Origin: Patellaria atrata CBS 101060
Lineage: Eukaryota > Ascomycota > Dothideomycetes > Patellariales > Patellariaceae
Direction: 5' to 3'
DNA: 64,000 nucleotides
NCBI GenBank assembly: GCA_010093705.1
Contig: MU006098.1
Location: forward strand, 634,666 to 698,665
Both the position numbers and the translations under genes were made by a program. Below the pieces are notes generated by a model. The model was not told the DNA's origin and searched no databases. It saw only the letters and a program-made list of their open reading frames with translations. Positions 1-64,000 of the stretch are shown here, one piece after another; within the stretch, counting starts at the first letter, position 1, and each line of letters begins with the position of its first letter.

Positions 1-1392
1 CATATAAATTGAAGTTTATGAAGATACCAAAATTAGCAGCTGGATCCACCTTCTAGACGCCAACCCTGCAACTGGATCAATAATGTGGGGTACGGTTCAA
101 TTGGGTGCTCTCTTCGACCACCATTGACAAATTATTGCATCAATCGGCACCGGGATAAATGAAGGAGGATGAACATCATTCTCAGATGAGATGATCAAAT
201 GCATCGATGAGACGGAGGACTGGAAAGGAAAGAGAAATTCTTAGAACGTACTGAGTAGGACTATGGCCTCGAAATAACCGAAAGAGAGCTACAACCTACC
301 TAACGACGGGAAGGATATTAAATAATCGTACCTTGTAACATACTAGCAAGATCGTCACAACTCCAGTTTATTGCCCATTCTCAACATTATCTTTTCATAA
401 TGTTCTTTTGCACTGGAACAATCCGTCGGATCTAGTTGAATCGAAACGCATCGATCAGTATGTGAAGGCGATCGCCTATACCACAAATCGCCGCGAATCC
501 CTTTAGAAAGTAAGTATACTCGTATGACCAAGCCGGCGGATATCTATATATTTGTCTAGCTCGATTTTGCCTCAGTTGCAGCATGCAGAAACTCGTAGAA
601 CTGCTCAATTAAGCCGTACAGAAAAGTTAAGATATCGAAGGCGCCAGTGTGACCTGGTTGACGCGAGCGGTAGTTCAATTCGGATTATTTAAGTGAGCAC
701 TTATACGAGAAGGGAACTCCGTACTAGGTACACCTTTGAACTTCTTCCAGAAAAGGTACCGGGTACTGTAAGCATGCAATCTCTAACCCACGTCCGGACG
801 ATTGGAGGCAGCCACTGCGGGGAGAAATGCAAAGTTAGACTTTGTAAAGAGCTGTATGCTTTCTTCATACCTTATGGCATTGTAGCCAGTCAAAATAATG
901 ATGAAGAACAGGTTCGGGAGGGTGAGGGAAAGAATCTGAGAAGTAGGAACAGGAGAAGATCTCTCTTGATCCAGGAGTCGATCGGGCCGAGCAATTATAT
1001 CTTTTCAGTTTGGCATGCTGAATAAGCCTCGAATTCCGCTCCGGGTGCCAAGCCCGCTTTCGTTATTCCCGCCATGAATGAAATTGAACAACACTCCTTC
1101 AAGACACCAGTTCTCGATTCTCATTAAGATGCCTTTCTTCTCCAACTTCCAGATTACTCTCGTTCAAAGCTTCCTCATTTTCCTTTTCTGAGTTTCTAGA
1201 TATTCCCCAGATATGCATTGAAATATAAAATGGAGAAGGCTGGCCCCCAACGGTCTAGAACTTGATGGTACGTACAGTATGTACTTGTAAGGTTTGGACG
1301 CGGGGAGCCTCAGCTTCCATTAGGTTGATCCGTTTCTCTTCAACGAACCGAGATAGACCTTATTAAACACTCAAAATTGAACAACATATCCC
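1..1392. other. gene-free 5' stretch
   Basis: I see no supported gene here. Open frames are short, lack homology I recognise and begin at non-ATG codons. The final few hundred bases presumably hold the promoter and 5' leader of the gene starting at 1393; a CT-rich patch lies around 1130-1200. Confidence 0.5.
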
Positions 1393-3159
1393 ATGTCTTT
1401 TGGATTCGGTGTTGGGGACATTGTCACTTGCAGCCGGTTAGCTGTCAAGACATACGATGCTCTCAAATCTGCCCCAAGCGAGTTCGCTGACCTACGCTTG
1501 GAGATCGGAAGTCTCAATTCAACACTCAAGGCTCTTGCTGAGGAAGAGAAGTCACCAACTTCTTTGATACACCTATCTACTCCATCTCGACGTGCTGATC
1601 TTCGTATTATCATCGAGAACTGCAAAACTGGACTAGAAGCTCTTCAGAGTATAGCTTCCAAGTACCATAGCCTTGCACCCTCCGAAAAGACCAGTATAAG
1701 AGAACTATTGCGCTTTGCTGCCAAAGATAAACAGGGTCTAAGAGAAAAATTAGCAATACATACGTCCAGTTTTAACATCTTCTTGACCTCACTAACTCAC
1801 AGCTCACTGGGACGCCTGGAATTTCTGCTCAAGAACTCCCGCCAGTCTACCAATTTTGGAACTACTACACCTGGTCCATATCCTTCTTACCCTTTATTTC
1901 GTCAGATCAATACGAATGTAAGTGCAAACGCAGTTCCTCATGCAAGTCCGAATACAGGGATCTGGTCTTCCATTGGCAGCGAGCTCGCTGCAGAGGGTAT
2001 CACAGATGAACATGCAACAAGATTTCAGGAGGAGATCAAAAGCTATATGCGACATCTCGTACGAGGTGAGGTACCTTTTTGGACATCGCGACCGGCAAAG
2101 GGAAGCGCACCCTCATACCCCACAGGGTCTCTATTTGGCAACCAACCGCAGTCAAATCCGTCACAACCAACATCCCCTGGGCATGGATCTGGATCATTGC
2201 CTTCACCTTTTGGAGGACAACCTGTACAAGGACAAGGCCCACCGTCTTATCCTGGGAGGACATCCGATCCACCACCATCACATTATCCTCAAGAATATTC
2301 CCTGCCACCATCGAATTATCCCCAGGAATATAAGCCCCCACATCGAGGTTCTTCGCTGTACACACAAAGGGCTTACACTGCCACTGTAGAAGAGAAGCTT
2401 CTTCAACGACTTGCCGCTGAAGAAACCAAGAAGAAATCTATCACTCGACAGCTGAGCACGCCAGAGAAAGTGGCCGAAAAACATGAGGTAACGCGAGGAA
2501 AGAAGTCAAGTGCGGTCGACAAGATATCCAGTGTTCTGGACCAAATCTTTGAAATCGAGATCGAGTCACCGGCTGAAGCCGACGCGGAATCAGAGCTTTC
2601 AGCCGAGCCCGAGCCCGCACCGAAACCTCTGAACCCTCCTAGCTACCAGCCACCCCCTAATTACCAGCCATCTCCTATTTACCAGCGCCCCCCTAACTAC
2701 CAGCACCCTCCACTCCCCATCATAGTACCACCACCGCCTCCACCACCGTCACCACCCCAGCGCCCCACAGACCCAGCACAAACGCAGGCAGCGCGCAGAA
2801 TGCTACGGGCGCTAAGGGCCAAACGTCAACACACCCTTTCTTACGATCCTAAGTCTCCCTCAATCACATCCCTCGACGTCGAAGCATCCCAGATCATCCA
2901 ATGGCTCAAGACCGTGGGGGAAACGGTTCCAATGGTCTCCGTGTGGCTGTGGCCCTCGTGCGATGCCTGCGACCTGCCAATCGTCAATGTGTACTTCCAC
3001 TGTCGCACGTGTCAATTGGATGACTGGGACGTGTGCGAGACCTGCTACGAGCAGGGGAAGCGCTGTCTGGACGCGAGACATCGGCTTCAGGAGAGGGATG
3101 CGGCGTATATCGATATGAGTACGAGAGCGTCTAGGGCTAGTGCGTCAAACGCGATATGA
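1393..3159 (+). CDS. STAND-type N-terminal domain protein with C-terminal ZZ zinc finger
   Basis: A single-exon gene of 588 residues. Residues 1-150 (opening MSFGFGVGDIVTCSRLAVKTY) look like the helical N-terminal domain found at the front of fungal STAND/NLR-like proteins, but no NACHT or NB-ARC domain follows. Residues about 230-490 are proline-, serine- and tyrosine-rich and disordered, with YQP-type repeats encoded by imperfect tandem copies near 2641-2710. From Cys523 there is a ZZ-type zinc finger: CDAC, then CRTC, then CETC with a downstream His. ZZ fingers bind protein partners or N-terminal peptides; the role here is inferred only. The ATG at 1393 is the natural start because the domain begins at once. 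Family assignment is confident for the finger, moderate for the N-terminal domain. Confidence 0.85.
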   Translation: MSFGFGVGDIVTCSRLAVKTYDALKSAPSEFADLRLEIGSLNSTLKALAEEEKSPTSLIHLSTPSRRADLRIIIENCKTGLEALQSIASKYHSLAPSEKTSIRELLRFAAKDKQGLREKLAIHTSSFNIFLTSLTHSSLGRLEFLLKNSRQSTNFGTTTPGPYPSYPLFRQINTNVSANAVPHASPNTGIWSSIGSELAAEGITDEHATRFQEEIKSYMRHLVRGEVPFWTSRPAKGSAPSYPTGSLFGNQPQSNPSQPTSPGHGSGSLPSPFGGQPVQGQGPPSYPGRTSDPPPSHYPQEYSLPPSNYPQEYKPPHRGSSLYTQRAYTATVEEKLLQRLAAEETKKKSITRQLSTPEKVAEKHEVTRGKKSSAVDKISSVLDQIFEIEIESPAEADAESELSAEPEPAPKPLNPPSYQPPPNYQPSPIYQRPPNYQHPPLPIIVPPPPPPPSPPQRPTDPAQTQAARRMLRALRAKRQHTLSYDPKSPSITSLDVEASQIIQWLKTVGETVPMVSVWLWPSCDACDLPIVNVYFHCRTCQLDDWDVCETCYEQGKRCLDARHRLQERDAAYIDMSTRASRASASNAI

Positions 3160-4636
3160 GGAGTCGGTACGCAGTCGGTATGTTTATGACGGGGGAAGGG
3201 ATGATGCAAGTATTTCTTGATTTTCCTGGTTGACGCTTTTCGGTAGCTGTATGTTAGTTGTACTCTCTCGCACATGGGTTCGTGATTTACAAGGAAGCTC
3301 GTGTCTTAACACTTATACGATAAGTTAAGGGTGGCCTCGCAAAAACGAGGTCCGTCCCATTGGGGTGTAACGACTGCAAGGATGGTAATAAATTACTAGA
3401 AACGATAATTCCATCTTTTTACCTATCATATCAGTCAGTCCTTTGACCTACCTACTACCCATCCCCATCCCCCACCAAATTTCACATCTTACCAGGAGCC
3501 CACAATCCAGCAACCCCTTAAACACCACTCCCATAAGCCTCGCAAAAAAAAAGAAAGAAATGAAATGAAGAGCAAAAAAAGACAAAAGCAAAGAACAAAG
3601 AGCAAATAAACTACGCTAGATTCCGAACTAAGCGAGGTTACGTCACGCCGGCCCGAGCCTTCTTTCAAAATTTGGAGCTTTGGAAATGGAGCTGCCCCGA
3701 GACATTTTGCATCCGGTCACTGTGTGTATACTGTGAATATGTGAACCTGCGTATTTACAAGTACAAGAAGTCACCGACTGTTACCCTCCTCCCAGAACCA
3801 GAAACTAACAGGTCCGATACCTCATCCCTACCGGTGCAAGTCCGCCATCAATCCTCGCATAATCAATTTGGTAGAACATCACTCAACATACCCCCTCTCA
3901 TCCCCCTTTTCCCCCACAACCACAATAATCATATCTTACCCTATCCAACCCGACACGACTGAGCCCAGCGGCCCAGCGGCCCAGCGGCCCACAAACCACA
4001 AACCACAAACCACAAACCACAAACCACAAACCACAAACCACAAACCACAAACCACATCACCAAAGAACGCAAAACCCTCAAACCCTCAAAAGCAGCACCG
4101 AACACCGAATTCCAAGTCCCAAGCCTCAAGCTCCCCTTTCAACTATCTAAAACCGCAGGCTGAGGAATAGCGCGGTGTTTCGCACCCTATTCACCATCCA
4201 TCAGATGTTAAACCGGTAGAAAGTTATAAGGGGGTTTAATAGAGCAGCATCTCCAAGGTTCGCTATTATCGTAAACGAAAACGAGGAAAAAAAAAAATCC
4301 AGACTGATGTGTCCTCTCGTGATGTTCTCGTCCTCGTCGATTTCGACCTCTCCACGATGATGATTGCACGTTGCTTAGGGGTAACACTGCCTTGGGAACA
4401 ATACGACGCTTCCCCGGGAATGATACAGCACCGCAGCATCGAAGGTCAGGTCAGTCTCTCTATCAGACTTATCACAAGAGTAAGGGATGAATTAACTCAT
4501 ATTGTAGAGGGAAGACGAAGCGCAACACAGTCGAGGTAAAGATTTGATTCTCATAATAGCTACTTCAGTGCCCCTAAGCCGCATGGTTGAGCAGCGGCTC
4601 CTATGTTGAATACTTCATAACAAAAGAGAATCAGCA
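3160..4636. other. intergenic stretch with short tandem repeats
   Basis: No convincing gene. The stretch contains A-rich runs around 3545-3610, a CT-rich patch near 3890-3930, and the two tandem repeats listed separately at 3961-4056. Confidence 0.5.
3961..4056 (+). repeat. adjacent 9-bp and 7-bp microsatellites
   Basis: Three to four copies of a 9-bp unit (GCCCAGCGG) at about 3963-3990 run directly into about nine copies of a 7-bp unit (CACAAAC) ending near 4056. The arrays are almost perfect, which suggests recent slippage. Confidence 0.9.
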
Positions 4637-5503
4637 TTAAAATCCGCCCGATATCCCATCGCCTTGTTTCAGACCATTACCTTCGTCGTCCCAGGTCTGG
4701 ATAGGGATGAGTGAGCTGTTACTCCTGTTCAATGTCAGCAGGTGTTCGTGGAAAGAGGACCTGTCATGACCAACCTCGGCGTCCTTAACGTCCAAGGAGT
4801 TTATATTGGCCACAATCCACAGCACGAGTCGAGGTACCAGTACGCCAATGACGACTCTAACAACGAACGCTGGTACACCAAGAGTTCCCAACGCCGTCTT
4901 TACAACCTCGTAAATTGCATCGGCAATATTCTGTCCAGACTGAGCGTTGTAGTCAGCCGCCCAAGCTTTGATGTTCACTTGGGTGGCGCGAGGTAGCAGG
5001 TTCCAAACGGCGACGGCGATGTCGTGGAGGCTAGGAAGCTGCTTCCAGGTTGTGACATTGCCGTGGATGTCCAAGATGGGCCAGCCCACATCCTGGAAGA
5101 AGAAGGTTGCAGAACTTTGGTGAAATGGTTTGTACCCATTGTATGTGTGCATGTCAAAGTAGTCGGTCATCCATGCCAAGTTTTCTGTGTCGGTAGGCCA
5201 GGTCCAGTCTGTGTCGGTAGCATCATTGGCAGTGGAGGAGTAACTATCGGCGGCTGCTCTCCTCGAACCGGCCGATAAATGACTGTCTAAATTGGACCCT
5301 TGACCAGCTTTGAAGCTCGATGTCGCCTTATCGCCTGATAAAAATAGTTATGACAGGGTAAATTTGAACGAAAGCCAGTTCACTTACCGATGAATCCTGG
5401 GAAAATTTTTCCAATAATATGCAACTCTATGGTGAAAGCAATCAGTATGGTACCACGCCATGGAATTATTTAAGAGTAGTGGTTTACTTGCTGAGTCTGA
5501 CAT
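4637..5503 (-). CDS. unrecognised 250-residue protein with a C-terminal hydrophobic segment
   Basis: Spliced on the minus strand as exons 5503-5488, 5426-5388 and 5334-4637, giving 753 coding bases. The first exon has only 16 bases and the second 39; both introns (61 and 53 bp) have GTAA donors and AG acceptors, and the frame closes exactly. The protein starts MSDSAKLHIIGKIFPGFIGD, continues through a Ser/Thr/Asp-rich stretch, an aromatic part (WTWPTDTENLAWMTDYFD), and then a strongly hydrophobic segment near residues 175-200 (VVRVVIGVLVPRLVLWIVA) that could span a membrane. I do not recognise the family. The gene structure is well supported by phase and splice signals; the function is unknown. 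Confidence 0.65.
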
Positions 5504-8500
5504 AGTTACAGTGAGACAAATGGTTCTTAACTACTGGAAAGTTCTCGAAGAGGTCGATTATATGGGGAACGAGTTGAGAGAGCCATCCTAAGAAGCGCGA
5601 AAACGATGGCGAAATATATAGACAAGTGCTGGAAATCTGCGCATCCATTACCACGCAAATCATCTGCTCCTAGGAGTAATTGCTTTATTAAATTACAGCA
5701 TTAAACTTTCTCGTCTAAGTGAAGCTGTAGGTGAATCCTTAGCATGAGTGCATGCGGTATGTGAAAGAGGCGTCCAAATGCAGAGTGAAAGTATAAAGTT
5801 CCGCGAGCAAGTGAGGAGGAGGGATTGAGTGGAAGGCATGATTGAAGAAAGGTAGAAAGGGGAGAGAAGCGAAACTTGCTCATACAGAGCTGCAGCAAAA
5901 TCGCTGGCTTCCGTGCTCTGATAAAGCCGGGTAAGGGAATTGAAAGGATAAAGAGTGGAGAAGATACTTAAACGGTGCAGATCGAGACTTCGAGCGGTTG
6001 AAGTATCCTGATTACATATTTATCGAGTGCTTGATGCATTGCCTACTTTTGTCCGATGCGTCGAACCTTCCACACTTCTTACGCCCGACTAACCCAGGAG
6101 GCCATCACGCCGTGTTACACTATACGCATAACTCCTTTATCAAGAGAGAAAGCTCAAGAATGCCCCAATCTTCGGTCCGCTGTCGAAAGGCTTGATGAGT
6201 CTCTTCAGAGATGAATACGTGTCAGCTGGGCAAGGACCAGAACCATTATTCTCAATCCAGTCAGAGTTGAGCCAAACGACCGGAAGCTTGTACCGAAGAT
6301 ATGTGAACCAATTCTTCTACTGTGAGAGCTTTGGTGCCATGGGCTCATAAAAATCATCAGTGAGGATTTATCGTACTGAGTTCATTATTAGATAACGTAC
6401 GCGGCTGGGAATGAGGACAGCTCCATAAAGACCGATGAGATACATTGATATCCTAGCGTATCCCAGGTCACAAAAAGAACTGGTCCCATTTGATTTGGGT
6501 CTGCTTCCATGCTTTCTTCCTCTGGGGATGCGCAGACTGTGCATTGGAAAAGACTTCTTTCATACACGAAAGAGGAAAGAAAGGTCAAAACAGATCGTAC
6601 CCACACATTTGCAGAACCTTTTGGGGCTGTGTGAAATGAAAAGAGATGCCGAGTGCTTATGAATCCTAGTGGAGGGAATGAATAATTGAATGAAAATGAG
6701 ACGCTTGTATAGACCTTGCCTATGCACTGCTGATGCTTGACTTTGCACTGCTCTGGAACACACGCAGACCCGTGCGGCATTTTTTGTTCAATCATGTCTT
6801 TTCTCAAACCCATACTTGCCGGCCAACCGGGCGAAAATCGTGCAGTTCTGATGGTTGTCGTTCGGGACAAGTAAAGTGGTGCTGTAGGGATTTGCCATTC
6901 GGCGGCCTATTCGCAGAGTCAAGGAGTTCAAAGTGTCCACCATGTCGATATTGCCAGCATGAAGTATAAGAGCCGGGAGCAAGATCGAAATGTCTTACAG
7001 GCCCGGTGAAGGACCTTTGAGTTGGGAGATGTGTGTGGTGATACAAAGCTTGGCCTCCTTCAGCTGTTATCAAGATTTCCTTGTCAGCGCAATTACTCTT
7101 AAAGAGTTGAATTGAGAGGGGTTAAGGTAGCCGCATCTTCGAAGTCCAAAATCAAAGTCAAAGTCAAAGTCTAGGAGGCTACAGATGAGGTGAACTCAGA
7201 TGAAAGTCATCGTCCCCCTCCGACGTCATCACGATGGTTGTGTGCGCCTTCCCAAAGGGTAACACTTCCATTACCTACACCTTCCCTCTCCGTCTCTAAG
7301 AAAACGTCAGTATTTCCCGTCATCTCACTTGCAAAATGACTTCCTATCATAACCACCTCACTAAGCAACCTCAACGTCTTTGGGTTGATGTTTTGGGAAC
7401 CCAAGGATTCCTTTGATAGTGCTACCCTTTTGAGAGGCGCCCCCTTTTGACTGGCTGACTCGAAGATTTTTCGGAATCTTGAAACAATTGTCACCACGAG
7501 TCAAGGCATCAGACGAACCATTCCCTGATTTCTCCCACTACTACTCTAAGACTGGTATGTGATGCAGAACGGTGACGAACTGAGAACGACATGGAGTTCG
7601 ACGATGTTGAAGTCGGCTCAAGGGGTTGCTGATCGGTGATGCTAGTGCGCTTTCCCCCTTGGCGAAGGGACCCCTCAGTCTCCTCGAACCTGTTTGCAAA
7701 TCTCTTCTATCAACCAACCAAGAGTCCCGTGAGGAAGGAGGAAAGTGGCAATCTTATCAATGACCCGACCGGCCGCTAATCCTAGGTACGGGCCGAGGAG
7801 AGTTAAGCAGAGGCGGTAGCCTGCGAGTCGTCGTTTCAGCAAAGAATTGACGAACAGGAGGAGGCTTGTGCCTCTTTTGGTGAGTGCTTGTCATGGTCTT
7901 GTGCATGTGCCCCAGTGCCCCCCAGTGCCCGATGCAGCATGAGACACGGAGCGATGAGTTGTCATTGCATACCCGTGGTGGATATGTAAGGTACCATCAA
8001 CACATCTAACAACTTTATAAGGACGGCGTCGACCTTCTGAGCATCTGTTCCTGTATCATCTCTTTTGTCAACTTCGCCTTCACGTATAAGTCATAATGAT
8101 ACATGGAAAAAGACGCTGAAAACGAGACGGCGGCGGGCCCTGCGATGACACCCACACCTCAGGAGCTGCAACACGGTGAAATGCCACCACTAGCGCCCCC
8201 TCGTCAGCGAACAGAAACCTGATCACATGGACTCTTTTTGGCCCGAATTCGGACGCCATGCCAGGCCCGACTGCGAGTTTCTGGTAGTCTAACAAGTAAC
8301 AAGAGTAAGAACAGGCTCTGACAGTCTATTTGCTGCCACCTTGACTTCCAATCCAACCCACCATGAATCCGAATCACGATTCCATTGGCCGCCAACATCC
8401 GAGAGCTCACTTTGGAAGGAGCGAGGTGCCCCTGTTCCGTCTCGAGCGCATGCCTTTCCTAGTGCTGCTTTTGTAAGGGAGTTCTAGCCAAGATCGGACT

Positions 8501-8532
8501 GACACAACCCCTCCAAAGCCTACCCACCCACT

Positions 8533-8566
<34 letters not shown>

Positions 8567-8843
8567 CTCCCCGTAAAGCCCGTCGCATCTCCTCATGTGC
8601 CTGACTCTCGCACAGCCGCAGGACGTCATGCTGGCCAGAGTTAAAACACGCGGGTCGCGCTCGGGATGCCGTCGTGTCACTTATCTGCTTCCTTATCGCC
8701 TGTCACATGCCTTCCTGCCATCACTTCCATCTGCTCTCTTCGCGACTATCCGTACGAGGGAGATGTACTAGCTACTACTAACTTCCTGTTATACCCCAAA
8801 TGCCCGGATTTCCCTCTTCCGCCTTGTACTCTTTACCGGCGCT
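5504..8843. other. 3.3 kb gene-free stretch
   Basis: Several short open frames occur on both strands but none has recognisable content, consistent splice signals or a good ATG context. Short direct repeats are present (AAAGTC units near 7146-7172, CCCCAGTGCC units near 7910-7932) and a poly-C run at 8534-8563. Confidence 0.45.
8534..8563 (+). repeat. 30-base poly-C homopolymer
   Basis: Thirty consecutive C residues followed by CTCCCTCCCC. This is the longest homopolymer I saw in the window, about 280 bp upstream of the next ATG. Length may be unreliable in the assembly. Confidence 0.95.
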
Positions 8844-9857
8844 ATGTGCTGGTTATGGCCCTCGTTCGGAAAATCCGAAGAGAAGAAAAAGAAGAAAGCC
8901 TCTACCGTACCCGGAAAGCAGAAGAAAGATGAACGGAAACAAGACAGCGAAAGGCGCACAAGTCGTGCTCATCGGTCTCGCGATCCCGATAGACCATCCC
9001 GGCGTAGATCGGTCTCTCGCGACAACAGCAATCGCAAATTCTACAACCTCGACACCAGAACTCCAGCCCACCAGCCAGCGCAACCAGAACCTCTTGCGCC
9101 GGAAACCCCGCGCAGCTCGAGACGCAAGAACAAGACGTCCCGCGAAACCGACTCCCCGTGCAGTCCCAAGTCAAAGCCATCCACCGAAAGAAGCCCACCT
9201 CGCAAACTAACCCAGAAACCCTCCCGTCCACCACCTTCGCGCGCCTCCCCCAAGAAAGATCCGTCCAAGCGCTACGCGCGCCACTACCAGAGCCCCTACC
9301 TCCACCCCTCCCACTCCTCCAGCTCCGGCGAAGCACTCCTAAACCCGCGCCCAGACCGTCCCCTCCGCCACCGCCGCCAGCACCTCCAAACCCGCCCCGT
9401 GGGTCCTCTCCGCGGCGCCGGCGCAAAGCGCGATCCCGGCAACTCACCCCCCGGCACGCGCAGACGTGAGCACAGACGCCGAGACAGTGGCGCCTACACG
9501 CGCCTCGAGAGTCCCGGCGCGCCTAGGAAAGCGTCGCGGCCGGAACGGGAGCGTGGTGACCGGGAGCGTACGGAAGATGATGGGGGCCGAAGACATCACC
9601 GGGATGACTCGGCCCGGAGTAAAGACCATCGGAGCCACCGACGCAATGCGCCTAACTCCTCCGCGCGCCGCATGCCCGAGACGAGCTTTGCCGTCCGCGC
9701 TGCGACGGTGCGCGCGCTGCAGGATTTGAGAGAGGAGGCGCTGCTTAGTCCGTCGCCGCCGCCGAGGAGGAGGAGGGTCGGGTTTAGGGAGCCTTTGGAG
9801 TCTGGGGCGCGGGAAAGGACGAGAGGGGGTGTAGGGGGGACGCCGTGGTATTGTTGA
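8844..9857 (+). CDS. basic, disordered Arg/Ser/Pro-rich protein
   Basis: An uninterrupted 337-residue frame from ATG 8844. The start MCWLWPSFGKSEEKKKKK (an aromatic head followed by a Lys/Glu run) is a common style for fungal low-complexity proteins. The rest is rich in Arg, Ser, Pro and RS/RD dipeptides, with a slightly more ordered end near residues 285-335 (FAVRAATVRALQDLREEALLS, then RRRRVGFREP). GC content is much higher than in flanking DNA, so other frames are open too, including two on the minus strand; I prefer this one for its length, its real ATG and its C-terminal helix. No family is recognised. It could be RNA-binding or nuclear, but that rests on composition only. Confidence 0.55.
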   Translation: MCWLWPSFGKSEEKKKKKASTVPGKQKKDERKQDSERRTSRAHRSRDPDRPSRRRSVSRDNSNRKFYNLDTRTPAHQPAQPEPLAPETPRSSRRKNKTSRETDSPCSPKSKPSTERSPPRKLTQKPSRPPPSRASPKKDPSKRYARHYQSPYLHPSHSSSSGEALLNPRPDRPLRHRRQHLQTRPVGPLRGAGAKRDPGNSPPGTRRREHRRRDSGAYTRLESPGAPRKASRPERERGDRERTEDDGGRRHHRDDSARSKDHRSHRRNAPNSSARRMPETSFAVRAATVRALQDLREEALLSPSPPPRRRRVGFREPLESGARERTRGGVGGTPWYC

Positions 9858-11382
9858 CGGGGATGCATTTTTCGGTCGCATGGGGAGTTTTTTTTTTCTT
9901 TTTTTTTGGGTTGTTCTGGGGTTGGGGGGAGGGGGGGGAAAGGTGTCTGCATGGTAGATCGGGACGGTGTATATATGGATCTTTACTCCACTATACGGTA
10001 GTGGTACGCTTTCGGGTTCGGGATGGAATGGGCTTCTTTTTTTTTTGGTTTGGGTTCGGAGTCTTGGATGGTAATTAATGGGGACCATACAGTAAGGTAG
10101 TGATAGGTTGGATACCGGGAAATAATTCAACGGCCGACATGGTCGGATGTCACTTGTTGAACCGTCGTAGGACGTTGTTTAAATCGACCGATATCTGCCA
10201 TCTGATGGCTATATCGGGTTTAGAGCGGTTCTACGGCTGGCTGCAGAGCCGAGACAATGAGGAATAAGGTAGGTACGGCAAAAGGTTTAGACCGGCTGTG
10301 CAGCCAACCTGTGTATGATACCGTAGGAATTCTATATTAGAGTTTCCTGTCACCAAGTTCAGCATTTGGCCTTTCTTACACCCGCTAACGCCTACACCGG
10401 CGCACTGGTAGTTTCCATCCGGAACCGCCTGGATACTCTTTCGGTAGTCTGAGCATTTCGTGCGGCATGATCAGTGAATAACTCCGTATAGTCCCATCAA
10501 TTCGTGTAGTATGATCAGCTAGCACAGTCTTATCGCTTCGCACTGTACTGTACATATACATTCGGTACCTTATAATCTCACCATTTCATACCGTACAGTA
10601 CAGTTATATATTTCCATATACCCAGAGTATAGATAGTATCCATGCTACTGCCAGTCTTTGCGTGCAATAAGATCTTTCCATAACATACAGATACCGCTCA
10701 GAATACGGCGAGCCCATCCCGTCCCGTCCCATCCCATACAACTAGACTAATTAATCCTCCGCTTGTGCGGTAAGTGTACTGTATAGCGAGGACATTGGGT
10801 ACTCTGCTATTGGTATAGATGGGAAAGGTAATACTTATTCGAACTGTTGCTCGTAAACCGGTTGTAGGAGCATAGAGGACACTCTGATGTACTATGAGCG
10901 GTGAGGCTACTATATGGAGGGGAATAACGACGCTTTTTTTCGCTGTAGTATGCTCAAGACTGTCTCTAAGTGCTGGAGACTGGACCCCGAAGAATCCGTC
11001 TTGTCGGCTTGGCAGATCTGTTCTTTCCTTTCATGTTTCTGGTTTCTGACCTTGGATCCAAGATAAGAGGTTTAGCCTACTCCAGACTTTGTGGAGGATA
11101 TCAAAATAGACTCTTCCCTATCCAGTATCACTCTCGTAGTTCCGAAAGCCGGGTCAAGAGATCTTTCTAGAAGGTCGTAGAGAGCAGGAGACTGGAACGC
11201 TGCGGAGTTCTATGTTCACTGTTCCAGGGAGTGCATGTTTCGGGGTAGTTCAGCAGTTCAGTAGCGTCTTAATAACCTTGGGAGATTTTCTGCGCATTGG
11301 GAGCTCGCTCCCTGACATCCTATATTATTCCCCTGTTGACCTCTTGAGTCTGAAGGGTCCTTCAAAATCTATCGCCCTCTTT
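9858..11382. other. intergenic stretch with GTACTGTAC motifs
   Basis: No gene supported. T- and G-rich runs lie at 9890-9940, and two copies of the 9-mer GTACTGTAC/GTACAGTAC at 10545-10553 and 10593-10601. A run of CCCGTCCCATCCC units occurs near 10715-10735. Confidence 0.5.
10545..10601. repeat. GTACTGTAC motif pair (inverted)
   Basis: GTACTGTAC at 10545-10553 and its reverse complement at 10593-10601, 48 bp apart. These belong to the window-wide recurrent 9-mer described in the findings. Confidence 0.8.
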
Positions 11383-12573
11383 CTATTCCTTTCCACACTC
11401 CTCCGCCCTAAGCCGCGGATCTCTCCCGCGACGTATAGAATCCTGCCTCCACTCCTCCAACTGCTTCCGGAGCGGGTCGACGAGCCTCTCCAACTCTTCT
11501 TTCCTACCACCCAGCGGTTTCTCCAACTGAGTAATCTCCTCTCCACTCTCCCCCCTATATTTTGCCTCTAAAATGGTCTCTTCCATCTCATGAATAAAAT
11601 CCAACTCCTTCTCCCACTTCCTCAGACTATACCTCTGCTCGAACCACGCATTGAACCTCTCCTCGCCGCCAAAACACACCCCAAACCCATCGCAGTAACA
11701 GATATGCATTTTGGGGCAGTGGATACTCTGCCCCGAAAATGCGAACTGCCATATATACTCCCACACCCTGCCGGCGACATAGTCGCTCAGTGAGGTTTTG
11801 AGGAGCCAGGAACGGTACCACACCCACTGTTCCAATGGAACACTTCGTATTCTCTCCCCGCTCACAGCAAACTGCGCACAGCACGGTTGCGCCAGGGTAT
11901 GCGGCAATGGGGCCCTGGGGCCGAAAATCTCGCTCCACACAGTTTTCAGAATGTCTTGCTCGGGCTTATCTTCATCTGGGCCCGCATTCGGTTGGATCCA
12001 GGCTGGACACCCAGGATCCCAGTGGCACCGGAGGTTCATGTATCCCTCTCTTTGCACGCGGTGGGGGTTCAGGTTCTTTACCATCTCGATCGCGTCGTAG
12101 TCGAGGAGCTCGTCGTTGTGCCATGCTTGCCTATGCGCGTGCATGAACACTGTGACGTCGGGGAGGGAAGCGTAGTTGTCGATTATATACGTCAGGTAAA
12201 TCATTGCTTCGTGACCTTTGTTTTGCGGGGGGTGTAGCGGGGCGGAGGGGTCGTCGGCGGTGTAGATTGCGAGTTGCAGGTTGGGAAGGGTGGAGAGTTC
12301 CGATGTCCAGGAGACATCGTCTTCGAGGGTACGGCCAAGGACCAGAGTTATGGTGAAGTTGTGGGTGGCAGGAAGGGGGGTTCCAGGATGGAAGGTGGGT
12401 TGAAGAGCCGGGGAAGTGGGAGGGCCTTGGGAGAGCAGGAGGGTTGGTTGATGGCGGTTGAGGGACTCATCTTGGACGGATTGAGGAAGATCGGAATGGT
12501 TTGAATAGAGAATGAGAAGAAGTATGGATGTTGAGAGGATGAGGAGAAATATGAATCGATGACGCGCTGGCAT
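11383..12573 (-). CDS. DUF3431 family type II membrane protein
   Basis: A single-exon gene of 396 residues with its ATG at 12573. Residues 6-24 (RFIFLLILSTSILLLILYS) form a signal anchor, followed by a Pro/Ser stem, so the bulk should lie in the secretory lumen or outside the cell. The core matches the fungal DUF3431 family: an LVLGR strand, IYTADD, NKGHEAMIYLTYIIDNY, and LPDVTVFMHAHRQAWHND. The family is generally regarded as glycosyltransferase-like, but I know of no assigned activity for this member. The C-terminal 90 residues are charged and probably coiled (KWEKELDFIHEMEETILEAK). Family call is firm, function inferred. Confidence 0.9.
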   Translation of the reverse strand: MPARHRFIFLLILSTSILLLILYSNHSDLPQSVQDESLNRHQPTLLLSQGPPTSPALQPTFHPGTPLPATHNFTITLVLGRTLEDDVSWTSELSTLPNLQLAIYTADDPSAPLHPPQNKGHEAMIYLTYIIDNYASLPDVTVFMHAHRQAWHNDELLDYDAIEMVKNLNPHRVQREGYMNLRCHWDPGCPAWIQPNAGPDEDKPEQDILKTVWSEIFGPRAPLPHTLAQPCCAQFAVSGERIRSVPLEQWVWYRSWLLKTSLSDYVAGRVWEYIWQFAFSGQSIHCPKMHICYCDGFGVCFGGEERFNAWFEQRYSLRKWEKELDFIHEMEETILEAKYRGESGEEITQLEKPLGGRKEELERLVDPLRKQLEEWRQDSIRRGRDPRLRAEECGKE

Positions 12574-13361
12574 TGTTTGTTGATGTTGAGATCGCCGTCG
12601 CTATGCGGGATGCCGCGGATTTTAGTAGTTACATCTCCTTGCAGAGCGAATAACGTAGGCGAAATTGATAACTATGAGATTTTATAGGTATTACGGAAAG
12701 ATCATGATAGAACATAGCCGATTAAACATAAATTTGATGAAAATGGTAGTTGTACAATAGAAAGTCGCAATGCAGTTGTACAGTACAGTACCATACAGTA
12801 ACGTTACACTATATTCGGAGATGAGCTTGCATGCCTTCTACGTGTAGGGTACGTAAGCTTTGACTTTACGCGCATAACTGAAGGTAAACTGGAAATAGTG
12901 TATAGCTCATAATGCCCTAAGAAGAGGGAAGTCGTAAAAGGATGAAGACGGATATGCAACAAACAAGTGCTCTCGAAACAGCGGACATCCCAAATTCACC
13001 TCCACCTTCCCCTCCACTAGGGTTCTACCCACTGCTTTTGTCGTGATATAACCAATCAGGGCACATATTACATTAGAACTTTTCAATTCGACAGATACCC
13101 GCAGCTTAAATATACATTTCCGTATCCACCGAATGCAAAAGGACCAAGGAATCCCAAGATATCCCTGAAAGCACCTGGATCGATGTGATTGCGCCGGTGC
13201 TCCGGCAGCCGCCCACAGCATGAAGATCATACAATATCCACCAAGAAGTATCAGTCCTGGAAGAGATGAGAACGTGAATGAAGGGAAATGACGAAGAAAA
13301 GGATATACAGCCCCGGATCACTCCGTCACCATTACTCCCACCCCTTCATCTAGCACACGTA
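12574..13361. other. intergenic, convergent/tandem gap
   Basis: This is the upstream region of the DUF3431 gene and the 3' flank of the PHD gene at 13362. It contains two overlapping GTACAGTAC motifs at 12778-12791 and no supported gene. Confidence 0.5.
12778..12791. repeat. overlapping GTACAGTAC motifs
   Basis: Two overlapping copies of GTACAGTAC, at 12778-12786 and 12783-12791, amount to tandem GTACA units. Part of the recurrent intergenic motif. Confidence 0.8.
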
Positions 13362-16300
13362 CTAATACATCCTCCTTCTTCTCTTCTTCTTACTTACCAC
13401 TGGTACTTTGACCTGCCCCTCCTCCTCTGGGGCATTTGGGACGTCTCCCATGTCCTCATCCACCAGTCCATCCAACTCGTCATCATCAAGCTCGCTCAGC
13501 TCCTCGCTCATACCTCTTAGTACCTCTCGTCCTGTCCATCTTTCATCGTGTATATGTGTACCAACCGGGTCGAAAGGTTCCAAATACCACGGGACTCCAC
13601 CATGCACTAATGGAGCTAAGAGATCCTTCTCGAAGCGTGGTGGTGTCAAAGGATCGGGATTTATGGCTGAGTGTAATGTGCTGGAGTTCGACAGCGCCGG
13701 TGCTGAATTCGGGCTGTTGTGGTTATGTTCATTCGAGTCTGCATCATGCATCTCGATGTCTGTGCTGCCGATCGGCAGTGCTGCTTCTCCAGGAATGAGT
13801 TGTAGTCTGATCGCCGCCTCATCGGTGATCTCATCCCGATTTTCGCTGTGATCCCGGGCCGCTACCATACCTTCAGCTGTATCACTATTGCGAAGCACGA
13901 TGTCAGACCCTATTTCAGTACCGCTGACACCGTTTTCCACTGGATGGCTAGCTTCGCGGCTTCGCGTAGTGGACGATATTGTGGGCGCATCTTTCTCGGC
14001 TACATCTTCGGTGGTAGAATAGCGATGAATATTACCATGTAAAATAGCCTCCAGGTCTTTTAGTTCCTTTTCGTAAGGTTTGCCACCTAGTTCAGCTTCT
14101 TTTCGAATAGCATCCTCGAGTGGGCCTTGAATTGCTTTGATGATGCGTTTCGCAAGCTTCTTGAGTTCTTTCTGTTCTGAAGTCAGTGTTTTCTGACCAT
14201 CTTTGACTCCACTCAATTGCTGATGAGCGTCATTGACGTCACTGAGGTTACTGAGACCAGTAACGTTGCTAAACACAGCACCCATGTCTCGTGAGAAAGT
14301 AGACACTGTCGTATAAGATCTTTCCGCAAGCTTCGCTTGTATTTCATCAAATTCTTTCCTAAAAATACCCTTCGGATCAAGACTAAGAACTGTTAGCTTT
14401 AAGTTGTTCAAAATAGTTCTCAGATAGTATCCTTACGTTTGAGCCCTCTCAAGTATCGGTCGCAGAAGCTTTGGAATGGGAAAATACACTACCTCAACGA
14501 TGCTTGAAAGGATGCCAACATCATTAAGTTTTAGTTTCTCCCTTTCTTTGAGCTTCTCGCAGAGTGATCGGACTTTCTCCATTTGTCCCTCCAACATCTC
14601 AGCGAATTCGATACGTCTCTGCAGCTTAGGACCTCCTGCAGCACCCATTGCTGCAAAGTCGCGGCGAGTTATTTCCATAGATGTGAATGTATCCATCTGG
14701 AGTTGTAAGCGCTTGAGAAGTGCTGCGCCCCGACGTGCTTCGCGCTTGAGAGTCCAGTATTTGCACGCTTCTGCAATGAAGTCCTTACGCTTACGGATGG
14801 AAAATCTTGCTAATGAGGTCTCAACATTGTGATAGACAGCGTGAGGCACAACAGGAGCACCTGAGGGTAATCTCCAGACCGCGCGTTGTGACTGTCCCCT
14901 TTTGCGCTTGTTGCTGCCAGACACAGCTGCAGCATCTTCGTGAGCGCCGTACTCATCCCCACCTTCGAGAGATGCTCCAATAGTAGCTGATCCCATTGTC
15001 AAAGCAGTCTGTTGGCTATCTGCCCATCGCCTACCTCTCATTGTATGTCGATAGTAGCTTTTAGCTTCTGCTGTGGCTGTTTCTACATCGTTTTCCCGCC
15101 GCCAGTCTGGAGGCACGTGCTTATCGCACAAGGCCTTTAACACACTAGCATCCATCGTGCCAGGCCCACCGTGAGATGATTTCATTTTGAGAAAGAGCCT
15201 AGCACGACGTGCACAAGTGACATGGAACGCTTGGAAGCAATTCTTGTTTCCACATTGGATACATGCACCCATCTTTTGGTTGCAAATATAGCAATTGAGC
15301 TTCCATCTTGATTTTGGTACTTTTTCGACGTCCATGACCGGCTCCATGAATGCAGTATTGCCAAGACTGACTTCAGGGATCCATATCGAGCATAGTAGAT
15401 GTGCCCACTTGAGCGTATTGGTCTGCTTAAACGCACCATCTACGTTTGGGCAGAAGATGCACGTTGGTGTACCACGGCCGATCAGCTGGCATTTTCGGCA
15501 CATCCACTGTCCCTCTGGAACATAGGGAACACCATAACATTCTTGGTGAACTGCCAAGTCACAGCCATCACAAAATACAATTGCGTTCGAATTATCGCAA
15601 TCACCGTCATCACAGATAGCACATTTCGAATCCTGTTCTTCACCTGCTCCAGCCGGTTCTCCGTTCACAGCAGCTGCAGAAGATGACCGTGGTCGATGGG
15701 TCTGAGGTGGCTTCGGATTAGGTTTAGGTATTCCTTAATATCACGTCAGTATGGTGCTAATGATAAGAATAAAGCAACTTACGTTTCTCTAATGCATGCC
15801 ATTCCTTTTCAATGACAGTCATCGTTATCTCAAAGAAAGCGGGTTTTATCGCTTCTACTTGTTCTTCTTTCCTATGCGCATTGTATGCCTCAAGCCACCT
15901 ATCATCTTGTTCGTCCATATCATATTCGACCCTGCCAATCGGAGCCGGCACTGAGTTTCCTCCGGTAGCGGTCTCTTTATCAGACGCTCCAGCTAACAGA
16001 TCTAGGTCTTCTTCAAGAGAACCTTCCGAATTTCGAACGAGTGATCTCCCTTTCGGAACAAATAAATCACTTTCTTGATACCCTACATTTGCCAGTGTTC
16101 TGTCGACATAGTTCACTTGCACTGACTCATCCTTCTCGTAAGCTTCGAACGGGTGGACCTCCTTCCAGTAAGGTTTCGGTAGAGTCAGCTTCTCTTTCGG
16201 ATTATGTGCGGGTATAGGTTGTATCCTTGGAGCTGGGGGTGAGCCGAGGCCGTTTAGCATATGGCTCGGATTTCGCGGAGGTCGCCCAGGCCTGCGTTTT

Positions 16301-16992
16301 ATAGGTGTGACAAATTTAGGGATGGGCTGGACATTGATTGTATCTTCGTCACGTAGGGTAATAGATTCGTCTTGGTTACCATTTGACGTTATTTGCTGCG
16401 CCAACAATGCCTGATCTATGGCAGACGCTGCACCACTTTCAGTAGCCAAATGGTTATTTTGATATAGAAAATTGCTGTTAAGAGGAGTAGATGGTTTCGT
16501 ATTGGCAGGGGTATATCCGTCCACTTCATCGGCGGAAAAGGTCATCAAAGGTAAGTCAAGGTCCAAGTCCGGGTGGAATTCTTCCCAACCACGCTCTTCG
16601 CGTGGTTTATAAACATCACTAGCTGCCGCAGCTGCAACCGCAGCAGAACTATATCTAGGTCTTGGAGGAGGTGGAGCCCTTTCCCGTCGGGGCCGGCTGT
16701 ACGTCGTAGGAGGGTTGGGTGTAGCCTTGGGGGATTGTGGCACAACCCCCTTCTCAAGATTCATACGGCCAACACGACCACGAGGGCCAGTGTAGTTGTA
16801 TCCACCAGGGCCACCGCCGCCGACCAGAGTTATGTTTCCATCATCATCAATATATCTTCCTCCACCGCCAGGCCCACCAGGTATATATCGCAGTTTCTTG
16901 TTCGAGGTTTGTTTTACCGAGGTATCGCCGTTGACCTTTCGGGAGGGAGTGCGCGAGGGACGTTTCTTTGGAATCGGGGATACCGGAGCCAT
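13362..16992 (-). CDS. NTO1: NTO1-like chromatin reader (EPL1-like region plus two PHD fingers)
   Basis: Three exons on the minus strand: 16992-15783, 15733-14437 and 14382-13362 (3528 bases, 1175 residues). The introns are 49 and 54 bp with GTAAG donors, and the second has a CTAAC branch point. Residues about 300-412 carry the enhancer-of-polycomb-like region (EYDMDEQDDRWLEAYN, then ALEKRIPKPNPK across the first splice). A C4HC3 PHD finger starts at Cys441 (CAICDDGDCDN, FCDGCDLAVHQECYG) and an extended Cys/His-rich second PHD follows to about residue 610 (WAHLLCSIWIPE). The third exon opens with a bromodomain-like fragment (AERSYTTVSTFSRDMGAVF). This order matches BRPF/Nto1, the reader subunit of NuA3-type histone H3 acetyltransferase complexes. 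The C-terminal 250 residues are acidic and disordered, ending in a basic patch. It is divergent from the cystinosin gene at 17731. Confidence 0.93.
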
Positions 16993-17730
16993 ATCACTAG
17001 AGTACGAGAGGAGCGCTTCGTTCAGTTTGTATTGATGTTAGTTGAGATCTGTGGAAGTGGCGCGCAAAGATGATCGACGAGGGGGTTAAATGAGGATACC
17101 GTTTGCGCGAGCGCGACGGCGTTTGAACCCACCGTGACTCATGAGTGTGCGCCCATGAATAACGTGAGGTTATCGGAATCTCTGTAGAGGTAAACGAGAA
17201 CAGGAAGTGCCAAGTCCGTCAAATGTCGCGTTGAAGATACAGTTGACGATGGAGGTGGTGATTAAGCGTGATGTTGAACTTGAAGAAGAGTCTTGGCAAG
17301 GCTAATCTATATTTGGATAGCGTTTGATGATCGCTGCAGAAAGGCGAGAGCTGGTTCTTGTCCGATGCAAACAGATGCATTTCAGGGTCAGAAACAAGCA
17401 TTTCGAAGAAAGCTGTTCAGATTGATCGTTTTCTTCCAGGTACCCGGAGGACTTACCTTAGCATAACGCCTGCCTCCGCTATCTGCTGACCTGCCAACTT
17501 GTCTGTATAACAAAGCCCTTATGTCTCACCCTTTCCTGTTATATTCTATCATGCGCTGCTGACATCTCTCTACACCGTATTTCTCGTCTTCATTATCAGA
17601 ATTGTTCATCACTCTACTGTTGAACTCATGATAGCTACGTGCAACTCGTTACAGCATACGCATCAACTACCTTTTATCCCTTTATTGTACAAGTACTACA
17701 CCATTATTCTACTCTTAAGGGATTATCAAG
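16993..17730. promoter_or_regulatory. bidirectional intergenic region between NTO1 and cystinosin genes
   Basis: A 738-bp gap between two divergent ATGs, so it must contain both promoters. I see no clear TATA box; the part next to 17731 is pyrimidine-rich. Exact promoter elements cannot be assigned by eye. Confidence 0.4.
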
Positions 17731-18758
17731 ATGATGGATTCTGAGGGTGTTGTGTTCCTCAAAGCAGTTTCGACGTAGGCGCCAAACCAATCTTTGAAAT
17801 TTTGATTAAGATAACAGGCTAACAAACGTAGCCTTTGTGGTTGGTCTTAGTATGATAACTTCTTTATTAAGTTGCAGACAACATGTTATATTGATATTAT
17901 GCTAGTTTTCTCGCGTGGTCCCTCTCTTTCTATCCTCAACCTTTCAAGAATTATATGCGTGGTTCTACGTCCGGTTTGACGTTCGATTTCCCTTTCATCA
18001 ATACCCTTGGTTTCGCATCGTACACCATCACTCAAGGCTGCCTTCTTTTTTCGCCTACAATACGAGCACAATATGCCAGCCGGCACCCAGCTTCTCCAAA
18101 ACCGACTGTGCAAGTCAACGATTTCGTATTCGCTTTACATGGATTCATTCTGTGTGTTATCACATACACCCAATTCTATCCCTGTATATGGGGATTGAAA
18201 GTCAGTTCGAGGACAAGAGCGAGTCGCCCGACGACCATAATCTTTTGGGGGTGTATAGCAGCAGTGCTATTAGCATGTTTCGTTGTCGAAGTGCATGGGA
18301 AAAACGGAGGCTACGACCCGAAAGGACTTGCATGGATTGATGTTGTGAGTGTCTCCCGATCAGAGCCTTCTATCTAGTACTTATTTGTCATCAAGATAAT
18401 CGTGCTGGGCTATGTGAAGCTTGTCGCAACACTCGTGAAGTACATCCCGCAAGTTAACAGTAATTATAGGAGGAAATCAACCGTTGGCTGGAGTATCGGG
18501 CAGATCCTCCTCGATGTTTCGGGCAGTATTCTGTCACTCCTGCAGCTTGTGATTGATTCTTCCCTTCAGGCGGATTGGTCAGGGATTACAGGCAACACAC
18601 CAAAACTGTTCCTTGCCAATATCACTTTGGTGTTCGATGCCATTTTCTTAACCCAACATTTTATCCTTTATAAAGATGCCACTAGCTCTAACGAGACATA
18701 TGAGGAGAGCGATTCGGATGACGATGTTACACAAGCGCAACCGTTACTTTCGGGTTGA
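17731..18758 (+). CDS. ERS1: cystinosin-family PQ-loop transporter
   Basis: Four exons: 17731-17774, 17832-17849, 17906-18344 and 18396-18758, giving 287 residues. The second exon is only 18 bases; without it the conserved opening [15 protein letters not shown] cannot be built, and with it the frame closes. The first PQ-loop is [22 protein letters not shown]; the second is [19 protein letters not shown], each followed by helices. [13 protein letters not shown] corresponds to the cystinosin middle region. Cystinosin exports cystine (with protons) from the lysosome or vacuole; yeast Ers1 is the homologue. The C-terminal tail is acidic (EESDSDDD). An in-frame ATG at 17734 is an alternative start. 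Introns are 57, 56 and 51 bp. Confidence 0.92.
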
Positions 18759-20536
18759 TATGTCTTGTAGAAACGACTTTTGTTTGTAACCTCGAGCCAG
18801 GGTAGATAATTTAGAGTACACTTGAGTGCTAGATACAACAGATGTAGTTATACTCTGACCTATCAGCCTCGATATTCCTCAGACTTTGTACGGTTTTTAA
18901 ATTTACTACTGGTAGGCCGTTGAGCGTGTAGTATCAAAAGAGCTCTACTGTCAGTACGGCCACGTCTGTATACGACTGAGAGTATTCCATATGCTCTCGA
19001 TTCCCCAAGAGCACACAAATCAACATCATAGGTTATTTGTGTACTACGCACTCCGCGTACGTCTTCGTCTTTCAGTGTGTTAAAATCAGAGATGAATAAC
19101 GAATTAGTGTATAGTACCATAGGTGAGAATATTCCTGGCAAGGGATAAGTACCATAGTGAAGGAGAAGATTACGTCGTGTCACGACAACACGATATTCAT
19201 CGCATTGTTCAGTTACATCAATCAAGCACTTTCACCTGAATCAGGCTGTTTCCTCCGATCCATATACTGTTATATTATAAGGGATCTTCATCTTTTCTGA
19301 GTATAGAGATTTCGATCCCGCGACTGTAGGACGATATTCCGTTAAGGGCCTCGGTTATAAACTTCGACGTCTTGACTCGGAAGAACTAACTAGTGCTCAA
19401 ACTTACCAAACACTAAAAGGACGTACCTGTGACGGAGGTTACGGTTCAACACAGTATTCGCCCAAAGCAGACATGATAAAGCGATCCAAAGCCGGGGTAA
19501 GGGGGTAGGTTATGATCTCCACATGGGTGCCACGGGGATTTGGTACCTGAAATCCGCACATCTTAAGGCCAACCATTCTTACCGCCACGGACGCGCTTCA
19601 AAGGGGTGGTAGCTTTTAGCAAATATGTGCTAACGTTCGCGCTCTCAATCCCTCACTCTCCCGATCTTGACCGCGGTCAACATCGTCAATAGAAACTCCG
19701 TGGATCGCGAGGATTTAAGCCTTCGAAGGTATGTCATTTTCTGATATTTTCTTCACGTTTAGATGATAATTGAGATGATCTGCATATATCCCCTGAATCA
19801 CAATTTTCTCGGCAGCGCATGTATGTGGCGTTTCATGATGCTTCGTTCATGTTTTCATGCATCGTCCCTTTCGCGGGGAAATGCCATTTTTCACTCTTGC
19901 TTTTGACGCGTTTGTTGGGGATTCTCAAGTTGTTTAAAGCACAAGCTATATTTGAGCCATGATATATGCAAACGAACTGAGGACTGACACAATAATTAGC
20001 GATAGATATTTACCTTTCACTTAAGGAGGCGACTTCAGCTTCGTCATTGAGCACAGCCTAGTTCATCGACTGATAGAACGTTAACGGCAAAGCAGAGAGT
20101 CCAAGAGTCCACAGACAGTTTTTCAATTATCCATCATAGCTCCGCATTAGATCGATCGGTAGTATTCGTAGTGTTGCTTCTACTGCAGTATGCATGAGTA
20201 GTTCACACTCGATGCAAAAGGCTTCCCGTTTTAATCTGAAGATCGAAACTATATCCACGTTGCCGGGTCCAAGGGGTCCATCTCAAGATTTCTTCAACTT
20301 AAGACCCTAGTCTCTCTGCCAAAAACGGTCGACAGATCTTGACGGCTAACTCGATGGGAGAGTCAGAGCTCAAGTCGACTAGGGACGAGACGCTGGTTGA
20401 GCATTCAACAGTGGTACGTGTATTACCCGAAACGTGTGTTCCCCAAGCTTAGTGTCATGTAACATCATGCGAGACCAAACCCATAAAGAGGGATGTTTGC
20501 CCCAAGAATCATTAAGAAAATTTCCCTTCACACACA
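18759..20536. other. 1.8 kb gene-free stretch
   Basis: No supported gene on either strand. The last part is the upstream region of the RGS-LOV gene; light-response elements could lie here but none can be assigned by eye. Confidence 0.45.
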
Positions 20537-22924
20537 ATGGCTCCATTCCGTGATATCAAGAAAAAGCGTTCTGCTTACAGCATTTTTCGACAGTATCCCG
20601 TAGCATCATCTAAACAATCCGGTGTATCAAAGGATGATTCGCGCCCAGTGACTGCGTTGAATGATTCTCCAATTCGAGCCGCCAGTCCCAAGGTACCACG
20701 ACCGAATTATGTTGCCAATTCAACAGTGAGAGACTTCCAGGAGACTCTCAATCCAGAACATCAACTGCAACCACCACGAACTCCAGTTCAAGACCAAACC
20801 ACACCTCACAACCTTCAGGTCGGTCTATCATCTGACGATGATGATGATGAGGTCACCACTCCTCCACAAGAGTTAACCCCTCGCGGAATACACATTCCAT
20901 CAAGAACGAGGTTAGAATTCAATCTAAAAGATTTTCGATAACGTTACTTACCTCTATTGGCGTAATAGTAGTGCGCAGAAGATTAAGAAGAGATTTCGCC
21001 CATCCAGTCGTAGCCAAAGCCGTCAGACCAGCTATTCTCTCCCCACGACCCCAGATTCCTATCCTAAAAGCTCGAGAGATTCTATTTTTTCGACCGAGAC
21101 TAGTATAACGGCTCCATCTGAACTTCCAGCATTACAGGCGAATACTTTGCCTGCTGAGGAAGCTTACAAGCTTGAACCGTTGGTTGAAGATGACCCTAAG
21201 TCCTACGATCTAATAGCTGCCGCGGATCTCGAAAACAGTAAGGAGTATTCCCTGGAAAGACGTTCAGAACAATTGTTTTCCCGCCAGCACCTCGAAGCTA
21301 TATTTGCCGACTCGGCCCAATTACAGAGGTTCACAGACTTTCTAGGGACAAAACGGTCTTCATCCATACCCGTGCTCATCTACTATCTCGATGCCCTGAA
21401 AGCGCTCAGGGCGATCAATTACGCCAATGCAGTTGCAGAAGCGCTGGAACCAATGGAAGGACACGAATTCTCAGAACATCCAGCAAGACCCACGGTAAAC
21501 TCTATTCTTGAAGAAAAGGCTGATAAAGCTTTCGAAGCTTTAGTCAAGGACGAGTTGCCCGCCTTTATAACCCACACTTTTACTGAGCTTGTGAGTGAGA
21601 GTATACACAGACGCATCACGGGGACATTACCTCCGCACCTGCGCGAAGCATCTGAAGGACTTGCGGAAGTATTTTGTCTCTCGGATCCCTCGCGACCAGA
21701 CAATCCTTTAGTGTTCGCTTCGGAAGGTAAGCTTACTGTTACTGTACTTTCGATCACTCATTAATCCTAGGCTAGAATTCCACCGCACGACACAGTATGG
21801 TGTTAGTTATGCTGTTGGGCGAAACTGTCGCTTTCTTCAGGGTCCGAAGACAAACCGGAACAGTGTTAGCAGGTTGAGAGACGCTATAAATGCTGGGAAG
21901 GAGGTCAGCGAGGTCTTCTTAAACTAGTAAGTCATTCACTTCACGCAAATACTGAATGATTCTGACGATAATCAGCCGTCGTGATGGGTCACCTTTCATG
22001 AATCTTTTAATGGTTGCACCTTTACTAGATTCCAAAGGAACTCTTCGTTATTTTATCGGTGCACAAGTCGATGTAAGCGGACTTGTCAAAGACTGCTCGG
22101 ATTTACCTGCTTTGAAGGCAATGCTGGAGAAGGACGACGCCAGCATCGTCGAGGATAAAGAAGAGACGGAAATAGACGAGTTCCAACGATTGTCAGAAAT
22201 GTTCAATCTTACGGAGCTGGATACCGTCCGACGTTACGGCGGACGCATGCACCGACAACAGATTGATGAAATCGATGACGCCGCCTCTATTATCCACCGT
22301 CCCCGTCTATTGCTGAAGCACTCTAGCCACGAGGAGTTCTCGAGACGAGCTAGTGTCGATAGCCGCAAGATGGGAAAGCTACAAGGCGTCTATCAGCACG
22401 TAAGTGACTCTAATACCCACTAAGTCCTCCCAATGACTGACGTATATCAGTACCTGCTTGTTCGCCCGTACCCTTCTCTAAGAATTCTCTTCACATCCCC
22501 ATCCCTCCGCGTTCCAGGTATCATGCAATCCCCTTTCCTGTCTCGTATTGGTAACCAAGGCCGCGTGCGGGAAGAGCTAGTCGCCGCTCTCGCAGAAGGC
22601 CGTGGCGTCACAGCTAAGGTCCGCTGGATGTCCTCAAGCGGGAATGAAGGCCGTAACCGTTGGATTCATTGCACCCCCTTACTTGGTAACAATGGCGGGG
22701 TAGGCGTATGGATGATCGTCATCGTGGATGATGAGAGTAGCTTAGCTGGTCGCAAGTTTCGTCAGGCGCCGCCGGTTGAGGCGCCGGTTGGTAGAAAGGT
22801 GAGGAGGGATAGAGATGAGTGGATGGGTGAGCATGCTCCGAGCCCGGTTGTTCATAAGGTGAGGTTGGAAGAAGGTTTCAGGCAGGGAAGTGTACATTCA
22901 ATGGACTCGTACGCTCTAGGGTGA
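20537..22924 (+). CDS. RGS-LOV blue-light photoreceptor (BcLOV4-like)
   Basis: Five exons: 20537-20910, 20969-21726, 21776-21926, 21976-22399 and 22451-22924 (about 726 residues); the second could begin at 20972 instead. Residues 1-190 are disordered with an acidic run. Residues about 220-370 form an RGS domain (FSRQHLEAIFADSAQLQRFTDFL, LIYYLDALKALRAINYANAV). A LOV domain follows: SEEFHRTTQYG, then GRNCRFLQGPKT with the flavin-reactive Cys near residue 395, then NYRRDGSPFMNLLM and YFIGAQVDVSG. A further PAS-like segment lies near residues 590-670. Fungal RGS-LOV proteins bind FMN and, in Botrytis BcLOV4, move to anionic membrane lipids in blue light; RGS domains act on G-protein alpha subunits. 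A GTGAGT donor at 22921 overlaps the stop, so a tiny last exon (22987-22993), changing the end to LGE, is possible. Confidence 0.93.
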
Positions 22925-23472
22925 GTGCTCTGGGGGGTAGTTTGGGATGAGGTTCTAAAAGGAATATTTGCACATGAATTGGATAGGGAATAACATGGAA
23001 GGGCTCTCAGGACATAGAGAGATCATGGAGGTAATATCTGGACGATACCCATTCTGCGATACATCTTCTAGGGAATCTTGTACTGTACATTGGTTCTACG
23101 AATTGGTATAGTACAGCATCTGGAAACTAGAAATCTGCTTGTACTGTACATATGTTACACGAAATACGAGAGTATGGGAACTGATCTGGAGTCTGTTCCC
23201 TTTTTATATGCGGTTACTGCTGTCTAATATATGCAAGCCCGGGGGCGTATCGTAAATTGGCGAGTCATGGCTTTCCATCTTCACTTTGCGCTCTTGCCCC
23301 ACTGACAGAGCTAAATAAATCATTCTCTCACACATTGATCCCCCTCACCATACCAGCATAAGAGTTTTTGTTCCTATCGTCGGGTATCCACCATAACGCA
23401 CAACCCAATTCCCTTTTTGTAACCGTTACACCCTCCGCAATCACACATCCTCCCCGCACAAAACCGGCAACG
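22925..23472. other. intergenic gap with two GTACTGTAC motifs
   Basis: A 548-bp gap. It has GTACTGTAC at 23080-23088 and again at 23141-23149, both in the same orientation. No gene seen. Confidence 0.5.
23080..23149 (+). repeat. GTACTGTAC motif pair (direct)
   Basis: Two identical CTTGTACTGTACAT contexts 61 bp apart, at 23078 and 23139. Members of the recurrent intergenic 9-mer. Confidence 0.8.
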
Positions 23473-24241
23473 ATGTGCTCAACACGACCCATGAAATGCT
23501 CAGACCTGTTTAAGATCAACAAGTGCAACCTAGACCCTCTAGTCGAGACTTACAACATCGGCTTCTACCTGGAATATCTGACAAGGTGGCCGATGCTGTG
23601 TCAAGTTATCGAAAACATGCACGGACAGATCGAAGGTTACAGTGAGTCCCTACCTCCTCCCTGATCGAAAGAAAAGAAAAATCCTCAATCGAACTGCCTC
23701 AACCGGCGCGAAGACCAACTTCTATCCCTTCGATATGTGTATTGAAGCTAATGCTAACCCTTCCAGTCCTCGCAAAAACCGAAGCTTCCCCCTTCCCGCC
23801 AAACCCCTCGCCCTACGACCCGAAAACCTGCAGGAACCCGAATTATCTCCCTTGGCATGGGCACGTCACGGCGCTGACGGTAGCACCGGAGTTCCGACGA
23901 CAGGGCCACGCGAGGACGCTCACGGCGGCGTTGGAAAGGGCATGTGAGAGGGAGAATTGCTGGTTTGTGGATCTGTTCGTTAGGGTGGACAATCATACCG
24001 CCATTGCGATGTATCGGAAGATGGGGTGGGTGGATACCTCAAGGTGTTTGATTTAACTAGGAAGAAGGGAGGGTGCTAATGTCTTGTTCGCAGATACACC
24101 GTCTACCGCCGTGTAGTGGGCTACTACAATGACGATACGGATGCCTTCGATATGCGGAAACCGCTTTCCAGGGATAAGGACAAGTTGCACATTCGTAAGG
24201 ACGGAGAGGAGTTTCGCGTCGAACCGAGTGATGTCTGGTGA
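23473..24241 (+). CDS. NAT3: NatB catalytic subunit, N-alpha-acetyltransferase NAA20/NAT3
   Basis: Three exons: 23473-23641, 23767-24025 and 24094-24241, coding 191 residues; introns are 125 and 68 bp. The start MCSTRPMKCSDLFKINKCNL, then DPLVETYNIGFYLEYLTRWP, matches eukaryotic NAA20 almost position for position. The GNAT acetyl-CoA loop is VAPEFRRQGHARTL, preceded by WHGHVTALT and followed by FVDLFVRVDNHTAIAMYRKMGYTVYR. The end has the family's DAFDMRKPLSRD. NatB acetylates nascent proteins starting Met-Asp/Glu/Asn/Gln at the ribosome, together with the auxiliary subunit MDM20/NAA25. A Pro/Asn-rich insert (ASPFPPNPSPYDPKTCRNPN) sits before the GNAT core and is typical of fungi. Confidence 0.95.
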
Positions 24242-26700
24242 AAAGCTACAAACGCTTCAAGGGTAAAAGTATGAATTGATGCATGAGAGAGAGAGAGCCA
24301 GTAGTTACCGGCTAATAACCAAGAGCAGAGGATCTTTGTCCTAGACTAGACGGAGGACTACTAGAATAACAGCACGATGGGCTATACAGAACCGAATTAT
24401 AGCCGTGCTGTCCTAATGGTACGTTGTTGCATCTTTCTCCTGATAAGCTGTTAAACCTTTCCTGGGCAGAATCGAGACTGATATCCCCAACAGATCAAAG
24501 TCTACATGGGCATAGCTGTATTTATTATACTATTTCATAACTAAAATCAGGCTTCAGAGCTTTAATTATCCACAGAGAAGTCTTAGAATCTCTAATGAAA
24601 ATTCATGCACTCATCGCTAGTTTCTCCACTAACGGATCCTCGTGTATAAACCTTCCCTCACTATGCCCTGAGAGAATACTGAGTAGAGCCTGTAATTCTA
24701 TACAATCCTCTTGACATGGCCCCTATCACGCTGGTCTCTCCAACATCCAGGCCCTTCAAGTGCGTAGTTTACACCAGTAGTAACCAGTTCCCCCATCACA
24801 TCCACAGTCTCCGTTGCATCCAACCATCTCCAAGAACGACATACATCCCGAGTCTACGCAGCAAGCTATACCTTAAACGACCAGAGTAACCACCCCATCA
24901 AACCATCTTTTCAATGCAAAAACCCCGCGAGGGGCCGTGAGTGCTCTAAATAGGGAAAGTAATAATATCACCGCGCGGAGGTATACCCATTTCTCCAAGT
25001 AAATAAAAAAAGATAAAAGGGTGCGAGAGAGAAAAAGAAAACCTCCGAAGAGGGAAAGTTAACCCGGCGAACGAATTTAACTTTATATTCTGGCGGAGGC
25101 GGGACTCGAACTAAGGACTTGACTGTAGGAAATTTGACTGAAAGGAAATAACCACTCGACCATTGCCGCCAGAATTGAAAATCCTCTCCGCTGAGGAAGA
25201 TTATGTAGAGCAGTAAGCCTCTCCCCCTTTGGCTACTTGGTTATGTGGCCAACATGAAAGCTATTTCCCCTATTGTATGATGGGTTTTTACTTAGCATAG
25301 CTCAGTCTGCATGGATCCTCTTTTGGGACCGCATCAGACATTAAGCAAGAATCAATTAATTATTTATATAGAGCAGTGTTGTTGTGACTGTTGAGTCCTC
25401 AGCACTGGGGGCTTTAAGTAAGAGTTGGGTGATGGTTTGGTCCAGTTGCGGGGATTTGGGTAAGGGAGTTTGTATCTGGTTTATGGGAATGCGGTTCTGT
25501 CACTGTAAGGTACTGTAAACGTCCGCCGCTTTAGGGTATTGAGGGCCTTGAACGGATCTGTGGGTCTCGGGTTCAGCTGGGTTTAGGGTTTGTGGGTGAG
25601 AGGGATTATGGGCATTTCAGGGGAAAAGCAGGTCATTTTCAGCACAGTCCGCTTATTCAGTACAGTTCACTCATCCAGTACAGTTCACTCAGTCAGTACG
25701 GTAGCAGTAGAAGAAACTTTCCAATGAATGGGGACGAATATCCAAGAGGAAGGCGATAGTCAACACATTATATGTTGCGCACATATTCTTTCCCTATCCG
25801 CGATGCAACATCCCCTAGGAAGCCAACTCGAGCATATCTGATTCGGGTTGTATGTACACACAGCGGGAGATGGAGATTTGAGTGACGTTATAACGAGGGA
25901 GATGGTCGGGTGAAGTACATAGTCTCCATACAGAACCCTTTGAACAGTAGAAAACTGGCCTTGACCGCGTAAGAAGCTTCAGGGACATGTTTGGAGAGAA
26001 ACAAGATCTGATAAATGATACCATGGAACTAGGGTAGATTTGAAATATGCATACAAGCACACTGAATGCATCCTAGGAGGGGGTGATAATGATGGAAAGT
26101 CCCGCCAGTCGACTTCGAAATGGTAATAAATACAGAACATATAAATGTCTAGTCAGCTCTCTGCCGTAGACTTAACTATGGAGCCACCATCCCGCTACAC
26201 CCCTAGAAGATTGACCTACCTGCCGAGACTCGTTGTAATTGCAACACTTCTTCGCTTAAACCCTCTATTGCGGTCAAGCCAAAAGCAAGCGTAAACTCTT
26301 TTGCTAATCCTAGTGCGGTTGTAGTGTGGTGGATCGCCATGAAGTGTCGTTCCACAACAGTATGTAGAATAGCATTTTCAGAGGGGTGCTATGTAGAGCC
26401 AACTCCCGAGATTGAAAGGACCGACATGGGCCTAATTCCAAATGGCGTTGCATGCGAACCAGCTCCAAAGCAGAATTCGAGGCTTCAGCGCACCTATACT
26501 TCTACACTAACAATAGCGTGATAGTTTCCTATTTTGGAAATTAACCGTGTATAATTGTTCGGGTTCGGTTCTTTTGCCGACATATAAGTGGAATATACTG
26601 CAGGATGCAGCGGGCTTGGTAGATATGCTTGCGTACCTGGATAGAGTATGTCTTTAACTACATGCCTTTTGCCGGATATTCCATATGATTTGCAAGCAGT
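24242..26700. other. 2.5 kb gene-free stretch with SINE and short repeats
   Basis: No protein gene supported. It holds a GA microsatellite near 24285-24297, the SINE copy at 25000-25177, and a short direct repeat at 25653-25701 in which CAGTACAGTTCACTCA-type units recur three times. Confidence 0.5.
25000..25177 (-). repeat. tRNA-derived SINE, copy 1
   Basis: Read on the minus strand, the element opens with a tRNA-like head. An A-box-like TGGTCGAGTGG lies at about 25151-25161 and a perfect B-box-type GTTCGAGTCC at 25102-25111. A 10-bp inverted repeat (ATTCTGGCGG/CCGCCAGAAT) closes the head like an extended acceptor stem. The T-arm does not pair properly, so a working tRNA is unlikely. A tail of about 85 bp follows, starting ATATAAAGTTAAATTCG and ending in T-rich sequence. 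Head and tail recur in the opposite orientation at 58509-58720, which shows it is a dispersed family transcribed by RNA polymerase III in origin. Target-site duplications are not obvious. Confidence 0.75.
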
Positions 26701-27252
26701 TCAGAGAGAGTTTAGGGCAAAGGGATCGATTGCTGATAGTGTGTGGGTCGTTGAAGTATTTATGGTAGCACAACATTTAAAGGAAGGGAAGGCTACGGAC
26801 CGATTGATGATAAGATATAACTTAGCATATGCGAGACGTCGACGACATAGATGAAAGCCTACCATGTAGTCGGATAACCTTTGCGGGAATTCTAAGGTTG
26901 GTGGGAAAATCGCTCTTCCTATATCGTTGTACGAAATATCCATATCTCTGCTCAACATCGACACAGCGCGAATTATCACATTCCTAATTGAAGCCACACC
27001 TACCGCGAAGCTGGCACCAGATCCAGCGAGCGTCCCCAAATCGAGGCCTTCGCCCAGAAATCCGGAATATGCTCTTCGATTGAAATTGAAGTGATCGTAT
27101 AAACCTGCTGATCGTTCATATAGCCGCCATTTGTCATTTGCGGGGGAGACATGTACGAGACATGGGAGTTTAATCAACCAGAAAATAACCTTGCAGAACA
27201 CCAGTACGGATAACCCGGTCACTGTTCTCACCAGCCACGGTTCGAACATCAT
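26701..27252 (-). CDS. doubtful hypothetical protein, divergent from the FAD oxidase
   Basis: A 183-codon open frame from a true ATG at 27252, running away from the oxidase gene at 27393. It has a hydrophobic stretch near residues 12-30 (TGLSVLVFCKVIFWLIKLP) and a more ordered middle (YERSAGLYDHFNFNRRAYSGF). A GTAGGC donor near 26864 suggests that only the first about 130 residues may be coding. I do not recognise it. It may be a real small membrane protein, a relic, or chance. Confidence 0.25.
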   Translation of the reverse strand: MMFEPWLVRTVTGLSVLVFCKVIFWLIKLPCLVHVSPANDKWRLYERSAGLYDHFNFNRRAYSGFLGEGLDLGTLAGSGASFAVGVASIRNVIIRAVSMLSRDMDISYNDIGRAIFPPTLEFPQRLSDYMVGFHLCRRRLAYAKLYLIINRSVAFPSFKCCATINTSTTHTLSAIDPFALNSL

Positions 27253-27392
27253 CTGGGAAATATAAATGTCGAAGGGTTGGAGAATGGAAATATTGAACTC
27301 TTACGCTTCCGCAGATTCGAAGTTCGGTGTTGAGGAGCATCTGCAAGATCCAGACACTGATAGCTGCTCTAGCGGCCTACACTCGAGGAAGG

Positions 27393-29413
27393 ATGCAATA
27401 TCCTCTGTGGTTCGTGGCAGGTTTATCATTGCTTCAACATGCTTATGGGTATAACTTTGCGTGGGAAGGAGTGCAATTGACGGAGAAAGATACAAAGAAC
27501 CATCCGGAGATAGCGTTTCCAAACGGCGTAAAAGTTTCAACTGCAAAATGTAAATCATATCCTGGAGACTCGGACTGGCCGACTGAAGAACAATGGAATG
27601 CTTTCAATAAGACTTTAGGAGGAAACCTTATCAAACCTGTACCACTTGCTTTACCATGCTATGCTGGAGAGAGCTACAATGCAACAACATGCGCTTCGCT
27701 TCAAAGAAATTGGGAGACTTCAACAACCCAGTAAGGAAGTCCAGAATATGTTTTAAGTAGAATATAGCTGATTAAGGTTGACAGCTTTGTTGACCCGGCT
27801 TCAATGATGAATCCATTTACTATAGGAAATGGGTGCCTTCCGACATCAGACAAGAACGCAAAGTGTGTGACAGACGGATACGCTGCATACGTTGTAGACG
27901 CAAGAACCGTGAAGCACATCCAACTAGCTGTCAACTTCGCAAGAAATCAGAATATACGACTTACTATCAAGTAAGTTCCGTGCTCCCATGATCTCAATTC
28001 CACGGCAATTGACATATGTACATAGGAACACAGGACACGATTTCCTTGGCCGTTCTGCAGGTGGTGGTTCTCTCAGTATCTGGACGCACAATGTCAAGGA
28101 CATGGCATATCATGAGTCAGTGACCATTGGAAATTATACTGGAAAGGCAGTAAGTTTAGCGGCGGGTGTTCAAGCGTTCGACGTGTACAGGTTCCAGAAT
28201 CCATACGATATCACGGTCATCGCTCCAGGTGGAATTTCAGTCGGGGCGATGGGTGGCTTCTTTCAATGGGGAGGCCATTCTACACTGACATCGTTCCTGG
28301 GATTGGCGGCCGATCAAATACTTTCTCTGCAAGTTGTTACTGCAGATGGAAGGTTCCTGACCGCGGACCCGACCCAGAATCAGGACCTCTTTTGGGCAAT
28401 TAGAGGAGGAGGTGGAGGTAGGTTCGATCATACCCTTTCAGGGTTAGACTCGAGGTCATCTTTTGCTAACTTTTTTTTTAACCTTTCAAGGCACCTTTGG
28501 TGTGGTTACCTCCGCGATCTGGAAAGCGCATCCAAAATTCCCGATATCCAGCTCTTCGATCGCATTCTCGACTCAAGGTACCGGAACGAGCGCTTTAAGT
28601 GTCGAGACTTTCTGGAAAGGTATCAGGGTGTATATGAATCATGTTGTACGTCTATGTGACAACGGAGGCGAAGGATACAACTTCATAAATCCTCTCAACT
28701 CAGCAAACGGTAAAGGTTACTCTTTCACCCATTCAATGACGCTGCCCAACTTTACTGCGGCGGCCCACCGGCGATGGTTGCAACCGATGATTGATGAATT
28801 GAATGATGTTGGTATCAATATCAGAATGCCAAATCCGTCCTTCAGCGAGTCCTTTTCGGCTGGTCCGAGCCGGTCTACCAATACCGGGAACACTGTGGGG
28901 AACACTCGCATGTCAACGCGACTGTTTCCCCGCGAGAACTTTGAGAGCGAAGAGTTGCTTGCCACGTCGCTCAAGGTAATCCGAGCATGGGTTGAAGAAG
29001 GTGGTTATGTCTTCCACGGCATCAATTACGCTCCGACAGAAGAGGTGTCTGGCTTCCCCGACAACGCTGTGAACCCGGCACTTCGCAGGACTGTGTTGCA
29101 TGCTGAAGGGTTTGACAGAACGCCGACGAACGTTCCTGTTGAGCAGCAAAAAGCACAGTGGGAACGTTTGAATCGTTTTATGCAGCCATGGCGGGATATC
29201 ACGCCCGGAAGTTACGCTAACGAAGCGGATGTGGATGAACCCAATTTCCAGCAATCCTTCTACGGCTCAAATTATCCACGACTTTCGCAGATTAAGAAAG
29301 AGAGGGATCCATGGGATTTATTCTATGCGACGACAGCTGTAGGGAGCGAAAGATGGCAGGTGATTACACCTGGCATGATGAAGACACAAAATGGTCGTCT
29401 TTGTAAGGTCTGA
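27393..29413 (+). CDS. secreted FAD-linked oxidase with BBE domain
   Basis: Four exons: 27393-27730, 27785-27970, 28026-28417 and 28491-29413, coding 612 residues; introns are 54, 55 and 73 bp. A signal peptide (MQYPLWFVAGLSLLQHAYG) precedes the mature part. The FAD-binding PCMH domain includes KNTGHDFLGRSAGGGSLSIW, in which His179 is the expected covalent FAD site, followed by AIRGGGGGTFGVVTSA. The C-terminal berberine-bridge (BBE) segment is NEADVDEPNFQQSFYGSNYP and DPWDLFYATTAVGSERW. Such enzymes oxidise alcohols, sugars or secondary metabolites using oxygen. No other biosynthetic genes lie nearby, so the substrate cannot be inferred. The ATG was chosen because it starts the signal peptide. 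Confidence 0.92.
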
Positions 29414-29942
29414 TAACCCGAAAATAAGCTCAAGTCAGAATCAGGTGAGGGCTGAGCAACTGGGGTGACTTTAGGTTTCCAGTTACTATTTTAAAGCTTT
29501 CGATCTGGGACGGTTTTGCTTTTGTTTGACTCGTTTGACTTTTTGATATCTTTGAGACCGCACAGACGACGTAGGGCTCTGTGTGCAAAGAAGGGGAAGT
29601 CGGAAATGGCTTTCCACCCGTTAGTTTCTACATGAGCCCCTAGACACTTGCGACTCGGCATTTGTATCAGGTTGAATTACTACCCACGCTACACCGGTCT
29701 TGACAACTTTGCTCCAATTAATTGCGGGAGGCGGGCGGCAGATAGACATGCTCTAGGATAGGTTGCCTCAAGGACCCCCATGGATCCCCGTGGGTCCTTG
29801 GGTTGGACCGTTGAAAGAGAGGGTGGATGCACAGGGTCGTCCTGACTATTTTCTGATATTCCTCAAATTTCTCTAGCCATCATTGTTTATCTCACTTTTC
29901 CAGCATCTATAACTCCCTTGTCCGCTGCTTGTGATACTTACG
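29414..29942. other. intergenic gap
   Basis: About 530 bp with no gene. A short imperfect palindrome around 29770-29805 (GGACCCCCATGGATCCCCGTGGGTCC) is visible. Confidence 0.45.
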
Positions 29943-30602
29943 ATGAGCTGTTCTTTACCCTGTACTTGCACAAGAACTCCTCCACTCTCAACCTATATCA
30001 TCATGAGTGACCATGGCGTCCATTCCTGCTCGACCAGCTTTAATTCCTCTACAAACAGCAGTTTGGATTCTCTCCCTATGAACCTAAATGTGTCAAATAA
30101 GGACCGAGTTTTCATCGGCGTCTTTACTCGACCAGGCATTTCACAAGCCTCAACAGAACGGCAACCGTATGGCCATGCATCTTTCCACTGGGCTATCATC
30201 GTCGAACCCAAAAGGGGAGGTGAAGGTCACCTCTTCGACGTGGATGATAGAGGTGCAAACGGCTGGGTCTACAGAAGAAGAGTTGGCTATTCTGCTAATA
30301 GCAGCAAGTACCTGCTCGCAATGATGATGATAGGAAAAGTACCCAGGGAGCAGCGTTCGGAAACATTACACCTAGATAAGGTGTGTAGCAGTATCCCACT
30401 TCCTCGACTATACTCCTATCCGGAAGAGAACTGCGTTCACTGGATGCAACGGGCTATTCTCGAGCTACAAAGGAACGGATATGCCGAACTCTTCGATATT
30501 GACACCTTCATGGATGACGCCGCATCTTTCGCCGCCAGTTGCCTTCGAAATGGACGTGCAAAGGTCAGAAAGAATTACGTGGACAACCGCAAGTTTCCAT
30601 AG
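29943..30602 (+). CDS. small fungal protein of unknown function (HWA-xxVxPK type)
   Basis: A single-exon frame with possible ATGs at 29943 and 30003; the second (MSDHGVHSC) gives 199 residues and puts the conserved part nearer the start. The core reads DRVFIGVFTRPG, then ASFHWAIIVEPKRGGEGHLFDVDD and WVYRRRVGY, then CVHWMQRAILEL. This pattern resembles a widespread group of small fungal proteins (possibly DUF6914) in which a strand-rich core presents an HWA motif. No signal peptide or membrane segment is clear. No biochemical role is known to me. Confidence 0.7.
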   Translation: MSCSLPCTCTRTPPLSTYIIMSDHGVHSCSTSFNSSTNSSLDSLPMNLNVSNKDRVFIGVFTRPGISQASTERQPYGHASFHWAIIVEPKRGGEGHLFDVDDRGANGWVYRRRVGYSANSSKYLLAMMMIGKVPREQRSETLHLDKVCSSIPLPRLYSYPEENCVHWMQRAILELQRNGYAELFDIDTFMDDAASFAASCLRNGRAKVRKNYVDNRKFP

Positions 30603-32956
30603 GTTCCGAAGATGACAATTCCAACAACAGCGTCATTGGGGCCAAATTTAGAAAGATGAGACATACGGATGACGATCGTGGAGGAAAGCATGCGAGTACT
30701 GCCAAACACCCTCGTGCCACCGGGCCTCGACATGAAAACGACTGTACGACAGCTCTCGTGGTGGTCATCAGATAATTGTGTCACCAATATCATTGGTGCG
30801 GAAAGATGGATCTGGATCTCAGCTTACGGACCTTTACGAACAAAGTCCAATGGTGACCCCTCATCCTAGCGTCGATCGCTTTTTAACCCTGCATTTAAAA
30901 CGGTCTTACGGTGTTACCGTAGTACTGCAGCGCAGGTCTTGATAACCTGATAGACGACAAACTTTCCTTGGAAATATCTGCTCCACAACCATCGGAGCCT
31001 TTTGTTGTTGATCCGCCTCTGGTTCGAAACAGACTTCATGACTCCTCTTCTCCATATACTATATCGGTATTGAATTTACCGACGCTGTGGGGATCTTAGT
31101 CGTGTTAACGCTACACTTTCTAGCTTGCCGTTAGAGAACGCCTTGCCTATTCTTGGGGCCGTCCCGCTTGCACTAGAACTGCAAACATGAATCACGACCT
31201 GTTCGATGCACCTTATGCGCTTTCTGTTTGTTCTTGAGCGTTGAGCTGAGAGAACATTTGGATCATTGAAAATGGATAAAGGAATTTGGAAATTTATTGG
31301 CTGAAGGCTCGACTGAGGTTAGATTTCCCGATGCGGTCTATAGAGGTACTGAGGTACTTATGTCTTATGAGATTTATGAGGATATGTGTCAAACAGAAAT
31401 TGGTCAAAAGCATTTTTCAATAAGAGAGGAAATGGAAAAAAGATAGAAGAAATGGACAGGACTGTCAACTCACGAATACTGGTAGCAAATGCATGAGCGG
31501 TCTACTATGGGAAATGAGGGAATGGGATTTATCGACAGGAAATAGAAGGAACTTATTCAAATTTATTGCAATGATTATGGAAAACATTAAGAAACGTACT
31601 CGTACAAACCAGCCATAGAAATTTATTCATTCCCTTTTAGACAGATCAATAATAACTGGCTGATCCAAAACTGAAGGTTGAAGCACATTGATAGCCCGCG
31701 AGATTTTCAAGCATCGAGAGCTTTCTTCTCCTGCATGTTTAATTTGTAGTAGGGTTCCCTTTCTAGAATATCTTAGCAAATATATCTAATCAGCGTAAAG
31801 CAGTTTCGTGTACCAGGAGGCTGGGAGGAGTTCAAATATCATGAAGCGGCTCCCAAAGCTCTTCTAGAATGAGGTCATCGTAGAGCTGTCCAAACCCTTC
31901 TTCTTTCGTATGGGATTTCTCGCCAGACTCTTCTAATTCCACAAAAATGTTCATATGAAGTGGCCGTGGTACCATTTGACTCTCTAGCCATAAGAGATTC
32001 ATAGATCATCTCCCTCAACTCTCTAAATCGTCTTCCTTGTTTCACCAACAATTCTCTCCAGTTTCTTTCTAGTTCCATTTGACGTAATGACTAGACGTGG
32101 TAGGAAGCGGGAATCCAGTGAGTATACTTATCACTAATATGTTGGAACGACTATTCTGCACGGAGTATAAACGTCAATGTATAAGAATGGGTGTATGCTT
32201 TGATAAGGTTTCTATGAGTAAGGATGGAGAAGAGAAGGTATAAATAATGAGATAGACACCTGCTTAGTTATGGTGGTGACTGCCTGTTCGAGAAACAGTC
32301 TGTAAGAAGGGTCCGACAGTACACCTCGGTGTAAAGCTGCATTATATGAAAGTGCACTCGATATATGGCGATAATTTTCAAGCGAAAGAAAAATCATATA
32401 TGGGTTAAGGAGAAAGACTTAAAGACTTAATGAGGGACAAGGAGTTTGTCGGGCTTTTTGAGAGATTTGGACTTTGAGTTATGAGATGAGATAGGGATAT
32501 ATGGAAGAGGTTGAAAGGGAGTAGCGGTGCAAAGGGAATTAAAGGAAGAGAAATTGTGGTGTTGTCGGAACCTCTATTTGGTATGACTTCATATTCAGTT
32601 ATATCTATATACCTTAGGTGCTGAATCCGATGTATAATAAGGTAAGCATCATACGGCATATGATTGCTTCCAATGCTGCGATACCGCACAAATATATAAC
32701 GATAAGGCCTGAGATACGAGTAATGGAAGTGACTGAGCATCTAAGATATGTCAGCCGACCTTCTACAATCGAATAAGGCACTTGAATCGTCTGGTTTCAT
32801 TACATTGATTTAAAACACTAGCATCCTAGGTTATCCCATGATAGACGAGATTTTGTTACATAACCATAAACCTCATCGTAAGTGCTCATCATTGCTGAGT
32901 CGACCGGTCCATGTGTCCAAATGTTCCTGTCATTCGCCTAGAAAGACAAAACCGCC
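30603..32956. other. 2.3 kb gap with a possible gene remnant
   Basis: No intact gene supported. A degraded coding-like stretch lies at 31832-32078 and is listed separately; the rest is AT-rich with short open frames only. Confidence 0.4.
31832..32078 (-). pseudogene. fragment of an unrecognised coding sequence
   Basis: On the minus strand a frame from ATG 32078 (MELERNWRELLVKQGRRFRE) looks coding in composition, and close to EHF it shifts by one base into a frame reading VELEESGEKSHTKEEGFGQL and ending at 31832. Each half alone is short. It looks like a broken charged, helical protein, but no family is recognised, and it could be chance. Confidence 0.25.
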
Positions 32957-34807
32957 CTACTTCCCCGTCTTCTGCTTCTTCTTTGGTCTCTCGACAATCT
33001 TCTCTTCCTTCGGAGGCTTCTCCTCATCTGCATCCGCCATCTCCTCATCACTGCCTCCACTACTGACGTGATCGGAATCATACTCCTCGGCAACATCGGA
33101 CTCGGATTCGGTGTGGAAATCCTCATCTACACTTTCGTCATCCTCGTCTGCGCTGCCGCGCGTCATGACAACGTGTTCCTCTTCGCTAGATGCGAGATCA
33201 GCGTCCTCCTTGAGCGCCGCCGCAAGAAGAGCGCTCGACTGAAGTCTATTAGCATGGGTACAAGATAGATGTGCAGGAATATACTTACATCATCAGCCAT
33301 CTCATTCTTAGTCTTGAGACCCTTTGCCTCGAAGAAGTCTTCTAATGGCTTCTGCTCTTCGCGGTTAATGTTGCTAAACTGGTGCTCGCCCTGGCCATTC
33401 TTCAGCGTGACGGTGACATCAAACGTGCGACTTGCGGAGATGGCACCGCCAATACGGGAAAGCGTGACGATCTGGATGTTGTCGAAGGAAATATACGTCG
33501 CCGGTTTGGGAACGAACATGAAACTCTTGTCCAAGCAGAACAAGAGACCTTCGTTAGCTTTGATAGAGCATTTGACCCCGGATTGTTGGTGGTGACTTAG
33601 GAAGTCCTTAGATGGAGTGACAATCTTCTTGCCGGCAAGGCCACGGAATATTTGAGCTACAACGGTAGAGATCGGGCTTTCGTAGTGGGATTGTAGCTTG
33701 CCTCCATATTTTTCTAGCACCTCATCCTTCATGTTCAGATCAAGAGTAACTTCTTCATCTCGCTTGAACTGCATAACAAGGAATGGATACCTAGTCTGAC
33801 CCTGTCGTAAGGGAGGATCGAGGCCAATCGTGATGAGGATGTGGATCTCGTCCGGTTTCGGGAGTAACATAAACTTTTTGATCGACTCGTACTGGATCTT
33901 ATAGTCGTACGTTTTTCCACGTAACCGGAAAGACTTTTCGTACATATCGATGTCGAAACGTCCTCTAAGAAAGCATTAGTCGCAATTTATAGGGAAAGTG
34001 AGGGCCTACAAGCCTTGGTGTGAGATGCAACACATCCAAAAAGGTAGCATATGTGTCGCCTGCGACCTCACCGATCTCCGCCTTTTCAATAAGGGTATCA
34101 TAAAACACCTGTGCGTTTGAGGCATACAGCCCATCGGCATTTTCCGCATCTGACCCAGCATCACCGTTCTCTCCGTTCTCCTCTTTAATGGCTGTAGAGC
34201 CTGGTATGTAGAACCGCATCTCAACCAGCTGATCTCTCGCCGCTCCCGTTTTTCTTCCCTTCGCTCGAGCACCACCCAAATGCCCATTTGTACCCGTCTC
34301 ATCGCCGTTTGCAGGGTTGGAAAAATCTACCGCCACCTCGTTCTTTCCCGCCAAATTTGTATTCGATACCTCCGAGTACGGGATCGAAAACGCTGGGCGA
34401 CTCTGGACGTTAAAATGCAGCTCGGCTTTACCGAAATCTGCCTTGCCCCAGTTCCAGCCTCGCAGCGCGTGCTCTTTGTGTTCTAAATTGATCCGGTACC
34501 AGTTTTTAAAGAGTTTGCTGATGCGCTCGAAATCCTACTACTCGTTAACGTCGAAATAAGGGTGTGGAATGTGAATGTCTAACGTACCTCTTGCTGAAAA
34601 CCATCGAGTTGAACTACCGCGTTGTTCCTTGAGTAGACCTTTATTTCGTAGCCTCTCGATGCCCTACTCCACTGGGCTTGTGTGAATTCGGCGGCATCCA
34701 GAGTGAACGGGTCCCCATTTCCTAGTTTCCAGCCAAGGCCTGTCTCGACGAATCTGCATTTTCCAGGTTGCTTTGAGAGATCGAGATATATCTCATCGAA
34801 CGTCTCC
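32957..34807 (-). CDS. POB3: FACT complex subunit POB3/SSRP1 (first coding exon not resolved)
   Basis: Minus-strand exons 34807-34588, 34534-34014, 33964-33289 and 33238-32957 give about 566 residues. The protein runs ETFDEIYLDLSKQPGKCRF, then the SSRC domain (RFDIDMYEKSFRLRGKTYDY), then the middle pleckstrin-like domain (GVKCSIKANEGLLFCLDKSF and SFDNIQIVTLSRIGG), and ends in a long acidic tail with a basic finish (RPKKKQKTGK). It lacks an HMG box, as in fungal Pob3. FACT moves H2A-H2B during transcription and replication with SPT16. The exon at 34807 enters in phase 2, so a short first coding exon lies upstream; one candidate is ATG 35151 encoding MNCR. The intron at 33965-34013 appears to be GC-AG. 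Confidence 0.93.
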
Positions 34808-35861
34808 CTAACGAATGATTAGAACAAAGTTGGGCGTCGGGGCTAATGCCGCCACTCTTTCTCTTGGATGGTGAAGTTTGAGCATACATGATTGATAGTG
34901 AAGAAGTTCCCCTTTAAGTGACAAAATGCGATTTGTTCTAAGTTATTGTCGCAAAAGTGTTGAGCTACGAATGTGCTACCTGATAGAACTTTTACGTGCG
35001 AGGGGTGTGGAGTATGGTAAGGGAAGAGAAATTTGAGCGGTAAAAGCGAATGTACTCCAGTTCTGAAAGTCAAACGCGACATCACGCGAAATAACTTCTT
35101 AGATAGCTGTTTAGTGTAATCCCGAAGATTTACCGGCAATTCATACGAATGTGAAGGGAGCTACACCAAAATTCATTAGGTTATAAGGTACTCCGTATTT
35201 GTAGTTCTTCAGGTCTTTGCCTATGAATATACTATATAAAGTAATTAAATGACCTAGCTCCATAACTGCATAGCCATTAGGACATATCCAATGCTCTCCT
35301 TACTACTCATCTCCCAATTATAATCCGAGGCACAACCCCCTCAGTACGACGGCTTTTTGGGCAGTCAATGGTGTCAAGACTTCTCGGAGCTTATCTCACT
35401 CAAATCTTCGGATACTGTTGCAGTTTTCGGTTTCCGGTTTCCTTACCCTTGGAGAGAAGTGGATCACCAGCTCCTCGAAGTCTAGTTTTAATGCTTTGAA
35501 TATTTCATTAAACTTTCCTTAGTAGTGATAGATCAATCGCCACACTGCTTCTTACGAAACTCGAATTTTGGGATCACCAACAACGCACACCCCGTATACG
35601 TCATTAGTAGTTTCTGGACCTTTTTTTTGAAGTTTTAAGGAGCCGCAGCTCAATAAAAGGTTCTGAGCCCAAACAGTGGAGGTTAATCCATAACGTCGCC
35701 TGTTTTCTCATACTGCATGTACCATAGATGATGGAAGCCATATCGCTTACTCCGGTGTGACCTGAACAAGTCGGATCCACAATGGAGTCCTAGAAAGATC
35801 CAACTATCCTGGGTGTCGTGATAATCCCGAGAATAACGCTTGGGTCCTCTTCTTTGGGACA
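34808..35861. other. 5' region of POB3 and gap before NNF1
   Basis: This stretch must contain the missing first coding exon of POB3 and its promoter. A phase-compatible candidate is ATG 35151 with donor GTAAAT near 35140, which would give a 5' intron of about 330 bp. No other gene is supported. Confidence 0.4.
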
Positions 35862-36647
35862 TTATCTCTGGAGGTCCAATTCGATGTCTCTAATTTCTCT
35901 TCTTACTTCGTCTCTGACTTCCCCAAGCATACCCCCTGCGCGTTCCAAATCTTTTACAACAGCTTCCAGGCTAGACACAAAAGCATCGAGCTCCTTACGT
36001 TGTTCCTGAATCGTACCAAAAAGCTCTAAATTCGCATTCTGTGTGTTATTGAGCTCGGCCTTCAAACCAGTAGTTGTTGATGTGAGAAACGGCGCTAAAT
36101 GTGCGGAATATAGAGGTTCTGGTGGTAAAGTATGTGGCCTGCTCAGAAAATTCAATCAATCGGTATTCCACGAGGTCAATGGTGCTAAAACAAAACAAAA
36201 ACTTACGCAACCGGGGGTGTTGGAGGTCCTCCATTCGCAGTTAACTCGGCGCGTGTTTTTCTTCTCTTCGCGTCCTCGAGTAAAGCGTCGAGGATGTTCA
36301 ACGAGGGGATCACGTTGCGCTCAAGCATTATAGCTTCAAAATTGCTCTTGAGCATCCACACGGTCAGTTGAGAGTTCGAAAAGAAACTTATTTTGAACAC
36401 ACACCTTACAGGCCTCGCCCAACCGCCCTATGAAGTCCCGATGGAAGGCGTCCAATGTCTCCGGTACATACTCTGCTGGGGTAGGAAAACAAGCTGCGAA
36501 GTTCTTGTAGTTGCATTTCTTGAGTGTCGAGTTCAGAGCTTGGTTGAAGATATTTTGGAGAGCTTGCGCGCGGGGTCCCGGGGAGTCGGCAATGGGTGCT
36601 TGCGGAGTAGGAGAAGGCGAGCGACCGGTGGATGAAGCTGCCGGCAT
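35862..36647 (-). CDS. NNF1: kinetochore MIND complex subunit NNF1
   Basis: Minus-strand exons 36647-36405, 36346-36207 and 36138-35862 code for 219 residues; introns are 58 and 68 bp. After a Ser/Pro-rich N-terminus the Nnf1 domain reads RAQALQNIFNQALNSTLKKCNYKNFAACFP, FHRDFIGRLGEACKSNFEAIM and ERNVIPSLNILDALLEDAK. A second coiled coil (LKAELNNTQNANLELFGTIQ, ELDAFVSSLEAVVKDLERAG) ends the protein. NNF1 (PMF1 in animals) joins MTW1, DSN1 and NSL1 to link the centromere to the NDC80 complex. The ATG at 36647 gives the usual short leader. It is divergent from the cytochrome b561 gene. Confidence 0.9.
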
Positions 36648-37390
36648 AACGTTTGTTCTGTGCAGAGAAATAGCTAGGAGGCGATAATCGTAAGTTTGAT
36701 TGCGTCGAGAGGGGGAACTGTGGTCGGGTGGGTAGTGAAGGTAACATAAAATTCTCCTCTGTTTACTTATGAAATCGGTTGAGCTTAAGGGATTACTTAA
36801 GCCCAATTACGGTAATCTCTATTGTCAGATGACGGGAGGTGCGGATGATCTTATCGCGGTTGCCCCAGCTGCAATCGTTAGGCGAGCAAGGTGTAAACAA
36901 AGCTGACGACTGGCCCCACCGACCTACAGCTGGCAACCCGAAGCTTCCAAGAAAATACCAAAACCAATCTACAACTTCCACCACATCACCACTGCCTACC
37001 GGCCTATTCAAACAATCATTACTCTACTTTTAGGACTCTATCTACAATCGCTTTCCTTCGACTGAACGAAATCACACGGGCCTGTCCGCTCGGTCGGACG
37101 TGCTCATTAGGACACCGTCAAGTCAGCCTCATTGTAATTCAGGACGAGAGCGCAACCACGTCACGAACTAAATGTATCAACGACGCAACGACCGTATTTC
37201 GCATCTGTAGATACCTTCGAACCTCGAGCCCGCGCATATTTGCTTTTTGTTTCGTCTTTTCATAGGGTCTTTAAGAAAAAACATCAATTTCCATAGTCTA
37301 AGGGAGACAACGCAAAAACAGGATATAAACCCGCTTTCAGCGATTCAATTCTGTTGCTTTAATAGAGGAATATTTGAAAGCCTTGTTACC
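36648..37390. promoter_or_regulatory. bidirectional intergenic region between NNF1 and b561 genes
   Basis: A 743-bp gap between divergent ATGs. No specific promoter element is identified by eye. Confidence 0.4.
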
Positions 37391-39819
37391 ATGTCAGTCG
37401 AGAGAGGTGGGCTCGCCCCAGCAGGGAGCAGTACATATTCGTCAGATACTCTGTATGTTGGGGATGGCACTTGGAATTCGGAGAGGAACACATTCCTATT
37501 ACCAAATCTTATGGGTTTGAATTTTGAGACTATGCGATATAATGGTAAATATACTTTTAAGAAAAACTTCGTACCGACAACTGACATTCATTATAAGGGA
37601 TGGGCAATCGCTTTCGCAATTTGAACGGATATCATTCGATAGTTAAGGGGCACGGAATTGCTGCTGCGATAACATTTCTTTTCGTGATCCCAACAGCTAT
37701 TTTTATGGCTCGATTCTACCACCGTAATCCACGTATGGCGCTCCGGATGCATATCTGGCTACAAATCGTCACAGTTGGATTGGTGACGGCCACCTTCATT
37801 CTCGGCTTTGTAGCCGTTGGGCCATCAAGAGCGCTCACAAACCCGCATCATGGCATTGGCCTAGCAATCTACGTCTTAGTCCTAGTACAAGCTATCGGAG
37901 GTGGCCTGATACATCATGTAGAGAAGAAGAAGGAGAGATTTAAGATACCTCTCAAACTTATGGTGAGGACAGCTTCCTTGTATAGATAATACAAAAATAT
38001 ATCCTAACCGAGATAGCTACACCAATGGATGGGGCGCGCGATCGCTTTACTAGGTATTGTACAAATTCCGCTAGGATTAACTCTGTACGGCTCGCCCAAA
38101 GTTCTGTTTATTGTTTACGCGATCTGGACCGCTATGTTGCTTCTCGCGTGGTTTATTCTGAGCTATCGTAATCAGCCCATTATGGACGAGACCGGAAGTT
38201 ATATTTCTACCTCACGCACTGGGAGCAGAAGAAGTAGACACAAAAGTCACAAGGGACTTAAGGGACTTGCCGCAGTCGGCGCTGCTGGGGCGGGACTTGC
38301 TGCGCTGCGAAGAAGATCACGATCCCGTAACAGACGAGACGATGAGGTAATCAGCTCAAGACACAGCTCACATCGTCCATCGGATTCTTATATTGCCGAG
38401 GAAAAATACACGGAAGATGGTCATAAGCCGCATACCTGGAGAAATCGATTACTCGGCGCAGCTGCTGTCGGCGGAGCTCTTGCTGCTGCGCGTGGGCTTT
38501 TCGGTGGTAAAAAGAGGCGGGATTCTTACAGCGAGTCTAGCCCATATAACCACCATCCTCTTGGAGGCGCACATAGTTACGTAAGTCAAACGGATTTGAG
38601 CAGGATAGAAGAAGGAAGACCTCCGAGTTCACCTGAAAGTGGGAGGCATCATAGGCCCGGATTAGGGCACGCTGCCGCATTAGGTGCTGGTGCTGCTGGA
38701 GCTGCAGCCCTCACAGGCAGTCCATCCAGACCTCCACCAAGGCGGAGTGGAGCGTCCATTGATTCGTACGACAGTCGCTCCAGCTTTAGCGCCGAACCTC
38801 ATCCACGGCCATCGCATAATGCTCGAAACACCATTGCGGCACTGGGAATCGCGGGTTTCCTGCGCTCGAAACTTATGGGTCGGCGGGACAGGAAAGAGCA
38901 GCGTCGAATCGAAGAGATCCGAAAGCATGATATGACTCAAGAACGGATAGCTCGAGCTAACAGCCGACGACGAAGGTATACCGGGGATGGAAGTCCACGG
39001 CGGCATCACAGGCCACAATCCTACACGAACAGCGCAATCACTGGAAGCAATCCAGAGTTATCCCGCCATACGCTTCGACCTCCACCTGGTAATGGCGTTG
39101 GGGCTTCTACAACTACGGGAGATCCTCCCATCCTCCCGCCTCCACCGTTGGTAGATCCTGTGGGGATGGCACACGACTCCTCCGGCTCTGAAGCGTACAC
39201 ATCTGCTGGTGGCAGGAAACATCATCGTCATCGTGCTGGAAGAGACGCTGCTCTGGCTGGTACGGGAGCTGCAGTGACTGCGGGTCCATCAAATGGCCGG
39301 GATACAAGTCGCCAGCGGAGTAGTGACGGTAGTGTTGCATCGCCGCCTGTGTCAGTAAAAGTCAAAATGCACAACGATGGAAGACATGTCACGCTGCGAC
39401 GTTTGAATGAACAGGAAGCTGCAGCAGCACGAGAAGCGCGGAGACAAGAGAGGCAGCGCCGAGGACGGGCCGGGAGCTTGAGTTCGGATACTAACACAGC
39501 TGACGATAGATGGCGTAGGGCTGAAGGATGGAATCCCGCACAAGGTAGAGCCACTCCTTCAACCGACATTCCGGGACCTTCACTCGGCCCACCGCCGCCG
39601 CCAACACATAATGCCCAAGACGAGCTTCATCTACCTCCTCCGCCCCCCATTCCTGCATCTAACACGGTCATGAGCGGGAGTCCGGGACCAAGTACGGGGC
39701 CTTATGGAACGGAGACTGATATCAGTAATTACGACAGCAATAGAAGGAGACGTCGAGCAGAACGCGCGCAAGCGAAGGCGAGAGCAGCGGCGGGGGGGAG
39801 TCGAGTCGAATTCACGTGA
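37391..39819 (+). CDS. cytochrome b561-type membrane protein with long basic tail
   Basis: Three exons: 37391-37544, 37598-37962 and 38017-39819, coding 773 residues; introns are 53 and 54 bp. Residues about 60-230 form at least five membrane spans with spaced His residues suited to haem: KGHGIAAA, MHIWLQ, NPHHGIGL and LHQWMGRA. This is the fungal cytochrome b561 fold, which moves electrons across membranes. The N-terminal 50 residues lack a clear DOMON domain. The remaining 520 residues are unusual: Arg/Ser/His/Pro-rich, with about five Ala/Gly-rich patches (such as GLAAVGAAGAGLAALRRR and GHAAALGAGAAGAAALTG) each next to basic runs. The tail probably faces the cytosol. Function of the tail is unknown. 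Confidence 0.88.
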
Positions 39820-41967
39820 TTGATATCGGCTGCGCGATAGCTTATAGTTAACCAGCTCGAGAACGAAGCACGTTATCTTCTCCAGAACTCTGTATTATAG
39901 CATCGATGCTTATTATGCCGGCAGGCTGGTGGGGACAAGGTTGATAATGTTTGTCATTTCTTGGCATGAGGCGTTGCGGTGGCGGGGACTTTTACGATAT
40001 TCCAGGTTGTTATGTTCCAGGTTCGGACTGCATCAGAGAAAATGGTGTTTTTGTCACAGTTAGGGCTTCGTATCTGCATTTCAATTGCGTTCAGCAGGAA
40101 GATACGATAATGAAGCAATTAGTTCGCACGACTGAGATCTGAAATTCGGATAACGTCGCCTTTTTACCCATTAATTCGGCCTCATCTAAATGTATTAGGC
40201 TCCTTAAAGGTGTCCGTGTAGTCTGTAGTCCTGTTGGACGCTCTTCGCACGTGGCATTTGCTGACAAGTGATATAGAGACAAGGTGGCCAAGTCCGTGGC
40301 TACCCGGATCTTCGTACTTTGATGCAGATTATCAAATATATCCTCTCTCTATCGGCGCATATACCTGATTACTACCTCTTGAAATGATGACTGGACGGTT
40401 ATGCCCCAAGATGAGAGAAAGTGGCAAGCAAAGTCCCTTTATACCTTACTACGTGCTTAACTGGGACTACACACCAGACAGCGAGAACGGCAGATGAGCA
40501 AAGTTTATTCCAAATGTGCGTCTCCTTCTTCGTGGAATGATGAAATCTCCGCTATTGCGACGATGAGGTCCAGTATCTTGATTTCCTAAATTATGGGACG
40601 TGTAGATGCCAAGGCGTGATGTTGGCTTTTTGGCAGGTTTGCTGGCTCTTGCTTTTTTTAGCGATGATGCTTTTAGGGTTGATCCTGCGATCTTCAGACG
40701 AGCACGAAGTGCATGACGTTTCCCAGCAGCACAAGGCTCAACTGCAAGACCTCCCAATAAAGTCGTTTCACCTTAACGATCAACTTTCGCCTTTACTTTA
40801 ACCCCCAACGTCCGTCCTCACTACCGTACGTGGTCTGCTCTTTATTGTCATCGTAATCCATATTGTGGCATCCCTAACTTCCTAGGTACACTTACAGCAC
40901 GCCGCGGAAAGTATACGTCGAACGGACGAAAGAGAGACCAGTGGATCGACCTGGGTCTACCATGGACCTACTCACGAGAGGCATCTGCCAACAGTTTACT
41001 CTCGGGCTCTCAATTCCTTCTCTACCTACCTGAAGATCGTCTAATATGGTCTGACCCATAGCATTTTGTTTATTTCTAGAAAACATCCAGTTCTGCTTAG
41101 GTCCCGAGACGACGGTAATAGAACGTACCGAGCACAAAACATGATATGATGATCTTTCAACACAGAGAGATGAAAGGAATCGCCATTCTCCTAGGCAGGT
41201 TCTGCCAATCCATAATCTAGATTGACCGCAGCTCACGGGCCTAGCCCGGATATCTGCCCGAGGAACAGTGGTGGATTGCTCTCATTCATGTGCCCAGGCC
41301 AACACCTTTTTTTTCGAAGAACCCTTTTATTTCTTTTTGCTCCTTGCCCACACTAAAAATTGGATGATAGCATTCGTCGAATTTCTCGATAATGCAAGTG
41401 GGAGGAGATTTCAGAAAGCCCCTGTGCGGACAGGACCGAAGTTACAGACCACTAGTAGCACAAAGGTTAAGGTAATGTATGCAGTTCGATATTAAGGTAC
41501 AAAGTTTCCAGTCATGAATAGCCGTTGCAGTATGACCTTCCTCCTTTGTTGGTAAGGCCCGTTCTCCTTCTAGTACTGGCTCAAGCTTTTCACTACTTGC
41601 ATGCACCTCCCCTGATCCTTCAGCCCCGTCGTGTTTCTGCCTGTCACAATAGAACGAACAGCACAGTTTATCATTGGATACTTCTCTCTTCCGCCTTTGA
41701 AGCATGCCATTGAAGCAAGTGGCTTGGCCCCCCATCGGACTCTGCTACCCACTCACCTTTTACGACTCCAGCTCCATGGCTCAATACCCATATAGTAGGC
41801 AGCCCATTAGGAGGTGGAGATGAATTTTAGCACAACCGTTTTTAAGACAACATACCCGCATGAAGAGCAACGTCCAGAGGTCACACACAAAAGCTGAATC
41901 AATGGGTGTGTAGATGTTCTAGGAGGTTTTATGACCTCCTTCTGTCACATGCTTTGTTCTTCTCATC
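39820..41967. other. 2.1 kb gene-free stretch
   Basis: Short open frames only, none with recognised content or splice support. The region is the 3' flank of the b561 gene and the upstream region of the Zn2Cys6 gene. Confidence 0.45.
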
Positions 41968-44121
41968 ATGTCTTCTTCTACCCCTCCTCCAACAACTCCT
42001 CCTGCTTCTACTTCCGTAAAACGAGCCTGTGATAAGTAAGAATTCTATTCTCCCATATCTCTCTTTTCGTTTGCTCGTTATCAAGAAAGCACCTTCGAAT
42101 TGACAAGTTCCGCTACTTCCAGCTGTCACCGACGTAAAGTAAAATGTCTCGGCGAAGGCACAAAACCGTGCAAAAACTGCGTAACCGCCGGTCTAACGTG
42201 CACCTACAATGCAATTCCTCAGAAGAAAGGCCCTAAAGGATCCCGGGCAAGAGTACTTTCTGAACTTCGAGAAACGCAGCAGCGCCAGTCTCAGGCGGGT
42301 GGATCTAGCCAGGGTACCGAAGTCCCTTTCGATATACGCACTACTCGCCTCTCCGGTCTTCTCACGTCGAATCTAATCAATCTTTGCGTCGACTACTTCT
42401 TCAACAACCTCTACCCTTCACATCCATTTTTGCAACGCCAGAGAATTCAAGAGATCATCACTAGCATGGACCATTCTATAGAAGCATACTGTATGGTAAC
42501 AGCTCTTTGTGCTTGGATGATGATACAGCCCGATATGGTCATTCCCCCTAACGTTGCATTGCATGGCGAAGCTGGATCTATGAACGCGCAAAACCTCGGC
42601 CCCGTTCTACTAGAAGAAGTCGTGTTGGTCCGCAAAGGTTACAACTATGTGGAAAACCCGACCTTGTTATCCGTGCTAACGTCCTTTTTCTGCTTTGGAT
42701 GTTTCTTCTGTCTGGATAAACATAACAGTGCGTGGTTTCATCTCATGGAGGCTACGACATTAGCCCAGCTCCTTGGGATACATGATGAGGAAACATACAA
42801 ATCGGGGAGCAGTCTCGAAAATTCACGAAAAAGGAGATTATTTTGGATTTTGTTTGTTACAGAAAGGTAATATCCCAGTTTCTGGTTCTAAAGATAACTG
42901 CGTCTAAGTGGACCGTTTGCTCTGGTTGCCGCGTTAAAATATCTCCCCTTTCTACTCAAGAGACATTTCAACGTTTATATCTTCCTTGATGAGAGGAGCA
43001 GAAGGATAACTTACCATTAATACTTTTCTAGAGCATACGCCCTCCAAAAGCATCGTCCACTCTCGCTCTACCCCGCTATTGCCCTCCCCTCGCTCGATGT
43101 GGATCCAATCGACCGCAAGTCCCTAAGCGGATTCCTTCATCTGGTCAACCTCTATAAACCCTTCGACCACAGGTTTATTGGTCTCTGGAACAAAGTCCGT
43201 ACCGATTGTCTCCCCACATGGCTTATTTCGTTACAGACGCAACTGCGAGAGCTACTCCCCGAGTACCTTGATGTCACAGAGGTCCAGGTGGTTGATCTAC
43301 GAACGTCGCAGCAATGGTTGAGGACCATGGTATGGCAGCTTAGTATCAGTCACGGCTTCATCTCTAGCGTCGCTGCCGACAACGCCATGAATTTCAAGTA
43401 TCCAATTGAGATTTCAAGAGATCTATTAGCAATGTCTACACAGTTTAGTCAGCAGGCGATGGAAGTGCATGGAATCGGGCTTGTAAGAGATTAACTTCTC
43501 TTTTAGACCTCTCAGTGATCGTATGTGACCTAGTATTGCTCGCTACTAACCGATTCGTGAAATTAGGTAGAGAAGTTCTTCGACATCGCTTGCACCCTAG
43601 TCGACGTCATGGCCGTTGTCCCTTTCCAACAGCCCACATTCGAGTTGGGCCCTCGAGATTACCTCAACCGCTTTCTCTCTCTCATATCCAGCTTACGTGG
43701 TGGCCAGCAACGCTATCTGCCCCTCCTCTTGTCCAAAGTTCATGACGTCCTTCCAAACATGCAGCTACCGGCTTACCGCGGCGTTACTAGCCCCAGCAAT
43801 CTCACCTCAAATGCTCGCATGGAGGAGTTATATGAGGACCCTGCTTCGGGCCCTAGTTCGCACTCACCGACTCCTTACGAGAGCCCATCTCAACACGGTG
43901 CTATCCCAATGCGTCACGCGGCGCCGACCGCGTACGGGGACCTCCACTCTCAGACGCCACCAATGACCGCACAGTATGGGCACCCGACGTTTGGCAATCC
44001 CATGTTTCCGGAGCAGGTGCCGACGACGCAGACAACCCCGGGCCAAGGAATATACACGTCCCATCAGCCACAGATGCCGCAGTCGGGCCAGCAACATGGC
44101 CAGCAACAGCACCATCCTTAG
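41968..44121 (+). CDS. Zn2Cys6 transcription factor
   Basis: Four exons: 41968-42035, 42123-42866, 43032-43482 and 43567-44121, coding 605 residues; introns are 87, 165 and 84 bp. The zinc cluster begins at Cys21 (CDNCHRRKVKCLGEGTKPC, then KNC and LTC) and is built across the first intron. It is followed by a KKGPKGSRARVLSELRE linker, like that of AmyR/MalR-type sugar regulators. The fungal transcription-factor middle domain covers about residues 95-450 (FFNNLYPSHPFLQRQRIQ, WFHLMEATTLAQLLGIHDEE, RKRRLFWILFVTERAYALQK). The C-terminal 130 residues are Pro/Gln/Ser-rich, ending in His/Gln repeats, a likely activation region. DNA-binding regulator in the nucleus; the target pathway is not shown by neighbours. 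Confidence 0.93.
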
Positions 44122-47100
44122 AATTGTTTTTGAAGTGGCGTTATGCAAGAGTGGGGAGTGCTTACTTGTTCTCACGCAGAGTCAGGGGCAACGGGGATAC
44201 GAAGAAATCCGAACGAAAGAGAAATGGAAAAAGGGAGGGTACGTGCACAGGACCAAATGAGTAAATGAAAAGGATGCAATGAGCAAAGCAACATGGATTC
44301 ATTGCAGTCTTGCAATTTGCAATTCATAGCAATAAGCAACCATCACGAACAGAGAGGAACTATGGAATATTGGAATATCCCACAGCACGGTCCACATTTT
44401 GCACCGAGCACGTGAAGCAAAAACCCGGGTTGGCTGTTTCTTATCCTACGGTGGCAATTATAAGGGACCTGTTCCCCTTTCAAAGACACGTTGTCCTGGG
44501 GTAGTTCACACACGTGGAGAAACGATACTCCTAGAACAGCCCTTGATGATCTTCCCAAATAGAGTTCCACTAGATTTTCCCTTCCTTCTACCGAGGAATT
44601 CTATTATTCAAGACTTTTTGGTGGTATTGTGAGCGATTTTAATCACTTAAATAGAACTATCTTGTCCTCTGGTAGGGGGAAGCGAGCACTAAGATTCCAA
44701 GATACCTGTATATTAGGAAGCTACTATTACCTGTATATTAATTAGACTTGACTACTCGTAAATGTACAAAAAGCATACTGTTGAATGATTATCCTAAGCC
44801 GGTCGTCATCATTCTCCGATTCTAGGAGTCGGATAAAGATTATTTGATGTACAGGCAAGCTCACCGGATTACTATAGGCTATCACTCATGTAGTTCCAGT
44901 TGAAATCCACAAACGCCACACGTTTAGCACGTCCTTCTGAAACTTTTCTAATGTGTTCTAGAGGCACGTGGAGGAGTACTATTTGTCGATCACGGCTTTT
45001 CCGCCCCTCAGCCTTTTTGCAGATCCGGATGTAGGAAATGTCTCGGGCGGCACAGTGCCGATCGGGTGACGACACAAGCGATCTGGGTACTGCTGTTGGT
45101 GCAGTCCAACTTGACAGGAGGATGATTTTAATTTGCTGCTTAAAAAAGTATTAGATAGCTGACGGGTGAAGAAAGGGGACGATGATGCAAGGCCCTCTTC
45201 CACATACGGAAGGTGAGCTCCATCTTGAGGCCAGAACTTCCTCGCCTACCTCCGCAACCTCTTCCACAAACAACCTTTCGTCCCTTTTTCATCACCATTA
45301 TCCCGTCATTCGTCTTCTTGTTCGATCCCTTTCTTGACTATCCAACCCTAAGGCTACATGATTTCAACTTTTTTTTTAGGGATGTAGATGCGAAATGAGG
45401 AGGCGTCAACTAGTCCTTGCACCCACCCCTTTCCACTATTCAAATTTCCTGCTGTATCCTCCCTGAATTCTGTCTTTAACCTGAACATGACCAACAGGTT
45501 TATAGTTTTTGTTAGCTCGGTTAGCGCTATTTTCAGCGCAATAGGTACTGTATAGTTTTCTTCTACCTCCCCTGTTATCCGCGCGGCGAAGAAATCAATG
45601 GCTCCCCACGTTTGACTACAACATAGGTCAGGGCAGAAACGCCGTCGTCCCCCCCAAAGCCCTCAATGCTGGGTTTCAATAACGAATGAATAGGATTTGT
45701 ATCCACTCTCCACGCTGGCATCGGACGCATCTACAAATCCATCATGGCAGCGGAACTTATTATGCAACTCTGCGACGGCCCCTATCATATACCCCTGACA
45801 TCCTGCTCCATACTGGCATGAGGATCGAAGAGAATATGTTTTGCTTGTGCTGCAATGCAACGTCTAAACGATACGTGTTGCTCTGTTGCTGTTGTTTTTG
45901 GTCAAATATTCCTTGAGCTAGTCTCAATCACCATGTCCAATATAAGGGTGCATGATGAGCTTGCGCAGTTATCGGCCCGATCAGTCCACCAGTTCCTAAT
46001 GATTGGCTCTTCGAACCAATTATACAGTTAATCAACCTCGGGTTTTCGGTTCTGAGATACTATGTCATGTTCGTAACGACGTCTATGCCTTAGAGGCATT
46101 CGCAGCGCAACCATGCCGTGCTCTTACACTACTCCTAGCAGCAGAAAAGAAACCACAGAAAGGAACGGGACGATCCCGTGTCTACCCGGTGCTGATCTAG
46201 CCCTTCCATTAGTCATGCATGGATACCTGTCATATGCAAGCCACAACACTATTCCTCTCTCTCTCCCGGCAATTGAAAATCATTCCGGCTGCTCTATGTT
46301 ATATTATCGTAAAGTAGTGTACATTTCGGCACGGAAAATTGTCCGTATTCCCCTTTCCCGACTATCTACCGTTAGAAACAATTACTAGCACTGAAATTTG
46401 ACTCAGTTAAGTGCATAGCAGAAGTGATTGAATCTCGGTTTTGGCATGTCTGGAATGCGGTACTATTTCTGGAATCCACTTTATTACCGAAGAGATACTT
46501 GCAATATTCAATTACAGGGTCTTTCACCGGAATCATGACGCTTTGTTGATGATGCTCGTCACCGCAGAAGCTAGGAGTAAAGGGAAGCACTCGAGGAGTG
46601 GAGCGAGATAGCTGTGGTCAGCATCATTGGTAAGATAACGTGCAGCAACATGACGTGCAGACGATCATCCCGTTCCGCATCCACTCTAAATCAAGCGCGC
46701 ATCTCGTTCTGGTCTAACAGGGCTAAAGGTTATCATTGATCTAGGACTTCCCCAAGCGCGCATAAACAGGGATCGTTGATCAAGTATGGCATTGAAACTT
46801 ACCATTGCTTCAAGTTAAGCAATCATCTTACCAGAGGACGAGTTTACAACTATGGCAATTGGGCGGCAACAAACTCATGAGAATAATGATCCAAAGGAAA
46901 ATTGTCACCCTGGAATTACAACTGCTGTAGGATACGTCAGAGGTACTAAACAAGCAAAGACTATTCACTGCGAGTATGTCTGGCCATCCATGTTAGATCT
47001 AACTTCTCCGGTTGTTGAAGAACTGCGTGCATAGAGTCTGCTTGCACTGCCCAAAGGAAGTTACGATCTAAACTCTCCAGCTGAACGTTATTTTTTCTGG

Positions 47101-48963
47101 TTGTCTATTTGGTTCAGTCCAGTCATTTCCTCAATCTCATAATTTCGGAAAAGCATTGTAATTTTGCACTATCCAGTCATCTCGTACGGTTTAATTGTCC
47201 TCTACAGTCTAGTAATATTGTTAAATCAGACGAGAGAGCTTCAAAATCAGTATAGGAGGGTAGTGTCTAATACTACGAAGGAAAGAGAAGGTTTACTCCC
47301 CCATACCTTTAAGGGGGACATAACTAAGTAGCTTGTACACCGAGTCTAGGAGACTAAATTTTGACATTTCGACCGGAAAACCCCTCCAAGGCTGGTTTGA
47401 ATATGAAAAATAATGTTATATGTGGACTTACCGGACCCCTTATTTTATAAGAATGCGTAGTATGGACTATTGTACACCAGTGTCATCCCCTGATTTAATC
47501 TTCGTCTTTAGCATCTGCGCAATCTGAAAGCGAGACTTTAAAGAACCGATTAAATCAATCTTCTCGCTAACTCCTCAGAACCATAAATAAACCCTGGCGT
47601 GCAAAGATGAGTGGGAGGACACCACAACTACTCCAGATTCCTTATCATACCGTATCAAGTCTAGAACCTCTAAACCTAAACATCAACAGGAAGAATATTC
47701 AAAGATCAGGATCTAACCGCGCGAGGGAAAACTAGGCGCTCATATCTAGTGCATAATTCCCCACCAAGCTACACCGCTAAGCAACCTCACCATTCTGCTC
47801 CCCATTGACTACCTTGTGTCCTCGTTCCGCCTGACCAGATCACTCTTTGAGGAGGTAGACTAAACGTAATAGATAAGGGGGTGTATGATACCACGTTCGT
47901 GGTTACAACTGCGCGAATCGTTGCGGAGCTCGCCGAGAGACGGTCGGGGGGAGGGCTTCATCCTATTTGAGCATAGGCTAGGGGCTGGGTTGTATGGCGC
48001 TATTGTTGGAGGATATCTGGGGTTGAAGATATTGATCCAGTGGGTGGGTCTGGCTTGTAGAATGCTTTTGGAGTATCGCAAGTATCGGGATCTGGTCTAC
48101 TTCGGAAATGTTGGGAATGTTTCTTCAATATTCCTTAGGAAAGCGGTATGGTTTGAATTCGAGTCTACTGTTTTCAGCGTATTATATTTCCCGGTCCATT
48201 TCCTTGTCGAGTCTTCAGAACCTTTATTAACACTTCATAACGGTTGAGATTTTATGATAAGCAGGACCCGACGAAAGCACCAGAGTATAGGCATTATACG
48301 CACAGTAAGCCAAAAGGCCGACGAGAAGGAGTGCATGCGCGTGCTACAAAATCGATGATGCACAACGGTGAGGTTCATTTCTCTGCCTAGAGTGCAACCC
48401 TTGGCCGTTGTAAACACTCTCAGGATAATGTCTCCTGAACCGTGGTATTTCCGGACCGAAGAGCTGCGGGCCGATCTGGTACTGTACAGGCTGCAATGCT
48501 GCATACGGGAGCTGTATAAAGTGAGTAACGCGTATTGAGTTAGGAATACGGGTACAGCTATGGACATTCCGTGTACGGTTGACAATTCGTACACAAAGCA
48601 TTTGACTCTATGGTCAGTAGGTAGCAAGTGTAGTAGTTGAAAGATGCCGCCGGTTTACAATTATATTGATACTTGTAGATGACTAGTAGATTTGTAAATG
48701 CTATCCGCTATGGAAGGAAATGAGCGAATCGTAAAGGAACTGGCATAATAGTTATCTAAATATGACCATACATTGGCCAGGAAGTGCTTTTAAGTTTGAA
48801 TATCAGGATTAGGGATTTATGACAGACTTTATCTACCAGACTCGGGAATGAAAACTTTCCTCGTCACGGTCATATAGATACCAGAATCTGTCCGTGTAAT
48901 TTGCTGGCAATTCTTCGGACCCTTCTTCACGGTCTCCAGAAGAAAATTCCTCGTACATATTGA
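44122..48963. other. 4.8 kb gene-poor stretch
   Basis: No convincing gene over nearly 5 kb, the longest such run in the window. The best open frame, 47885-48247 on the plus strand (120 residues with a hydrophobic middle), has a true ATG but no recognised content. A GTACTGTAC motif lies at 48479-48487. I could not identify a transposon. Confidence 0.4.
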
Positions 48964-49936
48964 TTATCTTTTGGGGGGCTTTAGCGTTCTCGCCGTAAAG
49001 AAGTAATTCCTGTCCTCGGAGACCAATACCACCTCCTTCGCCAGTCTGGAAGCATCATAACCAGGAAGAGCAAGTACGGATTTCTCGAGTTGCAGGTCCC
49101 CAAAATACGTGTGTATCACAGGCAGGTATCGATTTGCTAAAAAAGAAAAAAAAAACCCTATGTATACAGTTCCACTTTTGGGTGCTGCGTGCAACAGCCC
49201 CCATACCCTTGAGCGCCCGCCGCTTCCCGCGTGGTAGCCGTCTGATCATTTTCACTATATTTGTGATAAAGTCCGACGGATCGTCCGGAAACTCCACAAC
49301 GAACCTCGTGGAGGTCTAGGCCAGATTGCTGGCCTCTACATAGAATTGACGGCATGTGAGTAAGGGAGCTAAGTCCAGGGACGCTTTTCGCTGCATGGTA
49401 TCCCCCCCAATATCGTGTGTGAGCGGAGGAAAAGCATACTCGTAGACCAAGTTCCGTATCTCGCCAGGCAGCTAGAAGAAAGGGCTGTCAGAATGTTTAG
49501 GGGATGTGTTAGCCATTTAGCGTTGGAGCATCAAGTCCTCTCCCTAAAAATTCGTAGTAGTGCGTTCCAGGTACTTATCCGCGGCGAGAAAGTCTGGAAC
49601 AAGAGACCAATCAACAGAATAGGGAGCTTCCAAAGGTTGCTCCTTCAGGACTCTCGCGGCCTCTCGAAGTAGGGAAAACGAGTCGTGTCTTTCCTCTAAT
49701 TCTTTAATTGCCAACCTGTACAATCGTTCGTACTCGGCTTGCTGAGCTTGCTCGGCCTCTTGCTTTTCTAACGCAGAGGATTTCCGCTTGAATGGGAACG
49801 TCCAGCTTTTGAAGAGGTTCGGGCGTCGTCGAGATAAAGAATCCCAAAGCGCCTGAAACCTTGAGGGGCCTCGCTTATTTTTCCGTTTCGAGATTCGGTG
49901 ACCATCTCGGTGCTGGATAGAATGTTTTATTATCAT
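48964..49936 (-). pseudogene. LPxEIR-motif (F-box-like/2EXR-type) gene with an in-frame stop
   Basis: On the minus strand the coding-like pieces are 49936-49601 (charged coiled region, LEKQEAEQAQQAEYERLYRL), 49471-49207 and 49136-48964. The second opens LPGEIRNLVYEYAFPP and continues SLDLAPLLTCRQFYVEASNLA, the signature of a large fungal family beginning with an F-box-like LPxEIR motif. It then meets TAG at 49316-49318, after which the same frame continues TSTRFVVEFPDD. A sound splice (GTATGG to TTTTTTAG, 70 bp) joins it to RYLPVIHTYFGDLQLEKSVL. The first join is weak: the only phase-compatible donor is GTTCCA at 49600. The TAG would be TGG before one G-to-A change. Either the gene is dead or the base is wrong. 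Confidence 0.5.
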
Positions 49937-50524
49937 TCTTGATAGAATTTTACGATGATTAAATTTCGAAAATGGGACGAGGAGTCGAATTTGTGCTCAT
50001 AAAACCAAGCAGAGGAATAATTATTTTATAGTTATTGGAGGTGGTGGATCACGATGTGTGACCTAATTCAAAATCTATGGTTTCTGATACTCATACCCTT
50101 GGTACAATTATACTGACCCAGTCTTCAGGACCTTCAACCAAAAGTGTGGTGGAGTATATGTGGTCTTTCTGGGTGTAACTCATACTCGATAAATTTCGCG
50201 ATAATAGAGTAGGTAAATCGGTTCTTTCCAATTTTCGAAACTTGATACCAGAGATCAAGGCAAGCTTATATCTTCTCCGAAAATTAACTGATATGCACAT
50301 ATGCAAGTTCACAATAGCATGAATGATCTAATAGAAGACGGGTATAATTTGCTGTACTATGTCTCCACTACTGCAGTCCAAATCGCTAAAAGTGCTGTAC
50401 CGTTTCACGAAGCCCAACCAGACCGCCTTACAAGCCAGGGGTATCTGTACTGTACTGTGCCATAAAACAAAAAAACTCATCCATTTCGCTGACACAAACC
50501 GCCAATTAACCCACAGCGATATGT
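49937..50524. other. intergenic gap with a GTACTGTAC motif
   Basis: About 590 bp with no gene. GTACTGTAC occurs at 50447-50455, just past the 3' end of the gene at 50525. Confidence 0.45.
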
Positions 50525-51745
50525 TTACGTATCTTTCTTCATATACTCCAGCTTCCCGTCCTTGGTACTGAACTTCATCACAGTCGGACATCTGCGACAG
50601 TCCTCTCTAAGCCTTCCATGCTCACACCGACCCAATTCTTCACTCTCCACGCTCCTAGTTCCCCGGGCCTGTGCAGGTTCACCCTCTTTCTCCTTGACTA
50701 CGGAGGGAGTAGACGGTACAGCTGCTGCGACACGACCAGATGACACAGTTTCGTCGAGAGCCGACGTAGAGGCGGCGGCAGACTGAGCGCGCTGCGTCTT
50801 CGCTGTACGAGGAGCTGGAGGAGATTTGACCTGCACAGTCTTCGCACCCTTCCCTTTGGAACTCTTGCCTTTCTGCTGTGCGGGTGCAACGGTGGAAGCA
50901 CGGGGCTTTGCAACAGGATTTTTTATCTTCCATTGCCGTACCTCTCTTTCACATTCGCAGTCGCCATCGGTGTTGATGGCGGGCTCATCGCCCGGGAGGT
51001 CGCGAGACACGGTACCGGCTTCTGCAGACGCATACGCAGAGGTCGCGCCTGCAATTTCGCTCTGTGAAAAGCGATCCGTGTCGCCAATCTGGGGTTGCGA
51101 CCTCGCGACTTTCGTCACCCTACTGCTCTGCTCTGCGCCAGTGTCAAGTCCCCGTTTTCCGAGCGCACGGGGAGCTGGGGCGCGCTCTTCACCAGACTCT
51201 TCTTCACACTCAGATTCGGTGTCCGTTTTGTCACGATCTTCTTCGCCCTCTGTATCCCCATTCGGGTTCATGTCGCGCCATGTGAAAGTACCAGCAGAGG
51301 GACTGATAGTCGGAGATCGCTCGCGCAGGTAGCTGTTCCAGGCCCTCCATATCCGAAAAGGAGTCAACCCCATAGAACGGCCGTCACAAGCGAACTCCTC
51401 GTACGTCAATGGTTCTGGTGATGATGGTAATTCTAGAATACTGGGCGAGACTGCCGCTTCTGGCCCCGTACCGGAACCCGGGGACAAGTTGAGGGTGTGT
51501 CCCTGGTTGTCAAGGAAACTATCGATTCTGTGCTTGATAGAGCTTTGCGAACCTGGATACTGGGCTGTTGACCCTTGGTTCGATAGGGTCAACAGTGAGC
51601 CTACAGCCAGAGCCTGCTCAATAGCTGTTTCACTTTGCTGAGCACGCTTTTGTAATTCAACCGCCAAGCATAATGCCTCAAGGTTCGATTCGTCTTCGGA
51701 GGAACCTTGGGCGCTGGGGAAGGAATTCTGGAGTGTCATGTTCAT
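50525..51745 (-). CDS. disordered protein with C-terminal CxH...CxxC motif
   Basis: A single long frame of about 406 residues from ATG 51745 (MNMTLQNSFPSAQGSSEDES). Preceding bases end in CACACAG, so an upstream exon or leader intron is possible. Most of it is low complexity: an acidic block (EGEEDRDKTDTESECEEESG) and Ala/Ser/Lys-rich runs. There is one more ordered segment near residues 115-145 (LTYEEFACDGRSMGLTPFRI). Near the end, RCEHGRLREDCRRC places two Cys, a His and another Cys in a pattern like the short CxHGRxRxxCxxC putative zinc motif seen in many fungal and oomycete proteins. I do not recognise a full family; a nuclear role is guesswork. Confidence 0.65.
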   Translation of the reverse strand: MNMTLQNSFPSAQGSSEDESNLEALCLAVELQKRAQQSETAIEQALAVGSLLTLSNQGSTAQYPGSQSSIKHRIDSFLDNQGHTLNLSPGSGTGPEAAVSPSILELPSSPEPLTYEEFACDGRSMGLTPFRIWRAWNSYLRERSPTISPSAGTFTWRDMNPNGDTEGEEDRDKTDTESECEEESGEERAPAPRALGKRGLDTGAEQSSRVTKVARSQPQIGDTDRFSQSEIAGATSAYASAEAGTVSRDLPGDEPAINTDGDCECEREVRQWKIKNPVAKPRASTVAPAQQKGKSSKGKGAKTVQVKSPPAPRTAKTQRAQSAAASTSALDETVSSGRVAAAVPSTPSVVKEKEGEPAQARGTRSVESEELGRCEHGRLREDCRRCPTVMKFSTKDGKLEYMKKDT

Positions 51746-52773
51746 ACTGTGTGTACAATTAGTTTTGTAATTTGCCAAAATGATCTAATGAGACCAGAAG
51801 CGAAAAGGTAGGAATCCCGAGTAATCGGTAGTTTACACATCTGTACGGAAACATGAAACAAGACCAACAGTGTAGTAACAAAATGTGTCAGGTCGTACGC
51901 TTTGTGGTCATTGTGTCATAAGGGATGTTGGATCAAGACAATCGGACAGTATAAATACAAGAAAGTACGCTACAAACAGTAGCGATTATCGTCACAGATA
52001 GAGCGATCCATGATACAACGGGTGTTGATACGCGCTGATTCTCATCTGCGTAGTATACAAGCGTATGGTATACACCTGGGAAGAGTTTGGGATGATATGG
52101 AACGGAATGGGCATGAGGGTAGGAAGAATCTAGCACTTCTTTCTGCTGAGACGTACTTTTGCAATGTGTAGTATATTTGCGCTGAAAAATCACCGTACTG
52201 TACAGACTCAAACACTTATATGTCCCGTATGTAGACAAAAGCTGTTGCGATGTAAAAGCGAAAAGAATTAATCTGTTGAAGTAATATAGAAGGGAAATCA
52301 GTTATGGAAAGAGCGTTCAGGATCGTAAGTTATTCAATGAATAGCTAAGGCAGGCGGTCCTGCAAAAATTGGAATTGATGGAAGAATAGATATCTGAACA
52401 AGTACAATGAAGATACAAGTAGAGTAGAATTGGAGGTAGGAATATACGAGAGCTTTAAATAATAGTTGATTGGATGCTGCAGATTGACTGGTCAGAATCG
52501 AAATCTGGCCTTGGGAAGCTTTTTGGATGGAAACTACCCCTAAGTCATGAGTATCCAAATTTAGGCGTTTACCAGCATTAGTCGATTGGATACTTCCTTG
52601 GTAGACATTGAAAGACCTGTCCCTTAAATAGATGGACGGAGGGGAGTGCCATTGATTTAATATTTGACTAGTTAAAATAATCAAGAGTGGTGTAGAAGAA
52701 CCGATGGCGCTTGAACATTTACAGACGTCAAAACCAGATCGCCCAAAGTTCTTACGATGACTCCACTTTGATA
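51746..52773. other. intergenic gap with a GTACTGTAC motif
   Basis: About 1 kb without a supported gene. GTACTGTAC is at 52195-52203. Open frames on the minus strand near 52334-52861 partly overlap the 3' end of the methyltransferase gene and look spurious. Confidence 0.45.
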
Positions 52774-54270
52774 TTAGCTCACTGTGGTCTGAATTTTCTC
52801 TTCTGGTTCTGGTATTGCCGCAACCGGGCCGTCTATTGGGGCCTCCCTCATTTTCCTCCAAAGCGCCAGGAAGCCCCCTCCAACTATCCTCTCACCAACT
52901 TTGGGTCGACAGACCATGGACCAGTTTTCATCACGGTTGGTTTCTCCTGATGCGGGCTTGGGATTTAGGGAAGGTGCCTCTGAATCGCTGTGGTTCGCCG
53001 TATCATCTTCAACAGAGGTAAATGTTTTCTTTTCAGCTTCTTTATTCATTGCAGCCCTTGGTCTCACTGCTCGAACGTCCCACTGTCTCGCGTTAACACT
53101 AGATCCTAATTCGACCACCTGGTCCATCGCTAATGGGAGCTTTTTACGGCGGATGAGCTCAACACACTCGCTAATCTGTGAGATACTCGGTGCAAATACA
53201 GCCACAAAACCATCGATCCGGACCGCTTCCGACACGGACTTGAGATGGGACTCTGCTGAAGGTAGATCGAGGAATGCATGAGTAAGGAAGGGAGATAAAT
53301 CTTGGCGACGTAAAAATTGCTCTTCCACCCATTCGGATACATCTCCGACGTTGAATTCTACGTTTCTTCTATACATGCCACGTCGAAAACCTCCAACAAT
53401 CTTGCACGCATGTTGACTATATTTTTCTGATACGTCAAGTGTATGAATGACAGCTCTCCGATCTTGTTTCCAGGTTTCCAGAAGTTTCCCTTCCGCAATA
53501 TGTCGCTCGACATCATTTTTCGCATCGTCAACAAGCTTAATCTCAGGGGAATCCGAAGCGCTCATCGGTGAGTTGTACTCTAGAGTATCTCTAGATGCAG
53601 CAGGTGGGAGAGGTGGGTTAGCTGCGTGGACTGCCCGTGCTAGATGGAGAGTCAACGCTCCATGCCCTGTTCCCGCTTCCAGGATTTCCAGGCATGGTTC
53701 TCCCGTATTCAAGTCTGTTGGGGGATCAACATGGATGTCCAATAATGAGACTATCAAGTTGGCATCTCCCGGGTATATCTATTATGATATATTAGTTCCT
53801 GTAGCTGTACAACTGCATCACGTATTTAAAGGGTTAACGAACGGGAGTGACGAGACGCGGTGTCAGCCGAACATACTCTGCTAATGTAGGCTTGTGAATC
53901 CGATAAACAGCTCCCTTATTCGAGGTCACCACATCGCGAATGCGCTTGTTAATGATTGAGTCGTGACTGATGATACCACGATGGGTTTGGATGGTTTTTG
54001 ATGCTTTCAAAGGTTTTGTGAGAATCCCACCATCGGTCGCGTCTAGCTTATATTTCAGAAGGACGATATCACCCTCTGAGTTTCGTGCTCTATTAGTGAT
54101 ACGTCTCCCAATTGCTGTACGGTAGCGATCTTTTTGATGTCATTCGTACCTGAGAATGTACTCTCCGCCGAGAATCTCCTAAGACACTGGCCATAAACAA
54201 TGAGTCGCAGAGAGGATCCCTTTGAAGATCTAGCGAAATGCCCTACAAAGACAGATAGAACTTGCTGCAT
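52774..54270 (-). CDS. TRM61/GCD14-like tRNA (adenine-58-N1) methyltransferase, possibly mitochondrial
   Basis: Minus-strand exons 54270-54150, 54087-53843 and 53778-52774 code for 456 residues; introns are 62 and 64 bp. The N-terminal small domain reads SEGDIVLLKYK, THRGIISHDSIINKRIRDVV, NKGAVYRIHKPTLAEYVRL and TPRLVTPIYPGDANLIVSLL, as in Trm61/TrmI. The SAM-binding motif is LEILEAGTGHGALTLHLARA. An insert of about 60 residues separates it from HTLDVSEKYSQHACKIVGGF and THAFLDLPSAESHL. The first 40 residues are Ser/Arg/Leu-rich, almost without acidic residues, like a mitochondrial presequence. Ascomycetes also have the nuclear Trm6-Trm61 pair, so this may be a separate mitochondrial enzyme. 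It is divergent from the DCR2-like gene 350 bp away. Confidence 0.85.
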
Positions 54271-54620
54271 AGGGCAATTGTGTTTCTATTATGGATATCG
54301 GAGGTGGTTGGGGTCGATATTCAGGGATAGGCCGACGAATCCGGGGAAAGCTGCAAAAGACGGGAAGATCGGCATTTGCAGGGGGGCCTCTCTAGAACTA
54401 GAGGGCTTTATGGAAGGACACCGATCACGAAGTGAAATCGTATTCTCTATTCTTTACTCCTTTCACACCATGGGACTATAATCGACGTAGGTAATCCTAA
54501 AAGGCATCTACGGAACTCGGTCATGAAATGAACCGCTTTTCTCTTTGTTCCCACTACAGCCTAATATCACCCGTCCCTCTTCCACAGATTTACAGATGAA
54601 CAGGCAGAGATCAAGGCAAG
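54271..54620. promoter_or_regulatory. bidirectional intergenic region, TRM61-like/DCR2-like
   Basis: A 350-bp gap between divergent ATGs, the shortest divergent spacer in the window. No motif can be named with confidence. Confidence 0.4.
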
Positions 54621-56368
54621 ATGACAAGAAGGATTGTATGAGATATTTTCCCCTTGAGTAAGTAGTTATATACTGATATATCATTCAGGTACGGACGAGT
54701 ATTCAGCTCGGTAGCTTAATTTTCATCATCCTCCTCTTTGTCTTTCTCCTTGATAATCGATATCGTGTACTCCCCGCGACTATCCACAATCATCTTCCAG
54801 CGCATCATCCCGGCTTTGTTATCACAGATGTGACGGTCAAAAAATGCTCCTCGCTCAATCCTATATCAAGCTGCCGACTTGATCCCGACAAGTGGCACCG
54901 CGTTGAAAAGGATCTCTATTTAGGTTCAGGATGGGTATCTAAGGCGTACGTCCACATCAAAAGGAAGAAAGAGGAAGAGTTGGTAGAAGGAGACAAGGTT
55001 ATTATGGACGTCAGAGTAGGGAAACTGGATCCTGCAATGGGGGAGAAAGGTCAGGAGTCAGAAAAATGGGAATCGCGACCGGCTGGGATTTGGCTAAAAC
55101 GATCTGCCAAGCATCATGACCGCGATTCAAAAAGTGTCGTTACGGCTTTGGACGTCCTGTTTGGCCCAGATGCGGTCGAACCACGTTCAGGATGGAGGTT
55201 AATAGAGAACTCCCTACTACTGGACACCAGCGCAGAAGCCCAGGAGGTACGCATAAGCATTAGGCAAGGCCAACCGCATAAAATTGAGAAGCATGTACCT
55301 AAAGTAAGAGATGATGGACGTTTTAAGATCATGCAAGCAGCAGATTTGCATCTAAGTACTGGACTAGGTACATGTCGGGATCCGGAACCCAAAGGTCACA
55401 ATGGTGGTCGTTGCGATGCGGATGTGCGAACTCTTGACTTTGTTGGTAAGCTTCTTGATGAAGAAAAGCCAGACCTTGTCATCCTTTCTGGAGACCAAGT
55501 AAATGGTGAAACAGCGCCCGATGCGCAAAGCGTACGTCTCACTCTTTAGCCCCGATACTCATACTGACTTTTCTAGGCCGTTTTTAAATTTGCCGAACTC
55601 TTCATCAAGCGTTCAATACCCTACGCTGTCATCTTCGGCAATCACGACGACGAAGGGTCATTGACCCGCTCTAGTATGATGTCTCTAATCGCATCGCTCC
55701 CGTATTCACTGTCCGAAGCTGGAACAAATACCATTGACGGTATTGGAAACTATTACATCGAGGTACTCGCACGTGGCAAATCGCAGCATTCTGCTCTGAC
55801 CCTCTACCTTCTTGATACTCACGGCTACTCGCCTGACGAGCGGCAATTCAAAGGTTATGACTGGATCAAACCCAACCAAATCAAGTGGTTTGAAGATACT
55901 GCCAAAAGTCTCAAAACGGCGCACAAACACTACACCCACATCCACCTTGATATGGCTTTCATCCACATTCCTCTACCCGAATATTCTAATCGCAATCTGA
56001 AATTTGTTGGGAACTGGAAAGAAGGTGTGACAGCTCCAGGGTTCAACACACATTTTCACGATGCGCTAGTCGCTGCAAACATTCCCGTTGTTTCTTGTGG
56101 ACACGATCACGTGAATGAATATTGCATGCTATCTACTGAAGATGGGACTAAGGAAGGTCATCCTAAGCTATGGATGTGCTATGGTGGCGCCGCAGGTTTT
56201 GGCGGCTATGGGGGCTACGGGGGGTACCATCGTCGGATGCGGTTTTTCGAAATAGATACCAATGAAGCACGAATCACGACCTGGAAGAGGCTTGAATGGG
56301 GAGAGACCAACAAGAGGATTGATGAACAGATCATCGTGGATGGGGGAAATGTTGTCGATAGGACATAA
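54621..56368 (+). CDS. DCR2: DCR2-type calcineurin-like phosphoesterase
   Basis: Three exons: 54621-54635, 54689-55531 and 55577-56368, coding 549 residues. The first exon encodes only MTRRI, and the join gives MTRRIVRTSIQLGSLIFIIL with a membrane anchor at residues 10-27. The N-terminal domain has HHPGFVITDVTVKKC and DLYLGSGWVSKAYVHIKRKK. The metallophosphatase motifs follow in order: IMQAADLHL, ILSGDQVNGE, IFGNHDDEGS, AFIHIPLPEY and SCGHDHVNEY, so the metal-binding Asp, His and Asn residues all look present. Yeast Dcr2 is a phosphatase with roles in cell-cycle progression and the unfolded protein response; the role here is inferred from homology. Introns are 53 and 45 bp. Confidence 0.93.
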
Positions 56369-56823
56369 ACAGGGCGATGTGAAGAGACTATTTGATCAAT
56401 CATGGATTAACGAGTATACCAAAAGCTTTATACCATCTTGATGATATTAAAGCAAGTGCGTTGAATGGTACAGCAGTGGAAGATATCTGCTTCGGTCCGT
56501 CAATAGGCAACAGGCGTTGGGTGTCGACATCTTCCAATTTGGAAGGTACATGTAAATAGGTACACTTATAACCTTTTTTTGGCGTACAGTCTGATACGAT
56601 ACCACACTTGTAGGAACATCTAGTCCTAACGGAGTCTTTTCCTACCTTTTTCACTTTAAGACCATTACTCGCCTACTGTAAGGGACTTTCGGGTCATAAA
56701 GTTCATACAACAAACCGTATGTGAGGCTTATCTGTACTGATGGAAAGTTTTTTGATACTTCGGGATCAACAGCCTGCCAGTAGTAGTTCAAGAAGCGTAC
56801 TTCATCCTGAGCAAATAGCTCAG
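56369..56823. other. convergent intergenic gap
   Basis: The 3' ends of two convergent genes meet here. Nothing else is seen. Confidence 0.45.
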
Positions 56824-58122
56824 TCATTTCTTTTCATCGCCTTCTCCGCCATCCACTCGAGCATCTTTACCATCACTTTCCCCTCTCCGCCTCTTCCTGA
56901 GGCCCTTCACCACTGCATCCGTCACATCCTCAACCGTCCTACCCATCTTCCTCTCTCCTGTCTTCTCAGCCCCTAATACGGTATCCTTCGTCACCGTCTC
57001 GTAAACCTTCGCCATATTCTCAAACACCCTTTCCTCCTCCCATCCCGCGCCCTCAAACGTCCTCCCGATCTCGCTCATTTCATCTACCCAGCGATAGGCC
57101 TTCGGCGGCATTCCTACCAGCGATCTCTCCACAGACTCTAGAAGCTTAGGCGTGTAGGCGTGAAGCTCCGATTGCAGAGCGGGGAGAACCTGCAAGGAGT
57201 GCGCAGTGCTAAAGGATTGGATGGCCAAGGCGGTGAGACCCTTGGTGAGAGATGCAAAGCACGACTTTAGACCGCTAGCCGTGCCAATGGAGGGGCATAG
57301 GTGGTACGTGTTGAGAACTACGGCAAGCTCAGAGCCATTCATAGGGGCGGAGGATAGGGGATAAGGGCCGGAAAGGGGTACAGAGGGGCGGGTCCATGCT
57401 TCCGTATTGCTTGAAGAAGCACTGTCAGGCCTCAAACTCGGTGGTGCACCGATGATGCCACCGTCGATTAAGCGGATGGGAAGGTCAGAGAAGCGGTCTG
57501 CGATCGAGTTGATGGTGCGAGGGGAAGTGGCGTTGAGATCGAGGTAGTACAGGGGCTCGTTCGATGTGCGAGGTGTGCGGAGGTTACTGTAAGCGGCCAC
57601 TATTCGTTCAGCTGTTGCAATCGCATCGCGCGGTGGCACGATGGAAAGGATGTAGTCGGAGCGGGTGACCAGTTCGGCATCGGTGGGAACGAGGGTGATC
57701 GATGCGGAAGCGGCGCGGTCTGCGGTGTATCGACTGCAGGTTGTGTTAGAAGGATATTTTCATCGTATGCGAGATATCTTCCCCTTCCCGTTATTCCTCT
57801 CTCACTGCTCACCCTCACGCGAGTCTCCAGCTGTCGTGTACGATGGATCTAAAACGTATGGATGACTTGAAACTGCGCATATAACATGGTCGTACACACA
57901 TCGATGATCGGTTGTGCAGACTGAGGAACTCCAACTTTAATCAAGGGGTGATATGTACGGTACTTCGGAAATTTGAAGAAAAGATGGATGGCTGTACTGT
58001 ACCTACCTTCTACCAGTGACATTTGTCAAGACATTATAATCATGAGCTCTAAGTAGCTTTGCTATCCCAAGACCCATCTCACCAACGGAGAGGATTGATA
58101 TAGTTGCTTTCGATACAGCCAT
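56824..58122 (-). CDS. 6-phosphogluconate dehydrogenase-like NAD(P)-dependent protein (DUF1932 type)
   Basis: Minus-strand exons 58122-58007 and 57733-56824 code for 341 residues, with a 273-bp intron that is long for this window. The start MAVSKATISILSVGEMGLGI, with GxxGxG-like spacing, is a Rossmann NAD(P)-binding fold. It continues VTGRSRYTADRAASASI, SDYILSIVPPRDA and YYLDLNATSPRTI, then DGGIIGAPP, all typical of the 3-hydroxyisobutyrate/6-phosphogluconate dehydrogenase superfamily. The C-terminal helical half (GLKSCFASLTKGLTALAIQS) resembles DUF1932. Lys in KSCFASLTKG is the probable catalytic residue by position. The last 40 residues are basic and disordered. Substrate unknown. Confidence 0.88.
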
Positions 58123-58508
58123 AGTATGTGTACAAACTTAGAAGATGGTGATTCTGGTGGGGCTGGTTGTCTCAGGCCACGTGTGTGACGATGTCACAGA
58201 TTATCATTTCCTACTTTCCCTTATTAGTAGTAGTCGCGCCGAGGTTCTACCGCTACGTGCTTGATACTAGTAGATCGCGCGACTATAACTTCTTCTTTCC
58301 TTAACTTAATCTCTTTACACTGTAGTTAGGTTATACTAGTTGCAATCCAATTCGATTCTCTACAACCGCTACGCCGTCACAACGTGCATGCTAGCTAGTG
58401 CTTTCAAAATACATAGTTCTACCCATCTATACGTAAAGTTAGATATCCCAAGGGAGAAACTGCCACAACAATACTGGCGTACATAATGGATTTCAGCAGG
58501 TGAACTTT

Positions 58509-58720
58509 CAATTCTGGGGGCAATGGCTGACTGGTGACATTTTCTTTGCCATATTTCTTTCAGTCAATTTCTTACCAGTTAAATTTCCAAGTCTTCAGTT
58601 CGAGCCTCGCGTCCGCCAGAATATAAAGTTAAATGCGTTCGCCGGTTTAACTTTTCTCTTCGGAGGCTTTCTTTTGCATTTCTCCCCCCCCGGCCCTTTA
58701 CCTTCTTTTATTTATTATCA
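58509..58720 (+). repeat. tRNA-derived SINE, copy 2
   Basis: Begins CAATTCTGGGGGCAATGG, like copy 1. The B-box region (AGTTCGAGCC at 58598-58607) has one change from the consensus, and the A-box is more altered. From CCGCCAGAATATAAAGTTAAA at about 58614 to the T-rich end near 58720 it aligns with copy 1 on the opposite strand with only scattered differences. The head is longer by about 17 bp. A C-rich run interrupts the tail near 58682-58692. Confidence 0.75.
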
Positions 58721-58876
58721 TCTCAATCCATGCGTGTTGATCAACTTATCTTGTTTCCTAGTGCTGTACTGTACAACCGCTACTCTCTCAGCTTACACCA
58801 ACAAGCAAATTCGAACCTAAGAACAAGATCAAAAATGTTGCCTGGAGTCTGGAGAAACTCAGTAAAACAGACCGTG

Positions 58877-59050
58877 CGGTATCGGCATACCGTCGTTCTA
58901 GTTCCAAGCCGGCACTGCCGGAATCCGGCTCGCTAGAACTAGGTCTAAAGTTGAACTATACCCTAGTTCTTAGGTCACCTTGCATGTTTTTCAACAAAAT
59001 TATCAACAAACCGGTACTCGGGACTTTAGACTATATAGTTCTGCTAGGTA
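58877..59050. repeat. cluster of short inverted repeats
   Basis: CGGTAT-CGGC-ATACCG at 58877-58892 is a perfect 6-bp stem. GTTCTAG at 58895-58901 pairs with CTAGAAC at 58933-58939, with AGCCGG/CCGGCT nested inside. AACTAGG pairs with CCTAGTT a little further on. A TCTAAAGT stretch near 58943 recurs inverted near 59027. This resembles a palindromic element or MITE remnant; no terminal repeats or target duplication are clear. Confidence 0.55.
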
Positions 59051-59542
59051 GTTCCATACTTTCCATCCGTTCCTCTGCGGTAAAAGGGAAAATCATAGTT
59101 CGAATTACCAGTGCGTTCCCCATATCACCAATTTTCTTCTATTCTCCCATTTCTACCTTTATACCTCCAACATAGCGAAAAATTCCCATTTGAGGGCTCA
59201 TTAGATTCAAAGTGAGTTTCATTCTTTCCTAATAATTGTGATTAGTGACCTTAAGACCTCCCCGATGGAGCATTCTGCATTTTATTGAGGTTCCGCGCTC
59301 AGTCTCAAAGGAATCTCCAACTTTTCTGTACAGGAGAGATTAATACGTTCAAAGATTTTCCAACTGCGCAGTGGACTCACCGTATGGATCTGCTAACTGT
59401 ACGGTCGCCTTGAGCGGGTCTCCAACATTCCTGGATCAAAACAACGACAATATACGAGGGACGCACAAGCGTAACTCAACAGAGTTATTCGAATAGCGTA
59501 TAGAGGCAAAGGAACGCGAATATTCCAGTACAGAATATAGCT

Positions 59543-61136
59543 ATGCTTTCTATTTATGCTCTTAGTATCCCCGAAATTCTCTCTTGCATTTTCGAGCAAG
59601 TACTGCAGATCACATCTCCAGATCAATCCTAGCCTAGTACTGCGATTACATTCAGGTCACAGTCTCATCCTATCTTAAACTGTGCACTGGTCAATAAATT
59701 ATGGTCTCAAGAAGCGCTCAGAGTTCTTTCGAGCCTGAATACATCTCTACCAGGAAGTAAATTGATACCCTTGGACAATATCGAAAGCTACCAGAAATTA
59801 GCGAGGAGAATTCGACGATTGAATATTTTAGACCCGGAAGATTTCTCTACGAAACTCACTTTCGATGTGAGAAGCCTTGACCTTCCTCTATTGACCTGCC
59901 TCGGGTTCCATCTGAAACTAGTCAAAGATGATGCCAACATGCGAGCGTTCATATCGTGGCTATCACGAGTTGGTACCAACATCACCGAGTTAAAATTTTG
60001 GAACGACCTTCTACCTATAAGTCTCAACCGTCCTCCTACACTAAAACATGTTCTTAATCACATTCCTGGGAGCTGTCCACGGCTAGAGACCTTGCGAGTC
60101 CCGAATGAAGCTGAAGTAAACATCGAACAATTTCGGGATTTCTTTTCTGAGGCTCATTATCTCAAATGCATTTCAATCGGAGACTATCCCATTGCGGAGC
60201 CAATTCTTACAGCTTTAACCCTCCAGAGGCGAACTGAACCCAACTATCTATCATGTCCACTATGTCTAGCCTTCCCCTATTCGACCTCGGCTTCAATCCC
60301 TCCCTGGACATACTCTTCAATAATATTGTTAACCTTTTAATCACCTGCAATAATTACACATTTACCCTAATGTCTTCGTATCTATCTAATCTTCAGTATC
60401 TTACTTTTCACCTCCTTCAGGCCCGATATAACTCCCTTGGCCGTCTGTTCTCCCATTTGACCCACTTACGTCGTTTACAAACCCTCACCTTATCCTGTGC
60501 ACGCGCGTACTGACCCAGAGGTCATTCTTAGTGATTCCAATCTTTTCAGCTTAACGAAGCTCAACAATTTGCGTGTCCTCTCCATTAAATCTGCTTATAT
60601 TGTCCGTATAGCCTTTATCTCAGTCGACATGTGCGACGCGCACCTTAATTCCCTAGCATCGGAGCTTCCTAATCTCAATGCGTTGGAACTTCCCCCCGAG
60701 GTAACAATTCCTAAGTTAAGTAATGACACACTTTTAAGCTTAAGCAGGGGTTGAGAGACTGCGAATCAAAAGCAACTTTGATCTTCTTTTCTTGCCTCTC
60801 GATCAGCCATGTCTTTTCCCCAAGCTGATACAAATTTGCATTCAACCCTTCGTCAGCAACTACCGGGAAAATCCCGTCCGAAATGTTATAGATGTACTAA
60901 ACCACCACTTCGCGCGGGTTAGAGTGTTAGAACTCTGGGAACCGGATCGCAGGACTAAATGTTCGGTTCCAGGGAGGGCATTCGAACCCCCTTGGACGAG
61001 GACACTCGTTGAGGAACTATTTGTGCCATTTTCAGGTCGAAAAAATGAAACGAAGAATATATCAGCGATGCGTAACTCACCATCGTATGGCGTCTTCAGG
61101 TATGCTCCGCGCGTAGCAGATGTGAGCAGAGCTTGA
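59543..61136 (+). pseudogene. decayed F-box protein gene with LRR-like region
   Basis: The first residues (MLSIYALSIPEILSCIFEQV) and, 100 bp on in the same frame, PILNCALVNKLWSQEALRVL make a typical fungal F-box. They are separated by a TAG at 59630-59632 with no sensible intron across it. The reading then stays open through ITELKFWNDLL and SCPRLETLRVPNEAEVNIEQ to about 60250. There it shifts frame to SSLPLFDLGFNPSLDILFNN, shifts again near 60500 to TDPEVILSDSNLFSLTKLNN, and again near 60750 to RLRIKSNFDLLFLPLDQPCL. None of the breaks has plausible splice sites. At least three frameshifts and one stop indicate a dead gene, unless the assembly is poor here. Confidence 0.65.
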
Positions 61137-63166
61137 AAGGAGAATATAACGAGGGAAGGTGTTGACAGAGCGATATCTCCTCCTATGTCATTGTTAGCAT
61201 TCTTCGGCCTTCGTCAAGGTTACAGTTTATGTTCTGGTCCGCTGTCAGTTTCAAAGTATTCATAAGCACTCAATTACCGGGGCGGTTAGAGCCACTTATG
61301 TGGGTTTCACTATCTCGATTGAGTAAAGTCGATGATTCTCGGGACATCGGGCATATAGCATCTGAAGAATGTCAGATTAGGGAGTAGATATATAACAGAT
61401 TCTGCCAGTCACGAGTATTCAAGTCCGCATGAGAGGAGGAACGAGTTAGATAAATTGCAAGAAGTTCAATATACGTTAAAGCGGCCAAACTTTTGTATCA
61501 CCTATCACCTGTTGATGTTAACCGACATACTTCCGTATTAGAGAAATACAACTTCTTTCGGCTACTTGAGTCATACTATCTCATTATAATGGCTTTTAAG
61601 AATTGTCCGAAGAGGTTTTTCTTGCGCAAGTTTCCAATGACTATTCCGAGCAGTTGGTTTCGTCAAAAGTAGTTCCTCATAAGACCCTAACGTACCTAAT
61701 AAGGGCTAGATTGAGTTTCGAATGGAATTTCAATTACACTACAGCGTTTGACTAGTAACTTTACAACCCATATGGAGCTGGAGGCTGCACTCCAGAAGAG
61801 GATAGTTGCGTAGATTTACCGATGACCTTACGGAATCGGCCTCACCGTGTCAACAATATTGCACCGCTAAAGCAGCCACGTAAGGAACTGATTCGACAAC
61901 CTTCCATATCCCTGTGTGGTGATTGAGAGATGCCCGATTCTGGAATTGATATCAAAAGCAGGATACGTCATATAGGCTTTTGTTCGTAAATCTGTTATCC
62001 CTACGCATCCAACTTCCTTTTTGCAATATTCTTGATTATAAATCTAAATGCGAAATGCCGACTGTAGTATTCTTTGTGGTCCTTGACACTAGAGTATTGA
62101 TTCTTGGGACACACCCTAATTAATGTTTCAAGTTAGAAGTTCGGGTTACTGCTCCCTTGTCCATCTCTAATGAAAATTTCCTTTCCTTCCACCGGACACC
62201 GGGAATAATGCGTGAGAACGAACGAGTTTCCCTACCGTCGTTTTACAAACGAAAAGGGCGTAAGTAAATAGGCCTAAATAGCTAATACCCGGTGAATAAA
62301 AGAGCTTTAAGGGACTGTTATTTTAATACCTCCTCCTTACTACATTAACACCCCTCTCTAAAAAGGGGAGGAGACTAACCTAAAGGGGTAGTCAAATAAA
62401 GTATACCTTATATACCTACCCTCTGGTAGGAGGACGCCTTCCATTTTAATATAGATCTTAACGCTTCATCTTCATCTATAGCGGTAGCTTAAATTCATGC
62501 TCAGATTCGTACTCAGATTCGTACTCAGATTCGTACTCAGATTTGTGCTTTGATTCGTGGTTAGATACGGCTTTAGATTCGTAAGGTGCTTAGACACATC
62601 TCCAGATACGGCATCAGATACGGCATGGATTCGTGCTTATATAGAAGAATTTAACGGACTTTATTAGTTAAGTTTCAGAGTAGATAATACTTCATAAACG
62701 ACAGCCAATTATAACCTTAATCGTGCAGTCATATTATGAATTCTACACTGGGCTATGTATAGATCTTAGATACCTGCATTACTAAGGTACAACTTGTTCA
62801 GTAATCGAAACTCCCATGCTTTGAAGATACCCCTGATCATCGTGCGGTAAAAGTCTTCCAGATTGGGATTCAATGACTAAGGATGTCAAAGGGCGTACCT
62901 AAAGTTATCAGAAACTTAACAGAACCTCATGATGATTGTCAAAGACAGTCAAAGCGCATAGGTGTATTATTTGTAATAACTCGGTCGAAAGAGAACTCGA
63001 AAGAGCGAGAAATGGAGCGGATAAAAGATAAACTGAGGAGGCCATCCCACTACCAATATTCTCAACAGATAACTTAAACTCTAAGACGACAACAACAACA
63101 CGTTGATTCAGATTCTCAAACACTCTCAACTAACACTCGAACATCACATAATTCTCGAATTCCAAA
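61137..63166. other. 2 kb gene-free stretch
   Basis: No gene supported. It becomes AT-rich past 62200, contains a CCTACC-CTCT-GGTAGG hairpin near 62417-62432 and the minisatellite at 62498-62640, and ends in the 5' leader of the reductase gene (CAA-rich near 63090). Confidence 0.45.
62498..62640 (+). repeat. degenerate 12-bp minisatellite (TCAGATTCGTAC)
   Basis: Three near-perfect units of TCAGATTCGTAC at about 62501-62537 pass into diverged units (TCAGATTTGTGC, TTGATTCGTGGT, TTAGATACGGCT, TTAGATTCG, TCAGATACGGCA twice) up to about 62640. The gradient from clean to diverged units suggests an old array with recent expansion at one end. Confidence 0.8.
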
Positions 63167-64000
63167 ATGGCAGAAACCGTCCTCCTTACCGGCGCTTCTG
63201 GCAACATCGGTAACGTCACCCTCATCCACCTCCTCGCCGCTGGCTATAAGGTCCGCGCTGTACTACGCTCCCTCCAAAAGACCCGCGCGGCCTTGGAAGC
63301 GCAATTTCCCGTCGCAATGTCTTCCGGTGCGCTCACCTTTGTCGAGATCCCCGACATGACAATCCCGGGGTCCTTCGACGCAGCCACAGAAGGCGTGGGT
63401 TATGCCATCCATGTCGCAACGCCGTTGGCCGGGTCGGACTATGTGGAGACAATGGCGAAACCGGCGGTTAAAGTTAACGAAAATGTATTAGAAGCAGCGA
63501 GGAAGGCGGGGACCGTGAAAAGGATAGTCATCACTGGGTCCATCGTCTCGATCGTTCCATTCAAAGATGTTCGGGAAGGGTATACCTTCTCTGAGAAAGA
63601 CTGGACGGATATCGGACCTGAGCAGGCGGCCCAAAGCATTCAAGGTGGGTACGTGTACTCGAAGGTGCTGTCGGAGAGGAAGGCGTGGGAGTGGATTAAG
63701 GAGAAGAAGCCTGGTTTCGATTTGGTGGTGCTGAATGTGCCGAGTGTGATAGGCCGTAGCCCGGAACCGTTTTATACTCCGCGACCTGCAGTGATTGGGG
63801 GTAATGGAAGCTTGGTGAGGGAGCTATTCGATGTGGAGAAAGTGGGATCCTTGGTTCCATTTTCCTCGTAAGTTCCTTCACTCATCCACCCAGTACTAGA
63901 AACGCAAAAGACCTTCGCAATATCTCCTATCATTTATCTTTTGCTAACATTCTCAGGGACGTTGACGACGTAGCTCGTCTCCATGTCCTGTCCCTCAACG
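63167..64000 (+). CDS. NAD(P)-dependent extended SDR reductase (GRE2/dihydroflavonol-reductase-like), partial
   Basis: Exon 1 is 63167-63867; an 89-bp intron (GTAAGT to CTCAG) follows and exon 2 starts at 63957 and runs off the window. The start MAETVLLTGASGNIGNVTLI has the TGxxGxxG nucleotide-binding motif. VITGSIVSIV supplies the catalytic Ser, and GGYVYSKVLSERKAWEW the YxxxK pair. DVDDVARLHVLSL after the splice matches the conserved DVRDVA segment. This is the group of aldehyde/ketone reductases containing yeast Gre2, fungal aldehyde reductases and plant dihydroflavonol reductases. Substrate cannot be told. The gene is cut only by the window edge. Confidence 0.93.

Follow-up and report, generated by a model that had tools for sequence, protein, structure and literature searches.

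A LOV photoreceptor gene of five exons, encoding a protein of 726 amino acids, occupies positions 20537-22924 (+ strand) of the window, by which we mean the whole 64-kb stretch of DNA that was analysed. The gene is real, its LOV core is intact and has the cysteine of adduct formation, and the protein is probably photoactive. Judging from its features only, we assign it with a probability of roughly 60% to the phototropin-like fungal LOV proteins of the BcLOV3/LovA type rather than to the RGS-LOV proteins of the BcLOV4 type; this class is favoured because no RGS domain is detectable and, weakly, because GATCGA sites lie upstream. Within this group of fungal photoreceptors, which has been studied little, it seems unexceptional.

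Gene structure

The coding sequence opens with the ATG at 20537 (context CACACAATGGC) and runs to a TGA stop that ends at 22924, and removal of four GT-AG introns (58, 49, 49 and 51 nt) joins the exons into a single open frame of 726 codons. The earlier note had rebuilt five exons in frame, and its coordinates proved exact. All parts lie on the + strand. Exon 1 (20537-20910) encodes an N-terminal region, probably disordered, with the basic cluster KKKRSAYS (aa 8-15). Exon 2 (20969-21726) holds another basic cluster, KIKKRF (aa 129-134), the helical RGS-like domain and the start of the LOV core; exon 3 (21776-21926) carries the flavin-reactive cysteine motif. The end of the core, with Gln458, and the linker that follows it are encoded by exon 4 (21976-22399), and exon 5 (22451-22924) encodes a probable PAS-like domain (about aa 570-663, from a low-confidence model) and then a tail.

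The edges of intron 1 (20911-20968, 58 nt) are the least certain part of the gene model, because its donor, GTTAGA, is weak. The intron ends in a tandem acceptor (20969/20972; TAGTAG at 20966-20971), at which one Ser is gained or lost, so that use of the second acceptor would give a protein of 725 aa. Introns 2 (21727-21775) and 3 (21927-21975) are each of 49 nt, and intron 4 (22400-22450) is of 51 nt. An intron had been placed just before NYRRDG; the motif is present, but intron 3 cuts the codon of Tyr428 within it.

LOV core and flavin pocket

The LOV core (about aa 354-465; 21654-22087, + strand, introns counted in the span) is spread over exons 2, 3 and 4. Its reactive-cysteine motif, GRNCRFLQGP (GRNCRFLQGPKT), begins at aa 392 and has the GxNCRFLQ form of phototropin-type LOV domains; within it, Cys395 (codon 21826-21828, +) is the equivalent of oat LOV2 Cys450. 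A second LOV motif, NYRRDGSPFMNLLM, is also present in the protein. In a search of PDB sequences, aa 354-480 matched oat phototropin LOV2 at 8.8e-30, ungapped to about residue 474, and an ungapped comparison of the two found 51 of 121 residues identical (48 of 101 within the core). A Pfam scan of the whole protein at E ≤ 1 returned three PAS families and nothing else, with PAS_9 matching the LOV core at 2.9e-13, and at the same threshold ten NCBIfam families matched the core, with bacterial LOV proteins at the top.

The flavin pocket is likewise conserved, as expected of a phototropin-type LOV domain. Among 19 positions that we take to be the flavin contacts, 14 are identical to oat LOV2, including Cys395, Arg396, Gln399, Arg412, Asn427, Asn437 and Gln458, and five differ (Cys361, Ser363, Leu372, Leu439 and Val441). 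The motif, the match to oat LOV2 and the pocket together bear out the claim in the earlier note of an intact LOV domain with a flavin-reactive cysteine. VVD-type fungal LOV domains, which bind FAD, carry a long loop. That loop is absent from the sequence of the present core, which makes FMN the likelier cofactor.

N-terminal helical domain

The helical domain ahead of the LOV core, the linker behind it and the C-terminal domain stand in the same order as in BcLOV4 as that protein is described in PMC8993538, and the gene might accordingly be read as a BcLOV4-type RGS-LOV protein, from which blue light would free a basic amphipathic helix that takes the protein to the plasma membrane, while the RGS domain damps G-alpha signalling. 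We hold this reading to be possible but doubtful, and its two distinctive parts, the RGS domain and the lipid-binding helix, are considered in turn.

The helical domain (about aa 218-347; 21246-21635, +) was predicted as such by a single-sequence model of low confidence (pLDDT 49.9). It shows a marginal RGS-like pattern and no Pfam RGS match: RGS (PF00615) was found neither in the whole protein at E ≤ 1 nor in the helical segment alone at E ≤ 10, a scan in which few matches above about 0.1 pass the filters. A PDB sequence search with the segment gave a single match at chance level (1.1), which was not an RGS protein; in a control search at E ≤ 0.01, RGS4 by itself retrieved 38 different PDB sequences, among them those of axin, sorting nexin-13 and RGS22. 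Against a profile that we built from six animal RGS domains, the segment scored 3.5 bits, a value equalled by 20 of 2,000 shuffles (1,680 were reported at all, the highest at 9.7), as against 77.5 bits for axin, which had been excluded from the profile. When axin was added, to a total of seven sequences only, the segment scored 3.1 bits, equalled by 23 of 2,000 shuffles (highest, 8.3), and the hhalign probability for the segment against such small RGS profiles (6-7 sequences only) was 0.4-1.2 percent. A Foldseek search with the model of the domain, which at pLDDT 49.9 is too poor to count, returned 32 matches and no entry named RGS. The sole NCBIfam match of the segment at E ≤ 1, a malto-oligosyltrehalose synthase model (0.02), was taken as chance. 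The identification of the N-terminal domain as RGS, as first proposed, is thus not upheld by the Pfam scans or by our own profile.

What speaks for a BcLOV4-type protein here is the colinearity of the marginal pattern. Two short stretches of the segment align colinearly with the RGS domain in the axin-including profile: HLEAIFADSAQLQRFTDFLGTKRSSS (1.0 bit) falls in the first third of the domain, and LEEKADKAFEALVKDELPAFI (-1.0 bit) on a 21-residue stretch of RGS4. RGS4 contacts G-alpha through Asn88, Asn128, Asp163, Ser164 and Arg167. In these marginal alignments, read by eye, the position of Asn88 is taken by Ile258, or by Ser257 after a shift of one residue, the stretch with Asn128 is 14 residues shorter in the fungal protein, and Asp163 is kept while Ser164 and Arg167 are not. 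By these alignments the helical domain may descend distantly from RGS, but they lend no support to an active RGS domain.

The proposal that this fungus couples blue light to G-protein signalling fares no better, given the missing Pfam match, the marginal profile score and the absence of most RGS4 contacts to G-alpha in the marginal alignments. By our analysis such coupling would be a weak expectation even for the RGS class, given the findings for MoRgs5. This protein has an RGS domain followed by PAS and PAC domains. It interacted with MoMagB and MoMagC in yeast two-hybrid assays, and its deletion raised cAMP 2.2-fold, which favours a BcLOV4-type role; against this, binding to MoMagC was seen for each of the eight RGS proteins and a rise in cAMP for every one of the eight deletions, and according to the authors MoRgs5 may work independently of G-protein signalling (PMC3248559).

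Linker and C-terminal segment

The linker after the LOV core spans about aa 463-569, and the stretch aa 463-575 has a net charge of -4, which weighs against a BcLOV4-type protein. The best helix of 18 residues in the linker, aa 549-566, carries a charge of +4, has a hydrophobic moment of 0.27 and reaches D = 1.58. This value exceeds 1.34, the usual cut-off for lipid-binding helices, and to that extent favours the BcLOV4-type reading, yet 349 of 1,000 linker shuffles equal it, a fraction to be read without a control value for BcLOV4. Towards the N-terminus there are basic clusters stronger than that of the linker, at about aa 8-15 and 129-134. For BcLOV4, lipid binding is ascribed to a polybasic amphipathic helix that lies between its LOV and C-terminal domains (PMC8993538); no helix in the present linker stands out as both polybasic and amphipathic, and the likeness to BcLOV4 drawn in the earlier note is not supported here. 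The linker also contains RRASV (22343-22357, +) in the stretch between the LOV core and the C-terminal segment. RRASV resembles what we take to be the consensus of a protein kinase A site and could provide a cAMP input to the photoreceptor.

The segment encoded by exon 5, modelled alone, has a mean pLDDT of 49, with residues 21-100 at about 53-72 (low confidence), and a Foldseek search with this model placed LOV domains on top (best E 4.2e-04, prob 1.00, TMq 0.45). PAS_4 matches the segment in the whole-protein Pfam scan at 0.033, below the cut-off of that family. The PAS-like segment that had been seen after the LOV core is thus probable from the model and the PAS_4 match, but no Pfam family was recovered at E ≤ 10 when the segment was scanned by itself. 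A PDB sequence search with it returned five matches at chance level (best, 0.2), and no NCBIfam family matched the linker and C-terminus at E ≤ 1. The segment thus probably adopts a PAS fold that lacks the reactive cysteine; GxNCRFLQ is absent from it, and for that reason the domain, if PAS, would be without photochemistry. An origin by internal duplication found no sequence support, the local score between the segment and the protein's own LOV core being equalled by 166 of 1,000 shuffles.

Upstream region and neighbouring genes

The white-collar complex binds GATCGA (PMC3991626). Four such sites lie in the 1,237 bases upstream of the gene, against 0.8 expected, and two of them overlap as one palindrome, GATCGATC (20150-20157), a possible, weak white-collar site about 380 nt upstream of the ATG and the only such palindrome in the window. 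Over the whole window and both strands, GATCGA occurs 35 times (41 expected). In a post hoc test, 58 of 6,277 windows of equal size held as many sites, and the cluster was judged weak; the enrichment would fit a light-induced class weakly.

A GNAT acetyltransferase gene (Acetyltransf_1, 2e-13), presumably the NatB catalytic subunit Naa20, adjoins at 23473-24241 (+). At 14436-17037 (-), adjoining open frames, probably of one gene, encode EPL1 (2.8e-34) and PHD-type zinc-finger (6.7e-33) domains, which we take to be like NTO1 of the NuA3 histone acetyltransferase complex. An SSRP1/POB3-like histone chaperone (FACT complex), with SSrecog, PH1_SSRP1-like and Rttp106-like domains, is encoded at 33166-34534 (-), and at 27928-29410 (+) two overlapping open frames hold FAD_binding_4 and BBE, the domains of a berberine-bridge-type FAD oxidase. 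The window further encodes a DUF3431 protein of unknown function (11386-12600, -; a strong match, 5.5e-92) and a Zn2Cys6/Fungal_trans protein, which together with the short introns points to a filamentous fungus. ARAGORN found no tRNA in the window, and Rfam no RNA family at its gathering thresholds.

Class assignment and proposed mechanism

Two types of fungal LOV protein are distinguished in PMC10056346, in which those with an RGS domain (LovB, MoRgs5) are set apart from LovA, without a recognisable regulatory domain, and both types are recorded in Magnaporthe, Botrytis and Fusarium. Zymoseptoria has a corresponding pair, 17.7% identical to each other: Zt_Lov1 has a Pfam RGS domain (4.2e-08), and none is noted for Zt_Lov2 in the relevant part of PMC9512790. 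Expression follows a similar division. In Botrytis cultures, bclov4 is described as the only blue-light receptor gene without light induction, and the induction of bclov3 as needing BcWCL1 (PMC10218500); in Fusarium, lovA is light-induced via white-collar proteins and lovB is not (PMC10056346). The terms RGS-LOV and LOV-u occur in a paper on Verticillium dahliae (PMC7493669), and BcLOV3 is labelled 'short-LOV' in one review table.

The present protein, like LovA as described, has no recognisable regulatory domain, and its Pfam matches at E ≤ 1 are PAS families only. Several points count against the BcLOV3/LovA class: the label 'short-LOV' misfits a three-domain protein of 726 aa, the RGS-like pattern is marginal (20 of 2,000 shuffles), the D of the best linker helix, 1.58, is above 1.34, and BcLOV4 likewise is described with a C-terminal domain of unknown function. 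Pattern searches for relatives gave 37 matches in IMG/VR and 77 in prokaryote genomes, none of which was confirmed.

For a protein of the BcLOV3/LovA type, we propose a mechanism built on general LOV biochemistry. The LOV core would bind FMN, blue light would couple the flavin to Cys395, Gln458 would then flip, and the linker behind it (aa 463-569) would loosen. As a result, the helical domain at the N-terminus and the PAS-like domain at the C-terminus may pack differently, and this might switch protein-protein contacts, by dimerisation or scaffold binding, rather than activate the GTPase of G-alpha. It is also conceivable, if rather unlikely in our estimate, that the helical domain derives from an RGS domain whose G-alpha contact residues were lost and that it now serves as a light-controlled scaffold or lid; this fungal class would then sense blue light with a module of RGS origin that has no G-protein contact. 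A light-insensitive or decayed LOV gene, either a pseudogene or one whose mis-splicing leaves no holoprotein, is very improbable: the donor of intron 1 is weak and retention of any of the four introns would bring an in-frame stop within the intron or at its edge, but 726 codons run without frameshift or stop across four GT-AG introns and the flavin pocket is conserved, and on the intact frame and pocket a pseudogene was ruled out.

LOV proteins of these fungal types have received very little attention so far (PMC10056346). Which of them possess a functional RGS domain determines whether G-protein signalling should be expected to receive a light input, and optogenetics would benefit from a second fungal scaffold with a natural light switch.

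Comparison with known systems

With oat NPH1-1, the protein has in common a LOV core in which 48 of 101 residues are identical without gaps; NPH1-1 is a plant phototropin, whereas Pfam finds no kinase domain in the fungal protein. With the RGS-LOV proteins BcLOV4, LovB, Zt_Lov1 and MoRgs5, compared by description, it has in common an N-terminal helical domain followed by LOV, and with BcLOV4 also a C-terminal domain, that of BcLOV4 being of unknown function (PMC8993538). It differs from them in having neither a detectable RGS signature nor a standout polybasic amphipathic linker helix, and at 726 aa it is longer than BcLOV4 (593) and LovB (663), by the lengths given in the sources. It is also longer than LovA (674 aa; PMC10056346), and its size contrasts with the description of BcLOV3 as 'short-LOV'. 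Likened by description, the present protein, LovA and probably BcLOV3 and Zt_Lov2 have in common a phototropin-like LOV core without a Pfam-recognised regulatory domain, and the light induction of lovA and bclov3 agrees weakly with the GATCGA sites upstream of the present gene.
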